NCBI RefSeq assembly: GCF_029714365.1
Contig: NZ_CP121659.1
Coordinates: 1,922,001 to 1,986,000, forward strand
Reading direction: 5' to 3'
Length of the DNA stretch: 64,000 bases
From: Sinorhizobium terangae
GTDB taxonomy: Bacteria > Pseudomonadota > Alphaproteobacteria > Rhizobiales > Rhizobiaceae
Numbering within the stretch: the stretch's first letter is position 1; each line of letters opens with the position of its first letter. Positions 1 to 64,000 of this stretch are shown piece by piece. Under the pieces are notes generated by a model. It worked only from the letters and a program-made list of their open reading frames with translations. It searched no databases and was not told where the DNA came from. Position numbers and translations under genes: made by a program.

Positions 1-11
1 ATCCATTCTGC

Positions 12-500
12 TTACCGCCTCGCCAGCATTGGCAAGATCAAGCCCCATCCGGTCTCTTGAGGTGGTCCAGACGGCTCGAACCCCAACTTCTTGTAGACGG
101 CTATCGCCCTTGCATTGTTTGGATGCGGATCGGTCGCGATCACAGGTGCGCCCTCATCGAAAAGAGCCTGCATCCTCATTCCGATAAACGCTGAACCATG
201 TCCAACGCCGACCATTTCGGGGTCTCCGATAAATTGATCAATTCCCCGCGAGCCTTTGGGAAGACCGGCAAAATGGTGATCTTCCCATCCGTGCACCGTG
301 TAGTCCTGCAAGAACGCAAAGGGCCGTTCGTTGATTGAAATGATCCAGCGAGCCACCCGAGGATCAACCAGTTCTGCTTCACCATACGGCTCACCAGAAC
401 CCCACCATTCCAGGACATGCGGGTTCGACCGCCACGCGTTCAGTAAAGCGAGATCATCAAGGGTCGCTCTGCGAAACTCGTAAGGATTGGTCGCGAACAT
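12..500 (-). CDS. GNAT acetyltransferase, AAC(6')-like
   Basis: A 162-residue GNAT-fold protein. The acetyl-CoA loop is visible as GVGHGSAF in the second half, followed by TDPHPNNARAIAVYKKLGF, the C-terminal GNAT motif in the spacing seen in aminoglycoside 6'-N-acetyltransferases of the AAC(6')-I type, which also carry a GIDQ-like segment just upstream as here. By family it would move an acetyl group from acetyl-CoA to an amine; whether the substrate is an aminoglycoside cannot be read from sequence. The ATG at 500 lies four bases beyond the stop of the preceding Tat-leader ORF, so the two may once have been cotranscribed. Soluble and cytoplasmic, with no signal peptide. Confidence 0.8.
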   Translation of the reverse strand: MFATNPYEFRRATLDDLALLNAWRSNPHVLEWWGSGEPYGEAELVDPRVARWIISINERPFAFLQDYTVHGWEDHHFAGLPKGSRGIDQFIGDPEMVGVGHGSAFIGMRMQALFDEGAPVIATDPHPNNARAIAVYKKLGFEPSGPPQETGWGLILPMLARR

Positions 501-504
501 TAGA

Positions 505-741
505 TCACCATAGCAGATTGTGCGACGGTGAGTATGGGCTCGAAGCAGTCTTTGGCCCGTTGCATATCAACCGGCTGCACAAGGTCGAGAGAGCGGACCT
601 GGCCGTTCCATCAAAGTCACCGGCAACAACGGGAGCCGCCGCGGCGGGCTGTGGCAAGAGACCGGTTCCGAGTGACGCAATGGCAACCAGGAATTCACGA
701 CGACTGACGGAAAACTCGCGCTTCTCAAACTCGCCCCCCAT
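505..741 (-). pseudogene. Remnant of a Tat-exported protein gene
   Basis: A 78-codon ORF opens with a textbook twin-arginine leader (SRREFLVAIASLGTGLL followed by an AAAA cleavage region) but only about 40 residues of unremarkable sequence follow before the stop. In another frame the same DNA stays open and reads more naturally (GQVRSLDLVQPVDMQRAKD), which suggests the leader has been joined out of frame to a C-terminal scrap after an internal deletion. The original function is not recognisable. A short exported peptide cannot be excluded. Confidence 0.45.
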
Positions 742-778
742 GAGACCCTGCCGGGTTCGAGCAGCTATTGCCTACCTA

Positions 779-868
779 CAAGACGTGCAAAGACGCCGCA
801 GCACTTCGAATGCAGCATGACTTTGCTCCCAAAGCCTTTCCGATTTAAGGACAAAATCATGCGGTAGC
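779..868. repeat. Degenerate two-palindrome RIME copy
   Basis: Shows the order found in the better copies of this window: a half of the gacgcg...gcgtc palindrome, the linker gcagcacttcgaatgcagca, then a decayed gctgcat...ttaagg...atgcag hairpin. It sits between two divergently oriented genes, so it could carry both their 5' ends. Confidence 0.6.
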
Positions 869-898
869 AGGATGGTATGAAAAAATTGACGCGAGCAG

Positions 899-1762
899 AT
901 GGAGGCGCGCTTGCGGGCGAGTATCGTTCTACTCTCGGCCGGGTTCACCCTCGCCGCCAGCATCGTGATCGCGGGCGTTGCGGCGCCTCGCCGACAGATC
1001 GGGGCGGATTTGGTGCGGGAATTCGCGATTCCCGAGGCGACCCAAGGGGTAGGCGTGGATGCCGAACACCTCTACGCCGTCGACAACCGCATGATCGCCA
1101 AATATGACAAGGCGAGCGGCGAGCGGGTCGCGGTTTTCGAAGAGCAAAAGGGTGGGCCGATCAAGCACTTCAACAGCGCCGCCGTAGTTGACGGAAAAAT
1201 ATACGCGGCGCACTCGAATTTTCCCGAATGGCCGGCGGCCAACTCGGTAGAGGTCTTTAACGCAGCAACCATGCAGCACGTCGATACGCATGCCCTCGGC
1301 ATCGATCGCGGCTTCCTTACCTGGCTCGATTACCACGACGGTTCATGGTGGGGCGCATTCGCCAACTACAACCGGGTCTTCAGTCCAATCGCCTCTGGAA
1401 ATAAGGCGCAGGTCGTCCGCTTTGACCGCGACTGGCGGATTGCCGAGACTTGGGGTCTGCCGGATGAAGTACTCGAGAAATTCGGGGACATGAGCAATTC
1501 GGGCGGATCCTGGGGACCCGACGGTAGACTCTACTTGACTGGGCACGATGCCGCCGAGGCCTACATGATGGAGCGTCCGGAGACCGGGTCCGTGCTGAAA
1601 TGGATCGCGACGGTGCCATTGAAAAACACTGGCCAAGGCATCGCCTGGGATCGCGCGACGCCGGGTGTGCTTTATGGCATCATCCGCGGCAAAAGCCACG
1701 CAGATAACCGCATGACGGCCAACCGCATGGTGCTCGGCCAGCAAAGGACTGGATCTCAATAG
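899..1762 (+). CDS. Secreted beta-propeller-like protein
   Basis: A 287-residue protein. The first 30 residues form an N-terminal hydrophobic segment (LRASIVLLSAGFTLAASIVIAG) that is either a signal peptide or a single anchor. The rest has repeated VDG/VD-x-LY and W-D motifs like those of cycloisomerase-2 or YncE-type propellers (GVDAEHLYAVDNRMIAKYD, GPDGRLYLTGHD). A periplasmic location is inferred. No catalytic motif was recognised. The ATG at 899 has only a weak ribosome site, and an internal start would remove the leader. It stands alone between a repeat and a DUF2277 gene. Confidence 0.65.
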   Translation: MEARLRASIVLLSAGFTLAASIVIAGVAAPRRQIGADLVREFAIPEATQGVGVDAEHLYAVDNRMIAKYDKASGERVAVFEEQKGGPIKHFNSAAVVDGKIYAAHSNFPEWPAANSVEVFNAATMQHVDTHALGIDRGFLTWLDYHDGSWWGAFANYNRVFSPIASGNKAQVVRFDRDWRIAETWGLPDEVLEKFGDMSNSGGSWGPDGRLYLTGHDAAEAYMMERPETGSVLKWIATVPLKNTGQGIAWDRATPGVLYGIIRGKSHADNRMTANRMVLGQQRTGSQ

Positions 1763-1823
1763 CCGTTGGACGAGATCAGCCTGCGGGCGCTAACATCACA
1801 GAGAGGATAACCGGGAGCAAATC

Positions 1824-2090
1824 ATGTGCCGAAACATAAGAACCCTGTCCAATTTCGATCCGCCGGCGACGGACGAGGAAATCCACGATGCTGCGCTGCA
1901 GTTCGTGCGCAAGCTGAGCGGAACGACCAGACCGTCGAAACGGAATGAAGCGGCATTCGATCGCGCGGTGCGCTCAATCGCGCAATGCGCCCGCGAACTC
2001 ATCGATTCCCTGGAGACATCGCAAGCGCCGCGCAACCGCGAGGAAGAAGCCGAAAAGGCACGCGCGAGAAGCGCAGCCCGGTTCGCGTGA
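1824..2090 (+). CDS. DUF2277 family protein
   Basis: An 88-residue protein opening with MCRNIRTLSNFDPPATDEEI and continuing with the FVRKLSG and NEAAFDRAV segments, the signature of DUF2277. It ends in a basic Ala/Arg tail (EEAEKARARSAARF). The family is common in alpha-proteobacteria and actinobacteria and has no assigned function. The start is supported by GGGAGC eight bases upstream. The 61-base gap from the preceding gene allows either cotranscription or a separate promoter. Confidence 0.85.
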   Translation: MCRNIRTLSNFDPPATDEEIHDAALQFVRKLSGTTRPSKRNEAAFDRAVRSIAQCARELIDSLETSQAPRNREEEAEKARARSAARFA

Positions 2091-2304
2091 CCGGATTCCT
2101 GAGGTTGCCGGCAAGTCCATGAGCGCTAAATGCGTCACTGATCCGCAGAGGCGTGTGTCCGCGCCTGGTGAAGCACTCTGGAGCCACGCCAACGATCGCC
2201 CGGCGACGCGCGCCGGCTGGCCAGAAAGATAGCCGCCGGGGTAACGTCCGGCCTGCGGATCCGCGTCTTCGCACAGCTTTGGGCAACACGGCCTGACCGG
2301 AGAA

Positions 2305-2646
2305 TCAGGATGCCTTCGGCAACTGGTTGATCTTCGCCGCCATGATGAAATCATTCTCGTGCAGGCCCTTGATCTTGTGGGTCCACAGCGAGACCTCCGC
2401 ATGGCCCCAGCCGAAGCAGACGTCGGGGTGATGCCCCTCCTCCTCCGCCAGCCGGCCGACCTCGTCGACGAAGGCCAGCGCCTGCTTGAAATCGTCGAAC
2501 TGGAACTTGCGGCGGATCAGATGCCCGTCGTCCAGGAGATCCCAGCCCGGTGTTTCCGAAAGATAGCCGGCGGCTTCGTCCCTGGTCAGCGGCGGTATGC
2601 CGCCACGGCATGGAGTGCAGGACTTCTTAGCGATATTCTCGGTCAT
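2305..2646 (-). CDS. phhB: Pterin-4a-carbinolamine dehydratase
   Basis: A 113-residue protein with the dehydratase signature EEEGHHPDVCFGWGHAEV and WTHKIKGLHENDF; the paired histidines and the later W-x-H are the active-site residues of this family. It dehydrates 4a-hydroxytetrahydrobiopterin, recycling the cofactor of aromatic amino acid hydroxylases. The ATG at 2646 is preferred over the one at 2664 because a perfect AGGAGG sits nine bases before it. That site lies inside the longer reading, just after the stop of the SAM hydrolase gene, so the two form a tight minus-strand pair. Confidence 0.92.
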   Translation of the reverse strand: MTENIAKKSCTPCRGGIPPLTRDEAAGYLSETPGWDLLDDGHLIRRKFQFDDFKQALAFVDEVGRLAEEEGHHPDVCFGWGHAEVSLWTHKIKGLHENDFIMAAKINQLPKAS

Positions 2647-2660
2647 AAGTTCCTCCTTTC

Positions 2661-3386
2661 TCAAGAGGTTATCTCGACCGGGCTGCCGACCGCCAGGCCA
2701 AGCTCTCGGTCCGCGCGGCCCTGGTTGACCGCGATCTCGGCAAGCCCGTTCGAATTCTCGTACCAGAAGACACTGCCCGGCAACCGGTCGCTGAACGTTC
2801 CGGCCCGCTCCAGCATTCGGCCGGCTGCCGCAAGTTTCGCATCGGGCGGTAGCATGGCCGCCCTGAGGCCGGTCATGGCGTTGCCGTAGTGATCAAGATA
2901 GACGATCTCGGCAAGGTCGTCCGGCCAGTCTGGCTGCCGGCCGACATCGTCGCGCGGCTGGCCGGGCGGCGGCTCGCCGCGCGCCAGCATCGCCGCCACC
3001 GGCGCGAACAGGTCCCGCCCGTGGAAGCTGGCCGACAACTGTTCGGGCCTCCAGTCGATCTCCCACGAGCGCGTCTTTCCGGCGCGCCGCTGGACAAGCT
3101 CGAACAGGCCGTTGCCCGGGCCGACATACCACCGCTGATCGGCCTCCACGACCACGGCCGGCCGCTCGCCACCGACGCCCGGATCCACGACGCAGAGAAA
3201 GGCCGTGCCGGCCGGAATCCACACGGCATAGGCGGCCAGAAGATAGGCCGATGCCGCCGGATTGGTGGCCGGTGCATCGGCGAAGAGGTCGATGACGGGA
3301 ATTCCTGGCGCTTCCCGGTGCAGCACAGCCTTCATCTGTCCCGTATAGGGCCCGCTGAGGCCGAAATCCGTAAACAGAACGATCAT
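2661..3386 (-). CDS. SAM hydroxide adenosyltransferase (DUF62 / chlorinase-fluorinase fold)
   Basis: A 241-residue protein starting MIVLFTDFGLSGPYTGQMK, the conserved N-terminus of the SAM-dependent halogenase/hydrolase family. VVDPGVGGERPAVVV forms the adenosine pocket, and VYLDHYGNAMTGL corresponds to the D-x-FGN-x-x-TN motif of the C-terminal barrel. Rhizobial members hydrolyse S-adenosylmethionine to adenosine and methionine; no halogenase loop is evident. The reading frame stays open to 3722, but that upstream part is low-complexity Arg/Gly sequence running through the DUF6494 gene, so the ATG at 3386 is used. Confidence 0.87.
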   Translation of the reverse strand: MIVLFTDFGLSGPYTGQMKAVLHREAPGIPVIDLFADAPATNPAASAYLLAAYAVWIPAGTAFLCVVDPGVGGERPAVVVEADQRWYVGPGNGLFELVQRRAGKTRSWEIDWRPEQLSASFHGRDLFAPVAAMLARGEPPPGQPRDDVGRQPDWPDDLAEIVYLDHYGNAMTGLRAAMLPPDAKLAAAGRMLERAGTFSDRLPGSVFWYENSNGLAEIAVNQGRADRELGLAVGSPVEITS

Positions 3387-3451
3387 GTGGCCAGCTTGCG
3401 CCAGAGAAGCGCGAGGATGCAAGGTAAAGCGTGACGGTCGCTTTGCCCGGC

Positions 3452-3643
3452 CTATGGAAGTTCGATCTCGCCGTCCACCACGTGGTTGAGGCCGGTGCCT
3501 TCCGCCGTCAGCGTCATGCGGACCTTCAGCTTCCTGCCGCCGACCTGCCCTTCGCGCACGGCCTCCTCGATCTTGCGCTGCGACGTGATGCCGACTTCCT
3601 TCAGGAACTTGCGGAGCGACATGTTGAAGGCGTCTTCGCTCAT
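3452..3643 (-). CDS. DUF6494 family small protein
   Basis: A 63-residue basic protein (SLRKFLKEVGITSQRKIEEAVREG, then a short beta-rich tail ending in EIELP). It matches the small rhizobial family I know as DUF6494; the function is unknown. The fold looks like one helix-turn-helix-like pair followed by strands. An AGAGAGGAG-like site precedes the ATG at 3643. It lies downstream of the minus-strand sRNA and upstream of the SAM hydrolase gene. Confidence 0.75.
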   Translation of the reverse strand: MSEDAFNMSLRKFLKEVGITSQRKIEEAVREGQVGGRKLKVRMTLTAEGTGLNHVVDGEIELP

Positions 3644-3735
3644 GGCGGAACTCCTCTCTATCCGGGAGGGATTGTAAGGGAAGGCAAGCGGTCAAGGAAG
3701 CAGAACAGTCATGCAGTGCCATAGCCGTGCCATAG

Positions 3736-3770
3736 AAAAAGACCCCGAGCCGGGAGGAGGCGTCGGGGTC
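3736..3770 (-). terminator. Intrinsic terminator of the sRNA
   Basis: An eight-base-pair GACCCCGA/TCGGGGTC stem encloses a GCCTCCTCCCGGC loop and is followed on the minus strand by five T residues. It doubles as the third hairpin of the sRNA. Confidence 0.85.
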
Positions 3771-3850
3771 TCTTGATCGGCCCCTTGGGAGGAGGAGCGG
3801 AACCGATCGATTGGCTTGCGCAGCGGGAGGAGGTACTGCGCGCTGTCAAT
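3736..3850 (-). ncRNA. Anti-Shine-Dalgarno-loop sRNA (cuckoo RNA-like)
   Basis: Read on the minus strand this stretch folds into three consecutive hairpins, each presenting CCTCCTCCC in its loop: stem GCGCAG/CTGCGC, stem GATCGG/CCGATC, then stem GACCCCGA/TCGGGGTC. The last is followed by TTTTT, making it a factor-independent terminator. Loop-exposed CCUCCUCCC is the anti-Shine-Dalgarno hallmark of the cuckoo/CIN1-type sRNAs of rhizobia; the alpha-r14 (MmgR) family is a weaker alternative. Such RNAs are thought to pair with ribosome sites of mRNAs. The 5' end is approximate and no promoter was fixed. Confidence 0.8.
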
Positions 3851-4087
3851 GGTGAAGATAGAACATGCCCCATCATCGAATTGTTCCCGAAGTAACATCG
3901 CAGTCTTGCGCGGAGCGCATTGTAGCAATGCCTTGAATTAGCCGTGTTGAATCCCGATCTGTCACGTGGGAAGCGGCTCTGGAGCTCCCGGAATCCGATA
4001 ATCAATCAATGAATCAAGGTGGTAGGCGTCCGCACGGCTGACCGGCTACGCGCGACCAACTCCCACCCGACGAACGGAGGGACGGCC

Positions 4088-4366
4088 ATGCGAGAATCTG
4101 CCAAGACCCTGGATGCGATGACGCTCCGCGAGCGCTCGGATTTGATGACCTCCGTCGCCAATGCGCTTGAAGCGACGGCCGAGAAGGCACAGGAAATTGG
4201 GAACGACCGGTATGCGGCGAACTCGATCAGCCTGGCGAGAATCATAGACGGCTGCGCTGGCGACCTCGTGACAAGCAACCTGCCTGCGGCCGAGCTTCTT
4301 CTGCAGCACGGAATCAGGCTGCTGGCGCTATTTAAAGGTGGGACGCCGCGGACCACGCTTCACTGA
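4088..4366 (+). CDS. Hypothetical helical protein
   Basis: A 92-residue, probably all-helical cytoplasmic protein (TLRERSDLMTSVANALEATAEKAQEIGNDR and similar segments). No family was recognised. The ATG at 4088 is preferred to the upstream start at 4019 because GGAGGGA precedes it by a normal distance and the upstream part has poor codon character. The stop lies at the edge of a long repeat cluster, which probably contains the 3' end of the transcript. Confidence 0.6.
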   Translation: MRESAKTLDAMTLRERSDLMTSVANALEATAEKAQEIGNDRYAANSISLARIIDGCAGDLVTSNLPAAELLLQHGIRLLALFKGGTPRTTLH

Positions 4367-4370
4367 TTTA

Positions 4371-4622
4371 ATGCATGTCGCCAAAAAGTGTGCAGCGGTT
4401 TTGGGACAATGACATGCATAAAGCAATGACCTAAAGCGCGTCGCATGAGTCCGATTGAACGCGACGCGCTTTAGTTACACGCGTCGCCTGAGCAAGGGCC
4501 ATATATGGCGCGGGCCGCAGGGGCGGCCGAGCTACAGCGCCGAGCGTCTTATCAGACACGCAAGGGACGCTGTAGCACTTTGAATTGCCGCATGTTTTTA
4601 TCCGACTTAAGGAATGATGCAG
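4371..4622. repeat. Compound mosaic repeat cluster
   Basis: Three modules are joined here: a tgcatgtc...gacatgca palindrome around agtgtgcagcggtttt, a near-perfect taaagcgcgtcgc...gcgacgcgcttta palindrome with a short spacer, and a two-palindrome unit (ctacagcgcc...ggacgctgtag, then gcatg...atgatgc). The same order of modules recurs at 24760-24963, showing that whole mosaics, not only single palindromes, are copied. Confidence 0.8.
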
Positions 4623-4633
4623 TGGGTGATGGA

Positions 4634-5101
4634 ATGAACGACGAATTGCAAGCTCGAGCCGTGCAACCCGCAGCGATCCGCGAACGCGCGGAAGCGGAGA
4701 TGAAAGCACTCGGGATCGATGACGCGTTCATCGGTCGGTTGGTCGACACCTTTTATGGCCGGGTGCTCGCACATCCGGAGCTTGGGCCGGTGTTCGACGC
4801 AAGGCTTTCGGGACGCTGGCCGGAGCATATGGAGAAGATGAAAAGCTTCTGGTCCTCGGTTGCCTTCCGCAGCGGTGCTTATGGCGGAAAGCCGGTTCAG
4901 GCGCATCTCGGCATCGCCAACATGTCACCGGAGCTTTTCCCGAAATGGCTGGCGCTCTTTGCCGAGACCCTTGACGACATTGCCCCGAACAACGACGCGA
5001 AGGCCTGGTTCATGGCCGCGGCAGAGCGCATCGCGCGAAGCCTGACGCTCTCGCTCTTCTACAATCCGGCGCTGGACGACCCGGCGCTCAACCGTTCCTG
5101 A
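4634..5101 (+). CDS. Group III truncated haemoglobin
   Basis: A 155-residue globin. FIGRLVDTFYGRVLAHPELGPVF gives helices A and B with the tyrosine, HMEKMKSFWSSV follows, and AHLGIANMSPELFPKW carries the proximal histidine of the shortened F region. The C-terminal helix is RIARSLTLSLFYNP. Group III trHbs bind O2 or NO in the cytoplasm; roles in NO detoxification or microaerobic life are inferred. Start at 4634 (MNDELQ): the longer frame would translate the preceding mosaic repeat, whose 3' boundary is only 11 bases upstream, so the repeat forms the leader. Confidence 0.85.
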   Translation: MNDELQARAVQPAAIRERAEAEMKALGIDDAFIGRLVDTFYGRVLAHPELGPVFDARLSGRWPEHMEKMKSFWSSVAFRSGAYGGKPVQAHLGIANMSPELFPKWLALFAETLDDIAPNNDAKAWFMAAAERIARSLTLSLFYNPALDDPALNRS

Positions 5102-5322
5102 ATTGGCACTCATTCCGGACGAACGCCGGCGACCGCTCCTGGCCCATGGTGGACCTTGCACGTCAGAACGCTGAGGTCCGAATTGGGTGGCAGGACTAAG
5201 CCGCTCGCGCGGCAATGGCGCTTGTGGCTGGCGGTGCGTTTCCTGATCGACGTCGGTTCTTTGTGTCTCGGGTTCCTGGCCTGACGATTGAGACTTCTCA
5301 ATCTGATGGACAGGAGGGTCCG

Positions 5323-6210
5323 ATGACAGAGGAGAAGACCACCGCGCTGCGTGAGCGGATGATCGAGGACATGCGCATCCGCGGGATGGGCGACAAGGCG
5401 CAGCAAGGCCACATCCGGGCGATCAAGGATTTCGCGGCCTTTCTGGGGCGCTCACCCGACACGGCGACGCCGGAGGAGTTGCGGGCCTACCAGCTACACA
5501 TGACCAATGCCGGGGTGACGCCCTCGACATTCAATGTCCGGATCATCGCGCTCAGGTTCTTTTTCGGGATCACCTGCGGGCGCGAGGAGATGAAGCGGTA
5601 CATGCAGTTCCAACGCAAACCGCAGAAGCTGCCGGTCGTCTTGAGCGTCGAGGAGGTCGCCGACCTGCTGGCCGCGGCTCCCGGGCCCGGGCTGAAGTAT
5701 CGGGCGGCGCTCAGCATCAGCTATGGCGCCGGGCTGCGGGCGTCGGAGGTGTGCCACCTCAAGGTCACTGACATCGACAGCGAGCGCATGCTGATCCACG
5801 TCGAAGAAGGCAAGGGCGGCAAGGATCGCAAGGCCATGCTATCGCCGGGCTTGCTGGATCTGCTGCGCGATTACTGGCGGGAGGCGCGTCCGCGGGGATG
5901 GTTGTTTCCCGGCAAGCCGAAGATCAATCCGATCTCGCCGCGCCAGCTCAACCGGGCCTTCACCGCGGCCAAGCACATGGCGGGCATCGCCAAGCCCGCA
6001 ACGCTGCATACCCTGCGCCACAGCTTCGCCACGCATCTGCTGGAGGCGAACACCGACGTGCGGGTGATCCAGGTTCTGCTCGGCCATGCCAAGCTGAGCA
6101 GCACCGCCCGCTACACCCACGTCGCCACCAAGTTGATCCGCGACACCATCAGCCCGTTCGAGCGCCTGAAGCAGTTGGAGGATCTCACCCTGAGGCGTCG
6201 GCTGGAATGA
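5323..6210 (+). CDS. Tyrosine recombinase (XerC/D-like) of the IS91 module
   Basis: A 295-residue integrase. The N-terminal SAM-like core-binding domain covers roughly residues 1-90. The catalytic domain shows the first arginine in YGAGLRASEV, the lysine in GKGGKDRK, the HTLRHSFATHL box (H-x-x-R), LLGHAKLSSTARY with the histidine, and the nucleophilic tyrosine in ARYTHV. All catalytic residues are present. The ATG at 5323 follows CAGGAGGG. It lies 13 bases before the transposase start. In this arrangement it may resolve or assist transposition. Confidence 0.88.
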   Translation: MTEEKTTALRERMIEDMRIRGMGDKAQQGHIRAIKDFAAFLGRSPDTATPEELRAYQLHMTNAGVTPSTFNVRIIALRFFFGITCGREEMKRYMQFQRKPQKLPVVLSVEEVADLLAAAPGPGLKYRAALSISYGAGLRASEVCHLKVTDIDSERMLIHVEEGKGGKDRKAMLSPGLLDLLRDYWREARPRGWLFPGKPKINPISPRQLNRAFTAAKHMAGIAKPATLHTLRHSFATHLLEANTDVRVIQVLLGHAKLSSTARYTHVATKLIRDTISPFERLKQLEDLTLRRRLE

Positions 6211-6223
6211 AGCGCGCGCCGGG

Positions 6224-7417
6224 GTGCCCCGGCAAAAGCTGGAGATCGCTGACATCTTCCGAGCCTATGGGCCTGCGTGGCGGCGAGCCAATGCCGGGCA
6301 TGTCAGCCTGACCCAGCTCAAGGTCATGGCGGCGATCGAAGCCTGCCGAACCGAGGCGCTCGGCGGGCATGTGGCGGCTTGCACCAAGTGCGGGCATAAC
6401 CACATCGCCTATAATTCCTGCAAGAACCGGCACTGTCCGAAGTGCCAGGGCCCCGCGGCGCGCGACTGGATGGCCGCCCGCGCCGAAGACCTGCTGTCGG
6501 TCGAGTATTTCCACGTGGTCTTCACCCTGCCGGCCGAGATCGCGCAGATCGCTTACTGGAACAAGAAAGCTGTCTACGACCTGCTGTTTCGGGTATCGGC
6601 CGAGACGCTGAGCACTATCGCCGCCGATCCCCGGCAGCTTGGCGCGCACATTGGCATGACCAGCGTGCTACACACCTGGGGATCGGCGCTGATCCATCAC
6701 CCGCATGTGCACATCATCGTGCCCGGCGGCGGGCTGTCGCCGGATGGCACGCGGTGGATCTCATGCCGCCCCGGGTTCTTCCTGCCGGTGCGGGTTCTGT
6801 CGCGACTGTTCCGGCGGTTGTTTATCGCAGGGCTGCGGGCACTGCATTGCGCCGGCGATCTGAGGTTCTACGCTGATCTGACAGCTCTCGCAGAGGCTGA
6901 CGCGTTCGCCGCCTGGCTGGCCCCTTTGCGCAAATCAGAATGGGTCGTCTATGCCAAGCCGCCGTTCGGCGGTCCCGAAGCGGTGCTCGCCTATCTCAGC
7001 CGCTATACCCACCGGGTGGCGATCTCCAACAGCCGTCTGATCAGCGCCGATGCCGAGACCGTCACCTTCCGCTGGAAGGACTACCGGATCAAGACCGGCG
7101 ACCGTCAGAAGGTGATGCGGCTGGCCACCGACGAGTTCATCCGCCGCTTCCTGCTCCATGTGCTGCCCGACGGTTTCCACCGCATCCGCCATTACGGCCT
7201 GCTCGCCAGTGCGGGCCGCAAGACCAAGGTCGCAAAGATCCGCGCTCTGCTCGGAGCGGAAACGGCCAAACACAATGATCCGCCAAGCGCTGAGACGATC
7301 CCGCTCACTCTGAGACAGCCATGCCCCGAGTGCGGTGGCCCGATGCGCATCATCGAGATCTTCCGACGCGGTCAGAAACCCAGAGCCCGGGCGCCACCGA
7401 GAAAGCAGGCCGCATGA
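6224..7417 (+). CDS. IS91-family HUH transposase
   Basis: A 397-residue rolling-circle transposase. The N-terminal zinc module is CTKCGHNH followed by CKNRHCPKCQ (residues about 53-75). The HUH motif is HPHVHIIVPGG near residue 160, and the catalytic tyrosine region is YLSRYTHRVAISN near 245. A CPECGGPMRI zinc knuckle near the C-terminus is followed by a basic tail. The start is GTG at 6224; no ATG is available in frame. All signature residues are intact, so the enzyme looks active. Confidence 0.9.
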   Translation: MPRQKLEIADIFRAYGPAWRRANAGHVSLTQLKVMAAIEACRTEALGGHVAACTKCGHNHIAYNSCKNRHCPKCQGPAARDWMAARAEDLLSVEYFHVVFTLPAEIAQIAYWNKKAVYDLLFRVSAETLSTIAADPRQLGAHIGMTSVLHTWGSALIHHPHVHIIVPGGGLSPDGTRWISCRPGFFLPVRVLSRLFRRLFIAGLRALHCAGDLRFYADLTALAEADAFAAWLAPLRKSEWVVYAKPPFGGPEAVLAYLSRYTHRVAISNSRLISADAETVTFRWKDYRIKTGDRQKVMRLATDEFIRRFLLHVLPDGFHRIRHYGLLASAGRKTKVAKIRALLGAETAKHNDPPSAETIPLTLRQPCPECGGPMRIIEIFRRGQKPRARAPPRKQAA

Positions 7418-7976
7418 CAAGGTGCCCGTCACATTGGCCAAAGCCGACCCGAAAACACTCTGCATTCCGGGATCGGATCGCTTTGCGCCCAATAACACTG
7501 AGCATCGCAAAAGCGTCGAAATCGGCACCAACGAGACCGCCAGATCTGCTTCCGATCATCGCCTCCCACACCCTCGGGTCGGCGCCTTTGCGTCTGTCGG
7601 CAGCGCCGAAGTCCACAACAGACGCCCGCGGCCCCGCGCTTTCCCCATAGGTCCCACCCAGCCTCCGCGGCTTCCTCCTTCCAAGGTTTGTCAACGCGGG
7701 CCGCCCAACGCCAGCGGCAAACGTCGCGCTGCGGCCCGCATCGAAAAACCTTCAGGAAAGCAGTCGTTGCAAGTATGCTGTGATAAGCTGCTCAATGTGG
7801 AGAAAAGCCTGCCCTGGCGAGACCGCTATAACACCGAATGCCGCAAAATCTCTCGTCCGTCTGTTTTACACCGACTTGTTTCAAAACCTGGCAGCAGCCG
7901 AGGAGTGCATCGGCCGCGACTATAACAACGAGCAAGCCGGACATAGGCCGGACGTGCTCCGCGCGCATCCCTCGTT
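7418..7976. other. Non-coding right flank of the IS91 element
   Basis: No convincing gene is present. The short open frames here lack a ribosome site and have poor codon character. The stretch contains a GCGGGCCGC...GCGGCCCGC inverted repeat at 7696-7704/7731-7739, which could be the terminal hairpin of the element. Sequence character changes after about 7740. Confidence 0.4.
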
Positions 7977-8573
7977 TCACCGGGGCGAGGGACCCAGGCT
8001 GATCAGCCGCTTCGCCGCGTCCGCCGCGGCGATGCAGTAGCCACGGTCCCCGTGGATCAGGATCATGACCATCGCCCCTTCGATCAGCAGGAACAGCTCG
8101 CGCGCCCGCTCCTTCGGCGACGGCACGTTCGCTTCGGCGAGAAGCGTTTCCAAATGCTGCTCCAACAGGGCCTTGTGCTCACGCGCTATCGAGCGCGCGG
8201 GGTGGCCGGACAGATCGGCGAGTTCGATGGCCAGCCGGGTGAAGCCGGAGCCCGCCCAGCGTGGCTTGGAAGACCACTTGACCAAGCCTTCGAACAGCTT
8301 GTCGATCAGCGCGTCCGCGCCGCCCGACAGGTCGATGCCGTAATTCTGGAAGTCGGCGAAGCTGCGCTCGTGCTGCGAGGCGAGCACCGCGGTCAGCAGC
8401 GCGTCCTTGCTGTCGAAGTGATAGTAGAGCGTGCGCTTGGTGACGCCCGCGGCATCCGCGATCTGATCCATGCCGACGCGGAAAAAACCGCGGCGGCGAA
8501 ACAGCTTGTAAGCCGCCTGCAGGATTTCGGACCTGGTCTCCTCGGACGCTCTGGGCATGGGGCGCGCCGCCAT
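7977..8573 (-). CDS. TetR-family repressor, probable regulator of the lactate dehydrogenase gene
   Basis: A 198-residue TetR protein. The N-terminal helix-turn-helix spans about residues 10-55 (ILQAAYKLFRRRGFFRVGMDQIADAAGVTKRTLYYHFDSK shows both helices) and the C-terminal ligand domain is helical with HARS/REHK segments of the AcrR type. It is divergent from an FMN-dependent alpha-hydroxy-acid dehydrogenase gene 92 bases away, with an inverted repeat in between, so local autoregulation and control of that gene are inferred. The ligand is unknown; a lactate-like acid would fit the context. Confidence 0.85.
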   Translation of the reverse strand: MAARPMPRASEETRSEILQAAYKLFRRRGFFRVGMDQIADAAGVTKRTLYYHFDSKDALLTAVLASQHERSFADFQNYGIDLSGGADALIDKLFEGLVKWSSKPRWAGSGFTRLAIELADLSGHPARSIAREHKALLEQHLETLLAEANVPSPKERARELFLLIEGAMVMILIHGDRGYCIAAADAAKRLISLGPSPR

Positions 8574-8578
8574 CGCCG

Positions 8579-8604
8579 GTAAGTATACTCGCTAGTGAAT
8601 TTAC
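8579..8604. promoter_or_regulatory. Putative TetR operator
   Basis: The inverted repeat GTAAGTATACT-CGCT-AGTGAATTTAC matches itself at 8 of 11 positions per arm and lies six bases upstream of the repressor start codon, within the divergent promoter region. Confidence 0.55.
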
Positions 8605-8664
8605 ATCAGCGGGCACGCGGCCTTCAATGATCAACGCAAGCGAATATTCGATGGGAGGACGACG

Positions 8665-9891
8665 ATGGAACGGGTAGTCCCCACAGCGCTCGATGTCCCG
8701 ACAGGGATCGTAACACCGCCTGACACGGCCGACGCAGCGTCGGTGAAGCCAAAGCTCATGACAAATATGACCTGCATCGAGGACCTGCGCAGGGCGGCGC
8801 GTCGCCGGGTGCCGCGCGTCTTCTTCGACTATGCCGAGGCCGGCTCCTATGCGGAGCAGACGCTGCGCGCCAACCGCGCCGACCTCGAGCGCATCACGCT
8901 CAGGCAGCGGGTGCTGGTCGACGTCGAGCATCGCGACACGGCAACCACGATCCTCGGCGAGAAGGTGTCGCTGCCGGTGGCCCTTGCGCCGATCGGCCTC
9001 GGCGGCATGCAATGGGCCGATGGGGAGATCCTCGCCTGCCGCGCCGCGAAAGCCGCAGGCATTCCCTATACAATGAGCACGATGTCGATATGCTCCATCG
9101 AAGACGTTGCCCAAGCGGTCGGCAAGCCGTTCTGGTTCCAACTCTATGTGATGAAGGACCGCGGCTTCGTGCGCGCGCTGGCCGAGCGCGCGCAAGAAGC
9201 CCGCTGCAGCGCGCTGGTGCTCACTGTTGACCTGCAGGTGCTGGGGCAGCGCCATGACGATGTCAGAAACGGGCTTTCGGTGCCGCCGGCGCTGAAGCCG
9301 CGCACCATCCTGGACATTGCCAGCCGACCGGGTTGGGCTGCTCGCATGCTCACGGCAAAGCGCTGGACTTTCGGCAACCTCGTCGGCCACGTGAAGGGCG
9401 AGGACAGCGTCACGGCCGTCGCGGACTGGGTGGCTCATCAGTTCGATCCAGCGCTGAACTGGAGCGATGTCGACTGGATCCGGAGCATCTGGCCGAGCAA
9501 GCTGATCCTCAAGGGCATCCTCAACGTCGACGACGCGCGCAGCGCCAGCAAGGCCGGCGCCGACGCCATCGTGGTTTCCAACCATGGCGGCCGGCAACTC
9601 GATGGCGCGCCCTCGACCATCTCGATGCTGCCGAGGATCGCCGAAGCGGTAGGCTCGGAGGTGGAGGTGCTGTTCGACGGCGGTGTGCGCTCGGGCCAGG
9701 ACGTGATGCGAGCGCTGGCCCTTGGCGCCCGGGCCTGCCTGGTCGGTCGCGCCTATGTCTACGGCCTCGGCGCTGGCGGCGAGGCGGGCGTGGCGACAGC
9801 CATCGAAATCCTGCGCAACGAGCTATCCGTCACCATGGCACTGACGGGCACGCGGAGCGTCGCGGAGGTTGATGGGAGGGTGCTGAATTAG
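8665..9891 (+). CDS. lldD: FMN-dependent L-lactate dehydrogenase-type enzyme
   Basis: A 408-residue member of the alpha-hydroxy-acid oxidase/dehydrogenase family. The tyrosine segment is FFDYAEAGSYAEQTLRANR. LILKGILNVDDA carries the FMN lysine, VVSNHGGRQLDGA the catalytic histidine and substrate arginine, and LFDGGVRSGQDVMRALALGA the FMN phosphate loop. It oxidises L-lactate or a related 2-hydroxy acid to the keto acid, usually at the membrane face. The N-terminus runs about 30 residues longer than usual; the GGGAGGA site just before 8665 supports it, but MTNMTCIEDLRR at 8758 would give the family length. The symbol reflects family resemblance. Confidence 0.85.
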   Translation: MERVVPTALDVPTGIVTPPDTADAASVKPKLMTNMTCIEDLRRAARRRVPRVFFDYAEAGSYAEQTLRANRADLERITLRQRVLVDVEHRDTATTILGEKVSLPVALAPIGLGGMQWADGEILACRAAKAAGIPYTMSTMSICSIEDVAQAVGKPFWFQLYVMKDRGFVRALAERAQEARCSALVLTVDLQVLGQRHDDVRNGLSVPPALKPRTILDIASRPGWAARMLTAKRWTFGNLVGHVKGEDSVTAVADWVAHQFDPALNWSDVDWIRSIWPSKLILKGILNVDDARSASKAGADAIVVSNHGGRQLDGAPSTISMLPRIAEAVGSEVEVLFDGGVRSGQDVMRALALGARACLVGRAYVYGLGAGGEAGVATAIEILRNELSVTMALTGTRSVAEVDGRVLN

Positions 9892-9937
9892 GGGCTCGAG
9901 CGCTGAGACGCCGGCGGGACAGCGCCCCCTCTGGTCT

Positions 9938-9972
9938 GCCGACCATCTCCCCCTCGAGTGGAGATGGTCGGC
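9938..9972. terminator. Strong hairpin after the dehydrogenase gene
   Basis: A perfect 13-base stem, GCCGACCATCTCC/GGAGATGGTCGGC, with a nine-base loop lies 46 bases past the stop. There is no clear T-run, so it may be a repeat-derived hairpin as much as a true terminator. Confidence 0.5.
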
Positions 9973-10034
9973 TTCGGCGACCACGCCTTCCATGCAGGCG
10001 GCGGGCCGCAGTCGGAGCAGCAATGACCGCTAAG

Positions 10035-11696
10035 GGTCCAGGCTGTGTAAAAACGCCGAACATGATACCCTTTGACATGAGTCGAGGGGGCTTCATGAAG
10101 CGGTATATCGAGGGTGTCGACAGGAGCCAGGGTACACTGCTTCCCGAACAGTTGGATGACTGGGTGCATGAGGATAGCCCAGTTCGGGTGGTGGACGTCT
10201 TCGTTGATGAGCTCAATCTGGCCGATCTCGGATTCGTGCGCTGTGAGCCAAGCAATACCGGGCGCCCAGGTTATCATCCCTCGACCCTGCTCAAGCTGTA
10301 CATCTACGGCTATCTGAACCGAATCCAGTCGAGCCGGCGTCTCGAACGCGAAGCTGGACGCAATATCGAGGTGATGTGGCTGGTTGGGCGTCTTGTGCCT
10401 GACCATAAGACCATCGCCGATTTTCGACGCGACAACGGTGGTGCCATCAAGAAGGTCTGTACCGGCTTTGTGCGGCTGTGCCGCGAGATAGGGCTTCTCG
10501 CCAAGCCGAGTGTTGCGATCGACGGCAGCAAGTTCAAGGCGGTCAACAACCGGGACCGGAACTTCACCAAGGGCAAGCTGGCGCGGCGCATGGCGCAGAT
10601 CGAAGAGAGCGTTGCCCGATATCTCCACCAGATGGACAGCGCCGACCGGCAGGAGCGCGACGACATTCATGCCGCCAAGATCGAGCGCCTGCAGGAGAAG
10701 GTTGAACGGCTGCGGCAGGAGATGGTTCGGCTCAAGGAGATCGAAAGGGAGATGCTGGAAACGCCCGACCAGCAGGTATCGCTCACCGATCCCGATAGCC
10801 GGTCCATGGCGACCAGCGGCCGAGGCTCAGGCATGGTCGGCTACAACACTCAGACCGCAGTCGACACCGAACATCACCTCATCGTCGCCCATGAGGTGAC
10901 CAATGTCGGCAACGACCGGGCGCAACTTGCCACCATGGCCAAGGCCAGCAAGCAAGCCTTTGAGGCAGACCATCTCGAGGTTGTGGCTGACCGCGGTTAC
11001 TTCAACAGCGAAGAGGTTCTCGCCTGCGTCGAGCAGAAGGTCACGGTGACCATGCCCAAGCCCATGACGTCGGGCAATCGGATCAAGGGGCTCTTCGTCA
11101 AGCAGGACTTCCGGTATCTCAAGGACGAGGATGTCTATCTCTGCCCGGCCGGCGAACGGTTGATCTACCGGTTCACGCGAGAAGAGGCGGGCCTGATGAT
11201 CCGGCGCCACTGGTCGAGCAATTGTCCAAGCTGCGCCATGAGGTCGAAATGCACGACCAGCAAGTATCGGCGCATTCAGCGTTGGGAGCATGAGCATCAT
11301 CTCGAGGCGATGCAGGCAAGGCTTGATGCTGATCCTGATAAGATGCGGCAACGCCGCGTGACCGCCGAGCATCCCTTCGGGACGATCAAATCATGGATGG
11401 GAGCCACGCACTTTCTCACCAAGCGCCTGCCGAACGTGCGCGCGGAGATGGCGCTGCACGTCCTCGCCTACAACATGACCCGGGTCATGAACATCATCGG
11501 CTCCAAGGCCTTGGTGGCGGCAATACGGGGGTGAGCGCCTCGCCTCTTACGTGCACGAAACTCTCGTCAAAGGCCGATAAGAGGCCAATTCAGCATCTGG
11601 AGCGCGCTCAAAAGCAAAACCGCCGACCATGACGCTCGAGCTACGCTCATATCCAACGATTGGCCGTGGCATCAGCGTTTTTACACAGCCAGGGTC
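10035..11696 (+). mobile_element. IS1182-type insertion sequence, apparently complete
   Basis: Bounded by inverted ends: GGTCCAGGCTGTGTAAAAACGC at 10035-10056 and, reversed, GACCCTGGCTGTGTAAAAACGC at 11675-11696, identical over the inner 16 bases. The single transposase gene fills most of it. No target duplication touches the ends. The ten-base word aatgaccgct occurs just outside on the left and about 30 bases outside on the right, but this spacing is not that of a duplication. Confidence 0.85.
10096..11534 (+). CDS. IS1182-family DDE transposase
   Basis: A 478-residue transposase when started at MKRYIEGVDRSQ (10096), which follows GAGGGGGC; earlier starts at 10078 or 10023 would only add residues encoded next to the terminal repeat. 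The catalytic triad is visible as the first D in AIDGSKFKAVNNRDRNF, the second D in VVADRGYFNSEEV and the E in TAEHPFGTIKSWMG. A coiled-coil stretch (KIERLQEKVERLRQEMVRLK) lies between the first two. A zinc-like cluster C-x-x-C-x4-KC (CPSCAMRSKC) precedes the last. There is no frameshift, so it is likely functional. Confidence 0.9.
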
Positions 11697-11813
11697 GAAA
11701 CGAGCCGTGCGTCCGCCGGCCTATTAATGACCGCTTACGGGGCGCTAAGCGGATGTAAATAGTGCCGGCTGCCTCCGGCACGCGAAGCGCCACCGCTGGC
11801 TTCCCCTGCCCGC

Positions 11814-12278
11814 TCAGTTATATGGCGAATTGCAGGCGCGGCGCGGTCCATCGTGGGGCTGGAAGGTATTGTCGGTCGACCGGTAGGAGATGTAGCGCTC
11901 GCGGCACCAGCGCATATGGGCATTGGCGTCGTAGCGGATCAGCTGCTGCTGCCGGCGCACGCGTCCCGGGTCGAGTGCTGGCGGCTTCGGCCCGCCGACG
12001 GTCGCGCCCGGGCCGATGCCTATGTCGTAAGGCTGGCCGCGATAGCGCGCGGCGGCGCCGGAGTTCGGATAACGGTTGACCTGGAAGTCCCGGTATTCCC
12101 GCTCGATGAAAAGCTCGTGGCGGGACATGCCCCGGTAGCCGCTGCCGTAGTTAGTGCCATAGTTTCCCCTGAGCGGCACGCCGATGCAGACGCCGATGCA
12201 CGGCGTCTGGGCCTTGACCGGCGGCGCGGCCGAAACGGCGGTCAGGAGCGCAAGTGCGATGGTGGCTGCAATCTTCAC
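11814..12278 (-). CDS. BA14K-type secreted protein
   Basis: A 154-residue exported protein. A signal peptide (KIAATIALALLTAVSAAPPVKA) is followed by a variable middle and the C-terminal BA14K box HMRWCRERYISYRSTDNTF and GPRRACNSPY, whose two cysteines and W/Y pattern match the Brucella BA14K immunogen family. Lectin-like binding is reported for family members; here it is inference. The start is GTG at 12278, not 12287, because the leader ...AAAGGTGAAGCCC-GTGAAG aligns with that of the neighbouring paralogue. Between this gene and the IS lies about 115 bases with nothing recognisable. Confidence 0.8.
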   Translation of the reverse strand: MKIAATIALALLTAVSAAPPVKAQTPCIGVCIGVPLRGNYGTNYGSGYRGMSRHELFIEREYRDFQVNRYPNSGAAARYRGQPYDIGIGPGATVGGPKPPALDPGRVRRQQQLIRYDANAHMRWCRERYISYRSTDNTFQPHDGPRRACNSPYN

Positions 12279-12392
12279 GGGCTTCACCTTTCCCTTCCTT
12301 CATGAAGGAACGTTTCTCACGGCAGAATTGATCCCCCGTCAATATACACCATCTGGCATTGAAAGGCCGCGCGACCCCGCAAGCTCTCTCGC

Positions 12393-12498
12393 CTACAGCG
12401 CCGCGCGTTTTATCGGACGCGCAAAGGGCGCTGTAGCACTTTGAAGCGCTGCATGTTTGTTTCCTTAAATCGGGCACGATTTAGGGAAACATGCAGTA
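12393..12498. repeat. RIME copy upstream of a BA14K gene
   Basis: Both palindromes are well preserved: ctacagcgccgcgcg...gggcgctgtag and gctgcatgtttgtttcctta...atttagggaaacatgcag. It would form the upstream leader or promoter region of the minus-strand BA14K gene. Confidence 0.85.
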
Positions 12499-12621
12499 GG
12501 CTGGCTACTGAATGCTCCCCCTCAAGACCTGCAGGGCCGCGCGTCCACTCGCTGCTGCCTCGTCGGCCGCGGCATGGGGCGGCTCTCCTGCGCGCCGCCG
12601 AATTCAAGGAAATAGCATCCC

Positions 12622-12645
12622 CCGCGCGTGTGTTTTAACGCGCGG
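12622..12645 (-). terminator. Possible terminator of the second BA14K gene
   Basis: The inverted repeat CCGCGCGT...ACGCGCGG with an eight-base loop lies 34 bases after the stop of the minus-strand gene. It lacks a downstream T-run, so termination is only suggested. Confidence 0.35.
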
Positions 12646-12678
12646 TACCCTCAGCACACGGGTCACCCGTATCCACCG

Positions 12679-13203
12679 TCAATAGTAAGGCGAGACACAC
12701 ACCTGGCGCGGACCGTAATAGGGCTGGAACGTGTTGTCGTAAGCCCGATAGGACCGGTAGCGCGCATAGCACCAGTTCGTGTGCGCATTGCCACCATAAT
12801 AGGTCTGGCGGTAATAGCGCGGCGCGTAGTAGCGCGGACGGTAGGTCGGGGCGTAGTAGCCGCCATTGTAGTAGCCGCTATCGTAGTAGCCGCCATTGTA
12901 GTAGCCGGGGCCGTAATAACTCGGCTGCGCCAGCGCGCCGCCGAGGAGCGCTCCGACAGCAAGCCCGCCGAGCGCCCAGGCCCAGTCATCGTCGCCGCCG
13001 CCATGGTGGTGATGATGGCCGCCGTGATGGCCGCCCCATCCGCCCCTGTGTCCGCCGCGATGACGCCAGTACTGGACCGGCTGCACATCCGGCACCCCGA
13101 TCTTCGGGGCCGTCGGAGCGGAAATGGTGGGAAACGCCATGGCCGGCGGCACGCTCGTCAGCGCCGTCGCCAGCGACAAGGCAATGATAGATAGCCTCTT
13201 CAT
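12679..13203 (-). CDS. BA14K-type secreted protein with Gly/His/Tyr-rich repeats
   Basis: A 174-residue paralogue of the gene at 11814. A signal peptide ([22 protein letters not shown]) comes first, then a His/Gly block ([18 protein letters not shown]), a short glycine-rich hydrophobic segment ([15 protein letters not shown]), about eight GYY/YYAP repeats and the BA14K box [17 protein letters not shown] with the final [11 protein letters not shown]. The His cluster could bind metal. ATG at 13203 is preferred over 13239; GGAGG lies 13 bases upstream. Tandem copies and a matching leader with the neighbour suggest duplication. Confidence 0.85.
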
Positions 13204-13220
13204 TGGCTTCACCTTTTCCT

Positions 13221-13314
13221 CCACAGCGCCGCGCGTCAAACGTGGCGCGCAAACGGCGCTGCGGAACTCTAAGTCTGCTGCATATTTTTGTCCTTAATCG
13301 GTTTCGATTCAAGC
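13221..13314. repeat. RIME copy upstream of the second BA14K gene
   Basis: First palindrome cagcgccgcgcgtcaaac/gtggcgcgcaaacggcgctg; second half decayed (gctgcatatttttgtccttaatcggtttcgattcaag). It occupies the same position relative to the start codon as the copy at 12393, which suggests gene and repeat were duplicated together. Confidence 0.75.
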
Positions 13315-13839
13315 AATTACGCAAGCAGCAGGAAAGCATTTCGTTCAAATAATGGCCGAATCACGGTACCGCGCGACCCACCGCGAAAAAACTGCGATAT
13401 CTTGCTCGCGAGACGCCCGCTCGACCGCGACGGCCACTACGGCGTTTTCTTCGCTGCCCGTCACATCGCAACAATCAACTTGACCAACGCAATCCGTCAG
13501 TGATGTATCCGAACAGGTGTCCGCCATGTCCCCGGGGCTAAACAACAAGCACGGGGAATGAGGAAATTCGCGGCTACGGCCGAGCGAAAAATCATGCCAA
13601 CTGAGGAACGCCCTGTCACGCCCGCGCCGACCATCGGGAACGCTCTTGCCGCTACGGCGTTATCGTCTCAACCGCAGCGTTCGTCCTGCATGTTCCCTTA
13701 AACCGGGATCGTTTTAGGGGTAAAATGCGGGAGGTGGCCTTTTTGCGTCGGAAGTGACGTTCGGGCGCCGGAGAGAGGGCGCATGCTGCACGGCGTCCGT
13801 GCTGTGGCCGGATGCTGGAACGGACACAGGAGCAATGCC
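13315..13839. other. Gene-free stretch with a half repeat
   Basis: No gene could be supported. Short open frames here are alternative readings of GC-rich DNA without ribosome sites. A lone second-type palindrome (cctgcatgttccctta...taaaatgcggg) lies at 13684-13731, about 110 bases upstream of the next gene. Confidence 0.5.
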
Positions 13840-14139
13840 ATGAGAGTATCTCTGAAAACACTCGTCCTCACATCCGCCCTTGTCGGCGCGGCCGCACCGG
13901 CCCTTGCCGACATGTACTATGTGGATCGCGCGCCGACAGGCAGTATCTACTACGCCGATCCGACACCGGACGTCGTTTACGTCGATCCGATGCCCACCGG
14001 CAGCATCTATTATCAGCGCTCTTATCGGATTCCGCCGGCGAACCTGGGGGCGGCCCGCGATCGCTACACCAACGAATACCAGGGCAGCCACCAGAACGAC
14101 TACTACCTGGGCATCACGCCCCCGCCAACAGCGCCGTGA
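13840..14139 (+). CDS. Small secreted protein with YYVD/PTGSIYY repeats
   Basis: A 99-residue exported protein. The signal peptide (SLKTLVLTSALVGAAAPALA) is followed by a mature part built on repeated units: MYYVDRAPTGSIYYAD, then VVYVDPMPTGSIYYQR. The C-terminus ends in TPPPTAP. No family name was recognised. The repeats resemble tyrosine-rich surface proteins. ATG at 13840 follows CAGGAGC, whereas the frame opening at 13783 would give a non-signal extension. Followed immediately by a RIME copy. Confidence 0.7.
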   Translation: MRVSLKTLVLTSALVGAAAPALADMYYVDRAPTGSIYYADPTPDVVYVDPMPTGSIYYQRSYRIPPANLGAARDRYTNEYQGSHQNDYYLGITPPPTAP

Positions 14140-14157
14140 GGCTGTGGGATGTCGTCA

Positions 14158-14258
14158 TTGCTGCATGATTCCTTAAATCGGAATCGATTTAAATCATGCA
14201 GCAATTCAAAGCGCTACAGCGACCTTTGCACGTCCGGTTAGACGCGCGGCGCTGTGGC
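14158..14258. repeat. RIME copy, inverted relative to 12393
   Basis: Order here is the gctgcatgattcctta...atttaaatcatgcagc hairpin first, the linker aattcaaagcgctacagcg second and the gacgcgcggcgctgtg half last, the reverse complement of the 12393 arrangement. Lies between convergent genes. Confidence 0.85.
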
Positions 14259-14307
14259 AGGAGGCTGCTCCAGACACTGGAAACTGCCAGTGTCAAGGAA
14301 AATATTC

Positions 14308-14928
14308 CTATAATTGCTCAAACAGAGCACCGCCCTCTCCATATTCACGCAAGCCCTTGTCGAAGAGCAGCGCGTTGAGGCCGCGTTTCAACCATGCGAG
14401 TTGCGGCTCCGGCATCAGCCGCAGGCCCTCATAGTCCATGACGCAGACGTTGAAGACAGTGGTTTTCACCTGCCGTCCTTCCGCGCATCCGGAAAGCACG
14501 CTGTCGAGCCGCATCATCCGATCGGCGGCCTTCAGCGCGATCCGCGCGCGCTCCTCGGTCGTCTCGCCCGGGTGTCCCGCGACGCGATCGAGCGCCTGGG
14601 CCCGCACGCTCGGGTAGGCAATGCCGTTCCGATGATAATAGCGCGCCATCGCCACGGCATAGTCATCGCCCGCCTCGCGCTGCTCGGCGGTGATTCGCCC
14701 GTCCAGGAACAGGCGGCCGAGCGTGTAGCCGGCAAAGGCGCTCGTTGTGTCCAGCCCGTGCATGCGCTTGCGCGCCGCCAGTGCCACCGCGATCATCTCC
14801 TTTTCGCTCTCCTGTCTTGACCATTCCGGCCGGATCTTGCCGCAGGCAAAGCGCGCGGCATTGACCTTGCGCGGGCGTCCAAGCTGGGCCTTGCGCTTTG
14901 CACGCAGTTTGTGGGCTTTGCTCGTCAT
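14308..14928 (-). CDS. Hypothetical phage- or plasmid-type protein
   Basis: A 206-residue protein with a very basic N-terminus (TSKAHKLRAKRKAQLGRPRK) and a helical body (YTLGRLFLDGRITAEQREAGDDYAVAMARYY). The family is one I associate with rhizobial prophage or plasmid islands, but I cannot name a function. ATG at 14928; the longer frame to 15057 runs through a repeat and is rejected. It lies downstream of the DnaA-like gene on the same strand and may be expressed with it. Confidence 0.6.
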   Translation of the reverse strand: MTSKAHKLRAKRKAQLGRPRKVNAARFACGKIRPEWSRQESEKEMIAVALAARKRMHGLDTTSAFAGYTLGRLFLDGRITAEQREAGDDYAVAMARYYHRNGIAYPSVRAQALDRVAGHPGETTEERARIALKAADRMMRLDSVLSGCAEGRQVKTTVFNVCVMDYEGLRLMPEPQLAWLKRGLNALLFDKGLREYGEGGALFEQL

Positions 14929-14944
14929 TTTCGGGGTCCTTTCA

Positions 14945-15022
14945 AAAGCGGGGTAGGAAAAGTGTGAAGCGGTTTTGCGTCTAGCCCGCGTCAACAAGAA
15001 GCGGGGTAGGAAAAGTGGTTCC
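14945..15022. repeat. Tandem aaaagtg/gcggtttt repeat
   Basis: Two head-to-tail copies of gcggggtaggaaaagtg, the first complete with gaagcggttttgcgtctagcccgc, which base-pairs back to the left arm. The second copy is cut short. This is the single-palindrome repeat class of the window. Confidence 0.7.
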
Positions 15023-15175
15023 CGGCATCCGTTCCTCGCCGCGCGATAGGAGAGCACGGTGAGGAAAATGTCCGTCCGTCTCGTCCCAGTCGGGCGCGGA
15101 GCACGTGAATCGATTTCTCTGAAATCAAGCGCAACTCCTTGAAACGCTTACGCCGATCGCCAAGCCACGACCGGC
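15023..15175. other. Intergenic stretch without recognised features
   Basis: About 150 bases between two minus-strand genes, with no open frame worth calling and no clear hairpin. Confidence 0.4.
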
Positions 15176-15691
15176 TCAGGCCTCCGCGGATCGCCGTTGG
15201 ACGACGCCGAGTACGGTCACATGGTTGCGGCGGAAGATGCGGCCGATCAGCGGTAGCGAGAGGTCCTTGCGGGCGTCGTAGACGGCGCGCATGCAGGCGT
15301 GCCGGGGCTCGACCAGCCGGCGCTCGCGCCGCACGCTGATGATGTCCTCCCAGCTGACCCCCGGGAACCGTTCGAGCACCGCCGCAACGATCTCCTCGAC
15401 CGGCGGCCGGTCGCCGTCCTCGGCCTCCTCGCCCGCCCGCTGTCCAAGCAGCACCTGCGCCTGGGCGATCAGCCGCGCCCCGGCATCGGCAAGCTCCGTC
15501 TCGAGCGCCGCGATCCGCCGCGCCTTCGCCGCGTTGTCGCTCGCAAGCGCTTGGACCCGCCTTTCGAGCTCCGCCGCCGCGGCCGCCGAAACGACCGCGT
15601 TTGTCGGCCGGACCAGCCGTTCGCGCACGGCGCCGTAGTGCTTGCTGAGCCGTGCCAGTTGCGACTGTGTTTCTTCCGAAGGGTTCGTCAT
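15176..15691 (-). CDS. DnaA-domain-IV-like DNA-binding protein
   Basis: A 171-residue protein. Residues about 30-95 form an Ala-rich coiled coil (AAAELERRVQALASDNAAKARRIAALETELA). The last 60 residues (ISVRRERRLVEPRHACMRAVYDARKDLSLPLIGRIFRRNHVTVL) follow the pattern of the DnaA origin-binding helix-turn-helix, including an H-x-T-V-L signature like DHTTVL. AAA+ and other DnaA domains are absent. Probably a small plasmid- or phage-derived DNA-binding protein. ATG at 15691 follows AGAGAGGA. Confidence 0.7.
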   Translation of the reverse strand: MTNPSEETQSQLARLSKHYGAVRERLVRPTNAVVSAAAAAELERRVQALASDNAAKARRIAALETELADAGARLIAQAQVLLGQRAGEEAEDGDRPPVEEIVAAVLERFPGVSWEDIISVRRERRLVEPRHACMRAVYDARKDLSLPLIGRIFRRNHVTVLGVVQRRSAEA

Positions 15692-16040
15692 TCCTCTCTG
15701 CTGTTTCCCCTGCCGGCGCGCTCTTTGCCGGCCCTTGTTCTGCGAGCCCAACAATGGCTCAATTCATTTGCCGGCTAAGTTTTTCTCAACCGACATGGTA
15801 ACTGCACGAAGCGGTCGACGGACACAGCCACCTGCACCGTCTTCGCCATCATTTTTGTCGAGACCGGCGCCGCGATCCGCCATCCATCGATGTTCTCGAA
15901 TTCCCGCACGGAGCCAACCGGCGGGAACTCCCTCGGCCGCGGTCGGCGACGTCTGGTTCGGGTGCGAAGCCCTGTCGGTTGAGATCCAGCCGGCAGGGCT
16001 TCGCGCTGACCGCCGGGGAGGAGAGCGGCGATCAGTTCTG

Positions 16041-16150
16041 CGGGGTGCAGGAAAAGTGCGAAGCGGTTTTCCGTCTGCAGCCCGCCCCCCCAAGAAACCT
16101 CAGGAGTGCAGGAAAAGTGCGAAGCGGTTTCCGTCTGCACCCCACACTCC
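16041..16150. repeat. Two tandem gtgcaggaaaagtgcgaagcggttttcc palindromes
   Basis: Unit one is at 16044-16080 and unit two at 16106-16142. In each, gtgcagg(aaaa)...ccgtctgcac pairs around agtgcgaagcggtt. They sit in a gene-free 730-base stretch (15692-16463) that otherwise holds only the operator at 16398. Confidence 0.75.
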
Positions 16151-16397
16151 CAAGAACCACGGGGCGCGGGCTTTTCCACACCTCAAAGCCGGGGAAGATC
16201 GTGCGTGGCGCCCTTCTGCCGACGCCGCTCGGTCCCCCTTCGCGCATCGCAGTAGATGCTCCACAAGACTGATCTAGGGCACCGCCGAAGGCTTGAAAGG
16301 CGCGCACCGGACGAAGGTCGGTAAAATCTTACGCTGCCGCCTCTTCATCACCATCCTCCGTTGTTCGCGTTTCCATGTCGGCATGAATGACATTGTT

Positions 16398-16417
16398 CAT
16401 GTTGTCATGTCAACATG
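16398..16417. promoter_or_regulatory. Putative operator of the XRE-S24 repressor
   Basis: Seven-base arms CATGTTG/CAACATG around a six-base spacer lie 47 bases upstream of the repressor start, in a short region dense in catg and gttg words. A CI-type protein binding its own promoter is expected. Confidence 0.5.
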
Positions 16418-16463
16418 ATTTGTGTTATTCATGTCGATATGTTCCGAACCACGAGCAAGAAAC

Positions 16464-17159
16464 ATGTTCCGAGCCATGAGCGACAAAGCTGAAAGATTGC
16501 GCGAGGCGCGCCGGAAGGCCGGCTATCGGTTTGCCTCCGATGCCGCGAACGCGCTTGGCGTCGTCGCCTCGACCTATCGCGCCCACGAAAACGGTCAGAA
16601 CGACTTCGAACTCGCCGAAGCCAAGATCTACGGCCGCCGTTTCAATGTCGATCCGTACTGGCTGCTGGAGGGCGACCGCCGGACCGGCAACAGTGCTGCG
16701 CCCGTGGAGCCAGTGGGCGTCTACAAGCCGAACGGCACGAGTGTCACCCCGATCGTGGGCCAGGGCAAAAAGATCCCGGTCTTCGGCCAAGCCGTCGGCG
16801 GAGTGGATGGTGAATTCCTAATGAATGGCAATGTGTTGTACGAAGTCATGGCGCCGCCGATCCTCTCGGACATTTCCGGCGCTTATGCAGTCTCGGTTTC
16901 CGGCGATTCCATGTATCCGCGCTATGAGGACGGTGAGGTCTGCTTTGTCGACCCCAAACGTCCGGTGAGGCGCGGCGACTACGTGATCGCCCAGATCCGG
17001 CTCGAAGAAAATGGCGCGCTGCTCGCCTACGTCAAGAAGTTCGTCCGCCACAACACCGCCGAATTGGTGCTCGAGCAGTTCAACCCGCCAAAGGAACTCC
17101 GCTTCGACGCCAACACCGTCCACTCGGTCCACTACATCGCACTCGCCGGGAACGCGTGA
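16464..17159 (+). CDS. XRE-S24 LexA/CI-type repressor
   Basis: A 231-residue regulator. The N-terminal XRE helix-turn-helix (about residues 6-65) contains SDKAERLREARRKAGYRFAS and GVVASTYRAHENGQ. A linker leads to a cleavage-like segment VFGQAVGGVDG, and the C-terminal S24 peptidase-like domain holds the serine in VSGDSMYPRYEDGE and the lysine in LAYVKKFV. Such proteins are phage repressors that self-cleave after DNA damage. Starts at 16464 or 16476 are both possible and no strong ribosome site decides. Context: small unknown genes follow, with related palindromes. Confidence 0.8.
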   Translation: MFRAMSDKAERLREARRKAGYRFASDAANALGVVASTYRAHENGQNDFELAEAKIYGRRFNVDPYWLLEGDRRTGNSAAPVEPVGVYKPNGTSVTPIVGQGKKIPVFGQAVGGVDGEFLMNGNVLYEVMAPPILSDISGAYAVSVSGDSMYPRYEDGEVCFVDPKRPVRRGDYVIAQIRLEENGALLAYVKKFVRHNTAELVLEQFNPPKELRFDANTVHSVHYIALAGNA

Positions 17160-17189
17160 GGCGCGGGTGGCGGCGCCTCACCCTACCGG

Positions 17190-17298
17190 CCGTCATCCTC
17201 GGGCTTGACCAGAGGATCCGAACACGGACAGCAGATGGCGCCCTGAACATAAGCGGTGACTCGGTTCTGGATCTTCGGGTCAAGCCCGAGGATGACGG
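17190..17298. repeat. tcatcctcgggcttgacc inverted repeat
   Basis: The arm CGTCATCCTCGGGCTTGACC at 17191-17210 is found inverted as GGTCAAGCCCGAGGATGACG at 17278-17297, 67 bases apart. A shorter relative lies at 57041-57066. This is a repeat class distinct from the RIME type. Confidence 0.75.
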
Positions 17299-17406
17299 AA
17301 CGGGGAATGCCCGTTGCCCCCATCAAGTCAGTTGAGCTGCGTGGATGCGCCCCGCGCCGCTCTTGATTCCCCCATCGAACAAAATTCCATGTCGACAACA
17401 CCAAAA

Positions 17407-17423
17407 CAACACGATCCGTGTTG
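17407..17423. promoter_or_regulatory. Putative operator upstream of small ORF pair
   Basis: CAACACG-ATC-CGTGTTG is a seven-base inverted repeat; TGTTG...CAACA recurs at 17446-17459. The half-site gttg/caac is shared with the palindrome upstream of the XRE-S24 gene. Confidence 0.45.
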
Positions 17424-17517
17424 ACATAGACAAAGTCGCACGCGATGTTGCGGTCAACACAAACAACACGACCGATGCGGCAGCCAGACCCATCGGTGAC
17501 CGGGAGAGCGCGCCGGC

Positions 17518-17832
17518 ATGTCCATCCTCATGATAAAATCCGGCCTGCACGGCCACATCGACGAACTCTTTGCCGCCGATCTTCGCCGATCGAGCGATGC
17601 CGAGAACCAGCAGGCGCTGAAGACCTTTCTGGCGAGTGTTTATTCCAGCCTCGCCTCGCTTGCCTGGCATCTCGGCGCCGATGGCAATGTGTTCCAGCGC
17701 GAGGCCCTGCCCGCCTCCGAGCTCACTGACGACGCCTTCTTCGCGCTCAACCACGAGCGCGAATTTACCGTAGGTGGCACCGGCCGCGACCAGCGCCAGG
17801 TCGGCACCCACAATCATCGCCAGCAGTTTTAG
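17518..17832 (+). CDS. Hypothetical protein in the repressor neighbourhood
   Basis: A 104-residue protein, acidic-helical in the first 80 residues (HGHIDELFAADLRRSSDAENQ, FLASVYSSLASLAWHLG), with a polar tail. No family recognised. Strongly GC-rich third codon positions favour this strand over the long opposite-strand frame that covers 17323-18213. Start at 17518; GGGAG lies 14 bases upstream. It is followed after six bases by the next gene, so the pair is probably one operon. Confidence 0.5.
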   Translation: MSILMIKSGLHGHIDELFAADLRRSSDAENQQALKTFLASVYSSLASLAWHLGADGNVFQREALPASELTDDAFFALNHEREFTVGGTGRDQRQVGTHNHRQQF

Positions 17833-17838
17833 GTGGTC

Positions 17839-18174
17839 ATGATGCGCGCCGAAACCTACGCCGTCGTCAATCTCGCCGCCTTGAACCTGATCGAGGCGAT
17901 GAGCGCCGCCTATTATGCGACCGAAGCCGAGGCCGCCGCCCGGCATGCCTTTCGTGTGAGGGAAATGCTGAAGAAGATCGCTACCGCGCTCGAACGGGAG
18001 CCCGCCTATGGGACTGTCGAAGCCCTGCATGTTGTGCCAACGTTGGGTGATGCGACGGGGAACGCGCCGAAGCCCGCCGGCATCGCGCCCCCTCAAGCGA
18101 CAAAGCCCGCCTCCCCTCGCTTGACGCTCGTATCGGGCCGCTCGGCCGCGCCAGCAAGCCCGGCTGAACGGTAG
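17839..18174 (+). CDS. Hypothetical helical protein
   Basis: A 111-residue protein beginning with two methionines (17839 or 17842) after AGGTGG. Residues 5-50 are strongly helical and alanine-rich (VNLAALNLIEAMSAAYYATEAEAAARHAF), and the C-terminal third is a Pro/Ala/Ser-rich tail. No family or function recognised. It forms an operon-like pair with the gene at 17518. Confidence 0.5.
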   Translation: MMRAETYAVVNLAALNLIEAMSAAYYATEAEAAARHAFRVREMLKKIATALEREPAYGTVEALHVVPTLGDATGNAPKPAGIAPPQATKPASPRLTLVSGRSAAPASPAER

Positions 18175-18335
18175 CCGGCATAAGAATAGGGCCAGCGAGG
18201 CCCTGCCCCGCACTTTCGCCTTCGCTGCGTCTCCTTGATCGGCATCAAGGTGCGCGCCCCGGCGAGCGACTAAAAGCTTCTTTCATGGATGGTATAGAGA
18301 GCGCTCCGGGAAGAGTGCGCGATCCGAAACCAACT

Positions 18336-18433
18336 GTATGTTTCCTTAAGTCGCAGCCGATTTGAGGATAAGACATGCAACGCGAAGTGCTGCAGCATCC
18401 CCTGCGCGTCCGACAAGACGCGCGGCGCTGCCG
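18336..18433. repeat. RIME copy leading into the FMN-binding protein gene
   Basis: A decayed hairpin (tgtatgtttccttaa...ttgaggataagacatgca) is followed by a gcgcgtccgacaagacgcgcggc palindrome half. Its 3' edge lies only 15 bases before the start codon at 18449, so the ribosome site directly abuts the repeat. Confidence 0.75.
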
Positions 18434-18448
18434 TTAAGGAGGGGTGTC

Positions 18449-18907
18449 ATGTTCGTCAGGGAAATGACCGAGCAGGAATGTATCGCGCTCGTCGCCTCGG
18501 GCCGCCTCGGCCGGCTCGCCTGCTGCCGGGAGGGCAGGCCCTATATCGTTCCGATCCACTATGCGCTCGCCAGCCGATGCCTCTACGGCTTCTCGATGCT
18601 CGGACAGAAGATCGAGTGGATGCGCGACAATCCTTGCGTTTGCGTCGAGGTCGACGAGCTTGTGAGCCACAACCAGTGGAAGAGCGTCGTCCTCTCAGGC
18701 CGCTACCTGGAACTGCCGGATACCGATCAATGGCGCCATGAGCGCCTGCATGCCTGGTCGCTCCTCGAAAAGCACGTCAACTGGTGGGAGCCGGGCGGCC
18801 TGAAGCCCGGCCCGCAGCCGATCGCAGACGCCTCCCCGCATGTTTTCTATTGCATAGACATCGAGGAGATCACCGGCCGCGCGGCGATGGCGGGCGAACC
18901 GGTATAA
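18449..18907 (+). CDS. Pyridoxamine 5'-phosphate oxidase-fold FMN-binding protein
   Basis: A 152-residue split-barrel protein of the PPOX/NimA-like type: SGRLGRLACCREGRPYIVPIHYAL is the FMN phosphate-binding strand-loop, followed by FSMLGQKIEWMRDNPCVCVEVDEL. The function is likely a flavin-dependent reductase or FMN storage; a nitro-reductase role is possible but not shown. The ATG at 18449 follows AAGGAGGGG. It stands alone. A convergent Gre-factor gene follows. Confidence 0.8.
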   Translation: MFVREMTEQECIALVASGRLGRLACCREGRPYIVPIHYALASRCLYGFSMLGQKIEWMRDNPCVCVEVDELVSHNQWKSVVLSGRYLELPDTDQWRHERLHAWSLLEKHVNWWEPGGLKPGPQPIADASPHVFYCIDIEEITGRAAMAGEPV

Positions 18908-18946
18908 ATGCCGTTTAAGCCTCTCTTCCGGGGCCGTTCCTTCGCC

Positions 18947-19432
18947 TCATGCAGAGATTGCGATGATCTCGAGCTCTTGATCGCCGACGCCGACGACATC
19001 GCCGACGGCTTCGCCCATGAGAATCCTTGCGACCGGCGAGACATAGGAAATCGATCCCGCCTTAGGATCGGCTTCGTCCTCTCCCACGATCCGATAGGTC
19101 TGCACACGCCCGTCGTCACGGCTGAAGGTGACCGTGCTGCCGAAGGCAACGGTGTCGTTTGATGTCGGGTCGGGCACAAGCTGGGCCGAGCGAACGCGTT
19201 CCGCAAAGTAGCGCAGATCGCGCAACGGGTTTGCCGCCTGCCGCCGCCGTTCGTTCACGTCTTCGATCGCGTTCGTCGCATCATAGGCTTCGCGCGCCTG
19301 CCGGAGCTGCATTTCGAGCGCCTTCAATCCCGCTTCCGTGACCAGGTTCGGATGGGGTGAAATCGCACGGTCGGGCAGCAGGGTTTCCGCAGCCGTTTCG
19401 GCACTTTCTTCCTTGACGAAGGCAACGCTCAC
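18947..19432 (-). CDS. GreA/GreB-like transcription elongation factor
   Basis: A 161-residue Gre-family protein. The N-terminal helical hairpin (LKALEMQLRQAREAYDATNAIEDVNERRRQA) is shorter and less acidic than in GreA. The C-terminal FKBP-like domain shows VAFGSTVTFSRDDGRVQTYRIVGEDEADP and ISYVSPVARILMGEAVGDVV, the GreA/GreB C-terminal signature. Rhizobia carry several such paralogues; it may act as an Rnk- or GreB-type RNA-polymerase factor. The stress-related role is inferred. Confidence 0.8.
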   Translation of the reverse strand: MSVAFVKEESAETAAETLLPDRAISPHPNLVTEAGLKALEMQLRQAREAYDATNAIEDVNERRRQAANPLRDLRYFAERVRSAQLVPDPTSNDTVAFGSTVTFSRDDGRVQTYRIVGEDEADPKAGSISYVSPVARILMGEAVGDVVGVGDQELEIIAISA

Positions 19433-19449
19433 GATCGAACTCCGTTTAA

Positions 19450-19553
19450 AGCAATTCCAGGAATAGTGTATAGCGGTTTTCCATCTGGAATTGCGCAGTC
19501 TAGAGGAGCAATTCCCGGAAAAGGGTGTAACGGTTTTCCGTCCGGGAATTGCG
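19450..19553. repeat. Two tandem caattcc...ggaattg palindromes
   Basis: Unit one (gcaattccagg...tctggaattgc) at 19451-19494 and unit two (gcaattcccgg...ccgggaattgc) at 19508-19552 enclose the agtgt...gcggttttcc core. The compensated change (ccagg/ctgg versus cccgg/ccggg) keeps the stem paired. Confidence 0.8.
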
Positions 19554-19569
19554 TCTTTTCAAGGACGCG

Positions 19570-19809
19570 ATGTCTGACAGCGCCGGCGAAAACAACAGCG
19601 TTGTCAGAATCCGGATGCGGCGACCACGGACCCGACCAGTGGCCGATGCGGATGCCTACTATACGATGTTTCCGATCGCCGGCGCGACTGGAATCCCGCC
19701 CGGTGCCCAGCGTCCGCTTCCGGCGCCCATGCCGATCTCCACCGTCAACCTCCGCGCGTCCACAATTTGCCAGACACTTCGACATTTCTGTCATGACTTT
19801 GCCCTCTAG
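19570..19809 (+). CDS. Possible small protein, weakly supported
   Basis: A 79-codon frame (MSDSAGENNSVVRIRMRRPR...) directly after the tandem palindromes. It has no signal, no family and no good ribosome site, and only moderate codon character. It may be the 5' scrap of a lost gene upstream of ampC. Confidence 0.25.
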   Translation: MSDSAGENNSVVRIRMRRPRTRPVADADAYYTMFPIAGATGIPPGAQRPLPAPMPISTVNLRASTICQTLRHFCHDFAL

Positions 19810-19860
19810 CAGAGGTTGAGATATCCACCACCCGATTCGTCGCCGACAGAAAGGTCACAA

Positions 19861-21009
19861 ATGACAAGCCTAAAACTGGCAGCTTTCAGCCTGATCGTCT
19901 CAACGCTCCCCTTCTCGCCCGCTGCGGCAAACGAAGACGCCTTCCAGTCGAAAGCGAGCGCCGCCTTTGCGGGCGTCATCGAGGAATACAAGATTCCCGG
20001 GCTCGTCGTGGGCATGACCAAGAACGGCGAGCATGGCTTCTATGCGACGGGCCTCGCATCACGTGCCGACAACCGTCCGGTAAACCCCGACACGCTTTTC
20101 GAGCTGGGATCGATCAGCAAGGTCTTCAACGTGACGCTGGCGGCGCTCGCCGAACAGCGCGGCCAGCTATCCCTGGATGACAAGGTTTCCCGCCATCTGT
20201 GCGCCGACGCCTGCTCGATCGGCAACGACATGATACTCATGGATCTCGCGACCCATCATTCCGGCGGGCTGCCGCTGCAGGTTCCCGATGACATCGCGGA
20301 CACGAAAGAGCTCGTGAATTGGCTCCAGGACTGGCAGCCGCCACAGCCTGGAACGCGCAGCTATTCCAATATCAGCATCGGCCTTCTTGGCCACATCGCC
20401 GCAAGCGCGATGGAAATGGACTATACGCAGGCGGTCGAGACGGTGCTGATCCCCGCATTCGGTCTTGAGAACACCTTTATCGACGTGCCCGCCAAGGCGA
20501 TGGACAACTACGCCTTCGGCTACGAGCGCAAGACCGACAAGCCGATCCGCGTCACCCCGGGCGTCCTCGACGCGGAAGCCTACGGCATCAAATCGAGCGC
20601 GCGCGACATGCTGAAGCTCCTGGATGTGGAACTCGGAAACGCGACCGTTTCCCCGGAGTTGAAAGCGGCTGTTGAGCGCACTCGGGAAGGCCAGTTCAGA
20701 ACCGCCAAATTCACGCAGGACATGATCTGGGAGCAGTACCCCTGGCCCGTCGATCTCGAGACGATGGTGGCGGGTAACGGCTATGATTTCATCCTTCATC
20801 CGCAGAAGGCAGAAAGGATCAAGCCGGCGCTTGCCCCGCAGAAGGATGTCATCATCAACAAGACGGGATCGACGAACGGCTTCGGCGGCTATGTCGTGCT
20901 GCTTCCGCGCGAGAACCTCGGTATCGTCGTCCTCGCGAACAGGAACTATCCCAATGAAGCGCGAGTTCGGGCAACCTATGCCCTGATCGAAGCGCTGCTT
21001 TCGAACTAG
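19861..21009 (+). CDS. ampC: Class C beta-lactamase
   Basis: A 382-residue serine beta-lactamase. A signal peptide of about 23 residues ends in AAANED. The catalytic motifs are all intact: S84-x-x-K in ELGSISKVF, Y168-S-N in TRSYSNISIG, and K334-T-G in INKTGSTNGFG. It acts in the periplasm on cephalosporins by acyl-enzyme formation. No ampR or other regulator is adjacent, so expression is probably constitutive. The ATG at 19861 follows AGGTCACAA. Confidence 0.92.
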   Translation: MTSLKLAAFSLIVSTLPFSPAAANEDAFQSKASAAFAGVIEEYKIPGLVVGMTKNGEHGFYATGLASRADNRPVNPDTLFELGSISKVFNVTLAALAEQRGQLSLDDKVSRHLCADACSIGNDMILMDLATHHSGGLPLQVPDDIADTKELVNWLQDWQPPQPGTRSYSNISIGLLGHIAASAMEMDYTQAVETVLIPAFGLENTFIDVPAKAMDNYAFGYERKTDKPIRVTPGVLDAEAYGIKSSARDMLKLLDVELGNATVSPELKAAVERTREGQFRTAKFTQDMIWEQYPWPVDLETMVAGNGYDFILHPQKAERIKPALAPQKDVIINKTGSTNGFGGYVVLLPRENLGIVVLANRNYPNEARVRATYALIEALLSN

Positions 21010-21073
21010 GGCATAGACTCATAATGATCTGATATCGTGACCTGGATAGCCCACGATATGTCTTCGACCATGT

Positions 21074-22283
21074 ATGAGCGCCACGACGGCGGCAATAGCT
21101 TTTAGCTATAGGATGCCAACGCATTACAGCAGCCTCCTAGTCGCCATTTCGACCTGTATCGTTTTTCTGTACGGTTCCATCCGCTTGGGTGTCGGAAAGC
21201 GGTTTCGCGTGCCTCTACGGAGGATGTCTGCAGTCGTAGGGTTGCTCTTTGCCAGCTACTTGTTGATCGATGCCTTTGAGGGCTTTTCGATCCTCGTCGG
21301 CGTTGGAGTGCTGCTCGCGACGTACGGTCTCTTTGATCCAGAGTTTGGGCGATGGCGAGCAAGCGAGTTAGGAAGCAACCAGGTGTATCATAATTGGCTT
21401 GATCGTTGGGACGAGCGGCGGGCGCGGCGCGGTGAGGAAGCGAAGAAAGTAACGGATTTCATTCTCGACGCCGGCAGGGCCATTCCGGGCGAGAAGAGGA
21501 TAGAAACCATCGACGAGTTTTGTGTCCTTGCGGACCAGGCCCTGTCTGATTCAAGCTTTTACGATGAGCCGAGCGGGAGCACTCAGGGCTTTGAAAGGGA
21601 CGATGGGTGGCTCAGATTTCCATCGGGCATTTCTACTGACGTCGAAGAGAACAACGTCGTTTGGGCAAAAATCACCGAGAGCGGCTCGCTCGATCAGGCA
21701 TTGGTGATTTTTCATCACTGGAATGCCAGCGCCCGAAATCGTCAGATTGCCAAGTTTTCTCGCAGCGTGGGATCACGGTTGTCGAGATTGCTATGCCTTA
21801 TCACTTCGAGCGCAGCCGTCCCGGCTCGCTGTACGCCGATTATATGCTTAGTTCGAATCTCGGCCGAACGATCCAATCTGTAAGGCAGGCCGTATGGGAC
21901 GGGCGAAAGCTCATCCGCTGGCTGAAGAGCGAAGACTATCGAGAGGTCTCGGTTCTCGGCATGAGCCTTGGCTCATGGGTTGCGGGATTGATCGCTGCGC
22001 ATGATCCGGGTGTATCGAAGGCCTCATTATTTTTGACGGCGGGTAGTCTCGCAGACATGGTTTGGACGGGGGGCGCGCGACCCAATCGATACGTGACAGC
22101 CTTGAGCCCGTAATTGAGCTCACCGATCTCCGAAAGGCATGGAGTCCGCTCAACTTGGAGAATTACGCGCATAATCTGGCACGGCCTGGTCTCGATCTTC
22201 ACGTTGTGTTGGCTGAGAGAGACAAAGTGGTTTTGCCAGAGCTGTCGGAGAAATTCATGCCGTTTACTGCGAAGGTGACATGA
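21074..22283 (+). pseudogene. Alpha/beta hydrolase gene broken by two frameshifts
   Basis: The first frame (21074 to about 21770) encodes two or three membrane segments and a hydrolase N-terminus ending near VIFHHWNASARNRQIAKF. The sense then continues in a second frame (FSQRGITVVEIAMPYHFERSRPGS, with the nucleophile elbow GMSLGSWVAG) to about 22070 and finishes in a third (EPVIELTDLRKAWSPLNLENY, VVLAERDKVVL). Each junction falls where the sense is cut by single-base indels. Lower GC than neighbours hints at foreign origin. Sequencing error could mimic this. Confidence 0.8.
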
Positions 22284-22518
22284 TCGTCGCTGGCAAAGAG
22301 AGTGACCCTGTTACCGAAAGCCGCAGAAGGCCTCAGGCTGCGGTGTTGGGACGTGACCAGTGCCCACCTTAGATCGCGTAGATCAACGGTCACGTCCTTC
22401 TCACTTCGCAATTCAAATCGATGTTTTGGTCCTGCCGGAAGATCGTTGATCACGGCGGCCTCGCATCATTCGTCGCCTTGATAGTGCTGTCAGCTCTCCG
22501 ATTGAGGTTGGAGAGTGC

Positions 22519-23199
22519 CTATGCGCGACTGGAGTCGAGCTGCTCGTTCTTCTGTATGACTTCTTGCGCCTTTGCATAGCTTTCGATCAGCAGCTTGTAG
22601 GGCGGGAAGATCAGGGTGTACAGCTCGGCCCACTGCTGGGCATCGTCGCGGTGCCAAGTGCTCTGCAGCTCAGACGCGACAGCGGCGGTGTCTGTCGGGA
22701 CGACACCAGCCTGCACGATGCGAGCCAGCGTGATCTCCTGCGCCATCTTGGAGTAGGTGCCAGAGGCGTCGACAACCGCGAATACTTTATAGCCCTCCTG
22801 AACGGCACTGATTGCGGGGAACGCCATGCATACGCTCGTGACCGTGCCTGCGACGATCAGCGTCTTCTTTCCAGTCTTTCGCACAGCCTCAACGAAATCT
22901 GGGTTGTCCCAGGCGTTGATCTGACCCGTGCGCGCGACATATTGAGCGTGCGGTGCGGCCTCATGAATCTCGGGAATCAGGGGGCCATTGGGTCCCTGCG
23001 GAACAGACGCTGTTGTAATTACCGGTATCTTGCAGAGCGTGGCCATTTTGGCGAGCGCGATAGCGTGATTACGCAATACCGGCATCGGCATATCGGCCAC
23101 GGTTTGGAAGAGACCACTTTGATGATCGATCAACAGCATCGCGGCGTCCTTGGGGTCGATCACCGGACGAGCCCCATTGAAATTAGCGGGTGCGGTCAT
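22519..23199 (-). CDS. Isochorismatase-family hydrolase (YcaC-like)
   Basis: A 226-residue cysteine hydrolase. The catalytic aspartate is in [11 protein letters not shown], the lysine in [12 protein letters not shown], and the cysteine in [14 protein letters not shown], the usual D-K-C triad. It resembles E. coli YcaC and plant-associated homologues of unknown substrate. The ATG at 23199 follows GGAAGGA. Divergent or nearby LysR at 23502 is on the same strand but upstream, so it may act on this gene. Confidence 0.85.
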
Positions 23200-23330
23200 G
23201 GAGTAATCCTTCCTCTTGGGCTGTGGTGGCGCCTTGGTGTGTTTCTAGAACTGAAGGGGCGCGAGCTAAATTAACGCGAGTTGAAACCGCTTTGCTAGAC
23301 TAAGACTAGTTGCGCTTACAGAACCCTGTG

Positions 23331-23501
23331 TCAGGGCAGATCGAACAATCGGGCCCCCAGCGACGCTATCACAGCAAGCGTCGGGTAGCTGTCGGTGATG
23401 TCGGAAGCCTTAAAGGGGCTGCCGGCGTGCAGCGCATCGTAAGGTAGCGCCTTCCCGCAGTACAAGCCAAGGGTATAGCCAGACGCGATACGGCAACCGT
23501 T
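23331..23501 (-). other. Open frame continuing past the LysR stop
   Basis: After the TAG stop of the LysR gene the same frame remains open for another 56 codons (ASGYTLGLYCGKALPYDALH, SDITDSYPTLAVIASLGARL) before TGA at 23331. The sequence looks protein-like but has no start codon. Either the debris of a neighbouring gene or chance. Confidence 0.3.
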
Positions 23502-24488
23502 CTAGATGGCGTCTTCGTCTGCCGACACTCGCGAAGCCAGCAATGGCGACTGCTCAGCAACTTCCATCAGCCCCTCCCAAGGAAGCGGCGGGGTGAAGAA
23601 TTTCACAAGGTAGTCGATAAACATCCGGATCTTTGTAGATACGTGATGTGTTGGCGGATAGATCGCGGCTATCGTATAAGGGGGTTGCACGGTGCCAGGG
23701 GGCAGCGCCGGGATAAGCGTTCCTTCGCGCAGCTCCTTGGCTACGAGGAACATCGGCATTGATACGATCCCCACCCCCGCAACCGCCATATCTCTCATTG
23801 CTTCGCCATTGTTCGTGACGATTCGACTACGCATGGTGACCGATACGGGCTTCCCACCGGCCCTTTCGCTTTCGAAATCCCAGATGCGATTGGCGTGAAC
23901 GTAGGCGTAATCGATGCAGGTGTGCTCGGTGAGTTCGGCGACACTCTTTGGAAGCCCGTGTGCCTTTGCATAGCTCGGACTACAGCAGACGAGCCGCGTA
24001 CATTCGCAAAGCTTGCGCGCCTTCAGGCGAGAATCTTTCAGATGCCCTATGCGGATGCCAAGATCGTAACCGCCGTGAACGAGGTCAACGAGACGATCCT
24101 CATAATCGATGGCCATCTCCAATTCAGAATGGCGCCGCGCAAATTCTGCAATCAACGGACCGAGATACATGATACCAAACGACATTGGTGCCGTGATGCG
24201 GAGCTGCCCTTGCAGGGGCCTCTGCCCTTTTGCTGACAGGCTTTCTGCTGTTTCATTGATCTCGTGCAGCAGCGGGACAATGCGCTCGTGGAAAGCCTCG
24301 CCATTTTCTGTCGGTCGAACCTGACGGGTCGACCGCAGAAAAAGCTCGACGCCCAAAGCGTGCTCCAGATCACTGATACGCTTGCTGACGACAGACTTAG
24401 ATAGATTCATGCGCTCGGCGGCGGCCGTGATGCTGCCAGCCTCCATCACGCGAACAAACGCCAGGATATCGTCGAAACGCCATCGCAT
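23502..24488 (-). CDS. LysR-family transcriptional regulator
   Basis: A 328-residue LysR protein. The N-terminal winged helix is visible in WRFDDILAFVRVMEAGSITAAAERMNLSKSVVSKRISDLEHALGVELF, and the effector domain contains LRITAPMSFGIMYLGPLIAEF and GYDLGIRIGHLKDSRLKARKL. The type resembles DhcR- or AphB-like regulators of small-molecule metabolism genes. ATG at 24488 is used; the frame extends to 24551 without a better ribosome site. Its target is unknown, the isochorismatase gene downstream being a candidate. Confidence 0.85.
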   Translation of the reverse strand: MRWRFDDILAFVRVMEAGSITAAAERMNLSKSVVSKRISDLEHALGVELFLRSTRQVRPTENGEAFHERIVPLLHEINETAESLSAKGQRPLQGQLRITAPMSFGIMYLGPLIAEFARRHSELEMAIDYEDRLVDLVHGGYDLGIRIGHLKDSRLKARKLCECTRLVCCSPSYAKAHGLPKSVAELTEHTCIDYAYVHANRIWDFESERAGGKPVSVTMRSRIVTNNGEAMRDMAVAGVGIVSMPMFLVAKELREGTLIPALPPGTVQPPYTIAAIYPPTHHVSTKIRMFIDYLVKFFTPPLPWEGLMEVAEQSPLLASRVSADEDAI

Positions 24489-24590
24489 CGTTCTACCGTA
24501 TCGAACAATAACTTCGATGGGAAGCCCCGCGGCCTGCTTGCGCGGCCGCATTATTCATGCCAGGTGACACCACCCTCGAGGTGCGGACCA

Positions 24591-24746
24591 TCAATGGCAT
24601 TCCCCTCTACAATGCGGACGCTCCACATCAAGAGACGCGAGCTGCCAGCCCTTCTCCGCGACGTACATCTTGAGAGTCGCTGCGGTACCGGCGCCGAGCG
24701 AGGCGAACAAGAGGTTGAAGGGCGGCGGGCCTGCACCTGTCCTCCC
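24591..24746 (-). pseudogene. OsmC-like peroxiredoxin fragment
   Basis: In the frame ending at 24591 one reads GAGPPPFNLLFASLGAGTAATLKMYVAEKGWQLASLDVE, the central helix of OsmC family proteins, where GPxPxxLLLAALGACTAMT is the norm. The active-site cysteine position (GACT) is GAGT here. Both N- and C-terminal parts are missing and the 5' side enters a mosaic repeat. A gene fragment left by deletion is the simplest view. Confidence 0.6.
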
Positions 24747-24759
24747 ATGTTTTGGGCTA

Positions 24760-24963
24760 ATACATGTCGCCCAAAAGTGCGCAGCGGTTTTGAGCGACAC
24801 GCATAAAAGCAGTGACCTAAAGCGTGTCGCATGCGTCCGATGAACGCGACGCGCTTTACAGTGCCCGCGCGTCCAATCGGACGCGCCAAGGCCGCTGTAG
24901 CACTTTGATTTGCTGCATGATTTATCCTTAAATCGATTCCGATTTAAGGATAAATCATGCAGC
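24760..24963. repeat. Compound mosaic repeat cluster (second copy)
   Basis: Carries the same three modules in the same order as 4371-4622: tacatgtcgccc...gcgacacgca, the taaagcgtgtcgc...gcgacgcgcttta palindrome, then cgcgcgtccaatcggacgcgcc...gctgtag and gctgcatgatttatccttaa...ttaaggataaatcatgcagc. The last hairpin arm is perfect over 20 bases. Confidence 0.85.
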
Positions 24964-24981
24964 GTTTGCGATCGGTACGCT

Positions 24982-26097
24982 TCAGCCAACCAACAAGCGT
25001 GAATGCTTGCCGAGCAGTACGCGCAACAGGAAGATGATCACTAGGCAGCTGAGCAATCCGAGACAGAAGATGATGGCTCCTCCGCCGATCAAGTTCCAGG
25101 TCGAATCGGGTGATGCAACAACAGCGGACGCGATCCGAAGACAGATGCGAAAAACGAAGCCGTGCAGCAGATAAAGTCCGAAAGCACTCAATGCGACCAG
25201 ATCCAAAGTGCGTGCAACCACCAGGGGAAGGTCCTTGCACCGTCGCCAAAGCCAGATCAGGATGAGAGCGCCAAGAGCGAGCTTTTGGACAAAATGTACG
25301 CTCTCCCGCAGCGATGTCGGCCCCCATTTGTCTATGCCATGAGTGTATAGGAACCAGAGTAAAGCCGTCGTGATAGCCGCAACAACGCCGAGCAGCGGCA
25401 GATATCGGGCGATCGCGCCCAAACGTCCCTCCACGTCCTCACCCATGTACAGGCCGATGACGTAGGTGCCGGTGAAGAAGATGCACGTGGCGATCGTGAC
25501 GTCGGTTCCTGTCCGAGAGAAAAAGAGCGGCAAGGTAACGGCCGCAATTAGCATCGGGTATCTCGCGGCAGTGGTAAGCAGCCGATGAAGGATCGGACTG
25601 AGCGCGTAGAGCAGTACAACCACCGGGATATACCAATAGGTGTTTTGAGCTTCGCCCCAAAGAACGTTGTAGGAAAGAAACTTTGTGAGCGCGATTAAAT
25701 CGTGGATGCCCTCAACGCCGTTCCATCTGAAGAATAGTAGCGTCGAGAACAGCATAGACATCACGATATATGGCACGACGACTCTTAGGAATCGCTGCTT
25801 GTAAAACAGAAAGGTGGGTCTCTTTGAAAGACGCGTTGAATAAATTATTCCGGATATTATCGCCAAATACATCGTCGTGTCATGAAACAGAATGTCGTTC
25901 ACGATTAAGAAGCGATTCGACGGAGGAACTTGCTCGTCAAAGCCCCGCAGCATGAAGACACGACATGCATGCAGAACGAGAATCTGAAGAATTGCCACTG
26001 CACGAAAATAGTGGATGTAGACGAGATGGCCACTCGTCAAGAGCGTAGCATGCAGTTCAACCGCGGAATCACTGGGTTTTGTGATCAGGTCGACCAA
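24982..26097 (-). CDS. Acyltransferase-3 family membrane protein
   Basis: A 371-residue polytopic protein with about ten hydrophobic helices. YIHYFRAVAILQILVLHACRVF is the acyltransferase-3 start, with the R-x-x-A-I/H core of the O-acetyltransferase family. Members acetylate surface polysaccharides, glycolipids or Nod factors; the substrate cannot be told. Codon use is less GC-biased than most neighbours, which suggests a foreign gene. The frame has no ATG in its first 40 codons, so a TTG at 26097 is the likely start. Confidence 0.75.
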   Translation of the reverse strand: MVDLITKPSDSAVELHATLLTSGHLVYIHYFRAVAILQILVLHACRVFMLRGFDEQVPPSNRFLIVNDILFHDTTMYLAIISGIIYSTRLSKRPTFLFYKQRFLRVVVPYIVMSMLFSTLLFFRWNGVEGIHDLIALTKFLSYNVLWGEAQNTYWYIPVVVLLYALSPILHRLLTTAARYPMLIAAVTLPLFFSRTGTDVTIATCIFFTGTYVIGLYMGEDVEGRLGAIARYLPLLGVVAAITTALLWFLYTHGIDKWGPTSLRESVHFVQKLALGALILIWLWRRCKDLPLVVARTLDLVALSAFGLYLLHGFVFRICLRIASAVVASPDSTWNLIGGGAIIFCLGLLSCLVIIFLLRVLLGKHSRLLVG

Positions 26098-26292
26098 CGC
26101 CTGGCATCCTGAGTGAGTTGCAGCCGAAACTTCACATTCCCACCAAGATTTGTAAATATATCCAACGGTCTAGTAAGGGTGGCGTAAGTTATTAGCCTCG
26201 TACGCGGACAATCGTTCGAGGCTACATTCTTTACATGGCAAGGGCATTCTGGATGCTTTTTTGGGTATTGTAGTTTTTTCTACTGGATGCAG

Positions 26293-26325
26293 AAAAAAAA
26301 CGGCCCATGCCTTTGGCACAGACCG
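26293..26325 (-). terminator. Factor-independent terminator
   Basis: Minus strand CGGTCTGTGCC-AAA-GGCATGGGCCG, an 11-pair stem including G-U pairs, followed by TTTTTTTT. It is the clearest intrinsic terminator in the window besides those of the two sRNAs. Confidence 0.85.
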
Positions 26326-26425
26326 ACACCAGAGGTCATCCTATTTACTATAATAGGAGTTTACGGGAGCCGGCTGCTCCGCGCCACGGACTTTAGTCTT
26401 ATAAGACGGACGCAAAGGTCTTAGA
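26293..26425 (-). ncRNA. Candidate small RNA with three hairpins
   Basis: On the minus strand, GGAGC...GCTCC (26366-26380), TCCTATT...AATAGGA (26339-26358) and an 11-pair terminator stem (26301-26325) follow each other and end in eight T residues. There is no reading frame of note in this strand. The 5' end is uncertain. It may instead be the 3' untranslated end of the HMA-like gene 250 bases upstream. No named family fits. Confidence 0.5.
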
Positions 26426-26676
26426 ATCTGCCAGCCCCTAACTGAAATGTGGAAGGACTGTAAGCTGGTCCTATTTGGCCAGCGGTCTCGACAAACCTCC
26501 GTTACCTGCCTCAGCCTTTCTCAGATCTCGCCTCCACGAAAGCATGGCGAGAAACGGGTGATGGAAGAACAGGTGACGCCTGTCAGAGGCTCATGAAAGC
26601 GCCGTAGCAATTCAAAGTGCTACAGCGACTTTGTGCGGCTGAAAAGACGCAGGTAGCCGACGTTGGGCCGAGTCTG

Positions 26677-27255
26677 TCACTCGGCGCGCTCGCGCTCTTT
26701 CTCGACGGCATGGACTAGGGAGTGAACCACCACGGCATAGAACAACAATCCCGAAGCCGATCCGAGCACGCGCCCCCGCATGAGCTGCAGAAGGCCGATC
26801 CCTCCCAGAGCCGAGGACAACATAGGGCTCCCCAGGAGGCGGTGCGCTGCGTAAGAATGCCAGAAGAATTCGCTTGCAGGGCCCAATGTTCGCCTTCGCA
26901 AGACCTGCAAAAGACCGAACCCGAGAAGCCCCGCGCCAGCCGCCTTGAGAAGACCGGTGTGACCCACGGGTTTCAGCGCGCGCACGACGGCGCGGTTGCT
27001 GAGTGTGCCGGGTCGCTCGGCACGAAGCTCGAAGATACGGCGGGCCGCGGCGTCGTCGCGGAGCGCGTCGATATCACTCGAGTGCCATATGGTGATACTA
27101 CCTGTCTGATGGTTCGTCTTCAGCTCGGCGATAACGCCGTTGTCGGCGAGATCCCGCGCGACGCCCTGGAAGAATGATGCATCGCCACGCTTGGAAGGAA
27201 CTTTCAGGCGCACGCGCCCGGGTGACTCATGTTCAAGGAAGGCGATCGGCAGCAT
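26677..27255 (-). CDS. HMA-like-domain protein with hydrophobic C-terminal part
   Basis: A 192-residue protein. Residues 1-70 resemble a heavy-metal-associated domain without the CxxC pair (LEHESPGRVRLKVPSKRGDASFF then KTNHQTGSITIWHSSDI). The second half has two hydrophobic stretches (GLLKAAGAGLLGFGLLQVLRR, LGGIGLLQLMRGRVLGSASGLLFYAVVVHS). Proteins of this sort accompany P-type ATPases in rhizobial metal clusters (HMA2-type). Start at 27255: GGGGGAG precedes it by nine bases. It is encoded about 2.6 kb from the ATPase gene and on the same strand. Confidence 0.6.
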   Translation of the reverse strand: MLPIAFLEHESPGRVRLKVPSKRGDASFFQGVARDLADNGVIAELKTNHQTGSITIWHSSDIDALRDDAAARRIFELRAERPGTLSNRAVVRALKPVGHTGLLKAAGAGLLGFGLLQVLRRRTLGPASEFFWHSYAAHRLLGSPMLSSALGGIGLLQLMRGRVLGSASGLLFYAVVVHSLVHAVEKERERAE

Positions 27256-27412
27256 GTCGTCCATCTCCCCCAAAGGGTGACCAACACGGATGTATCAGGG
27301 TATCGTTAGACACCCACGCCTGACCACGGGCAGCGATCCACGCCCGAACGAACATTATAGCAGCTGTTGCCATGCTTGTTGATTCTGTGGTTGTCGGGTG
27401 TTGAAAAGTTTT

Positions 27413-27457
27413 CTACGGCGCCGCTCGTCCAATCGGACGTGCAAAGGTCGCTGTAGG
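27413..27457. repeat. Half RIME copy
   Basis: Only the first palindrome remains: ctacggcgccgctcgtcc...ggacgtgcaaaggtcgctgtag. It sits 39 bases before the DUF445 start codon. Confidence 0.6.
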
Positions 27458-27495
27458 CTGAGCCCCGGCAGCGCGTCGATCAGAGAGGTTATGCC

Positions 27496-28794
27496 ATGGC
27501 ACCGGATCGCATTCGATCACTTGATACCCCAACCCCGGCTTCAGGCACCCTACCGCCGCCTCGTTCCGAAGATTTCCTGCGGCGGCGCCTCAAGCGCAAT
27601 CGCACCCTGGCGACATCGCTTCTTGTCACCATGGGCGCCGTCTTTGTCGGAACACATTTCGTTGCCGACCCCGGCTTCGCCACAAGGCTGCTTCGCGCCA
27701 CGGCCGAGGCGGGAATTGTCGGCGGGCTTGCCGATTGGTTCGCGGTGACGGCGCTTTTTCGGCACCCGTTGGGCATTCCCATTCCGCACACGGCCATTAT
27801 CCCGAACAGCAAGGAGCGCATCGGGCAGACCCTTGGCCGTTTCATTGAACGTCACTTCCTGACCCAGGAAGTGTTGCTGCGCAAGCTCAAGAGCGCCAAC
27901 GCGGCGCAGCGTTTTGCGAGATGGCTGTCGACCCCGGAGACTGCACCGGTCATCGCAAACGCCGTCGTCGCAGCGATGCCCTACCTCGTTCGCTCTCTTG
28001 ATAGTCACGACCTGCGCGAGTTCGTCCGGCGCACGCTCGGCAGGCAGCTCCGGCAAACAGATATCGCGCCCGTCATGGGCCGCGTGATTCACATGGTTAC
28101 CGCAAGCGGCGAAGCGGATGTCCTGTTCGAACGCGTCCTGGGTGTCGCCGCCCAGTGGCTCGAAGACAACCGCGACCAGATCTACCTTCTGGTTCAGCAA
28201 CGCAGTCGCTGGTGGATCCCGAAGACCATAAACCGGAAAATTGCCGACGCGATCATCACCGGCTGTGCCGATCTCCTCAACGACCTCAGGGAGCCGGAGA
28301 GCGAGGTGCGATTTAAGTTTCGCGAGGCGCTCGCCCATCTGATCAATGAGCTCATCAATTCCCCGGAGCAGCGCAAGCAGATCAACGCGTCCAAAAATCG
28401 TATCCTCGAGCATCCGGATGTTCAGGCCTGGGTCGCCGCCGTTTGGCAAGAGACCTCGCGAGTGATGCTCGAAGACCTGTCGCAGCCAACCTCGAAAGCA
28501 CGCGCGGCCGTTGAGAAGATCTGCATGCTCATCGGCAAGACGCTTGCGACCGACCAGGCCATGCTGAAACATATGGACGCGTTTCTGGAGGAACTCGCCG
28601 TATATCTGGTCTCCTGGCGTCACGAGATCGGCAAGTTTGTGACGGAAGTCGTCAGAAGCTGGGACAGTCCGACGCTCGTGGAGCGCCTGGAACTCGTCGT
28701 CGGCAGCGATCTCCAGTACATCCGCATGAACGGCACCATCGTCGGCGCCCTCGCCGGCAGCCTTATCTTTCTCACCTCTCAATTGATCGGGTAG
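27496..28794 (+). CDS. DUF445 family membrane protein
   Basis: A 432-residue protein with a membrane segment near residues 40-60 (LATSLLVTMGAVFVGTHFVA), the diagnostic ATAEAGIVGGLADWFAVTALFRHPLGIPIPHTAIIP block (about 65-105), long helical domains, and a C-terminal membrane helix (IVGALAGSLIFLTSQLIG). This is the DUF445/YjiN family, inner-membrane proteins of unknown role. ATG at 27496 follows AGAGAGGTT. Its position between HMA-like genes suggests a shared function, but that is only context. Confidence 0.8.
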   Translation: MAPDRIRSLDTPTPASGTLPPPRSEDFLRRRLKRNRTLATSLLVTMGAVFVGTHFVADPGFATRLLRATAEAGIVGGLADWFAVTALFRHPLGIPIPHTAIIPNSKERIGQTLGRFIERHFLTQEVLLRKLKSANAAQRFARWLSTPETAPVIANAVVAAMPYLVRSLDSHDLREFVRRTLGRQLRQTDIAPVMGRVIHMVTASGEADVLFERVLGVAAQWLEDNRDQIYLLVQQRSRWWIPKTINRKIADAIITGCADLLNDLREPESEVRFKFREALAHLINELINSPEQRKQINASKNRILEHPDVQAWVAAVWQETSRVMLEDLSQPTSKARAAVEKICMLIGKTLATDQAMLKHMDAFLEELAVYLVSWRHEIGKFVTEVVRSWDSPTLVERLELVVGSDLQYIRMNGTIVGALAGSLIFLTSQLIG

Positions 28795-28815
28795 CCGCAT
28801 TCTTCGTGCGGAGCG

Positions 28816-28888
28816 GCTACTGCATGGCTGCTCAAATCGGATGCGACAGCAACCTTTGCGCGTCCGATCACAATACGCGACGGCAGCT
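28816..28888. repeat. Decayed RIME copy
   Basis: The fragments ggctactgcatggctgctcaaatcgg and gcaacctttgcgcgtccgat show the two modules of the repeat with many changes. A further scrap, catccgattgaacgcgcggcgct, lies at 28980-29002. Confidence 0.45.
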
Positions 28889-29096
28889 CAATTGGTATTT
28901 CGCCTGGAACGAGGGCAGGAGGAGATGCATTGCCGTACCCAACCAACGAGGCAGAAGCTGGCTGCTGTCGTGTACTGTGGCATCCGATTGAACGCGCGGC
29001 GCTAAAGGCCATTCCGACTGTAGTCATACTGTCATGCTCGCGGCCTATATGGACCGCAACGCGGACCCCATGTGGGGCTGGAAATTCCGGAACACG

Positions 29097-29618
29097 ATGA
29101 GCAGACGAGCAATGCCGAGCAGAAATTATGCCCAGATCATCCATCGCGCACGGGGGCGAGTGCGCATCAGGATCCCGGCACGACGACATCACGCAGCGTA
29201 CTTCAACGAACTTCGGGCAAATCTCCTAGCCTGCGAAGGCGTTCTCGCCGTCCAGGTCAACCCACTCACCGCAACGGTTCTGATCGAGCATAACGAACCG
29301 TGTGACGTGACCGCCCTGAACCACGGGCTCGATCTCGCAAATGCCCGACCTGAACCCGTCTGCGAGCGCCAGACGCTGCCGCCTGTCGCGCGGATCGATG
29401 CACACATTCGCACGCTGTCAGGGGGCGAAATGGATCTCGGCGCGCTGATCGTAAAGGTCGCGCTGGCGTTGATCTCGCGCCAGCCGGGAGGTCTGATGGT
29501 CGAACTGGGTGTCGAGGCAGCAACCCGCTCTGCGCTCTGGCTCGCGGGCCCCGCAGCCACGCCTGTCGCACCGGCCGGCCTGGAAATTGCGGAGCAACGC
29601 CTTCCCGCCGCGGCGTAG
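29097..29618 (+). CDS. HMA-like-domain protein
   Basis: A 173-residue protein. Residues about 10-80 (AQIIHRARGRVRIRIPARRHHAAYF and VLAVQVNPLTATVLIEH) match the metal-associated fold without its cysteines, parallel to the N-terminal part of the minus-strand protein at 26677 and to the N-terminal domain of the P-type ATPase. The C-terminal part is mildly hydrophobic (GALIVKVALALISRQPGGLMVELGVEAAT). Starts at 29034, 29097 and 29112 are possible. Context implies a role in cation handling. Confidence 0.55.
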   Translation: MSRRAMPSRNYAQIIHRARGRVRIRIPARRHHAAYFNELRANLLACEGVLAVQVNPLTATVLIEHNEPCDVTALNHGLDLANARPEPVCERQTLPPVARIDAHIRTLSGGEMDLGALIVKVALALISRQPGGLMVELGVEAATRSALWLAGPAATPVAPAGLEIAEQRLPAAA

Positions 29619-29679
29619 TTGTTTCGATCCACCCCATCAATAACGCCGTCTTGAAGGGAACCCGCGAAAATGCCGCGCG

Positions 29680-29780
29680 CCTACAGGGCCGCGCGTCCAA
29701 TCGGACGCGCTAAGGTCGCTGTAACAATTTGAATGGCTGCATGATCCTTAAATCGATTCCGATTTAAGGATCATGCAGTA
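29680..29780. repeat. RIME copy between convergent genes
   Basis: Ctacagggccgcgcgtccaatcggacgcgct...gctgta and gctgcatgatccttaa...ttaaggatcatgcag are both nearly perfect. It separates the HMA-like gene from the convergent P-type ATPase gene. Confidence 0.85.
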
Positions 29781-29891
29781 GCCGGTCGCGGTGCCGCAAC
29801 CCCCTGCCCTCATTCGTGTTCTCGTCACAGGAAAGAGGGCGAAAAGCATCCCCAAACCAATTGAGCTGCTGTCATGTGATGTGGCGTCTGG

Positions 29892-32800
29892 TTACTTCGC
29901 ACCATGCGGACGTAGCCATGACACGTTGGCCGGCGCCTCCAACAGCCTGGGGCGGGACTCATTGGCAGGCGCCATTGGCGCTCGCGTGAAGGTGAGCGGC
30001 GCGCTCGCATGGCTCGTGCTGGCGCTGAGAGCCGACTTGCGCACCTCGGCGATTGCAAACGGAAGCGTTCCGCCGGCGAGCATGATGCCTGCATCAAGGA
30101 TGCCGAGCGGTGCGAGGCCGAGCAGTCTGCGGATGCCGGGCACGAACAAGGCAGCCGACTGCGCCGCCACCGAACCGGCCAGAATGCCCGTGAGTGCCGG
30201 GTTGGCGGGGCTGGATCCGCGATCGAAAACACTACGCGTGGACGAGCGGCAGGTGATCGCATGGAGCAGTTGGGCCGTCACCAGAGCGCCGAAGGTCATG
30301 GTCCGCACGATCGGCGAAGCAGTCCCATAGCGCATCGCGCCGTAGAGGCCTGCCGCCATGGCGCCTGAGCCGAGCAGCGCCGCCTCGCTGGTGAGCGAGG
30401 CGAGATTCTGGACTCCAGGCAGGGCTTTGTCCGCGACCATGGGCCCGTCCTGCATGCCGGCGGCTTCCGGCGGCTCCATCGCGAGACCGAGTCCCGGCAG
30501 CACGTCGGAGATGAGATTGATCCACAGGAGTTGCATCGGCGAGAGGACCTCGCCAAGGCCCACGGCCATGCCACACAGCATGACGAGGACCTCGCTGAAA
30601 TTCGTGCTGAAGAGATAGTGTATCGCCTTGCGGATATTCGTGAAGGTGGTGCGGCCTCTCTCGATTGCCGGAATGAGGCCGCCCAGATCATCCGTGGCGA
30701 GATAGACGTCCGCCGTCTCGCGTGCCGCTGCGTACGGGTCCCGACCCAAAGCGATACCGACATCGGCTGCGCGCAGCGCCGGACTGTCGTTGATACCGTC
30801 GCCGATCATCGCCACCGTGGCTCCCGATTGCTGCAGGGCACGAATGATCTTGAGCTTCTGTGCGGGGCTGACGCGCGAGAAGGCCTGCGCCCGGCGCGCC
30901 GCAACCGCCAATTCGGCCTCCGTCATGCGGTCAACGTCGACGGCGTCGACAATGTCAATGTCTCCCGTCCCGTTCAGGCCGACCTTATGGGCGACGGCTC
31001 GGGCCGTCGCCCGCTGATCGCCGGTCAGAATGATCGTCTGGAGTCCGGCCCGATGAAGCTCCGCCATCAGCGATTTCAAACCCGGGCGGACGGGATCGGC
31101 CAGGCCGGCGAGGCCAACCCATGTCAGTTCCGCAACCGCCGGTTCGTCTTGCGTTTCGTCGCCAACATCGCGATAGGCAAAACCGAGAACCCGCAGCGCG
31201 CGATCCGCCAGTTCGGCGTTGATTCCCTCGATCCGGTCGCGGCGCTCCGGCGTCAGAGGCCTGCGCCCACCGCCGGCCAGTCCCTCCCACCGGCAGCGAT
31301 CGAGAACTTCGAGAGGGCTTCCTTTCACGGCGAGAAGCAGGCGACCGTTGTTGGCATGCGCGCTCGCCATAAAACGGTAGGTTTCGGTGCGTTGCTGCAG
31401 AGACACCTTCGGGAACCCTCGACGCAATGCGGCAACGTCAATTTCACTGTCGATCGCTGCCTGGACGAGCGCCTTCTCGGTAGCCGAACCGTTGAGGATA
31501 CTGTCGCCTTCGTCTGCCTCGACCTCCGCCTCGCTGCAGAGACAGCCGATCGTGAGCAGCCTTCTCAAGCAGTCGTTTCCGTTTGGGTGCGCCACGGCAT
31601 CATCATGGCCGTCGAGCCGACTGCCCTCTCCAGCCTGGTAAATCTGGTCTCCGCAGACGGCGACTTCCACGGACATGCGGCCGAAGGTCAGGGTGCCGGT
31701 CTTGTCGAAGCAGGCGACCTGCACGGCTGCCATCGGCTCCACAGCTTCGAGCCGGCGCACGAGAATATTGCGTCGTCGCAGGTCCTCGACACCGAGCGCG
31801 AGTGTCGTAACAGCGAGCACGGGCAGACCCTCTGGAACCGCGGCCACGACAACGGACAAGGCCGATCGGGCGGCTTGGTAGAGCGCGATCCCGCGCAACC
31901 AGCCGATGCCGACAATGAGTCCGCCCGCATAGAGCGTCAGCCATCCGAGTTGTCGCCCCAGTTCGCCCATTTGCCGCTGCATGGGTGTTTGCGGCGCCAA
32001 GGTTGCGCCGACGAGCTGTTGAACTCTTCCGATCTCGGTCCGCGCGCCCGTCGCCACAACAATGGCTGTGCCGCTCCCGCCCGTCACCACCGTGCCGCGG
32101 TAGACCATACTGGTCCGCTCCGCGAGCGGAAGCGTCACGGCTACGGGCGCATCGGATTTGCGGACCGGCATGCTCTCGCCGGTCAATCCCGCCTCGCTGA
32201 CGGTCAGTCCGCGCACGGCGGACAGGCGCGCGTCGGCCGGCACCACCATGCCGCGCTCCAGCATCAGAACATCGCCCGGGACAAGCGTCTCCGCCGCCAC
32301 CTCGTGCGGATCGCCATCGCGAATTACTCTCGCGGCCTGCGGCGCCGGCAGGTTCAGGCTCTGGATGATCCGCTCGGTTCCGGTCTCGGTCCTGTAGCCA
32401 ATGGCGGCGTTCACCCCCATCACCGCCAAAATCGCCCCGACCTCGAGCAAGGCTCCGGTGACGAGGGAGACGACCGCCGCACCGGCCAGCAGCGCGACGG
32501 GTACGCTATCGAACTGGGCGAGAAAGATGCCGAGGTTGGAGCGCGTTGGAAGCGCTGGTAGAGCGTTGCTTCCCGCAGCCACCAGGCGCTCCCGCGCCTC
32601 GTCTTCGGATAATCCACGTGTGCGGGACGTCGCTAGGTCGGTCGCTACCGCTTCCGTGTCCAGATGGTGCCAGCCCTTTTTGTCACGGGAATCGTCGTCG
32701 GACGGCCCGATGCCGCTTTGCAGGAGCTCGATGATCCGCCCGATGATCGCCTCGAGTGGCGTGGCTGGATCGTAATGAACGAGCAGATTGCCGGTGAGCG

Positions 32801-33080
32801 GACTCGCCGCGGCACCGGAAACGCCGCCAATCGCAGGGAGAGTACGCTCGAGAAATCTCTGAACCTGGTTGCTTTCCACGAGCGCATCGATATGAAGACG
32901 CGCTCTCCCGGGTGCCGCGGCGTGCACCAGCCGGATGGAGACAGGCGTCGGCGCAACGGCATCGGCAACGGCCACACCTTGCGGCTGATCCTGAAGGTCG
33001 CCTTGGCGACCGTGTGCGCCGCCGCTGCTCGACCCGGGCCTTTCGCGCCTGCGTGGCCCACCTGTTGCCATTTGGGGCAT
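29892..33080 (-). CDS. P-type cation ATPase with N-terminal HMA-like domain
   Basis: A 1062-residue ATPase. The HMA-like region covers about 45-125 (VRLVHAAAPGRARLHIDAL-like, no CxxC), then a cation-ATPase N domain (GLSEDEARERLVAAGSN). The membrane core has TGES (about 300), PEGLPV (about 416, the P2 Ca2+-type motif rather than CPC), the phosphorylated D459 in FDKTGTLT, GDGINDSP, and a C-terminal 4-helix domain. The PEGLP motif argues for Ca2+/Mn2+-like substrates, not copper or zinc. Start at 33080 (MPQMATG), preceded by GAGGGA; the frame reaches 33113 inside a repeat. Symbol withheld as the ion is unknown. Confidence 0.87.
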   Translation of the reverse strand: MPQMATGGPRRRERPGSSSGGAHGRQGDLQDQPQGVAVADAVAPTPVSIRLVHAAAPGRARLHIDALVESNQVQRFLERTLPAIGGVSGAAASPLTGNLLVHYDPATPLEAIIGRIIELLQSGIGPSDDDSRDKKGWHHLDTEAVATDLATSRTRGLSEDEARERLVAAGSNALPALPTRSNLGIFLAQFDSVPVALLAGAAVVSLVTGALLEVGAILAVMGVNAAIGYRTETGTERIIQSLNLPAPQAARVIRDGDPHEVAAETLVPGDVLMLERGMVVPADARLSAVRGLTVSEAGLTGESMPVRKSDAPVAVTLPLAERTSMVYRGTVVTGGSGTAIVVATGARTEIGRVQQLVGATLAPQTPMQRQMGELGRQLGWLTLYAGGLIVGIGWLRGIALYQAARSALSVVVAAVPEGLPVLAVTTLALGVEDLRRRNILVRRLEAVEPMAAVQVACFDKTGTLTFGRMSVEVAVCGDQIYQAGEGSRLDGHDDAVAHPNGNDCLRRLLTIGCLCSEAEVEADEGDSILNGSATEKALVQAAIDSEIDVAALRRGFPKVSLQQRTETYRFMASAHANNGRLLLAVKGSPLEVLDRCRWEGLAGGGRRPLTPERRDRIEGINAELADRALRVLGFAYRDVGDETQDEPAVAELTWVGLAGLADPVRPGLKSLMAELHRAGLQTIILTGDQRATARAVAHKVGLNGTGDIDIVDAVDVDRMTEAELAVAARRAQAFSRVSPAQKLKIIRALQQSGATVAMIGDGINDSPALRAADVGIALGRDPYAAARETADVYLATDDLGGLIPAIERGRTTFTNIRKAIHYLFSTNFSEVLVMLCGMAVGLGEVLSPMQLLWINLISDVLPGLGLAMEPPEAAGMQDGPMVADKALPGVQNLASLTSEAALLGSGAMAAGLYGAMRYGTASPIVRTMTFGALVTAQLLHAITCRSSTRSVFDRGSSPANPALTGILAGSVAAQSAALFVPGIRRLLGLAPLGILDAGIMLAGGTLPFAIAEVRKSALSASTSHASAPLTFTRAPMAPANESRPRLLEAPANVSWLRPHGAK

Positions 33081-33108
33081 ACGACCGTCCCTCGCCGGCA
33101 GCTTCTCT

Positions 33109-33195
33109 AGCACCGCGCGTCTTATCGGATGGGCGCTGTAGCAAGTTGAATTGCTGCATGTCGGTGAACCGGCTACGATTCAAGAAACATGCGGC
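33109..33195. repeat. RIME copy at the ATPase promoter
   Basis: Accgcgcgtcttatcggat...gcgctgtagcaagttgaattgctgcatgtcgg...attcaagaaacatgcggc. Its left edge is 29 bases from the ATPase start, between it and the DUF5132 remnant, so any common transcript of the two must run through this repeat. Confidence 0.8.
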
Positions 33196-33243
33196 AGGCT
33201 GCCGGCGATGTGATGATTACGTGTCTGTCTCTGCTTTTCGCCG

Positions 33244-33492
33244 TTACGATGTTGATTTCGCCGCCGGACGTTTAGCGGGCTCCGTCCCACCGTTGGGACT
33301 CCCCATTTCGGCACGCGCTTCAGCCACGAGATCTTCGTAGCCTTCGCCGAGTTCAGCCGCAGCAATCCGGCCCTGATCATAGGCAACCAGGCCGGCCTTG
33401 ATGACGGCCTTGATCATCGGTCTTGCTATGGGAACAACGATCGGCAACGCTGGTGAGGACGTTACCTTTCAATGCGTCTTCGAGTAAAGCCA
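33244..33492 (-). pseudogene. DUF5132-type gene disrupted by a frameshift
   Basis: From the ATG at 33492 (ribosome site GGGAG) one reads MALLEDALKGNVLTSVA, the conserved DUF5132 N-terminus. The next part is in another frame (PIVVPIARPMIKAVIKAG, YDQGRIAAAELGEGYEDLVAEARAEM) and continues to the stop at 33244. A short deletion between the two explains the break. Family members are often found beside HMA/P-type ATPase genes, which fits this site. Function unknown. A TTG-started protein from the second frame is possible. Confidence 0.7.
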
Positions 33493-34038
33493 TGTCAGGT
33501 CTCCCTTTCCGCCCCCTCTAACGCTTCGATGGTAATCGCTGACGAGACAAGCCTCCCTATCGGCAAATCTGCCGAGCCAGCATCAGCCCCAATGATCTTC
33601 CCCCCTTCGGAGCAGGACATTCTCCGCGGCAGCCCCCCAAACGCATGCGCCGGCTGCCTGTCATCAAAGTATCACAATTGTTATTGTCATAATAAAGGAA
33701 AACCCACCGTACCGCTGTCAATTTCCTGGCTTTTTCCCAGAGCGGGCCCCCTTCGGCTCGCATGCGGGCGAGTCCTCCGAGACCCTCCCTCCGACTGCCG
33801 AGTAACTTTCGGAAGGTGAGCGCGACGATGCTCGCCTTCTGGATTGGGGCCTCGCTGCTCCGCCTTCTGCCGGCTGGGCTGGCGTGCTCTGGACCGCGGC
33901 CACAGTTGCGAAGGCTACGGTTGCGCCTGCCTTCGAGTAGGAGGCTGCGCTAGTGACTTTATCGTCAGGACACTCCGGTTCGCAGGAACCATTGCCTGCG
34001 TGTACGGTTAGGCCCGCATTGACCGCAGAGTTGAGGCA
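33493..34038. other. Gene-free stretch with AT-rich centre
   Basis: No supported gene. An AT-rich segment at 33668-33705 (around caattgttattgtcataataaa) could hold a promoter or a repressor site. The 3' part is GC-rich and alanine-codon-like on the minus strand but lacks starts and ribosome sites. Confidence 0.45.
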
Positions 34039-34278
34039 ATGAACGAAAACTGGGGAGAAGCCGTCATCGTCCAATTGGGCGAGCGAGTCGAGATCGTCTG
34101 GACGCCAGCTCATGCGGTTCGCCTGCTCAATGAGCATTGGACCATCGAACAGGGAGCCGCTTACCTGACCGCGCTCAATCAGTGCACCGATGCAATGTTC
34201 GGCATCTATCCGTGGGAGCAGGCCCGCGCATCCTTCATTGCCGCTGTCGAGGAGGCCAAAATCAAGAAGCTGCGCTGA
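34039..34278 (+). CDS. DUF982 family protein
   Basis: A 79-residue protein (LNEHWTIEQGAAYLTALNQC, RASFIAAVEEAKI) with the DUF982 pattern common in Rhizobiaceae, often present in many paralogues per genome. The function is unknown. The ATG at 34039 follows TTGAGGC. It precedes an L,D-transpeptidase gene by 114 bases. Confidence 0.8.
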   Translation: MNENWGEAVIVQLGERVEIVWTPAHAVRLLNEHWTIEQGAAYLTALNQCTDAMFGIYPWEQARASFIAAVEEAKIKKLR

Positions 34279-34392
34279 CATCATTCGTTCGCCTCGCTTA
34301 CCCCCCCAAAGCCCCGCAATTTTATGTTGTGGCAAATGAAAAATCTGATTTACTGCCACTTCGCTGCTTGGCTTTTGAGGGGGATATGGCCG

Positions 34393-35067
34393 ATGGAGTG
34401 GACGCGCAGGGATATTGTGCTTGGTGGGTTGGCGTCACTTGGGACCGTAACGATCCAGAAACCCACACTCGCAGCGGCGTCTTCCTATTTTTCCGGCACC
34501 GCCGTCGACAATGGTGTGACGTACCGAAGCACCAACTTTGCCAAGATCGACAAGAAGTGGCGCCGCCAGGTTGTCAAATATTTCAGCAGTGAGCCGATCG
34601 GCACAGTCGTTGTCGATACCAGGCACCATTTTCTCTACCTGATCATGGAGAACAAGACCGCCATCCGCTACGGCGTCGGTGTCGGCCGCGAGGGCTTCAA
34701 ATGGTATGGCCGCGCCACGATCGATCGGAAGTCGCTCTGGCCACGCTGGACGCCGCCGCCAGAGATGCGTGAGCGCCACCCCGAACTGCCTGAATCGGTC
34801 GAGGGAGGCTCGCCGAAGAATCCGCTTGGCCCGCGCGCCATGTACCTGCTTCGCGATGGTGTAGATACCGGCTATCGCTTGCATGGGACGCTGGAGCCGG
34901 GCAGCATCGGCAGGGATGCCTCCAGCGGTTGCATCCGCATGTTCAACGAAGATGCAATCGATCTTTATCAGCGCTGCCCCATCGGCACCGCGGTGCAAGT
35001 GCTGCCGCACATTGCCGACCAGGCCGAAAGTGCCGCTGAGGTCAGCCAGGCAACTGCGGTCGAATGA
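34393..35067 (+). CDS. L,D-transpeptidase (YkuD domain), exported
   Basis: A 224-residue protein. An N-terminal Tat-like leader (TRRDIVLGGLASLGTV) is followed by the YkuD domain: TVVVDTRHHFLYLIMENK, VGVGREGFKWYG, then the catalytic HGTLEPGSIGRDASSGCIRM with the cysteine of S-x-G-C-I-R-M. It cross-links peptidoglycan or attaches proteins. Start at 34393 (MEWTRRD) rather than 34324, which would add a non-leader extension. The stop overlaps the first possible start of the lipoprotein gene. Confidence 0.88.
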   Translation: MEWTRRDIVLGGLASLGTVTIQKPTLAAASSYFSGTAVDNGVTYRSTNFAKIDKKWRRQVVKYFSSEPIGTVVVDTRHHFLYLIMENKTAIRYGVGVGREGFKWYGRATIDRKSLWPRWTPPPEMRERHPELPESVEGGSPKNPLGPRAMYLLRDGVDTGYRLHGTLEPGSIGRDASSGCIRMFNEDAIDLYQRCPIGTAVQVLPHIADQAESAAEVSQATAVE

Positions 35068-35078
35068 GGCCCGGTCGA

Positions 35079-35636
35079 ATGAGGAATATCACGCTGATGT
35101 CTGCTTTGACCGGATGCACGAGGCTGCTCGCCGCCGCGGCCATGCTTCTGACGCTCGCCGCCTGCAACACCACCACTGAAATCGCCGCGTTGGAAGAGCC
35201 GACCGCGGCGCCGATCACCGGACAGACCAACGATCCGGCGCCCGGTTTCGAAAATGTCGTGGCCGGCAGCGAAGAGGACTTCATCCTGAATGTCGGCCGG
35301 CGGACCTACTTCACGAAGGACTCGTCCGCGCTCGATTCCGTCGCCATGGCGACGTTGGACAAGCAAGCCATCTGGCTCAACAGCAACCCGCGTTGGCTGG
35401 TCAAGCTGCAGGGATTTGCCGACGATTCCGGGTCCGCGTCAAACATGGAAACGCTGTCGCAGAAACGCGCCGACGCGGTGATGGCCTATCTCGTCTCGAA
35501 GGGCGTAGATGCCAACCGCCTGTGGGCCAAGGGTTACGGCAACGACCGCGAGGTTCGTGACTGCACGGACCGCTCCTGCCAGGTTCAGAATCGGCGCGTC
35601 GTCTCCAACCTGCGCACCGAGCGCGACGCGCTCTGA
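35079..35636 (+). CDS. OmpA-domain outer-membrane lipoprotein
   Basis: A 185-residue lipoprotein. The signal ends with the lipobox LTLAAC (cysteine about residue 28). The C-terminal OmpA domain carries RTYFTKDSSALDSVAMATL, LQGFADDSGSASNMETLSQKRADAV and the R-x-x-N-R-RV end (QVQNRRVVSN), for peptidoglycan binding. It resembles Pal. The ATG at 35079 has GAGG nine bases upstream; a start at 35064 would overlap the transpeptidase stop (ATGA). Together with the transpeptidase it forms a small envelope operon. Confidence 0.82.
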   Translation: MRNITLMSALTGCTRLLAAAAMLLTLAACNTTTEIAALEEPTAAPITGQTNDPAPGFENVVAGSEEDFILNVGRRTYFTKDSSALDSVAMATLDKQAIWLNSNPRWLVKLQGFADDSGSASNMETLSQKRADAVMAYLVSKGVDANRLWAKGYGNDREVRDCTDRSCQVQNRRVVSNLRTERDAL

Positions 35637-35773
35637 TCGCGGGATGCTTTGCGGCTATCTTGCTTGACAGCGCCGGCTGAAGAGCGGAAAACACCCCGCA
35701 TGGGGTTGCGATCACCCCACGAGGCGACAGCCGAAGCATCGCGTCCGATCAACCGCTAGACGGAGGACGCGCC

Positions 35774-36589
35774 ATGCCGTCACTTCTCGAAATTTCATCC
35801 GAAAAGCTTGCCCGCCTTATCGGCACCCCGAAATGCCCGGCTCTTATCGATGTGCGCACCGACGAGGATTTCGCAGCCGATCCGCGGCTGGTCCCCGGCT
35901 CGGTCCGGCGCGATTACCGCGAATTGCAGCTCTGGATCGATGACCTCTACGGTCAGTCGGTGATTGTCATCTGCCATCGCGGCAAGAAGCTCAGTCACGG
36001 CATTGCCGCCTGGCTCCGCCACGCCGGCATTAAAGCCGATGTGCTCGAGGGCGGCTTCGAAGCCTGGGCCGGGTCCGGATACCCGGCGGTTCCCGCCTCC
36101 GTCTTGCCCAAGCGCGATGAACAGGGGCGCACCGTCTGGGTGACACGATCGCGGCCGAAGATCGACCGGATTGCCTGCCCTTGGCTCATCCGACGCTTCA
36201 TCGATCCCAACGCGGTGTTCCTGTTCGTTGCCCCATCGGAAGTCGAGGCGGTCGCGGATCGCTTCCAGGCGACGCCGTTCGACATCGACGCCCCGATCCG
36301 CTTGAGCCATCGCGGCGAACTCTGTACGTTCGATGTGATGGTTGAGGAGTTCGGGCTTGCGACGGATCCCCTGCTCCACCTTGCAACGATTGTGCGCGGC
36401 GCCGACACGGCGCGCCTGGACCTCTCACCGCAAGCTCCCGGCCTTCTTGCCGCATCGCTCGGCCTGTCGCGTATGTACGCGGACGACAATGAACAACTTG
36501 AGGCAGGCCTGCTTCTTTACGACGCGTTTTACCGCTGGTGCCGCGACGCCACCGACGAAACGCACAACTGGCCGAAAAAGGGAGCGTGA
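35774..36589 (+). CDS. chrB: Rhodanese-ChrB fusion, chromate resistance
   Basis: A 271-residue protein. Residues 1-110 are a rhodanese domain with C67 in IVICHRGKKLSHG, and 125-260 match the chromate-resistance ChrB domain (RPKIDRIACPWLIRRFIDPNAVF, CTFDVMVEEFGL). ChrB senses chromate and controls chrA, or modulates sulfur chemistry; this fusion form is known in Rhizobiaceae. It directly precedes and overlaps chrA by one base (TGATG). The ATG at 35774 follows GGAGG. In the cytoplasm it probably protects against chromate. Confidence 0.87.
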   Translation: MPSLLEISSEKLARLIGTPKCPALIDVRTDEDFAADPRLVPGSVRRDYRELQLWIDDLYGQSVIVICHRGKKLSHGIAAWLRHAGIKADVLEGGFEAWAGSGYPAVPASVLPKRDEQGRTVWVTRSRPKIDRIACPWLIRRFIDPNAVFLFVAPSEVEAVADRFQATPFDIDAPIRLSHRGELCTFDVMVEEFGLATDPLLHLATIVRGADTARLDLSPQAPGLLAASLGLSRMYADDNEQLEAGLLLYDAFYRWCRDATDETHNWPKKGA

Positions 36590-38001
36590 TGTTGACCGGG
36601 ATTCTGCGGAACACCAGCCCCGCATCTGAGCACCAGTTGAGCCACGGTATTTCCTTCTCCGAGGCGCTCCGCGTCTGGGCGCGCGTGGCTGCCTTGAGCT
36701 TCGGCGGCCCCGCCGGGCAGATTGCGATAATGCATCGCATCATCGTCGAGGAGAAGTGCTGGATCGGCGAAACGCGGTTCCTGCACGCGCTCAATTACTG
36801 CACGCTGCTGCCGGGGCCGGAGGCGCAGCAGCTTGCGATCTATATCGGCTGGCTCCTGCACAAGACCAAGGGCGGGCTGGTCGCCGGGACCCTTTTCGTG
36901 CTTCCCGGCGCCGTCGCCATCATGGCGTTAAGCTGGATCTACGCCATCTTCGGAAATGTCGGAGCCGTCCAGGCGCTGTTCTTCGGATTGAAGGCCGCGG
37001 TTCTGGCAATCGTGCTCGAGGCGGTCATTCGCATCGGCCGGCGGGCGCTCAAGAACAACGTCATGCTGGCGCTCGCCGCCGGGGCATTCATCGCGCTTTT
37101 CCTGTTCCGTGCCCCCTTCCCCATGGTCGTGCTGGCCGCGGGCGTCATCGGCTATTTTGGCGGCCGGGCCGGCTGGGCGGCGTTTCTTGCGAGCAATGGC
37201 CACGGCAAGGTCGGCGGCAGACAGGTCGCCGACGTCGACAGCGCACTTGGCGAAGAGATTCCGCCCCACGCCCGCCCACCGATGAGCTGGCCGCTCAAGG
37301 TCGCCGCGGTCGGACTGCTGCTCTGGGGCGGGCCCGTTTTCGCCCTGTTGGTATTTCTGGGACAGGGCAACGTCTTCACGGACATCTCGATCTTCTTTTC
37401 CAAGATGGCCATGGTCACCTTCGGCGGCGCCTACGCCGTTCTCTCCTACGTCGCCCAGCAGGCGGTCGAGCACTATCATTGGCTGAAGCCCGGCGAGATG
37501 CTTGACGGTCTCGGCATGGCGGAGACAACGCCCGGCCCGCTGATCATGGTGACGCAGTTCGTTGGGTTCATGGGCGCTTACCGGGAGCCGGGTTCCCTCA
37601 ATCCTTTGCTTGCCGGCACGTTGGGTGGACTGCTGACGACCTGGGTGACCTTCGTGCCCTGCTTTCTCTGGATTTTCCTTGGCGCACCCTTCATGGAGAC
37701 GATGCGCAGCAACAAGGCTCTGTCGGCCGCACTGGCCGCGATCACGGCCGCGGTCGTCGGCGTCATCCTCAACCTGGCGGTCTGGTTCGCCTTGCACGTG
37801 CTGTTTCGCGAACTCTATGAAGCGCATTGGCTCGGCATGACGATCGACGTTCCGGTCCTGAGTTCCGTCAACGTGGCATCGCTGATCCTGACGCTCGCGG
37901 CGATGGTCGCAGTGTTCCGCTTCAACATAGGCATGCTGACGGTCTTGGCCGGCTCTTCCCTCACCGGCCTCTTCTGTGGATTGCTGATGGGGTGGGTTTA
38001 G
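36589..38001 (+). CDS. chrA: Chromate efflux transporter, ChrA-type
   Basis: A 470-residue inner-membrane protein of the CHR family, with duplicated halves each opening FGGPAGQIAIMH and FGGAYAVLSYV. EEKCWIGETRFL and AEKP-like parts follow, and the GPEAQQLAIYIGWL loop and about ten membrane helices are visible. It exports chromate in exchange for protons. Start at 36589 is fixed by the overlap with chrB; the frame could extend to 36538 but the coupling is clear. It and chrB form the operon. Confidence 0.9.
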   Translation: MLTGILRNTSPASEHQLSHGISFSEALRVWARVAALSFGGPAGQIAIMHRIIVEEKCWIGETRFLHALNYCTLLPGPEAQQLAIYIGWLLHKTKGGLVAGTLFVLPGAVAIMALSWIYAIFGNVGAVQALFFGLKAAVLAIVLEAVIRIGRRALKNNVMLALAAGAFIALFLFRAPFPMVVLAAGVIGYFGGRAGWAAFLASNGHGKVGGRQVADVDSALGEEIPPHARPPMSWPLKVAAVGLLLWGGPVFALLVFLGQGNVFTDISIFFSKMAMVTFGGAYAVLSYVAQQAVEHYHWLKPGEMLDGLGMAETTPGPLIMVTQFVGFMGAYREPGSLNPLLAGTLGGLLTTWVTFVPCFLWIFLGAPFMETMRSNKALSAALAAITAAVVGVILNLAVWFALHVLFRELYEAHWLGMTIDVPVLSSVNVASLILTLAAMVAVFRFNIGMLTVLAGSSLTGLFCGLLMGWV

Positions 38002-38016
38002 AGCGGAGCTACTCCG

Positions 38017-39213
38017 GTGCAAGGCATTCATCCGGCCACATATCTTTTCGCAGCGCGGGCTCTGCGCGACTTTGGCGACGGTTTCGTCGCCATCCTGTTG
38101 CCAGTCTACCTGCTCGCCCTCGGCTTTTCGTCGCTGCAAGTCGGCGTCATCGCGACAGCATCGCTCTTTGGCTCTGCCCTCCTGACGATCGCCATCGGGT
38201 TTCTCGGCGCCCGCCATGATCTGCGCGGTCTGCTTTTGGCAGCCGCCAGCCTGATGGTCGCCAGCGGTGTGGCCATGTCCATGATCAACGATTATGCGCT
38301 GCTGCTCGTGGTCGCATTTGCCGGCACGATCAATCCCTCCGCCGGCAGTGTGAGCGTCTTCGTGCCGCTGGAGCATGCGGTGCTCACCCGCGAAGTAGCG
38401 AGTGTCGAGCGCACGAGGATGTTCGCTCGCTACAGCCTCGTCGGCGCGCTCGCAAGCGCAGTCGGCGCACTCGCCGCGGCACTGCCCGACCTGATGACGC
38501 GCCTGGCGCTGGGGCATCTGGCAGCCATCAAGCTGATGTTCGTTCTCTACGCGGTCGTGGGCATCCTTGGCGGCCTTCTTTATGCACGGATACCGTCTCG
38601 CCCCGCGAGCCGCGAATCCGACAAAACCACGGCACTCGGCCCCTCGCGTGCCATCGTCCTGAAGCTTGCAGCCCTGTTCAGCCTCGATGCATTCGCCGGC
38701 GGATTCGTGGTCCAGTCGCTGCTCGCCCTCTGGCTGTTCGAGCGGTTCAACCTCTCGCTCTTTGAAGCCGGTGTGTTTTTCTTCTGGACGGGCGTGCTGT
38801 CGGCGTTCTCGTTTCCCGTCGCCGCGTGGTTATCGAAGCGGGTCGGGCTCATCAACACCATGGTGTTTACGCACATTCCCTCCAGCATCGCCCTGGCGCT
38901 TGCGGCATTCGCGCCGAGCCTCCCATTGGTGCTTGTCCTGCTGCTCATCCGAGCGGCACTGTCGCAGATGGACGTGCCGACACGCTCGTCCTATGTGATG
39001 GCAGTCGTAACAGAGGCGGAACGCGCTGCTGCCGCAAGCTTCACCTCGGTGCCGCGCAGTCTTGCCGCAGCCGCCAGCCCAGCGCTTGCGGGCGCTCTCT
39101 TTGCTGCGTCCTATCGCGCCTCGCCGCTCCTCATCTGCGCCGGACTGAAGATCACCTACGACCTCCTGTTGCTGCTGCAATTCCGGCACCTCAAGCCGCC
39201 CGAGGAATGCTGA
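38017..39213 (+). CDS. MFS transporter between chrA and arsR
   Basis: A 398-residue 12-helix major-facilitator protein. The N-terminal half is DFGDGFVAILLPVYLLALGF, with the A-motif-like region near GARHDLRGLLL, a central loop, and a second half LALWLFERFNLSLFEAGVF. No specific substrate motif is evident. It begins with GTG at 38017, 15 bases after chrA, so it is probably cotranscribed; arsenite or chromate export is a guess from position. A 71-base gap then separates it from arsR. Confidence 0.8.
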   Translation: MQGIHPATYLFAARALRDFGDGFVAILLPVYLLALGFSSLQVGVIATASLFGSALLTIAIGFLGARHDLRGLLLAAASLMVASGVAMSMINDYALLLVVAFAGTINPSAGSVSVFVPLEHAVLTREVASVERTRMFARYSLVGALASAVGALAAALPDLMTRLALGHLAAIKLMFVLYAVVGILGGLLYARIPSRPASRESDKTTALGPSRAIVLKLAALFSLDAFAGGFVVQSLLALWLFERFNLSLFEAGVFFFWTGVLSAFSFPVAAWLSKRVGLINTMVFTHIPSSIALALAAFAPSLPLVLVLLLIRAALSQMDVPTRSSYVMAVVTEAERAAAASFTSVPRSLAAAASPALAGALFAASYRASPLLICAGLKITYDLLLLLQFRHLKPPEEC

Positions 39214-39250
39214 ACGCGGACCTCACTTTAGTTTAAGGGTGGCAGCGTCA

Positions 39251-39287
39251 TTGACTTGCCATATGCATCCATTATTCTGGATATATG
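39251..39287 (+). promoter_or_regulatory. arsR promoter and operator
   Basis: -35 TTGACT (39251-39256) and -10 TATTCT (39273-39278) are 16 bases apart. The ArsR-like inverted repeat CATATgcATCCA...TGGATATATG spans 39260-39287, covering the -10 and the start codon. Confidence 0.6.
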
Positions 39288-39644
39288 GATGAAAACCAAG
39301 CGATCACTGCCCTAGCCGCCCTTGCGCAGCCGACGCGCCTGAGGACGTTTCGCCTGCTGGTCGAACGCGAACCCGAAGGGGTGCCGGCGGGTGAGCTGGC
39401 CAGACTGGCCGACGTGCCGCAAAACACCATGTCGGCGCATCTCGCGACGCTTTCGCAGGCGGGGTTGGTTCGCGGTGAGCGGCAAAGCCGCTCGATCATC
39501 TACCGCGTCGATCTCGATCGGTTCCGGTCCGTGATGCTCTACCTCCTGCAGGATTGCTGCGGCGGCAACGCCAATCTCTGCGCGCCGTTGATTACCGATC
39601 TGACCCCATGCTGCACTCCCAAGGAGGAGGGGCAAACACGATGA
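39285..39644 (+). CDS. arsR: ArsR-family arsenic-responsive repressor
   Basis: A 119-residue ArsR/SmtB repressor. The winged helix LADVPQNTMSAHLATLSQAGLV is central; the metalloid-binding cysteines lie in LLQDCCGGNANLC near the C-terminus, plus a CC pair at TPCCTPKE. It releases DNA on binding As(III). The ATG at 39285 has no ribosome site and falls at the inferred transcription start, so it may be a leaderless message. It heads the operon arsR-arsC-aqpS-arsC-arsH. Confidence 0.9.
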   Translation: MDENQAITALAALAQPTRLRTFRLLVEREPEGVPAGELARLADVPQNTMSAHLATLSQAGLVRGERQSRSIIYRVDLDRFRSVMLYLLQDCCGGNANLCAPLITDLTPCCTPKEEGQTR

Positions 39645-39663
39645 GACAAGTTGGGAGAATGAC

Positions 39664-40173
39664 ATGAGCGATAGGGTCTACAACGTCCTCTTTCTGTGCA
39701 CGGGCAACTCGGCCCGCTCCATCATCGCCGAAGCCATTCTGAACAGGCTCGGCATGGGCAGGTTCAAGGCTTACTCGGCGGGGTCGCATCCGAAGGGCGA
39801 GGTGCATCCGTTTGCCATGCAGCTCCTCAAGGGACTGAACTACGACACATCCTTTGCCCGATCGAAGGCCTGGGATGAGTTTGCCGTTCCCGGTGCGCCG
39901 CAACTGGATTTCGTGTTCACCGTTTGCGACAGGGCCGCCGCCGAGGCCTGTCCGGTCTGGCCCGGTCAGCCGATGACCGCGCACTGGGGCGTGCCTGATC
40001 CGGCCGCGGCCGAGGGCAGCGAGACCGAGCGGCACTTTTCCTTCGCCGAGACCTACCGGATGCTGAACAACCGCATCTCGATCTTTGTCAGCCTGCCGAT
40101 GACGAGCCTCGACAAGCTCGCCCTGCAAAGAAGGCTGGACGAGATCGGTCGCGATATTCCGAAGGCTGGCTGA
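39664..40173 (+). CDS. arsC: Arsenate reductase, low-molecular-weight phosphatase type
   Basis: A 169-residue protein of the LMW tyrosine-phosphatase fold: the P-loop FLCTGNSARSI with C12, the DxAFxP-like region GVPDPAAAEGSE, and FVFTVCDRAAAEACPVWPG with further cysteines of the thioredoxin-coupled relay. It reduces arsenate to arsenite. It is unrelated in fold to the second arsC downstream. The ATG at 39664 follows GGGAGAATGAC. The neighbours arsR and aqpS are 20 and 4 bases away. Confidence 0.9.
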   Translation: MSDRVYNVLFLCTGNSARSIIAEAILNRLGMGRFKAYSAGSHPKGEVHPFAMQLLKGLNYDTSFARSKAWDEFAVPGAPQLDFVFTVCDRAAAEACPVWPGQPMTAHWGVPDPAAAEGSETERHFSFAETYRMLNNRISIFVSLPMTSLDKLALQRRLDEIGRDIPKAG

Positions 40174-40176
40174 AGC

Positions 40177-40875
40177 ATGGCATTCGATCTCAAACGCCGC
40201 CTTGCCGCGGAAGCCCTTGGCACCGCAATTCTTGTCGCGACCGTCGTCGGCTCCGGGATCATGGCCGACCGTCTCTCCGACGACGTGGCGGTCTCGCTGC
40301 TCGGCAACACGATGCCGACGGGCGCGATCCTCGTCGTCCTCATCAGCATTCTCGGCCCCATCTCCGGCGCGCACTTCAATCCGGCCGTGACGATGGTGTT
40401 TGCGGCAAGGCGCGAGATCGAGGCGACGGCGGCCGTGCTCTACATCCTCGCCCAGGCCGTGGGCGGCATCGCCGGCACGTTGATCGCCCATGCCATGTTC
40501 GACCTTCCCCTGTTCCAGGTGTCGGAAACGGTCCGCACGGGAACAGGCCAGTGGATCGCCGAGGCGGTTGCCACCTTCGGACTCGTCCTCACGATCCTCG
40601 CGGGCCTGCGCTTCCGCGCCGACGCCATTCCGTGGCTGGTCGGCCTCTATATCACGGCGGCCTACTGGTTCACGGCGTCGACCTCGTTCGCGAACCCCGC
40701 CGTCGCCGTCGCCCGCGCATTCTCGAACACATTTTCGGGCATCCGCCCAACGGACGTGCCGGGCTTCATAGTCGCCGAAGTCGTCGGCGCACTCGTCGCC
40801 ACAGCCGTCGTCGGATGGATGTTCGCCGAACGAAACACGGCAGTGTCTCCCATAACCGTCAAGGAAGCCGAATGA
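40177..40875 (+). CDS. aqpS: Aquaglyceroporin AqpS, arsenite efflux channel
   Basis: A 232-residue MIP-family channel with six membrane helices. The two NPA half-loops are SGAHFNPAVTM (first) and TSFANPAVAVARAF (second). In S. meliloti the ars operon uses AqpS in place of ArsB, letting arsenite leave by its gradient; the gene order here is the same apart from the extra arsC before it. The stop overlaps the ATG of the next gene by four bases (ATGA), so the operon is tightly coupled. Confidence 0.92.
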   Translation: MAFDLKRRLAAEALGTAILVATVVGSGIMADRLSDDVAVSLLGNTMPTGAILVVLISILGPISGAHFNPAVTMVFAARREIEATAAVLYILAQAVGGIAGTLIAHAMFDLPLFQVSETVRTGTGQWIAEAVATFGLVLTILAGLRFRADAIPWLVGLYITAAYWFTASTSFANPAVAVARAFSNTFSGIRPTDVPGFIVAEVVGALVATAVVGWMFAERNTAVSPITVKEAE

Positions 40876-41303
40876 CCATGGACGTCACCATTTATCACAA
40901 CCCCGCATGCGGGACTTCGCGTAACACACTGGCCCTGATCCGCCACGCCGGCATCGAGCCAAAGGTCATCGACTACTTGAAAACGCCGCCGACCCGCGAG
41001 GAACTCGCGAAGATGATCCGCGACGCCGGCTTCTCCGTCCGTGAGGCCATCCGGGAGAAGGGAACGCCCTATGCGGAGCTCGGTCTGGACGATCCGGCAC
41101 TCTCCGATGAGCAGCTCCTGTCGGCAATGCTGGAGCATCCGATCCTCATCAACCGCCCCTTCGTCGTCACTCCGATGGGCACCCGGCTGGCACGGCCGTC
41201 CGAGGCCGTTCTCGACATCCTGCCCGCCGAGGCGTTCAAGGGACCGTTCGTCAAGGAAGATGGAGAGAAGGTTCTTGATGAAGAAGGCCGCCGCATTGTC
41301 TGA
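40872..41303 (+). CDS. arsC: Arsenate reductase, glutaredoxin-coupled type
   Basis: A 143-residue ArsC of the thioredoxin-fold family: catalytic C13 in [13 protein letters not shown], and the arginines in [20 protein letters not shown]. It reduces arsenate to arsenite with glutathione and glutaredoxin. Two methionines open it; 40872 overlaps aqpS. Its 3' end overlaps arsH by 26 bases. Having this enzyme plus the phosphatase-type one in a single operon is the distinctive feature of the locus. Confidence 0.93.
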
Positions 41304-42003
41304 TCTTCCTGCCGCCGATCTGCGCCATCTCCTCAAGCCGGACGTCGACGCGCTCCGGCCGCCATTCTCGACCCATCCGCCGCGCATCCTGATCCTCTAT
41401 GGATCGCTTCGTCAGGTGTCCTATTCGCGGCTCCTTGCCCAGGAGGCCGGACGGTTGCTGGAGCATTTCGGAGCCGAAGTGCGCTTCTTCGACCCTTCCG
41501 GCCTGCCGCTTCCGGACGACGCGCCCGCCAGCCATCCGAAGGTCCAGGAACTGCGCGACCTGTCCGAATGGTCGGAGGGCCAGGTCTGGGTGAGCCCGGA
41601 ACGCCACGGGGCGATCACCGGAATCATGAAGGCGCAGATCGACTGGATACCGCTTTCGATCGGCTCGATACGGCCGACCCAAGGCAAGACCCTCGCCGTT
41701 ATGCAGGTGTCTGGCGGCTCGCAGTCGTTCAACGCCGTCAACACGCTTCGCCTGCTCGGCCGCTGGATGCGGATGATCACGATTCCGAACCAGTCGTCCG
41801 TCGCCAAGGCGTACGAGGAGTTCGACTCAGACGGACGCATGAAGCCGTCGTCCCACTACGACCGCGTCGTTGACGTCTGCGAGGAGTTGGTCAAGTTCAC
41901 GCTGCTGACCCGCGATGCCTCCGACTATCTTGTCGACCGCTACAGCGAACGCAAGGAAGATGCCGCCAAGTTGGAAAAGCGCGTCTCGCTCAAGTCCATC
42001 TGA
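41278..42003 (+). CDS. arsH: ArsH organoarsenical oxidase
   Basis: A 241-residue NADPH-dependent FMN reductase. The FMN site is [22 protein letters not shown] with the GSLR-x-x-S-x-SR motif, and the ArsH-specific stretches are [19 protein letters not shown] and [20 protein letters not shown]. It oxidises trivalent methylarsenicals. The start at 41278 sits within the 3' end of arsC, with GGAGAGAAGG before it. It is the last gene of the operon. Confidence 0.93.
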
Positions 42004-42077
42004 CGGCGATCCTCATGGGGTCGCAGCTGCCGTAGGCGGCTGGTCGCCTCACCCGACCAGCCGTCGTCGCTACCCGC

Positions 42078-42869
42078 TCACCTCTTGTCCGTGTCATGCT
42101 TCCGCATCGCCGCCTCGCCGGCGTCCGACACCTCGACCCATTTCTTGTCGGGCGCGGCATCCGCGATGTAGCTGTCGTGCCAGTTCCACCACTTGTAGGT
42201 CGGGGTCTGGGGGTAGCCCTCAGGCGAGTCCTCCCAGACCTCCTGCCGTCCGAGCGGCGTGATGTCGAGGTAGTTCCAGGTTCCCCCCATCTGCTCGTCG
42301 CCGCGATTGTTGATGAAATAGGTGCGGAAGATGCGGTCCCCGTCGCGGTAGAACACGTTGGTGCCGTGCCACTCGTCCACGCCGAAATCGGCGTCGAAGC
42401 TGTCGGTGATGGTGAACCACGGCATGTCCCAGCCCATTCGCGCCTTCAGCCGCTTGATCTCCTCCTGCGGTGCGCGCGAAACGAAGACGAGCGTCGTGTC
42501 GCGGGCATTGAGGTGCGCGAGATGAGCCACCTGGTCGGCCACCATGGAGCAGCCGCGGCAGGCGTGCTCGGGCCAGCCGAACACGCCCGGCTCGTAGAAG
42601 GCGCGGTAAACGATCAGCTGGTGCCGGCCGTCGAAGAGGTCAGCGAGACTGACCTTGCCGTCAGCCCCCTCGAACGCATAGTCTTTCGTGACGGCCATCC
42701 ACGGCATTCGCCGGCGTTCGGCGGCGAGCGCGTCACGGGCGCGGGTCTGAGCTTTCTCCTTGACCAACAGCTTCTGCCGGGCCGCCTCCCACGCCTCGGG
42801 CGATACGACCGGCGGGGTGCGCATGGCAGGGTTTCCGGCTTTGCGTGTATTCTCGGCTGGCGTAATCAT
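42078..42869 (-). CDS. DUF899 thioredoxin-like protein
   Basis: A 263-residue protein of the DUF899 family: RRMPWMAVTKDYAFEGADGKVSLADLFDGRHQLIVYRAFYEP and the CRGC pair in EHACRGCSMVADQV, in a thioredoxin-like fold. The PWFTITDSFDADFGVDEWHGTNVFYRDGDRIFRTYF block is typical. A role as a redox or dithiol protein is inferred. The ATG at 42869 follows AGGAGGTTC. The gene is convergent with arsH. Confidence 0.85.
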   Translation of the reverse strand: MITPAENTRKAGNPAMRTPPVVSPEAWEAARQKLLVKEKAQTRARDALAAERRRMPWMAVTKDYAFEGADGKVSLADLFDGRHQLIVYRAFYEPGVFGWPEHACRGCSMVADQVAHLAHLNARDTTLVFVSRAPQEEIKRLKARMGWDMPWFTITDSFDADFGVDEWHGTNVFYRDGDRIFRTYFINNRGDEQMGGTWNYLDITPLGRQEVWEDSPEGYPQTPTYKWWNWHDSYIADAAPDKKWVEVSDAGEAAMRKHDTDKR

Positions 42870-43346
42870 TGTTTCTGAACCTCCTGATCCGGAGCGATGC
42901 GCCGCGCGTCACGGCGGCTCCTCGCCCGTTGTTGTTCGTAGGTTCAGTCTGACCCGGGATCTCGAGGAGTGCGAGTAACAAGTGTGTCGTCATTCCGATG
43001 ACGCGGAATTGCAACCGCAACGGGCCGCCGGTCGACGAGAGCGCGATTCTTCACTCCGGAATCGATTTAAGGCAGGCGATCACGATAATTTTAGGTTGAA
43101 TCGACCCAAAAATCATGAACGTGGTCGATCGTAATGAGGTAGAGTGTAACGGGGGCGAACACCGTGCACACTTCTCCTCATTCCGCTTTAGCGCATCCGA
43201 CGGGCAGAACGGCGCGTACTGACGCCCTGATTAATATATTTAATAGCCAGCGCCTCGCACCAGAACGCATCATCTGGCCATCTGCGGGAATATTCAGCGC
43301 CCTGCTAGCGTCATAGCGCTGTCGTGCCAACGGAGGAAGATGAGCT
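42870..43346. other. Intergenic stretch without supported gene
   Basis: About 475 bases containing only a scrap of the RIME hairpin (gaatcgatttaagg near 43061) and an AT-rich centre at 43080-43130. No start, ribosome site or terminator was found. Confidence 0.45.
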
Positions 43347-43565
43347 ATGCCGATCAGACCGCACATTCCCCTTCCCGATGTCGACATGCTCAGCGCAGTG
43401 TTCGAGGAGTTGCTCGAGGATCATCAGATGCTCCGCGCCAGCACCGTGGCAGAGGGTACACTCACGCGCCTGATCTTCAATTATCACCTCGGCATTCGCG
43501 ATCCGGCGCTCTTGAAAATGCTTACCGTGCCTTTCCTGCGGCAGCGTCTGTCAGGAACTCAGTGA
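43347..43565 (+). CDS. Small hypothetical protein
   Basis: A 72-residue protein, helical with a likely dimer helix (LSAVFEELLEDHQMLRASTVAEGTLTRLIF). No family recognised. The ATG at 43347 has GGAGGAAG upstream, which is the main support. It lies before a RIME copy. Confidence 0.5.
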   Translation: MPIRPHIPLPDVDMLSAVFEELLEDHQMLRASTVAEGTLTRLIFNYHLGIRDPALLKMLTVPFLRQRLSGTQ

Positions 43566-43612
43566 CGGGCGGGGAGATCGCCTTTACCCGACCCCGTCCC
43601 AATGCAGGATCG

Positions 43613-43720
43613 ACTACAGCGCCGCGCGTCTTATCAGACGCGCAAAGGACGCTGCAGCACCTTGAATTGCTGCATGCTTTTTTCTTAAATCGGCTACGAT
43701 TTAAGGAAAAATGCAGTAGC
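43613..43720. repeat. RIME copy
   Basis: Ctacagcgccgcgcgtcttatcagacgcgc and the hairpin gctgcatgcttttttcttaa...atttaaggaaaaatgcag. One of the best preserved copies; between two convergent small genes. Confidence 0.85.
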
Positions 43721-43758
43721 GCCCGCCCCATGCTCTGAATGACCGATGCGCCAAAGGT

Positions 43759-43983
43759 CTACGGTGTTTTTCCCGCGAGCGCCTTCATTTCCCTGATGAG
43801 TCGGTCGCGCTCGACGATGTAGAAAGCCAAGTTCATTTCAAACGTGAACAGCAGCTGGCGAGCGATGCTGGTGTCGCTGCCAAGATGCTTTAATTTGACA
43901 ATGATTTCCCGCTGGATCAGCACATGACGGGCGCCCTCGGCGATGCGCCTTTCCGCTGCATCCAGGCGTCGATTGACGTACAT
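43759..43983 (-). CDS. Small hypothetical protein
   Basis: A 74-residue all-helical protein (AAERRIAEGARHVLIQREIIVKLKHLGSDTSIARQLLFTFE, then ERDRLIREMKAL). Similar small proteins occur in many rhizobia; I cannot name a function. The ATG at 43983 follows GAGGTCAG. Confidence 0.6.
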   Translation of the reverse strand: MYVNRRLDAAERRIAEGARHVLIQREIIVKLKHLGSDTSIARQLLFTFEMNLAFYIVERDRLIREMKALAGKTP

Positions 43984-44438
43984 CTGACCTCACCACGGGA
44001 TCAGGGACATCTCATCGCTCATTGTCGCACAAGTCGCGAGAAACGTCGCGCTGTTCATTGGGACGAACGAGAAAAGCTACCAAGGAGAAGCGGCGCACCT
44101 TTCAAACCGACGGCCCTATTGAGAGCCCGCCGCGCGCCCATCAAGCGGGGCCCTACGCTTTCCTTGCCGAAGGCCCCCGCTCTAAATCAATACTGAAATC
44201 ACTATAGGTTTGTGTCGGTGCATGCCGCCGGCACCCTCCCAAAGAGCGGAAGTATCGTCCTCTTTCGCCCCGCGATCCATGGACTTTGGTCCAGCAGGAC
44301 AAGGGACAAAGGTCCCATATTCGATTTTTGCATGAACTTGTGGGGAGAACCCGCCGGGAGGGCGGCGGGCTCCTGTTGGTGAAAGATGTTGCCCGATGAT
44401 CGCGCCACAACTTTCGGTATGTTCATGAAAACGGATGG
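43984..44438. other. Gene-free region with several hairpins
   Basis: No gene. A GGACTTTGGTCC palindrome (44281-44292), a nearby ggacaaaggtccc repeat of the same arm, and a strong cccgccgggagggcggcggg hairpin (44350-44369) follow each other within 100 bases. The order suggests a structured transcript or terminator but there is no T-run. Confidence 0.4.
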
Positions 44439-44510
44439 CTACTGCATAGGCAGTAACTCAAAGTACCACAGCGTCCTTCGCGCATCTGGCAAGAGGCGGG
44501 ACGCTGTAGG
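44439..44510. repeat. Decayed RIME copy
   Basis: Actgcatagg...aactcaaagtaccacagcgtccttcgcgc...gggacgctgtagg; only the left half of the first palindrome can be paired. Lies directly after the stop of the DUF1236 gene on the opposite strand. Confidence 0.55.
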
Positions 44511-44518
44511 TCAGGCCG

Positions 44519-44926
44519 TCATCTGACGATCTGGACCACGGTACGCGACCTCGGTTCGACGATCACCCGCTGGTCGTTGACCACGGCCACCGAGTATTCC
44601 GGAGCGTCCGGAATAGGAGTCAGCGCGACCGTCTCGGGAAGAGGCTGGCCAACGGCGATCCGTTTGCGAATGACGACCGATGGCGGTGCGGGCATCTGTT
44701 GGACCTGGGTAATCACTCTTGGCGGCGGCGGTGCCAGAGCGCCGCCAAGTGCGCCTCCGACAACGGCGCCAACGCCAGCACCGACCGGGCCACCGATAAT
44801 GGCGCCCGTCGCCGCACCGCCGGCGATACCTGCAGCGGTGCCGCGGTTGCCATTGTTGCTATTCTGAGCGATCGCGGGGCCACCCAGGAGGGCAGCTGCC
44901 GCAGCGATGAGTATAAGTTTTCTCAT
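44519..44926 (-). CDS. DUF1236-type exported glycine-zipper protein
   Basis: A 135-residue protein. The signal peptide RKLILIAAAAALLGGPAIA is followed by a Gly/Ala zipper (GIAGGAATGAIIGGPVGAGVGAVVGGALGG) and a C-terminal DUF1236 box (YSVAVVNDQRVIVEPRSRTVV). Likely inserted in or associated with the cell envelope. The ATG at 44926 has a perfect AGGAGGT seven bases upstream. Confidence 0.8.
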   Translation of the reverse strand: MRKLILIAAAAALLGGPAIAQNSNNGNRGTAAGIAGGAATGAIIGGPVGAGVGAVVGGALGGALAPPPPRVITQVQQMPAPPSVVIRKRIAVGQPLPETVALTPIPDAPEYSVAVVNDQRVIVEPRSRTVVQIVR

Positions 44927-45100
44927 TGTTACCTCCTCTGTTGGATGAAAGGTCAACGAGCGTAACGAGAGAACTGTTCCAGCCGCAGGACTTAAGTCCG
45001 AGCGGCAAAGCCAAAGGTCCTAGGACGGTTGCGAGCCCTCCGTCTGAAACATATTGTGACGATAGAGCGCCAACGATACCAATAGTCCCCGACACCGCAG

Positions 45101-45556
45101 TTGGCGCGAAAAGTGGTCCCAGAGCCTACCGCGATTGTCCCTTCTAAACCGCTCTGGGACCTCCTCTTTCTTAGGCAACAGCGCCGTGCGTCCTATCAGG
45201 CGCCCAGCAAACCATCGAAAAGCTGCAGCGCTTGTCACAACCGGCCTGAAATTGGTACTTTCGCTGCGTCCACCCTAAAAGAGCGCCCTCTACCCCACAG
45301 GAGCGAGAGAGATGCGCGTCTGCTCGAAGATGCGGCATTGGGTCCTTTCTGGACGCCACCGTTACCGGTCGACCGGGACAAGCTCAGCCCATCGATCCTG
45401 CGTGAACTCGATCAGCGCGGCGACCGTCGAAGCTTCAAGGGTTACGTGCTGCAAATCTATGACGTGCCGGACGGCAAACCGTCCGGTGTATTCGAAATCG
45501 CTTTCTGTTCGAAAACCGGGGCGGCATGCGCGATTTACGAGTCCGAAGCAGGATGA
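45101..45556 (+). pseudogene. Possible gene with disrupted 5' end
   Basis: A frame opening with TTG at 45101 reads through a decayed repeat into a protein-like C-terminal part (LSPSILRELDQRGDRRSFKG, YVLQIYDVPDGKPSGVFEIA). No ATG lies in frame and there is no ribosome site, so either the start was lost in the repeat or the frame is chance. No family recognised. Confidence 0.35.
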
Positions 45557-45694
45557 GCGCGACGCGAAGGGACGCGTCGTCGTGATGACCGAGCCTCATT
45601 GGTTTGCCGCCACCAACCCCCGAGACGCGGCTGGCATGTTCTTCCAGTTGCTTGTGGACTCGACCCCCGCAAGCCTGAGCACGGCGCTCGCAAC

Positions 45695-45795
45695 CACAGC
45701 GCCGCGTGTCGTATGAGACGCGCAAAGGACGCTGCAGCACTTTGAATTACTGGGTGTCTGTCCGTAAATCCGCTGCGATTCAAGGAAACAGATAC
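45695..45795. repeat. RIME copy
   Basis: Ccacagcgccgcgtgtcgtatgagacgcgcaaaggacgctgcagcac is a good first palindrome, but the second hairpin has lost its symmetry (tactgggtgtctgtccgtaaatc...gattcaaggaaacagata). Confidence 0.75.
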
Positions 45796-45810
45796 TACGT
45801 GCGCCGGCAT

Positions 45811-46083
45811 TCATTCGCGCCGCTTGCGAACAGCCAATCCTATCTCCGCGAGCGTTCCGAGCGCGACAGCGAACATGATCCAGTACAGCCCTTCATCGAT
45901 CGCTTCGCCCAACGATGAAACCGTCGTGAACCGCGACACGAGATCCGGATCCAGATAACCTGTCGATATGACCAGCCCGAGCACGATCTGCCAGAGCCCG
46001 GCCACAAGCGCCACGATTGCTACAAGGCGAGCAGCGTATGAAAAACACCGTTCCACCTCCTCCCTGTTGTCGCAGAACACCAC
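45811..46083 (-). CDS. Small two-helix membrane protein
   Basis: A 90-residue protein with hydrophobic stretches LVAIVALVAGLWQIVLGLV and LYWIMFAVALGTLAEIGLAV, ending in VRKRRE. No family recognised. The start is uncertain: the GTG at 46083 has no clear site, and a GTG further in lies right at a GGGAGGAG. Confidence 0.5.
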   Translation of the reverse strand: MVFCDNREEVERCFSYAARLVAIVALVAGLWQIVLGLVISTGYLDPDLVSRFTTVSSLGEAIDEGLYWIMFAVALGTLAEIGLAVRKRRE

Positions 46084-46183
46084 GACGCTCAGGATACCAT
46101 ACGGTCAATGGCGTCGTGGCGGTGTGTGGCCGCTTTGGACGAAAGTGCTGTCGCTTCCAAGCCGTTCGCCGGCGTCGGGAAGT

Positions 46184-47326
46184 TCACCTCAAATTGCTCT
46201 TCGGAAATAGCACGCGATCAGGCTTTGCATTCATTCGCGCCAACATTTCCTTGATCAAGCGTGTTTTGGTACGCCCCGCTTCCTTCGGCGGCACGAGGTA
46301 ACGCACGATGGCCTCGAGCCAGGTGTTTTCACTGACGCGAAAATGAACCACGGGATGCTCCCTCACTTCGAGTTCGTCCACCGGCGTTTTCGATAGCATG
46401 TGCTTATAGACCTTCACCTTCTGGCTCATGATATCCCCGATCTGCTCTTCCACTACCTCTCTCATGACTAGCGCCACGAATTCCAAATCGCTTTCATAGG
46501 CGAGCTGGAACTTGATTTCGTTCCAGACATAGGGAAACAGCGGCCAGGAGTAGTTGAAGACCGGCGTGTCAAACACGGTGGAGTTCGGAAACTTGATGAT
46601 GCGTCCACTCGGATGGTCGGTCCAAAGATATTCGCCGCCGAATTCCCATAACGTCGTGTCGAGATAGCTGACATCAACGACATCGCCATGGGCATCGCCG
46701 ATGCGAATGCGGTCACCAACGCGATAAGGCGCCCTGGCCAGAATATAAATCCACGCGATGAAGCTGGCGATCGGCATTTGCAGCGCAAAGCCGAGAATCA
46801 ATGAAATCAGGCCGAGCGAAACCACCGCCCCGTACCAGTTCACAAATAAAACTGAAATGGCCACGAAGACGATGGCGATGACGACGACCAATCGAAAAAT
46901 ACGTTTCAGGTTGAAACGCGAAACACGATTGGGAATTCGGCCTATCAGAAAGACCTCGATAACGTTCGCCACGGTCAGCAAAACGAAAATGACAAGGGCG
47001 CCCCTGACGTAGTTCCGCACGCGCACCTGCAAAGGTGCGTCAAGCCATTCTATGCGCCAACTGAGCAGCACCTGGATGCCAAAAAGCAGCAAGGCGGCGG
47101 CAGCGAAGCCAACCATCCACCAGACGTCTGCCTTACGAAAGCTGAAGCGAGATTTTTCCTCGGGCTTGTTCGCCTTCTGCTGCATGGTCTGTGGATCAGC
47201 AGTCTGTTGCGCGGCCCGTTCAAGCCGAGAAAGGTTCTCCTGTTCCTTGTCGCGTCGTTCCATGGGTTCTTCACCCCGATATGGCAACCACCCGGGCCAG
47301 GGCTCCTCGTTGCTCGACGGCGGCAT
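46184..47326 (-). CDS. MscS-family mechanosensitive channel
   Basis: A 380-residue protein. The membrane helices include VWWMVGFAAAALLLFGIQVLLS and LVVVIAIVFVAISVLFVNWYG. The pore-lining, glycine-rich MscS helix is AVVSLGLISLILGFALQMPIASFIAWIYIL. The beta domain follows with RAPYRVGDRIRIGDAHGDVVDVSYLDTTLWE and PNSTVFDTPVFNYS. It releases solutes on hypo-osmotic shock. The start may be 47263 (MERRDKE) instead; neither site is strong. Confidence 0.85.
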   Translation of the reverse strand: MPPSSNEEPWPGWLPYRGEEPMERRDKEQENLSRLERAAQQTADPQTMQQKANKPEEKSRFSFRKADVWWMVGFAAAALLLFGIQVLLSWRIEWLDAPLQVRVRNYVRGALVIFVLLTVANVIEVFLIGRIPNRVSRFNLKRIFRLVVVIAIVFVAISVLFVNWYGAVVSLGLISLILGFALQMPIASFIAWIYILARAPYRVGDRIRIGDAHGDVVDVSYLDTTLWEFGGEYLWTDHPSGRIIKFPNSTVFDTPVFNYSWPLFPYVWNEIKFQLAYESDLEFVALVMREVVEEQIGDIMSQKVKVYKHMLSKTPVDELEVREHPVVHFRVSENTWLEAIVRYLVPPKEAGRTKTRLIKEMLARMNAKPDRVLFPKSNLR

Positions 47327-47516
47327 TCCGGTGATACCTCGCCCTATGGCAAAGCTTGATGGACAGTCCGAGGCAACGCCGTCGTTGTTTCGCAGCCCTA
47401 TGCCGGATCAACATTCGTCCACACGGCCTAAAACAGCGAGTAACCTATTATATTCTACCATGGTCACTTGCCTCCAGGCATTCCTGCCGACGCGCTTGCG
47501 GCGGGCCTTGCGAGAA

Positions 47517-48176
47517 CTAATCTCGATCGGGTGCTCCCAACGGAAAAAAGCTCCGATAAGGGCGTGCCTCGTCGACGACCCGTGCCACCGAGGGGCGGGC
47601 GAGAAGCCGTGCCCTGTAGGCGGCGAGCGCTGCATGGTGTTCGGGAATCGGATGAACCCAGTCGGCATAGAAAAGCGCCGGTGCGGCGGCACAATCGGCA
47701 ATCGTGAACCGACCGCAAGCGGCCCATTCCTTCGCTTGCAGGCGTGGCTCCAGCCAGGCGTAGCACCGGTCGAGCAGGGCACGCGCGTCGATTACGCCGC
47801 GCGGGTCGCGCTCACCTTCGCTGCGCAGGGCATTTCCGACAATCCGCTGCATCGGCGCATGGATATAGTCGTCGAACACGTCCGTCATCATGCGCGCCTC
47901 GAGCGCTTCGCGCGGATCCTCCGGCACCATCGGCGTCCCACTTCCATGGAACAGGTCGAGATATTCGATCACCGCGTTGCTTTGCGTGACTTCCCTGTCC
48001 CTATCGACCAACGCGGGAAATTGTCCCGTCGGCGAGAGTTCGCCCATCCGCGCCTGATTCTCCGGATTGGCGGGATCGACCATCCGGAATTCGAAAGTCA
48101 CGTTCCGCTCGTAGAGCGCGATCAGCGGTTTCCATACGAACGAGGCAAACGGGTGCCCGTAAAGTGCAATCGTCAT
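47517..48176 (-). CDS. Glutathione S-transferase
   Basis: A 219-residue GST. The N-terminal thioredoxin domain is ALYGHPFASFVWKPLIALYE, then GELSPTGQFPALVDRDREVTQSNAVIEYLD for the glutathione site. The C-terminal helical domain has the ERDPRGVIDARALLDRCYAWLEPRL segment and GRFTIADCAAAPALFYADW. Its start at 48176 overlaps the stop of the upstream SRPBCC gene by four bases, so it belongs to the ArsR-led operon. It probably conjugates or protects against electrophiles. Confidence 0.88.
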   Translation of the reverse strand: MTIALYGHPFASFVWKPLIALYERNVTFEFRMVDPANPENQARMGELSPTGQFPALVDRDREVTQSNAVIEYLDLFHGSGTPMVPEDPREALEARMMTDVFDDYIHAPMQRIVGNALRSEGERDPRGVIDARALLDRCYAWLEPRLQAKEWAACGRFTIADCAAAPALFYADWVHPIPEHHAALAAYRARLLARPSVARVVDEARPYRSFFPLGAPDRD

Positions 48177-48652
48177 TGCGCGTCTCCGCCTAGTTGAAGG
48201 GTGGTTTCGATCATGTCGAACTGGATTCCGGTCCCGTGGCATCGATCGGCAGTGCCGTCCTTGCCGTCCAGAAACACGATCTGCTCGGTGTAGGAGACGC
48301 GGGTTCCCTCCCCTTGCGCTTCGAGTTCCAGACTCGACAAGGTGACGGAATGGAAGCGTCCGGAGTGATGCAGGTCATAGGCATAGACGAGGCGCCGGGC
48401 GGGCTCGATCACATGGAAGCGGGCCTCGAAACGCGTTACCAGGCCGCTTTCGTTGAAGCGGCCTTCGAGTACCTCCAGCCCGCCCACGCGAAAATCCATC
48501 GACCGGCGCAGCAATGTCCAACGTTCCGCCGGGCCGGTGAACCACTGTGCCTTGAGGTGCGGATCGGACCATGCGCCGAATACCCGGCTGGGCGGGGCCG
48601 CCCACACGCGTTTCAGTGTGAACGTACCGTGAAAGAAAGGCACTTCCGTCAT
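48173..48652 (-). CDS. SRPBCC (AHSA1-like) protein
   Basis: A 159-residue protein of the AHSA1/START-like fold: TLKRVWAAPPSRVFGAWSDPHLKAQWF then RMDFRVGG-like and IEPARRLVYAYDL, with the final TRVSYTEQIVFLDG. This fold binds hydrophobic ligands in the cytoplasm; AHSA1-type members are commonly encoded next to ArsR-like regulators, as here. The ATG at 48652 overlaps the regulator stop by one base (TGATG). Confidence 0.85.
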   Translation of the reverse strand: MTEVPFFHGTFTLKRVWAAPPSRVFGAWSDPHLKAQWFTGPAERWTLLRRSMDFRVGGLEVLEGRFNESGLVTRFEARFHVIEPARRLVYAYDLHHSGRFHSVTLSSLELEAQGEGTRVSYTEQIVFLDGKDGTADRCHGTGIQFDMIETTLQLGGDAQ

Positions 48653-49026
48653 CAATGGTCTCCTCCCGCCGCCGGATCCGAAGGTCCGGCTTCACCCTTG
48701 AATTCACTGCTTTCGATGAGTTCGCCGAGCCGATCGAACCGGCTCTCCCAGACCTGGCGGCGCTCGTTCAACCAGCTTTCGACACGCCGGACCGCCTCGC
48801 TGGAGATCCGGCATTCGCGCGTGCGACCGCGCTTTTCCGTCACCACGAGCCCGCTCGCCTCGAGCACCTGGACGTGCTGATGGATCGCGGCAAGCGAGGT
48901 GTTGTAAGGCTTGGCCAACTCGCTCACCGAGGCCGGCCCCCGTGAGAGGCGATCGAGAATCCCCCGGCGCGTCGCATCTGCGAGCGCGTGAAAGGCCCTG
49001 TCGAGTTGCTCAGAACGTTCAACCAT
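48652..49026 (-). CDS. ArsR-family regulator of the AHSA1-GST operon
   Basis: A 124-residue winged-helix protein (FHALADATRRGILDRLSRGP, ELAKPYNTSLAAIHQHVQVLEASGLV, KRGRTRECRIS). It lacks the metal-binding cysteines of true ArsR, so it likely answers to an organic signal. ATG at 49026 falls between two CACTTAAGT sites, and it probably represses its own operon. The longer frame to 49053 is not supported. Confidence 0.87.
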   Translation of the reverse strand: MVERSEQLDRAFHALADATRRGILDRLSRGPASVSELAKPYNTSLAAIHQHVQVLEASGLVVTEKRGRTRECRISSEAVRRVESWLNERRQVWESRFDRLGELIESSEFKGEAGPSDPAAGGDH

Positions 49027-49027
49027 A

Positions 49028-49076
49028 CACTTAAGTAACGGTGCGCCTGGCAAAAAGTCAAGCTCTCACTTAAGTG
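49028..49076 (-). promoter_or_regulatory. Promoter with two CACTTAAGTG operators
   Basis: On the minus strand -35 TTGACT (49061-49056) and -10 TTACTT (49038-49033) are 17 bases apart. One operator (CACTTAAGTA at 49028-49037) covers the -10, and a perfect palindrome CACTTAAGTG (49067-49076) lies just before the -35. The two centres are 39 bases apart. Confidence 0.75.
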
Positions 49077-49090
49077 TCTGCGGGCGAGGA

Positions 49091-49771
49091 CTATTCTGGC
49101 ATCTGGAGCACATCCGGGTGCATCAGAGGCGCGTCCTTCAGCCAGATCCGTGCGCCTTCCGGGCCGATGGTCGCCGTCAGGTCGGCGCCGGCCGGCAAAC
49201 GGCCCCAACTCTGTGGCTTCAGTGTTTCGCCACCGATGGTCAGCCTGCCCGAGAGGACGAGGAACTCCAACCCGCGCGTGTTTGCGACCGTGACGGTTTC
49301 GTCGGCCCGCCAGTCTTCGAGCCGGACTTCCTCCCGGCTATCATCGAACAGGATGGTCGCGGCGCTGGCGCCCGGGCGGGGCGTTGTATGTTGGCCCTCG
49401 CCGGGCTGGCGAACGATCTGGGTCTGATCCCCGTCACGGTACTGCCAGAGCCGCACGAAGATGGTGCAGCCTTCCTTCGCGGCGGGGATATGCGAGGTGC
49501 CGGGCGGATTGCGGAAGTAGCAGCCCGCCGGGTAGTCGCCATGCTCATCCTGGAAGACTCCTTCCAGCACGAGGATCTCTTCGCCGCCGCTGTGTATGTG
49601 GCGAGGGAAAGCGCTGCCTTGAGCATAGCGCACGATCGAGGTGGCGCGGGCGACCTCGCCGCCGACGCGGAAGAGCATGCGCCGGTCCACACCGGCCGCG
49701 GGACTTGGCACCCAGTCCAGCTTCGCGCCATGGACGATGACTGGTTTCGACAGGTCGTCGTTTATGCGCAT
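49091..49771 (-). CDS. ChrR-like cupin protein
   Basis: A 226-residue double cupin. The first cupin has FPRHIHSGGEEILVLEGVFQDEHGDYPAG, with the H-x-H-x-G-E metal motif, then PPGTSHIPAAKEGCTIFVRLWQY. The second is degenerate: GLEFLVLSGRLTIGGETLKPQSW. It resembles the metal-bearing part of ChrR anti-sigma proteins, but without the anti-sigma zinc domain. A metal-dependent role is inferred. The ATG at 49771 follows AAGGAGATC. Confidence 0.82.
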   Translation of the reverse strand: MRINDDLSKPVIVHGAKLDWVPSPAAGVDRRMLFRVGGEVARATSIVRYAQGSAFPRHIHSGGEEILVLEGVFQDEHGDYPAGCYFRNPPGTSHIPAAKEGCTIFVRLWQYRDGDQTQIVRQPGEGQHTTPRPGASAATILFDDSREEVRLEDWRADETVTVANTRGLEFLVLSGRLTIGGETLKPQSWGRLPAGADLTATIGPEGARIWLKDAPLMHPDVLQMPE

Positions 49772-49783
49772 GACTGATCTCCT

Positions 49784-50116
49784 TCATAGACATGACTTCC
49801 GGAACCTGGCGTCACCGGACTTCATCTTCTGGCAGGGCTGGCTTCTTGAGCGGCATCGTCTCGATTGGGTGCGCCCGCCGGTCAGGACACTGAAGTCGAG
49901 GGCCCTCTCGTTCTCGCAAGGCGTGCCGGTGATCGATCCGAGTACGCTGCGCTCGGCCACGACGAGATGACCGGCCGACACAGGCAACGGGTCCTTGTCC
50001 GCATCAAGCAGCACCAGCCTGCCGCACGGCGCAAGTCCCGCCATCAGTGACGATACCGCTTCCGCATTGCCGATGGTAGCGACGATGGCCTTTGCTGGCC
50101 ACAACAGAACTGCTTC
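49784..50116 (-). pseudogene. C-terminal fragment of a zinc-type alcohol dehydrogenase, frameshifted
   Basis: The frame reads AIVATIGNAEAVSSLMAGL and GRLVLLDADKDPLPVSAGHL, then ERSVLGSITGTPCENERALDFSV, typical of the second half of zinc-dependent alcohol dehydrogenases. After LTGG the sense shifts frame (IETMPLKKPA) and returns for QKMKSGDARFR at the end. The N-terminal catalytic domain is absent and the left edge is cut near 50116 beside the AraC gene. Confidence 0.75.
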
Positions 50117-50140
50117 CATTTGATCCTGAAGGGCCCTGGA

Positions 50141-51046
50141 TCATTTCAACACCGAGCGTCGCCAGCGACCCGGCGTCTCTCCGACATGCTGCGAAAAGAC
50201 GCGGCTGAAATGGCCCTGGTCGGAGAACCCGCATTGCTCGGCGATGTCATGGAGGGACAAGGACGAATATCGAAGATGCCCTTGAGCGAGCGCGATGCGC
50301 TGTTGCGCGAGCCACTGAAGCGGCGTTGATCCCGTCGTCACCTTGAAAGCACGCGCGAAATGGCTCCTGGAAAGTCCGCATCCTTTCGCCAGTTCCTCAA
50401 GGCTGATGCTGCCGCTCACGTTCGCCATCAGCAAGTCCTTGGCACGGCGCTCCTGCCAGGGCGCGAGACCTCCTCGAGGCAGCCGTCCCTGCCCGTCGTG
50501 CACGCCATAGCTCAATGACAGATGTGACATCAACGCCATGCCGATGTGGTCGATAAACACTCGGCTGGCCGCCGCGGGCTCCTTGAATACCGGCAACAGG
50601 CACTCGCCGAGGCTGTGGACGACCGTATCGTCGAGGGCGGTGCCCCCGGCGGTCCTGAGCTCGCCGGTCGGCCTGAGCCCGTGCTCCTCCTGAAATTTTT
50701 GCAGCGCGTGCCGGGAAATGTAGAAGGAAAGACAGTCGGTACATCCAAACGCCAGCGAAGAGTGCTCCTGGTTGAGATCGCGCAAAAGGGATTGCCCAGT
50801 CACACGGGCAGACATCTGAGCGGGTCGCCCATCGATCCAATAGTGCCAGGACGGCAATTGATTTCGTTCGGTGCACACGAGGTAGGCATCGCTGGTTTCG
50901 AGCCTTACCGGCGTCCCTCCTTCGGCAAATTCTCCAATCAGCCGCGCGGCGGAAAATTCCGGCGCCTGAAAGGTCCCGAACGTCAAGATTGCCGGCTGCT
51001 CCAGGCCTGTGAACTTGCCCAGGCGAGGTGCATAGTCTTTCGCCAT
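50141..51046 (-). CDS. AraC-family regulator
   Basis: A 301-residue protein. The C-terminal pair of helix-turn-helices is in RRAKDLLMANVSGSISLEELAKGCGLSRSHFARAFKVTTG and LHDIAEQCGFSDQGHFSRVFSQHVG. The N-terminal region is unlike AraC sugar-binding cupins and may sense another ligand. The start at 51046 (MAKDYAPRL) avoids the hydrophobic, cysteine-rich upstream part. The broken alcohol-dehydrogenase gene right downstream may be its old target. Confidence 0.85.
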   Translation of the reverse strand: MAKDYAPRLGKFTGLEQPAILTFGTFQAPEFSAARLIGEFAEGGTPVRLETSDAYLVCTERNQLPSWHYWIDGRPAQMSARVTGQSLLRDLNQEHSSLAFGCTDCLSFYISRHALQKFQEEHGLRPTGELRTAGGTALDDTVVHSLGECLLPVFKEPAAASRVFIDHIGMALMSHLSLSYGVHDGQGRLPRGGLAPWQERRAKDLLMANVSGSISLEELAKGCGLSRSHFARAFKVTTGSTPLQWLAQQRIALAQGHLRYSSLSLHDIAEQCGFSDQGHFSRVFSQHVGETPGRWRRSVLK

Positions 51047-51233
51047 CCGTCCGTCCGCTGCTCTGCATGTTGCGACGAAACCCGGCCATCTGAAAATGAT
51101 GATGGTCGCCCTGCCCTCGGATCGGCTGGTCCCGGAGGCGCTTGTTTTTAAAGCAAAAATTAAAGCCGTGGCAAGACCGCAGGCGTTCCCGATTTCGTTA
51201 CTGCGGACGCGGCAGCAGCAGCACTGCGCCAAT

Positions 51234-51956
51234 CTACCAAGTGCAAAGTGATCGCGGCGTCGGCGTCAAGCGTGCCACCTCGATCCTTCGCCAACACTGG
51301 CCGTCCATTCGTGGATAGACCTCTTCCGTCCATTTGGCGTTCTGTCCTAAGCGCTCTCGGTAGCGGGCCAGGCCAGCCTCGTCCTTATGGCATTCGAACC
51401 AAACAAGCACCGTCTCGCCCTCGCGGACGGGGAGTCGCGGAAAGCCATTCGTGCTCCGCTCAGTGACAAGAACAGCATCAACGCGAGCGCCGGCATCCTG
51501 CAAAACCGGAAGCGCCTCCTGGATGAAGAGCGCGGCGAATTCGTCCTCCGTTCCGGGGGCCAGAGAGCAGATAGTCGCGATGACGAGGCCTTCAGCTTCT
51601 TGCTGCTCCACCTCCTCTTTTCTCGCCCGGTTGTGGGAGAACGGCATCACGCCGCCAACAGGCTTTAGCAGCAACACGTTATCTGAGTTGAGCATCGTCT
51701 CGTTGGCAGCCGGCCCATGTTTCTTCCAGATCGCGCTCGAATAAAAGGATTTGAGCGCCTCCGTTCGGGCCTCCATGTCTGCGAAAGAGCGAACCCACAC
51801 GAAGGCATCCGGATCGTCAAGATCGCGGAACTCGCCTTCGACGCGCATGCCGAGCGCTTCCTGCGGTTCGATAAATTCGTTGTCAAACAGCCCGATCAAG
51901 GCTTCCCTCCCGCCTGGACGGAGTCGGTAGCGGCGGAGTTCGAAGACGGTATGCAT
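51234..51956 (-). CDS. NIPSNAP-family protein
   Basis: A 240-residue protein with a duplicated NIPSNAP (dimeric alpha-beta barrel) domain: VFELRRYRLRPGGREALIGLFDNEF, DAFVWVRSFADMEARTEALKSFY, and a second, looser copy in EGLVIATICSLAPGTEDEFAALFI. Function unknown; these barrels often act in oxygenase-like or peroxidase-like systems. ATG at 51956 is close to the divergent TetR gene. An extension to 52022 would run through the operator. Confidence 0.85.
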   Translation of the reverse strand: MHTVFELRRYRLRPGGREALIGLFDNEFIEPQEALGMRVEGEFRDLDDPDAFVWVRSFADMEARTEALKSFYSSAIWKKHGPAANETMLNSDNVLLLKPVGGVMPFSHNRARKEEVEQQEAEGLVIATICSLAPGTEDEFAALFIQEALPVLQDAGARVDAVLVTERSTNGFPRLPVREGETVLVWFECHKDEAGLARYRERLGQNAKWTEEVYPRMDGQCWRRIEVARLTPTPRSLCTW

Positions 51957-51971
51957 GGTAGCCCCACAAAA

Positions 51972-52014
51972 ACAGGTCGATTGTCCTGTCTCAATAAGAG
52001 GACGATTGACCTGT
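51972..52014. promoter_or_regulatory. TetR operator in the NIPSNAP/TetR gap
   Basis: The arm ACAGGTCGATTGTCCT at 51972-51987 is inverted as AGGACGATTGACCTGT at 51999-52014, 14 of 16 positions matching, with 11 bases between. It lies in the divergent promoter gap and would control both genes. Confidence 0.65.
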
Positions 52015-52057
52015 TTTGTCAACCTGCTACTCTTGATGGAGTTTGCAAGTGGCTACC

Positions 52058-52678
52058 ATGGCAGGAAACAAGAGAACCAATGACCCCCGCGCGGTGCGTC
52101 GCAGGATTGTCGACGCGGCCTATGATGCCTTCGTTGCTCAGGGCTACCTCGCTACGGGCATGCTGGAACTGCGGGAAAAGGCTTCAGTATCTGGTGGGGC
52201 CATGGCGCATCATTTTCCGGCAAAGCGCGAACTCGGATTGGCAGTTATCCGCGATCGGGTGGCCGAAGCCGTCCGGCAGACATGGATCGAGCCGCTTCAA
52301 ACCTGTGCGGACGCGCCAGCGGCCATCGATCTCATCTTCGAAAACATCATCGGCGAACTGACGCTAAAGGGCTCGGTTTCCGGCTGCCCCCTCAATAATA
52401 TGGCGATGGAGATTTCCCCGCACGATGAAGAGATGCGCGAGGCGCTGAGCGGTGTTTTCGCCGGCTGGCAGGAGGCGCTGTCGGCAAAGTTTCAGGAGGA
52501 TGTCGAGTCAAAACGGGTTACCGGCATAGATCCTCGCAGCCTGGCGACACTGGTGATCGCCACCTACTCCGGTGCCATGGCGATTGCAAAAGCCAGCCAA
52601 GAGGTACGACCGTTGGTCGACTGCCGGCAGGAGCTCGCGGAACTCTTCGCATCGAAGTATCTCTCGGTTGGGTATTGA
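52058..52678 (+). CDS. TetR-family regulator
   Basis: A 206-residue TetR protein. The helix-turn-helix is in RRRIVDAAYDAFVAQGYLATGMLELREKASVSGGAMAHHFPAKRELG; the C-terminal domain follows with a CPLNNMAMEIS segment typical of the AcrR/YxaF-like group. It starts at 52058 after a GGAAACC-like site. The divergent NIPSNAP gene and the operator between them suggest an autoregulated pair. Confidence 0.87.
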   Translation: MAGNKRTNDPRAVRRRIVDAAYDAFVAQGYLATGMLELREKASVSGGAMAHHFPAKRELGLAVIRDRVAEAVRQTWIEPLQTCADAPAAIDLIFENIIGELTLKGSVSGCPLNNMAMEISPHDEEMREALSGVFAGWQEALSAKFQEDVESKRVTGIDPRSLATLVIATYSGAMAIAKASQEVRPLVDCRQELAELFASKYLSVGY

Positions 52679-53091
52679 GCGGCAGCGCGCGCTCGCTACT
52701 GCGCCGCATCCACCCAGATCGTCGCCATGGGGATTTTGCACATGATGAACTGTGCTCTGGTCTGCTGGTCGGCGTCGGTTCCAAGATCGTCTTGCGGACC
52801 CGCCCGATGGTCGCCCGCATAGTGTGCCAGTTTCCGGAGCGGCGATGATTACCATTGCCCTGCTTTTGCTGATCGAGCAGGTTCAAAAAAATCTGAAGTC
52901 CAATCCCCTACCCCCGCCCGATATCGTCTCGGATCGTTTCGATCGCCAGCCATGACGGCACGGTCCGATTGCCCGACGGTGTCGCCGAGTGGCCGCTTGG
53001 ACCAGGCAGTCGTCAAGGCAAACACGGCGTGGTAGATCAACGCTATACAACCAAGCTTTGTATTCATGCAACTTCATTAAGAGGAGCAGCC
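52679..53091. other. Gene-free region with decayed coding traces
   Basis: No intact gene. One minus frame near 52695-52850 reads like protein (RAQFIMCKIPMATIWVDAA) without a start. A stretch at 52916-52944 (cgcccgatatcgtctcggat...) is nearly identical to part of the C45 hydrolase gene at 56340 and may be a copied scrap. Confidence 0.35.
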
Positions 53092-53634
53092 ATGATCATT
53101 GTCTTGAACGGCTACCCTGGCGTGGGGAAGCTGACGATCGGTCAGGAACTCATATCAAAGATCTCGGGCCGGCTGCTGGACATCCATAGTGTTTACAATG
53201 TCGCTTTCGCGCTGACGGAATTCAAATCGCCGGATTTCATCGAAACCGTCGAAAAGATCGAAGCGGTCGCGCATAACCTGATTCTGAAACTTCCGGCCGA
53301 AATCCCCGTCGTACTAACGACGGTTCTTGCCGGAAGCAGCGATTGGGGCGACGCAGAGTGGCAGCGGATTGTGCGCCTTGGCCGCGAGCGGGCACCGTTC
53401 TTCGTCGTGCATCTGCACTGCGATCTTGAAGAGAACATTCGCCGTATCGAGGCAGGCGCGCGGGCCGCGATGCGGAAACCGCGCGATGCTGAAATGGCGA
53501 GGAGAAACCACATACAGGGCAAAATCCTCGCAGGTATAGATGAGACGAACTTGCTAAAGCTCGATGTGACGCGTTTGACCCCGTCAGATGCGGCGGCAAA
53601 AATTGCAGAGTGGATCCAGAGAGCCGAGGTTTGA
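53092..53634 (+). CDS. P-loop kinase-like protein
   Basis: A 180-residue P-loop NTPase: Walker A in VLNGYPGVGKLTIGQEL, a D-containing second motif LLDIHSV, and a lid-like arginine-rich part (RRIEAGARAAMRKPRDAEMARR). The size and pattern resemble shikimate- or adenylylsulfate-kinase-like small-molecule kinases. The substrate is not assignable. ATG at 53092 follows AAGAGGAGC. A RIME copy follows the stop. Confidence 0.75.
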   Translation: MIIVLNGYPGVGKLTIGQELISKISGRLLDIHSVYNVAFALTEFKSPDFIETVEKIEAVAHNLILKLPAEIPVVLTTVLAGSSDWGDAEWQRIVRLGRERAPFFVVHLHCDLEENIRRIEAGARAAMRKPRDAEMARRNHIQGKILAGIDETNLLKLDVTRLTPSDAAAKIAEWIQRAEV

Positions 53635-53651
53635 GGCTCAACTTGGAAAGC

Positions 53652-53758
53652 TTACTGCATGTCTCCTTAAATCCTAGCCGATTTAAGGACAAAAACATCA
53701 GCAATTCAAAGTGCTACAGCGACCTTTGCGCGTCTGATAAGACGCGCGGCGCTGTAGT
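53652..53758. repeat. RIME copy between convergent genes
   Basis: The gcatgtctccttaaat...gatttaaggacaaaaacatc hairpin, linker agcaattcaaagtgctacagcg and gcgtctgataagacgcgcggcgctgtag. Inverted relative to 43613. Confidence 0.85.
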
Positions 53759-53780
53759 CCGCTCTGAGCTCGATCGAGCT

Positions 53781-54992
53781 TCACGACGTTGCGGTGGCCG
53801 TGCGCTTGGCGGACGACGCCACCGCGACGAAGGCGGCCATGCCGACTGCACCAAGGCAGGCGTTGGCCATCAAGGCGACGTCGCTTCCGAAACGCTCCAT
53901 CAACACGGAGAAAACGAACGGTGCCATTGCGCCCGCAGCCAGCCGTGCGGCGGCCATGCGGCCCGTTATCGCTCCGTAGCCCGCTGACCCGAACATCCAG
54001 AGTGGCAGGGAGCCCTGCGCTACGCTGTTGATACCGGACCCAAGGCCAAGGAAGATCGCGAAAGCCACCGCCCCGGGCAGCCAGGTTCCGGACAGGCCGA
54101 GGATAAGAACGCCGGCAACGATGAGCGCGGCGGACAGCGTCGCGAGTACAGGCGGCGCCAGGTTTTTGCCGAATGCCATGTTGATCAGCCTGCTCAGGAC
54201 CTGCGAGGGCCCGAACAGCGAGCCGATCACGACCGCTGCCGTCCCGAAACCGATCGCTCCCAGCATCGGAACCATGTGGGTCAGCATCGCCGAAAGCGTG
54301 AACCCCTGCAGGGCAAAAGCCAGTGACACAAGGAGCATGCCGCGCCGCCTGACCTCGACCGGAAGCGCACCGACAACCGCGTGGCCGTCCTTGCCGGTGA
54401 ATTTGGCCGCTTCGGACCTCCTGCTCCGCATGATCCAATGATGAAGCGGAAGGCAGACGATCAGATTCAACACCGCGTAGGCGATGTAGATTTCCCGCCA
54501 GGAGAAATGCTCGTGAAGGCTCGCGGAGATCGGCCAGAAGATTGTCGAGGCGAAGCCCCCGATCAATGTGAGATAGGTGATACTGCGTGACGCCGCCATT
54601 GGGCGGCTTTCGACGAGCGCGGCGAAAGCCGCCTGGTATTGCACCATGCCGGATGCAACTTCCAGGAGGACGATGGAGAGTGCAAACACCGCTATCGAGG
54701 GGGACCAGGCGCACAGCAGGAGGGCGAGCGCCGAGACGGCCGAGCCAATGGTCATGATCATCGCCGCGCCCAACCGATCCATCAATCCCCCGACGAATGG
54801 AGCCGAAAGCCCGCCCGCAAACAGCGAGGCGGAAAAGATGCCGAACACCTGCTCGACGCTCAGGCCGAGGTCGCGTGCCATCCCCGGCGCCAGGATGCTG
54901 AAGCTGTAATAGAGCGTGCCGTAGCCGATGATCTGCGTGAGGCCGAGCGCGGCGACGATGGCCGCGGGGATGCCGGGCTTCATGTCAGACAT
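53781..54992 (-). CDS. MFS transporter cotranscribed with ArsR
   Basis: A 403-residue twelve-helix transporter: AIVAALGLTQIIGYGTLYYSFSILAPGM, FVGGLMDRLGAAMIMTIGS (motif A), and FQGFTLSAMLTHMVPMLGAIG-like parts. It starts at 54992, overlapping the ArsR gene by eight bases, so it is coupled to it. An arsenite or antimonite exporter (ArsK-like) is plausible by position; substrate not proven. Confidence 0.82.
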   Translation of the reverse strand: MSDMKPGIPAAIVAALGLTQIIGYGTLYYSFSILAPGMARDLGLSVEQVFGIFSASLFAGGLSAPFVGGLMDRLGAAMIMTIGSAVSALALLLCAWSPSIAVFALSIVLLEVASGMVQYQAAFAALVESRPMAASRSITYLTLIGGFASTIFWPISASLHEHFSWREIYIAYAVLNLIVCLPLHHWIMRSRRSEAAKFTGKDGHAVVGALPVEVRRRGMLLVSLAFALQGFTLSAMLTHMVPMLGAIGFGTAAVVIGSLFGPSQVLSRLINMAFGKNLAPPVLATLSAALIVAGVLILGLSGTWLPGAVAFAIFLGLGSGINSVAQGSLPLWMFGSAGYGAITGRMAAARLAAGAMAPFVFSVLMERFGSDVALMANACLGAVGMAAFVAVASSAKRTATATS

Positions 54993-55353
54993 TCTCGCCT
55001 TCGGCCGACGCGGAAGACACCGCGCAGCAACCATCGTCGGCGCCGGTCAATGGCGCACGCACGCTGGGGTGCCCGACGCAGCAATCCTCCATCAGGAACT
55101 TCAGCAGTTCGGCAAGCGCGTCGTAGCTGGCGCTGTAGACGATCGAGCGGGATTCGCGCCTCTGGGCAATCAGTCCGGCCCGCTCCAGCTCCTTCAGGTG
55201 GAAGGAGACGTTCGACGGCGAGACGCCCATCGTCTCCGCGATCGCGCCGGCGGCCATGCCGCCTGGACCCGCCACCACGAGTGTCCTGACGATCCCCAAC
55301 CGGGTCTCCTGAGACAGTGCCGCGAATGACATCAGGGCTTGACGTTCTTCCAT
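54985..55353 (-). CDS. ArsR-family regulator with vicinal cysteines
   Basis: A 122-residue ArsR protein: ALSQETRLGIVRTLVVAGPGG, GVSPSNVSFHLKELERAGLI and metalloid-binding FLMEDCCVGHPSV with paired cysteines, plus CC near the tail. It probably controls the MFS gene and the divergent DUF6428 gene. The ATG at 55353 has no ribosome site and lies just after an operator, as in the arsR at 39285, so the message may be leaderless. MSFAALS at 55332 is an alternative start. Confidence 0.85.
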   Translation of the reverse strand: MEERQALMSFAALSQETRLGIVRTLVVAGPGGMAAGAIAETMGVSPSNVSFHLKELERAGLIAQRRESRSIVYSASYDALAELLKFLMEDCCVGHPSVRAPLTGADDGCCAVSSASAEGENV

Positions 55354-55354
55354 A

Positions 55355-55380
55355 TTTCAAGAATCCTAAAACTATTGAAA
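55355..55380. promoter_or_regulatory. ArsR operator in a divergent gap
   Basis: TTTCAA (55355-55360) and TTGAAA (55375-55380) with 14 bases between, two bases from the ArsR start. It lies between two divergent genes of the same arsenic locus. Confidence 0.5.
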
Positions 55381-55395
55381 CGAGGAATAACCGAA

Positions 55396-55920
55396 ATGAC
55401 ACTGATCGACAATAGCCAGCATGCGCAAAGCGACATCACACTCGGATCGCTGCTCGAGCGGCTGAAGGAAACTGCGGCCAAGCCGCTCGTCTTCGAATAT
55501 GACGGAAAGATCGTCCGCCCCGGATACCACGTCACGGAAGTGAAGGCTGGCCAGTTCTCCGCCCTCGATTGCGGCGCGAACCCCGAGGCATGGACGGAAA
55601 TCTTCGTCCAGTTATGGGACGTCGACGGCGGCGAACGCACGCACATGCCAGCCGGGAAGTTCTCGGCCATCATCAGGAAAGTCTCCGAACACGTCGCCCT
55701 CGACGGATCGGCCAAATTGACGTTCGAGGTCAGTGATGGCGTGAGGCCGATGCAGCTTTACTGCGCCGACGAGCCCGTCGAGCGGGACGAAGCCCTTTTG
55801 GTTCGCCTTTCGCCCCGACCCGCGAGCTGCAAACCTCGCGACCGATGGCTCGCCGAGCAGGCCACAGCCTCACAATCGAGCTGCTGCGGCCCCTCGAACA
55901 CGTCGAGGTGTTGCGCATAG
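55396..55920 (+). CDS. DUF6428 family protein of arsenic loci
   Basis: A 174-residue protein (ITLGSLLERLKETAAKPLVFEYDGK, PGYHVTEVKAGQFSALDCGANPEAWTEIFVQLWD) of the family DUF6428, which is often encoded next to arsR/arsC genes. It ends in a cysteine-containing tail (SSCCGPSNTSRCCA), which might bind metalloid. Function unknown. ATG at 55396 follows CGAGGAATAACC. Divergent from ArsR. Confidence 0.8.
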   Translation: MTLIDNSQHAQSDITLGSLLERLKETAAKPLVFEYDGKIVRPGYHVTEVKAGQFSALDCGANPEAWTEIFVQLWDVDGGERTHMPAGKFSAIIRKVSEHVALDGSAKLTFEVSDGVRPMQLYCADEPVERDEALLVRLSPRPASCKPRDRWLAEQATASQSSCCGPSNTSRCCA

Positions 55921-56001
55921 CGGCCGAGGCTGAGGGGTGGCGCGGCAACCGCGCCTCCACGTCCACGTTGCATCCGCGGAATTCCCTCCCTATACTCCGC
56001 C

Positions 56002-56967
56002 ATGGAGAAGACCTTCGTATCAGCGCGGGAGGATCGGCCCGGGAAAGACTGGCTTTCCCGCTTCACAGCCGGTCGGGCCGGTGTGGAGAGCTGGTATTTC
56101 GGCCGGGCCGTCACGTCACGCCCCGCCGCGCCTACTGTCAGCGAATGTCGCGCAGCGCTTGCGCAGCACATGCCCGAGCTCCTCCCGCACTACGAGCATG
56201 TCTGCGCTCTCGTTGGCGACGACGAGCTCGCGCACCGGATGCTCAGCCACTATCGCCCCGCGCCGGAAGGCTACGGCTGCAGCCAGGCGGTCTGGCTCGG
56301 AAAAGAAGGCCCGGCGCTCATCCGCAACTTCGACTATCCGCCCGATATCGTTTCGGATCGCTTCGAGCTCACCGCGTGGTCGGGTCTCAAGGTGATCGCG
56401 AAGGCGCAGCGCCCCTGGGGAGGCTGCGTCGACGGAATGAACGAGGAAGGGCTGGTCGCGAGCGTAACGCTTGGTGGCGGCCGCCTCCAGGGCCGCGGCT
56501 TTTCGATCATTCTCATGGTCCGCTACGTGCTCGAAACCTGCCGTCGCGTCAGTGAGGCCGTAGAGACTCTTTGCCGTATCCCGGTGGCGCTTGCGCAGAA
56601 CGTGACACTGCTCGATCGATCGGGCACATACGCGACCCTCTTCCTCGGCCCCGGCCAGCGGCCGGTCATCACCCGCCTCAAGGCATGCGCCAACCATCAG
56701 CGCTCCGAACGGGCCCCGCCAAATTCGCTGGCGCGGCAGCGCGCGCTCCTGCAGGCGCTGGACGAACCTTCGATGTCGCTCGAAGGCCTGACCGACCGCT
56801 TCCTACAGCCGCCGGTCCATGCGCGAAACCCGCGCTTCCCGACCCTCTACACCGCCGTCTACCGGCCCGAGGACGGCCGGGTGGATTATGTCTGGCCCGG
56901 AAAGCGCTGGCCCCTGCGGTTCGCGGATTTTGAAGCAGGCGAGTACACCCATCACTATGGAGACTGA
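56002..56967 (+). CDS. C45-type Ntn acyltransferase/hydrolase
   Basis: A 321-residue protein of the C45 (acyl-CoA:6-aminopenicillanic acid acyltransferase-like) family. The autoprocessing nucleophile would be C93 in GYGCSQAVW, followed by RNFDYPPDIVSDRFELTAWSG and GGCVDGMNEEGLVASVTLGG, the family signature. Members self-cleave at the cysteine and act on amides or peptides. It stands alone between the DUF6428 gene and a repeat; no ribosome site decides the start at 56002. Confidence 0.82.
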   Translation: MEKTFVSAREDRPGKDWLSRFTAGRAGVESWYFGRAVTSRPAAPTVSECRAALAQHMPELLPHYEHVCALVGDDELAHRMLSHYRPAPEGYGCSQAVWLGKEGPALIRNFDYPPDIVSDRFELTAWSGLKVIAKAQRPWGGCVDGMNEEGLVASVTLGGGRLQGRGFSIILMVRYVLETCRRVSEAVETLCRIPVALAQNVTLLDRSGTYATLFLGPGQRPVITRLKACANHQRSERAPPNSLARQRALLQALDEPSMSLEGLTDRFLQPPVHARNPRFPTLYTAVYRPEDGRVDYVWPGKRWPLRFADFEAGEYTHHYGD

Positions 56968-57040
56968 AAGGTGAGACATGCACGGCGCCGACGCACCCTG
57001 GCTTTGCGCCAACGCCGGACTCACCGTCACTCCCATATCC

Positions 57041-57066
57041 ATCCTCGGGGCTTGACCCTCGAGGAT
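57041..57066. repeat. Short atcctcg...cgaggat repeat
   Basis: ATCCTCGGGGCTTGACCCTCGAGGAT forms a single hairpin; it shares the ctcg/gcttgacc core with the larger repeat at 17190-17298. Confidence 0.6.
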
Positions 57067-57187
57067 GACGGACGACGTCGGCGGCGGAACGCTGAACCAT
57101 GCCGCCCCACTGCGCCAAGTTTCACCCGCAGCAGATGACACATGGCCCGGTCGGTTGCCGGGCCATGTGGTTTGCAGTTGCCGGGCT

Positions 57188-58384
57188 TCAGGCCCAGTAG
57201 TTATATTCGAGCTGGACGGCGACAGTGGAGCCGTTCGCGACCTGCTGGCTGAACGTACCATTGAACGCGATCGTTCCGTCGGTGAAATCGGCGTCGCTGA
57301 GGACCACCGTCTTGGAATACGGGTTCAGCGTTTCTGTTGTGCTGCTGTTCGACTCGGTGCCGACAATGCTGAACGAGCCACTGTCGACCGTGCCCCCGAG
57401 GCTCTCTCTTACGCTGTTCAGATCGGCATCCCCGCTCACGGTGACGATGCCATCGAAACCGTCCACATCCACCGTGAAAGAGCCCGAAAACGACCGTTCG
57501 GTGATATCGCCGCCGATTTTCTGGAAGGTGAAGGACTCGGTACCGGTGTAGATGTCCGCAGAACCGGCTATTTCGATGGTCAATGCATTGGTGGTCGTGC
57601 CGCCCTGGCCATCCTCGATGGTGTAATTGACGACCACCGTGAGCGTCTCGCCGAGCTTCAGATCGATTGCCCCTCCGGGCTGGAGATCCGGGTGCGACGT
57701 ATCGACCGTTACGATGTTGTCGACGACAGTGATGTAGGCGGGAGGTGTCGTGGACCCCGCATCGCCGTCAACCGAAAAACTCAGGCTGCCGGCGACGACG
57801 GAAAGCGTATCGCCATCCGGATCGGAAGCGGTTGCAAGGAGGTCGATCGGAGACGCAGCAACGTCTTCGGTCAGTTCCTTCAGGATCGGTTCGGCACTCG
57901 GAGGCTGGTTGTCGCTGGACCAGCCGGCATCGTAGTCGGCCGGCTCCTGCGTATCCGTGTAGAACTCCCGGGTATGATAGATCGTGTCGAGCTTCTTGCC
58001 GCTCGCCTGCACCGTCGACCAGGTTTCGGTGTCGATACCGGTGAGGATCGCGGTCAGGTCGATCTCAACGCCGTTGACCAGCATCGTCGGTGCCGGATCC
58101 GTGATGCTGGCGCCGTCGACAGGGCCGAGCTTGCTCTGGGCGGCTGCGAAAAGGTCCGAAAGCGTGAAATCCCCGGCGATGACCGCAGCCTTTACGGCAA
58201 GCGCGTCATCAACCGAAAGGCCGCCCTGATTGGCCAGGAAGCCGATGTAGTCGGCGACGGTTACATCTTGCAGCGCTTCCGTGAGCGCGTCGGTGTAGCT
58301 CGACGAGAGCTGCCCCTGCGCGGACTGGCTGAGACTGGAGTCATACGACCCGTCCGTCATGAAGCTTGTCGTGAAGAAACTCAT
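57188..58384 (-). CDS. VCBS/cadherin-like acidic surface protein
   Basis: A 398-residue, strongly acidic protein. N-terminal LSQSAQGQLSSSYTDALTEALQ precedes a region with tandem VCBS-like units (DPDGDTLSVVAGSLSFS, ETLTVVVNYTIEDGQGG, the T-x-D-G-x-G pattern). Such proteins are secreted by type I systems and act in adhesion. No signal peptide and no type I genes lie nearby. The stop is at 57188. About 700 bases of gene-free DNA lie upstream. Confidence 0.8.
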   Translation of the reverse strand: MSFFTTSFMTDGSYDSSLSQSAQGQLSSSYTDALTEALQDVTVADYIGFLANQGGLSVDDALAVKAAVIAGDFTLSDLFAAAQSKLGPVDGASITDPAPTMLVNGVEIDLTAILTGIDTETWSTVQASGKKLDTIYHTREFYTDTQEPADYDAGWSSDNQPPSAEPILKELTEDVAASPIDLLATASDPDGDTLSVVAGSLSFSVDGDAGSTTPPAYITVVDNIVTVDTSHPDLQPGGAIDLKLGETLTVVVNYTIEDGQGGTTTNALTIEIAGSADIYTGTESFTFQKIGGDITERSFSGSFTVDVDGFDGIVTVSGDADLNSVRESLGGTVDSGSFSIVGTESNSSTTETLNPYSKTVVLSDADFTDGTIAFNGTFSQQVANGSTVAVQLEYNYWA

Positions 58385-59112
58385 TCTACTTGCCCCCTAA
58401 CCCCCGTTGCTGGTGCATCGATCGATGCAACCTGTTTGAATGCGTTGAAAAAATTCAGTTACCTTTCCCATCCCCTTGAGCGCCCCGCGTTCTTTAAGAT
58501 TTGGGAAATTCGTCGCGACGAAATCGCGTTCTCGAAGAGGGTGGGAAACCGGCCGATGTCGGCCGGTTTCCCCTCGCTGAAGCCGGAGCCCCTCATCGGG
58601 CGAAAACTACTCATACGCCTCGCCCTCCCCGACCAGCGCTTCTCAAATGGCTGGCCCGGCAAACATCTTGAAAACTTATTTTGATTCCCCCGAGCCGCGC
58701 TCACGCCGAGCATCAGCTACTGCAGTAGAATCCCCTATCCCCTTCTACCTCTTACCATATTCCATAGTTCAGGAAACGAATATTTCTGAGTAGTACTGTA
58801 ACCCGAAAGAAGTATATTAAGCCGTCTCGCATTTCAGCCATTTGAAGGTCAGACAATCTATATCGAAGTGCTTTCCGCTTGTCGTTAGCCCTGCGTCCGG
58901 GAAATTATCACCGCGTACATTCTCGTTCTGTGGCGGCAGGAAATGACGCGCGCTAGTCGGCCGCGCAGCACCAGCAACAGGTTACGTTACATTTACCGGC
59001 AGATTTTTGCTCTGCTGTAGCCCAGAACTCCCTCATTCCTGTGCTCCTCACAGCTGCCAGCCACGGCGCGCCCGCGTCGTGAATGGCGAGGTTTCAGCGC
59101 TTCGGCCAGGCG
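58385..59112. other. Gene-free region with a hairpin and AT-rich DNA
   Basis: The 58543-58572 palindrome GGGAAACCGGCCG-ATGT-CGGCCGGTTTCCC is perfect over 13 pairs but has no T-run. 58680-58870 is AT-rich and may contain promoters of the VCBS gene. No gene was supported. Confidence 0.55.
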
Positions 59113-59328
59113 CTACCAATTGCCGGGATCTGCGGTGTGATCGACGCTGGCGAACTCGTCCGCCTTTTCCCGCTCCAGCGTCAGACTGGTGGTGATCCTT
59201 GTCTCATCCGTGACCGAATAATTGAGCGGCGCCGGCTCTTTGGTCAGCTGTTGATACATGAGCAAGGCGGCCTCCTCGGCCGTGTCTGCCTCGAACTTTT
59301 CTGTGACGGTGACTGTGAACTGGTGCAT
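59113..59328 (-). CDS. Small hypothetical protein
   Basis: A 71-residue acidic protein (QFTVTVTEKFEADTAEEAALLMYQQL, VTDETRITTSLTLEREKADEF), likely a small alpha-beta fold. Not recognised. The ATG at 59328 follows GAGGTCAG. Confidence 0.65.
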   Translation of the reverse strand: MHQFTVTVTEKFEADTAEEAALLMYQQLTKEPAPLNYSVTDETRITTSLTLEREKADEFASVDHTADPGNW

Positions 59329-59589
59329 AGCCCTGACCTCGTCTGTGCTGATTTCGACGCCTCGCGCTTAGATATAGAGCCAGAAATGGACGCCCTCCGG
59401 TCAAGGCGACACTCTAGCATCAGACGGCGAGAACGTCTCGAAGCGGCCCAACTCGCCCACATCAGCATGACGCCCCTTGGGTACCCCGCCGATCATCGCT
59501 CTCACAGACAGCGCCCGAAGTGGGCGGTTGGAACAATCGGCATAGTGCTCGATTACAGCTCACAAGTCTTCCAACGACGCAGGTGTGCG

Positions 59590-60696
59590 ATGTCCAAAAA
59601 CCCCACAAAGCCGTCGCCGGCAGCCATCGAGCCGCGCAAGGGAACTCCAAGTCCGAGACTCGCGGAGACCGAATTTCGCCGCCGCTTCCTCAGCCGGTTT
59701 CAGGATCCGGCATTCGATAGCCTTCGATCCGAACTGGACAAGATCGCTTCGGCGGCATGGGACGCCTATGAGCATCAGCGAAAATCGCCGCGCACCCGCA
59801 AGGCTGGTGCTGCGTTCAGCGATGCGGAATACGAGCTGTCCGTGGATTGGCTTGCGGCGCGCGATGCGGTTCATGCCGCGCAAGAGCGTTATATGGACGC
59901 CGATGGTCCGGCGCGCATCCTGTTGATTTCCGGGTCGTCCCGTAGCGAACACACCTGTCCCGGCGAAATGTCGAAATCCTACCGACTGATGAAGATCGCG
60001 CAGGAGACGATGGACCAGGCGGCTGGGGTGAAGACGACCGTGCTGGAGTTGCATCGTCTCGCTTCGGAATACGGACGAACGATCCACCCCTGCAAGGCAT
60101 GCTTCTCCACTTCTCCCGCGCTCTGTCACTGGCCGTGCTCCTGCTATCCGAACTATTCGCTCGGGCAGGTCGACGACTGGATGAACGAGATCTATCCGAT
60201 GTGGGTCGAGGCACACGGCATCCTGATCGTGACGCCGGTGAACTGGTATCACGTCTCCTCGCCGGTAAAACTGATGATGGACCGGTTGGTTTGCGCCGAC
60301 GGCGGCAACCCCGATCCGACCCTGACGAAGGGCAAGGATGCGAAGCTCGCCAAGGCGATCGAGCTCGAAGGCTGGAACTATCCTCGACATCTGGCCGGGC
60401 GACTTTTTTCCGTAATCGTGCATGGCGACGTGGAGGGTGTCGAGAACGTTCGGCGCAGCCTGTCGGATTGGCTTTGCTACATGCACCTCGAACCGGCCGG
60501 CCCTTTGGCGGAACTGGATCGCTACATCGGCTACTGGAAACCCTACGCATCGAGCCACGAGGAGCTCGATGCCGACGAGGCTGTGCAGGAAGAGGTCCGC
60601 AACGCCGCCCGGACATTGGTCGAAGCGGTCGCGGCCAAGCGGTCGGGAAAGCTGGCTTCGGCCGGAGGAGAGCTTTCGCAACCTCGACAGAAATAA
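59590..60696 (+). CDS. NAD(P)H-dependent FMN oxidoreductase with cysteine cluster
   Basis: A 368-residue protein. Residues 1-100 are a helical N-terminal extension (RFLSRFQDPAFDSLRSELDKIASAAWDAYEHQRK), and from about 108 a flavodoxin-like FMN-reductase domain follows: ILLISGSSRSEHTCPGEMSKSYRLM and ILIVTPVNWYHVSSPVKLMMDRL. Between them are five cysteines within CKACFSTSPALCHWPCSCY, an unusual cluster for the family. ATG at 59590 follows GCAGGTG. The 360 or so bases upstream hold no gene. Confidence 0.8.
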   Translation: MSKNPTKPSPAAIEPRKGTPSPRLAETEFRRRFLSRFQDPAFDSLRSELDKIASAAWDAYEHQRKSPRTRKAGAAFSDAEYELSVDWLAARDAVHAAQERYMDADGPARILLISGSSRSEHTCPGEMSKSYRLMKIAQETMDQAAGVKTTVLELHRLASEYGRTIHPCKACFSTSPALCHWPCSCYPNYSLGQVDDWMNEIYPMWVEAHGILIVTPVNWYHVSSPVKLMMDRLVCADGGNPDPTLTKGKDAKLAKAIELEGWNYPRHLAGRLFSVIVHGDVEGVENVRRSLSDWLCYMHLEPAGPLAELDRYIGYWKPYASSHEELDADEAVQEEVRNAARTLVEAVAAKRSGKLASAGGELSQPRQK

Positions 60697-60767
60697 GCGG
60701 AGCGGGTTCGCGTCCATTTGGTCGGAGCCTCGGTGCAGGCGACATCACGCTCCAGCCACGACGCCCT

Positions 60768-60873
60768 ACTGCATGTCGCCTTTGATCGTAACCGATTAAA
60801 GGACAAGAACATGCAGCAATTCAAAGTGCTACAGCGCCCTTTGCGCGTCTAAAAAGACGCGCGGCGCTGTAGC
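60768..60873. repeat. RIME copy between convergent genes
   Basis: Tactgcatgtcgcctttgatcg...cgattaaaggacaagaacatgcag, linker caattcaaagtgctacagcg, then gcgcgtctaaaaagacgcgcggcgctgtag. The first palindrome has an AT-rich loop variant (taaaaag). Confidence 0.8.
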
Positions 60874-60944
60874 GCTGTGAACTCGCTTTTCAGGAGAACG
60901 CGAAGCCTTGTCATCAAGCGGGCAGGAGGCCCCTTGCCGTGCCG

Positions 60945-61928
60945 TCAGTCCGTGAACTCGACGACGACCCCCGGCTTGACCATCCCCGCCAGTTCCTCGG
61001 CGTCCCAGTTTGCCAGCCGCACGCATCCGTGTGAGCCCACCTTGTCGACGAGCGAGGGTTCCGGCGTGCCGTGAATCCCATAGGTTGGCTTGGTCAGATC
61101 GATCCAGACGCTGCCCACCGGGCCGTTGGGACCGCCGGGCAGTGTCAGGCGCTTGGTGTTATCGCCCTGCTTGAAGTTGATTTTCGGGTTGTAGACGTAG
61201 ACGGGCTGTCGAGCGACCCCTTTCACCTTGTGCGTTCCGGAAGGCGAAGGTGTCTCTTCGCTGCCGATCGTGGCAGGATAGGCGGCAATCAGCGAGCCGT
61301 CGTCCGCGAACGCCGCGACCTGGCCCGCTCGCCTGCGCGCCTCGATCCGCTTGACCTTGCCCTTGCCCGACTTCGAGGCGCCGGGCATTGCAACCGACAC
61401 CCTGTCCCCGACGGCGAACGCCGAGCCCGGATTGAGCGCCTTCAAGAGGTCGATGTCCATGTGGAATCGCTCCGACAGCCTCTCCGCCACGCTCGTATAT
61501 CCGAGGTGCTTCATCTCGGCCTGCTTGGCGTAGTCTGCGGGAATGCGCTCGACGAGTTCCTCGGCATCCTCCTTGGTAACGACGTAGGGCTCGATGACCG
61601 GCTTTTCGTCGGGAAGCCGGCCAATAACTTCGGGGTCCGGCTTTCCATCCACGGGAAGGCGTTGCATGGCTTCGAACCCGGCGATCGCCTTAGTGACATT
61701 CTCGCCATAGTAGCCGTCGATCACTCCGGGAGACGAACCCGCGCGGTCCAAAAGAACCTGGAGATGGACGATGGCCGGATCCGGTCGCGGCGAGGCCTTG
61801 GACGGTCGTTCGGGCGGGATCGAGGCGAGCGCAGCCTTGTTGATGGCTTCCGGCTTAAGCTCCCCGGCATCGACGGAGCCGCAGAGGCCCAATGTCAGCG
61901 ATGCTGCTAGAAAAGCTATGTTCTTCAT
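60945..61928 (-). CDS. L,D-transpeptidase with PG-binding and LysM-like parts
   Basis: A 327-residue exported protein. A signal peptide (KNIAFLAASLTLGLCGSVDA) is followed by a PG-binding domain (VLLDRAGSSPGVIDGYYGENVTKAIAGFE), a LysM-like segment (FHMDIDLLKALNPGSAFAVGDRV), and the YkuD domain: QPVYVYNPKI and GSHGCVRLANWDAEEL with the cysteine. Second L,D-transpeptidase of the window, with a different architecture from that at 34393. Start at 61928. Confidence 0.87.
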   Translation of the reverse strand: MKNIAFLAASLTLGLCGSVDAGELKPEAINKAALASIPPERPSKASPRPDPAIVHLQVLLDRAGSSPGVIDGYYGENVTKAIAGFEAMQRLPVDGKPDPEVIGRLPDEKPVIEPYVVTKEDAEELVERIPADYAKQAEMKHLGYTSVAERLSERFHMDIDLLKALNPGSAFAVGDRVSVAMPGASKSGKGKVKRIEARRRAGQVAAFADDGSLIAAYPATIGSEETPSPSGTHKVKGVARQPVYVYNPKINFKQGDNTKRLTLPGGPNGPVGSVWIDLTKPTYGIHGTPEPSLVDKVGSHGCVRLANWDAEELAGMVKPGVVVEFTD

Positions 61929-62067
61929 GAAGACCACAAATCCGCAGCGGCCGAACTTGTTCCGCCAGATGGTTGCAGTCCTGGAAGCGGGAACGTCGGG
62001 CGGCCCTACCGCATACTCGGCCGCCGGGAGTTCGCGCGTCGTAGCAGCTCCTCACCGTCCCGGCTGC

Positions 62068-62099
62068 ACTCCCCTCTGCCCGGCCGGGCAGAGGGGAGT
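62068..62099. terminator. Perfect 16-pair palindrome
   Basis: ACTCCCCTCTGCCCGG/CCGGGCAGAGGGGAGT without a loop base, between the divergent L,D-transpeptidase and cyclase genes. No T-run; it is more likely a repeat or cruciform than a terminator. Confidence 0.4.
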
Positions 62100-62234
62100 A
62101 TCGACACTCGCGTCCCCGATTTCGCCATTGCAAGCTGATCGGATCACGCTCTAAACAGACGTGAGCTCCGCCGGGCAGCTTTCCCGATCAGAGGCGATCG
62201 GTCGACGCTGTAGACGGACCCGAAGCAAGGACGA

Positions 62235-63245
62235 ATGGACATGTCCGAAACCCGCCGCAAGCTGACGACGATCTTCTCGGCCGACGTCCAGGATTATTCG
62301 CGCCTGATGGGGGCGGACGAGGAAGGCACGCTCGCGACCCTGAAGCGCTACCGCGATGCCATGGCGCGGCTGATCGAGGTGCATGGCGGCCGGGTCGTCA
62401 ACACCTGGGGCGACGGGCTAATCGCCGAATTCCCGAGCGTGGTCGAGGCGGTGCGCGCCGCGGTCGATGTGCAGAACGAGCTCGCCGGTCTTAACGCCGA
62501 TCGGCCGAGCGAGACGCAGATGCGCTTTCGCATCGGCATCAATCTCGGCGACGTGATCGCCGAGGGCGACGACCTCTACGGCGACGGCGTCAATATCGCC
62601 GCCCGCCTGCAGGCCACGGCATCCGCCGGCGGCATCGTCATCTCCAACACCGTCTACGACCAGGTGCGCAACAAGGTCGCTGTCAGCTTCGACTTCCTCG
62701 GCCAGCTCGAGGTGAAGAACATCGAGGGCGGCGTCGCGAGCTACGCGGTCAGGATCGGCAACCGGGAGGATGGTGGACGGGACGGGCAACCCACTTCCGA
62801 CGCAGCACGGTCACGGGCGCCCACCGGGACAAGCACAGCGTCTCAAGGCTCGGGACCAGCGGCACCCGCCGGCACCTGGGGCCGACGATCCGGTGCCGGA
62901 GCCGCCCGGCCGCAAGCGCCTTCCGAGACCTCTCCCGCAGCGCCCCGCGCCCGCAAGTTCGCGGTCTTCGCCATTCTCGCCGCCGCGGTCGTCGCGATAA
63001 ACCTCCTCACCTGGGACGGCGTGCTCTGGGCCGTCTGGCCGTTGCTCGGCTTTGCGATCGTCTACGCCCTGCTCTGGCTGCGCCGGAGAACGGATATCGA
63101 CCGCGTCTTCGGCCTGCTTGCTCTCGCCGCCCTCATCGTCATCGCCGTCAACCTCCTCACCTTCGACGGAACTTTCTGGGCCGTCTGGCCGCTCCTCGGC
63201 CTATCGATCGCCGCCGCGCTCCGCTGGGTCCTGCGCCGGGGCTGA
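62235..63245 (+). CDS. Class III adenylate cyclase with a doubled 2TM tail
   Basis: A 336-residue protein. Residues 8-175 are the class III catalytic domain (TTIFSADVQDYSRLMGADEEG with the metal aspartate, RVVNTWGDGLIAEF with the second, and GDGVNIAARLQATA). After a Pro/Ser linker, two membrane pairs follow, each INLLTWDGVLWAVWPLLG and VNLLTFDGTFWAVWPLLG in sequence: a duplicated 2TM unit. It probably makes cAMP at the inner face of the membrane, sensed via its tail. No regulator is adjacent. Confidence 0.87.
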   Translation: MDMSETRRKLTTIFSADVQDYSRLMGADEEGTLATLKRYRDAMARLIEVHGGRVVNTWGDGLIAEFPSVVEAVRAAVDVQNELAGLNADRPSETQMRFRIGINLGDVIAEGDDLYGDGVNIAARLQATASAGGIVISNTVYDQVRNKVAVSFDFLGQLEVKNIEGGVASYAVRIGNREDGGRDGQPTSDAARSRAPTGTSTASQGSGPAAPAGTWGRRSGAGAARPQAPSETSPAAPRARKFAVFAILAAAVVAINLLTWDGVLWAVWPLLGFAIVYALLWLRRRTDIDRVFGLLALAALIVIAVNLLTFDGTFWAVWPLLGLSIAAALRWVLRRG

Positions 63246-63366
63246 GCTGCGGTCCAATCGGAGACCGGGCAGCCGAGACGATTTTGGTTCTCGTGTCGAG
63301 ACCGGGCGAACTGTTGAGAGGGCGGACGGGCGCAGTAGTCCTTGGAGTTTTTTCGAAGGTACCAAG

Positions 63367-63395
63367 AAAAAGCCCCGGTAGGGGAACCCGGGGCT
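63367..63395 (-). terminator. Terminator of the AbcR-like sRNA
   Basis: Stem AGCCCCGG/CCGGGGCT with loop GTTCCCCTA and a following TTTTT on the minus strand. Confidence 0.85.
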
Positions 63396-63478
63396 CCGAG
63401 GTCTTTCGCCCATTGGGAGGGGCCAGGCGTGGGCGAAATGCGGGAGGAAAATTTCCCGTCTGATTTGAGTTTGCCACC
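63367..63478 (-). ncRNA. AbcR-type (alpha-r15) sRNA
   Basis: Read on the minus strand, GGGAAATTTTCCTCCCG, the TTCGCCCA...TGGGCGAA hairpin with CCTCCCA in its loop, and the AGCCCCGG...CCGGGGCT terminator with five Ts follow each other. CUCCCA-bearing loops before a GC terminator are the pattern of AbcR1/2 sRNAs in rhizobia, regulators of ABC-transporter mRNAs with Hfq. The 5' end is inferred. The identity is from recalled motif, not from a search. Confidence 0.72.
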
Positions 63479-63688
63479 GGAGCACCGCATCTCAAAGTAG
63501 CGAAAATTAGCCACGCCTTGCGGAGGCATTCTTCGACGCGCCCGGGAGATCCCAACCGCCTGGGCTATAGCTACTCCTATGCCTGTCAAAAGGTGTCCAG
63601 TAGCGCCGCGGCCGCGGCGCGGAGGACCTTCACGTTCGATCGCCCTCGCCTGTCACAAGCACGGGAATGACGATCACCGCAAGGGAAC

Positions 63689-64000
63689 TCAGCTGGCAGC
63701 GGAGGTCCGCTCAAGAGCGCTCCAATCGAACGCGCGCGCCCAGTCGGCAAAGCTGTGCCAGTGAACCTCCGGAAACTCCCGGCGCAATGCCGCGACATCG
63801 GCGTCGTAGCCGACGCGGTCGAACCATTCGAACATACGCGCCGCATCCTCGTTTTGCTGGCGAGCCACATCGATCGGGATTTCTTGGTAGTTGATGGTGC
63901 GACCAATCGCTTGCGAGAGGATTTTCGCCTGTTCCTCGCCGGACAGTTCGTCCCCGGCAACATCAAAGCGCGTGCCGAACACATGCTCGCGCCGCTCGAC
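63689..64000 (-). CDS. NmrA-like NAD(P)-binding protein, C-terminal part
   Basis: Only the last about 103 codons are inside the window: the frame is open to its right edge (ending ...VERREHVFGTRFDVAGDELSGEEQAKILSQAIG). VGDELS-like and QIGRTINYQEIPIDVARQQ-type segments, and HSFADWARAF at the end, match NmrA/HSCARG-type NADPH-sensing proteins. The N-terminal Rossmann part is outside the window. No upstream start is visible. Confidence 0.75.
   Translation of the reverse strand, partial: VERREHVFGTRFDVAGDELSGEEQAKILSQAIGRTINYQEIPIDVARQQNEDAARMFEWFDRVGYDADVAALRREFPEVHWHSFADWARAFDWSALERTSAAS

Follow-up and report, generated by a model that had tools for sequence, protein, structure and literature searches.

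Does a small RNA that displays one anti-Shine-Dalgarno motif in three successive hairpin loops represent a new kind of translational regulator, or is it a copy of one already known? The question is raised by the minus strand of a 64,000-nucleotide stretch of Sinorhizobium terangae DNA (the window), where a preliminary description from the letters alone had noted three successive hairpins with the same loop motif, the terminator hairpin included. Motif search and folding confirmed this arrangement (see the table). Exact copies of CCTCCTCCC number four on both strands of the 64 kb window, against a mean of 0.74 in shuffled sequence (four or more in 1 of 100 shuffles), and three of the four fall within a span of 82 bases, on the minus strand. 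The 115 nt read from 3850 to 3736 fold as three successive hairpins at -52.3 kcal/mol, a value that none of 200 shuffles equalled. The motifs of the first two hairpins have an unpaired probability of about 1.0 at every base, and the terminator hairpin has the first two C of its motif paired.

Features of the locus and the further αr14 copies of the same genome (window positions unless a contig is named)
Feature	Position	Strand	Details
Promoter-like block	3856..3897	minus	GTTACTTCGGGAAC near start; CTATCT (3856-3861), -10-like, at end; putative promoter
αr14 small RNA gene	3736..3850	minus	about 115 nt; RF02344, 64.2 bits; fold z = -5.22
Hairpin 1	3814..3843	minus	CCTCCTCCC at 3825-3833, all nine bases unpaired
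Hairpin 2	3775..3808	minus	CCTCCTCCC at 3787-3795, all nine bases unpaired
Hairpin 3 = intrinsic terminator	3737..3774	minus	CCTCCTCCC at 3752-3760, seven of nine bases unpaired; T run after
DUF6494 small protein gene (63 aa)	3452..3643	minus	downstream of the RNA; PF20104, 101.9 bits; serves to anchor synteny, separate from the RNA
Other αr14 copies, same genome	C1:1241471-1241878 (two in tandem); one on C2; one at C1:3750469		

An Rfam scan of the whole window returned two matches over threshold, ar14 (RF02344) at 3736-3850 on the minus strand and chrB-a; the chrB-a RNA lies on the plus strand at 35697-35776 (81.1 bits, above threshold). The ar14 match covers model positions 1-123 of 123 with a score above the gathering value of 58.8, and its ends are exactly those that had been assigned to the RNA before any family model was applied. 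This full-length score confirms membership of the αr14 family, and the feature that marks its members, three hairpins with unpaired CCUCCUCCC, is found here, the third hairpin with seven of its nine bases open. According to the portions of PMC10746234 available to us, αr14 members consist of three hairpins, each with an identical ultraconserved CCUCCUCCC anti-Shine-Dalgarno motif, on stems that differ, and the regulator type proposed at the outset, an anti-Shine-Dalgarno translational regulator, matches that description. Three loops had at first been taken as unusual, but the family is described by three (PMC10746234, same portions). The idea that the loops act on several sites at once does not appear in the available portions of PMC10746234 and PMC7143759, where the NfeR1 motifs are reported to be redundant and to pair with mRNA starts. 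The window RNA is an ordinary member of the known αr14 family, and its loop number is not new. The second stem varies between copies with its pairing kept (GATCGGTTCC/GGGGCCGATC in the window copy, GATTGGCAAC/GTTGCCAATC in copy L001) and the loop motif unchanged; single folds were used for this comparison, column-based covariation having been abandoned when the alignment of hairpin 2 across copies proved visibly wrong.

How widely such loop series occur was seen in a scan of one genome per species, which found at least 120 stretches with three exact motifs in a row. Among the 80 matches listed by title, 74 are Alphaproteobacteria by name, one is named only as Pseudomonadota, and the five others are, going by their titles, two Bacillota, two Actinomycetota and one Myxococcota. 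The five records outside Alphaproteobacteria by title, in which no αr14 RNA would be expected, are what could be said for chance, that is, for C-rich hairpins that do nothing; but the family score, the fold z-score, the synteny and the conserved promoter block described below all speak against it, and the Rfam match contradicts it, so that this explanation is hardly credible at all. Allowing A, C or T at the first base and a distance of up to 90 between starts, the longest motif run among the 120 matches listed has three motifs in 73 loci and a larger number in 47, with a maximum of 12 reached by two. Counted by motif, such arrays can thus exceed three loops, whether or not they are homologous to αr14. 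The long arrays among the matches listed are L085 and L164, with 12 motifs each, and L072, L116, L126, L147 and L171, with 10 each; the five of these seven loci that were listed by title are Rhodobacterales by name. Several triple-motif loci lie just behind what looks by eye like the end of a DUF1127 gene, as in CcsR1-4.

A Rhodobacter-type CcsR RNA, cut from a transcript that it shares with a DUF1127 gene, was considered as well. A relaxed Rfam scan to E 10 gave six matches, among which the name cuckoo or CIN1 is absent; besides ar14 they include CcsR1 at 26.9 bits over the first two hairpins, and the other four are also under their cut-offs. The CcsR1 score fails the gathering threshold of 65.3, and CcsR1 membership was rejected. 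CcsR1 is characterised by cotranscription with a DUF1127 (CcaF1) gene in the available portion of PMC8307010, whereas the five neighbouring proteins of the window RNA that were tested against Pfam gave DUF6494, SAM_HAT, Pterin_4a and two without a match, with no DUF1127 among them. With a promoter-like block directly upstream of the RNA in addition, a CcsR-type origin is very improbable.

An αr14 match at E 0.001 was found in 45 of 60 genomes (own included), over the cut-off in 37, and in none of 14 control genomes. The genome of the window itself holds five αr14 copies over threshold, of which the window copy scores lowest; four further matches with E of 1 to 10, below threshold, were left out of the count. 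Three sites in this genome at which GGGAGGAG precedes ATG (L200, L201 and L209, at C1:1411227, C1:1581527 and C1:2253591) lie opposite sub-threshold αr14 matches; they could be what is left of additional copies, or a coincidence.

The neighbouring DUF6494 gene allowed the locus to be followed through the genus. Orthologues were searched for in 60 genomes, 32 of them of the same genus including the own, and 30 loci, all same-genus, were compared (G006 and G018 left out). The RNA is present at 20 of these loci and absent at 10, a division made with a motif filter and a hand-made exclusion list of 10 and supported by cmscan, by which none of the 10 has an αr14 match at E 0.1. Of the 20 RNA-bearing loci, 3 have all three motifs exact, 6 have two, 4 have one and 7 have none (the RNAs of L050 and L052 were extracted short at the 5' end, with motif counts unchanged by eye). 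The Rfam threshold is passed in six (the window's and 5 of the 19 others), 12 are below it and two have no match at E 0.1. The preliminary description would have given way to a missing family score together with missing loop conservation; the score is present, and the conservation of the loops is partial. The window copy is a divergent paralogue that many related species have in changed form or lack. By eye, a TACAAT box (3671-3676) precedes the DUF6494 gene, with TTGACC at 3690-3695; the spacing is only 13 bases, so the DUF6494 promoter is uncertain. On the plus strand at 5215-7417 the window carries a tyrosine-recombinase-like frame with a transposase-like frame directly after it, together resembling an insertion element.

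This pattern of loss invites the reading that the window copy belongs to a relict line, recognisable and little used, with loops drifting under weak constraint. All three exact motifs in just 3 of 20 loci, the many sub-threshold scores and the ten loci from which the RNA is gone are as such a relict would have them, and at L057 and L063 the 5' end of the RNA seems, by eye, to be left upstream of DUF6494 with the rest gone, like a deletion scar. By contrast, neither copy has fewer than two exact motifs at any of 24 tandem-copy loci: the first copy three in 17 and two in 7, the second three in 15 and two in 9. These loci were picked by eye from 30 (L001 and L009-L037, leaving out L031-L035 and L037) and had been reached through best-scoring matches, which biases the first copies to intact ones and makes the second copies the fairer yardstick. 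Conservation at the DUF6494 loci, however, does not look like general decay. Mean pairwise identity over the 20 loci is 0.98 in the terminator stem, 0.83 in stem 1 and 0.70 in stem 2, and the three motifs, at 0.76, 0.81 and 0.82, fare no worse than the promoter-like block at 0.74. The window copy moreover has all three motifs intact, and the copies L003 and L004 of the same genome have only two exact ones each. A relict is on balance unlikely, if a serious alternative.

The block upstream of the RNA (3857-3897 in the comparison) stands out from its surroundings, identity being 0.31 farther upstream, a value depressed by gaps, and 0.57 behind the terminator, with segment limits that are approximate at the stems. 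The pattern GTWACCYDGGGNAC, taken from the 20-locus alignment, occurs exactly in 18 of 190 loci, namely 17 DUF6494 loci and L105 elsewhere. It has no exact match in the genome of the window, because the window version, GTTACTTCGGGAAC, departs from it at two positions. With mismatches allowed, the block core of the window copy matches at 12 of 14 positions, a score that 14 of 4000 random 200-nt window segments also reach. Before the other four αr14 copies of the genome the best match is 9 or 10 of 14, which is the background level; at the 20 RNA-bearing loci it is 12-14 of 14 and at the 10 loci without the RNA 9-11 of 14, with the pattern derived from the same alignment. Since the core accompanies this RNA and is at background before the other copies, the window copy appears, on sequence grounds, to be served by a distinct type of promoter.

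Other upstream signals were sought. For NfeR1, the αr14 RNA of Sinorhizobium meliloti, LsrB is the activator and NtrC the repressor (PMC10746234, as far as available). At the window copy the LsrB box TGCA-N6-GCAT is matched at best in 6 of 8 positions (-69 relative to the RNA start); each of the other four copies of the genome reaches 7 of 8, in two cases at -72 and -66. The motif is short and the comparison weak either way, and the published box is not clearly there at the window copy. A second near-match, GCATTGCTACAATGC (13 of 15 to the L004 element, equalled by 4 of 4000 random window segments), does not hold its place in the 19 other loci and was set aside. A general-stress promoter of EcfG type (GGAAC-N16-18 and a GTT box) was rejected with matches in 2 of 30 loci (L038, the window's own, and L053), and CTTAGAC-N15-19-CTATAT occurs in none of loci L001-L067. 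Tentatively, the DUF6494-linked copies might form a separate αr14 sub-line, in which the same loop output would answer to another transcriptional signal by way of the conserved GTWACCYDGGGNAC...CTAT block, and the altered loops of several species would pair with different start regions; we consider this possible but not probable.

What the RNA does is best read from its relatives. NfeR1 is Hfq-independent, and its three motifs, redundant in silencing, silence ntrBC (ntrB), according to the portions of PMC10746234 available. We consider it very probable that the window RNA is a paralogous copy of this NfeR1-type trans-acting small RNA, with an apparent promoter and a terminator of its own, whose loops pair with the start regions of mRNAs and lower their translation, most likely redundantly. 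Each hairpin presents a C/U-rich loop resembling the anti-Shine-Dalgarno sequence of 16S rRNA; through this resemblance each loop could pair with mRNA start regions of the GGAGG type, so that the 30S subunit would face competition there and be kept off, with translation lowered. Judged by base-pairing, the partners would be Shine-Dalgarno sites of mRNAs rather than the ribosome's own tail. By analogy with NfeR1, silencing by pairing is the most likely mode of action, and the three loops are most likely redundant.

Target-like sites of the form GGGAGGAG-N4-11-ATG number 54 in the genome against 8 for the reversed control pattern, an excess that would be expected anyway of a genome with strong Shine-Dalgarno sites. 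Among the first 30 of the 54 sites listed, 23 open a frame of at least 50 aa and seven do not. Seven of the 23 frames encode transport proteins by Pfam (BPD_transp_2, Peripla_BP_4, SBP_bac_1, BCCT, two BPD_transp_1 and an OMPP1/FadL-type outer-membrane protein); of the others, one is a GlnE and three gave no Pfam hit at the chosen cut-off. This transporter share agrees with the class of targets published for NfeR1, as consistency and not as proof. From its position and on inspection, the gene that precedes ntrC (TIGR01818) was taken as ntrB; GAGGAG lies before its ATG and AATGAGGAGATGGCGGCATG at its start. Duplexes of loop pieces with this start have energies of -11.7 to -16.3 kcal/mol and those with the DUF6494 start -11.2 to -14.5; with values so similar, no clear specificity emerges. 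The window copy may also be weak or silent, since only one of the six αr14 copies of S. meliloti was reliably detected by Northern blot under the conditions tested (PMC7143759, as far as available). Its score, the lowest of the five in its genome, and the loss of motifs or of the entire RNA among its orthologues likewise count against the NfeR1-type reading.

The triple-loop pattern is an established small RNA architecture, and there is no need to follow it up as a novelty. What remains of interest is that this divergent paralogue has a promoter-like block to itself and that part of the genus has it in altered form or lacks it. Its natural variation at a fixed locus, with intact, altered and missing loops, is a modest lead that could help to find out how many anti-Shine-Dalgarno loops an RNA of this type requires.

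Among known systems, the cuckoo RNA family (Reinkensmeier and Giegerich 2015) is cited for the loop motif, together with an αr14 survey, in the available portions of PMC10746234. AbcR1 and AbcR2 (αr15) resemble αr14 RNAs in their CU-rich anti-Shine-Dalgarno motifs and transporter targets (PMC10746234, PMC7143759), but have two motifs, bind Hfq and form a separate family (PMC7143759; both sources as far as available). CcsR1 (RF02791, Rhodobacter) has CCUCCUCCC loops in common with the window RNA and differs in family score and in its DUF1127 association. The closest counterpart is αr14 NfeR1 (Smr14C2), which the window RNA matches in length, in its three hairpins with CCUCCUCCC loops, in a third hairpin that serves as terminator and in occurring as several copies per genome; compared with NfeR1, it is a divergent copy with a promoter-like block of its own and a best LsrB-box match of only 6 of 8.
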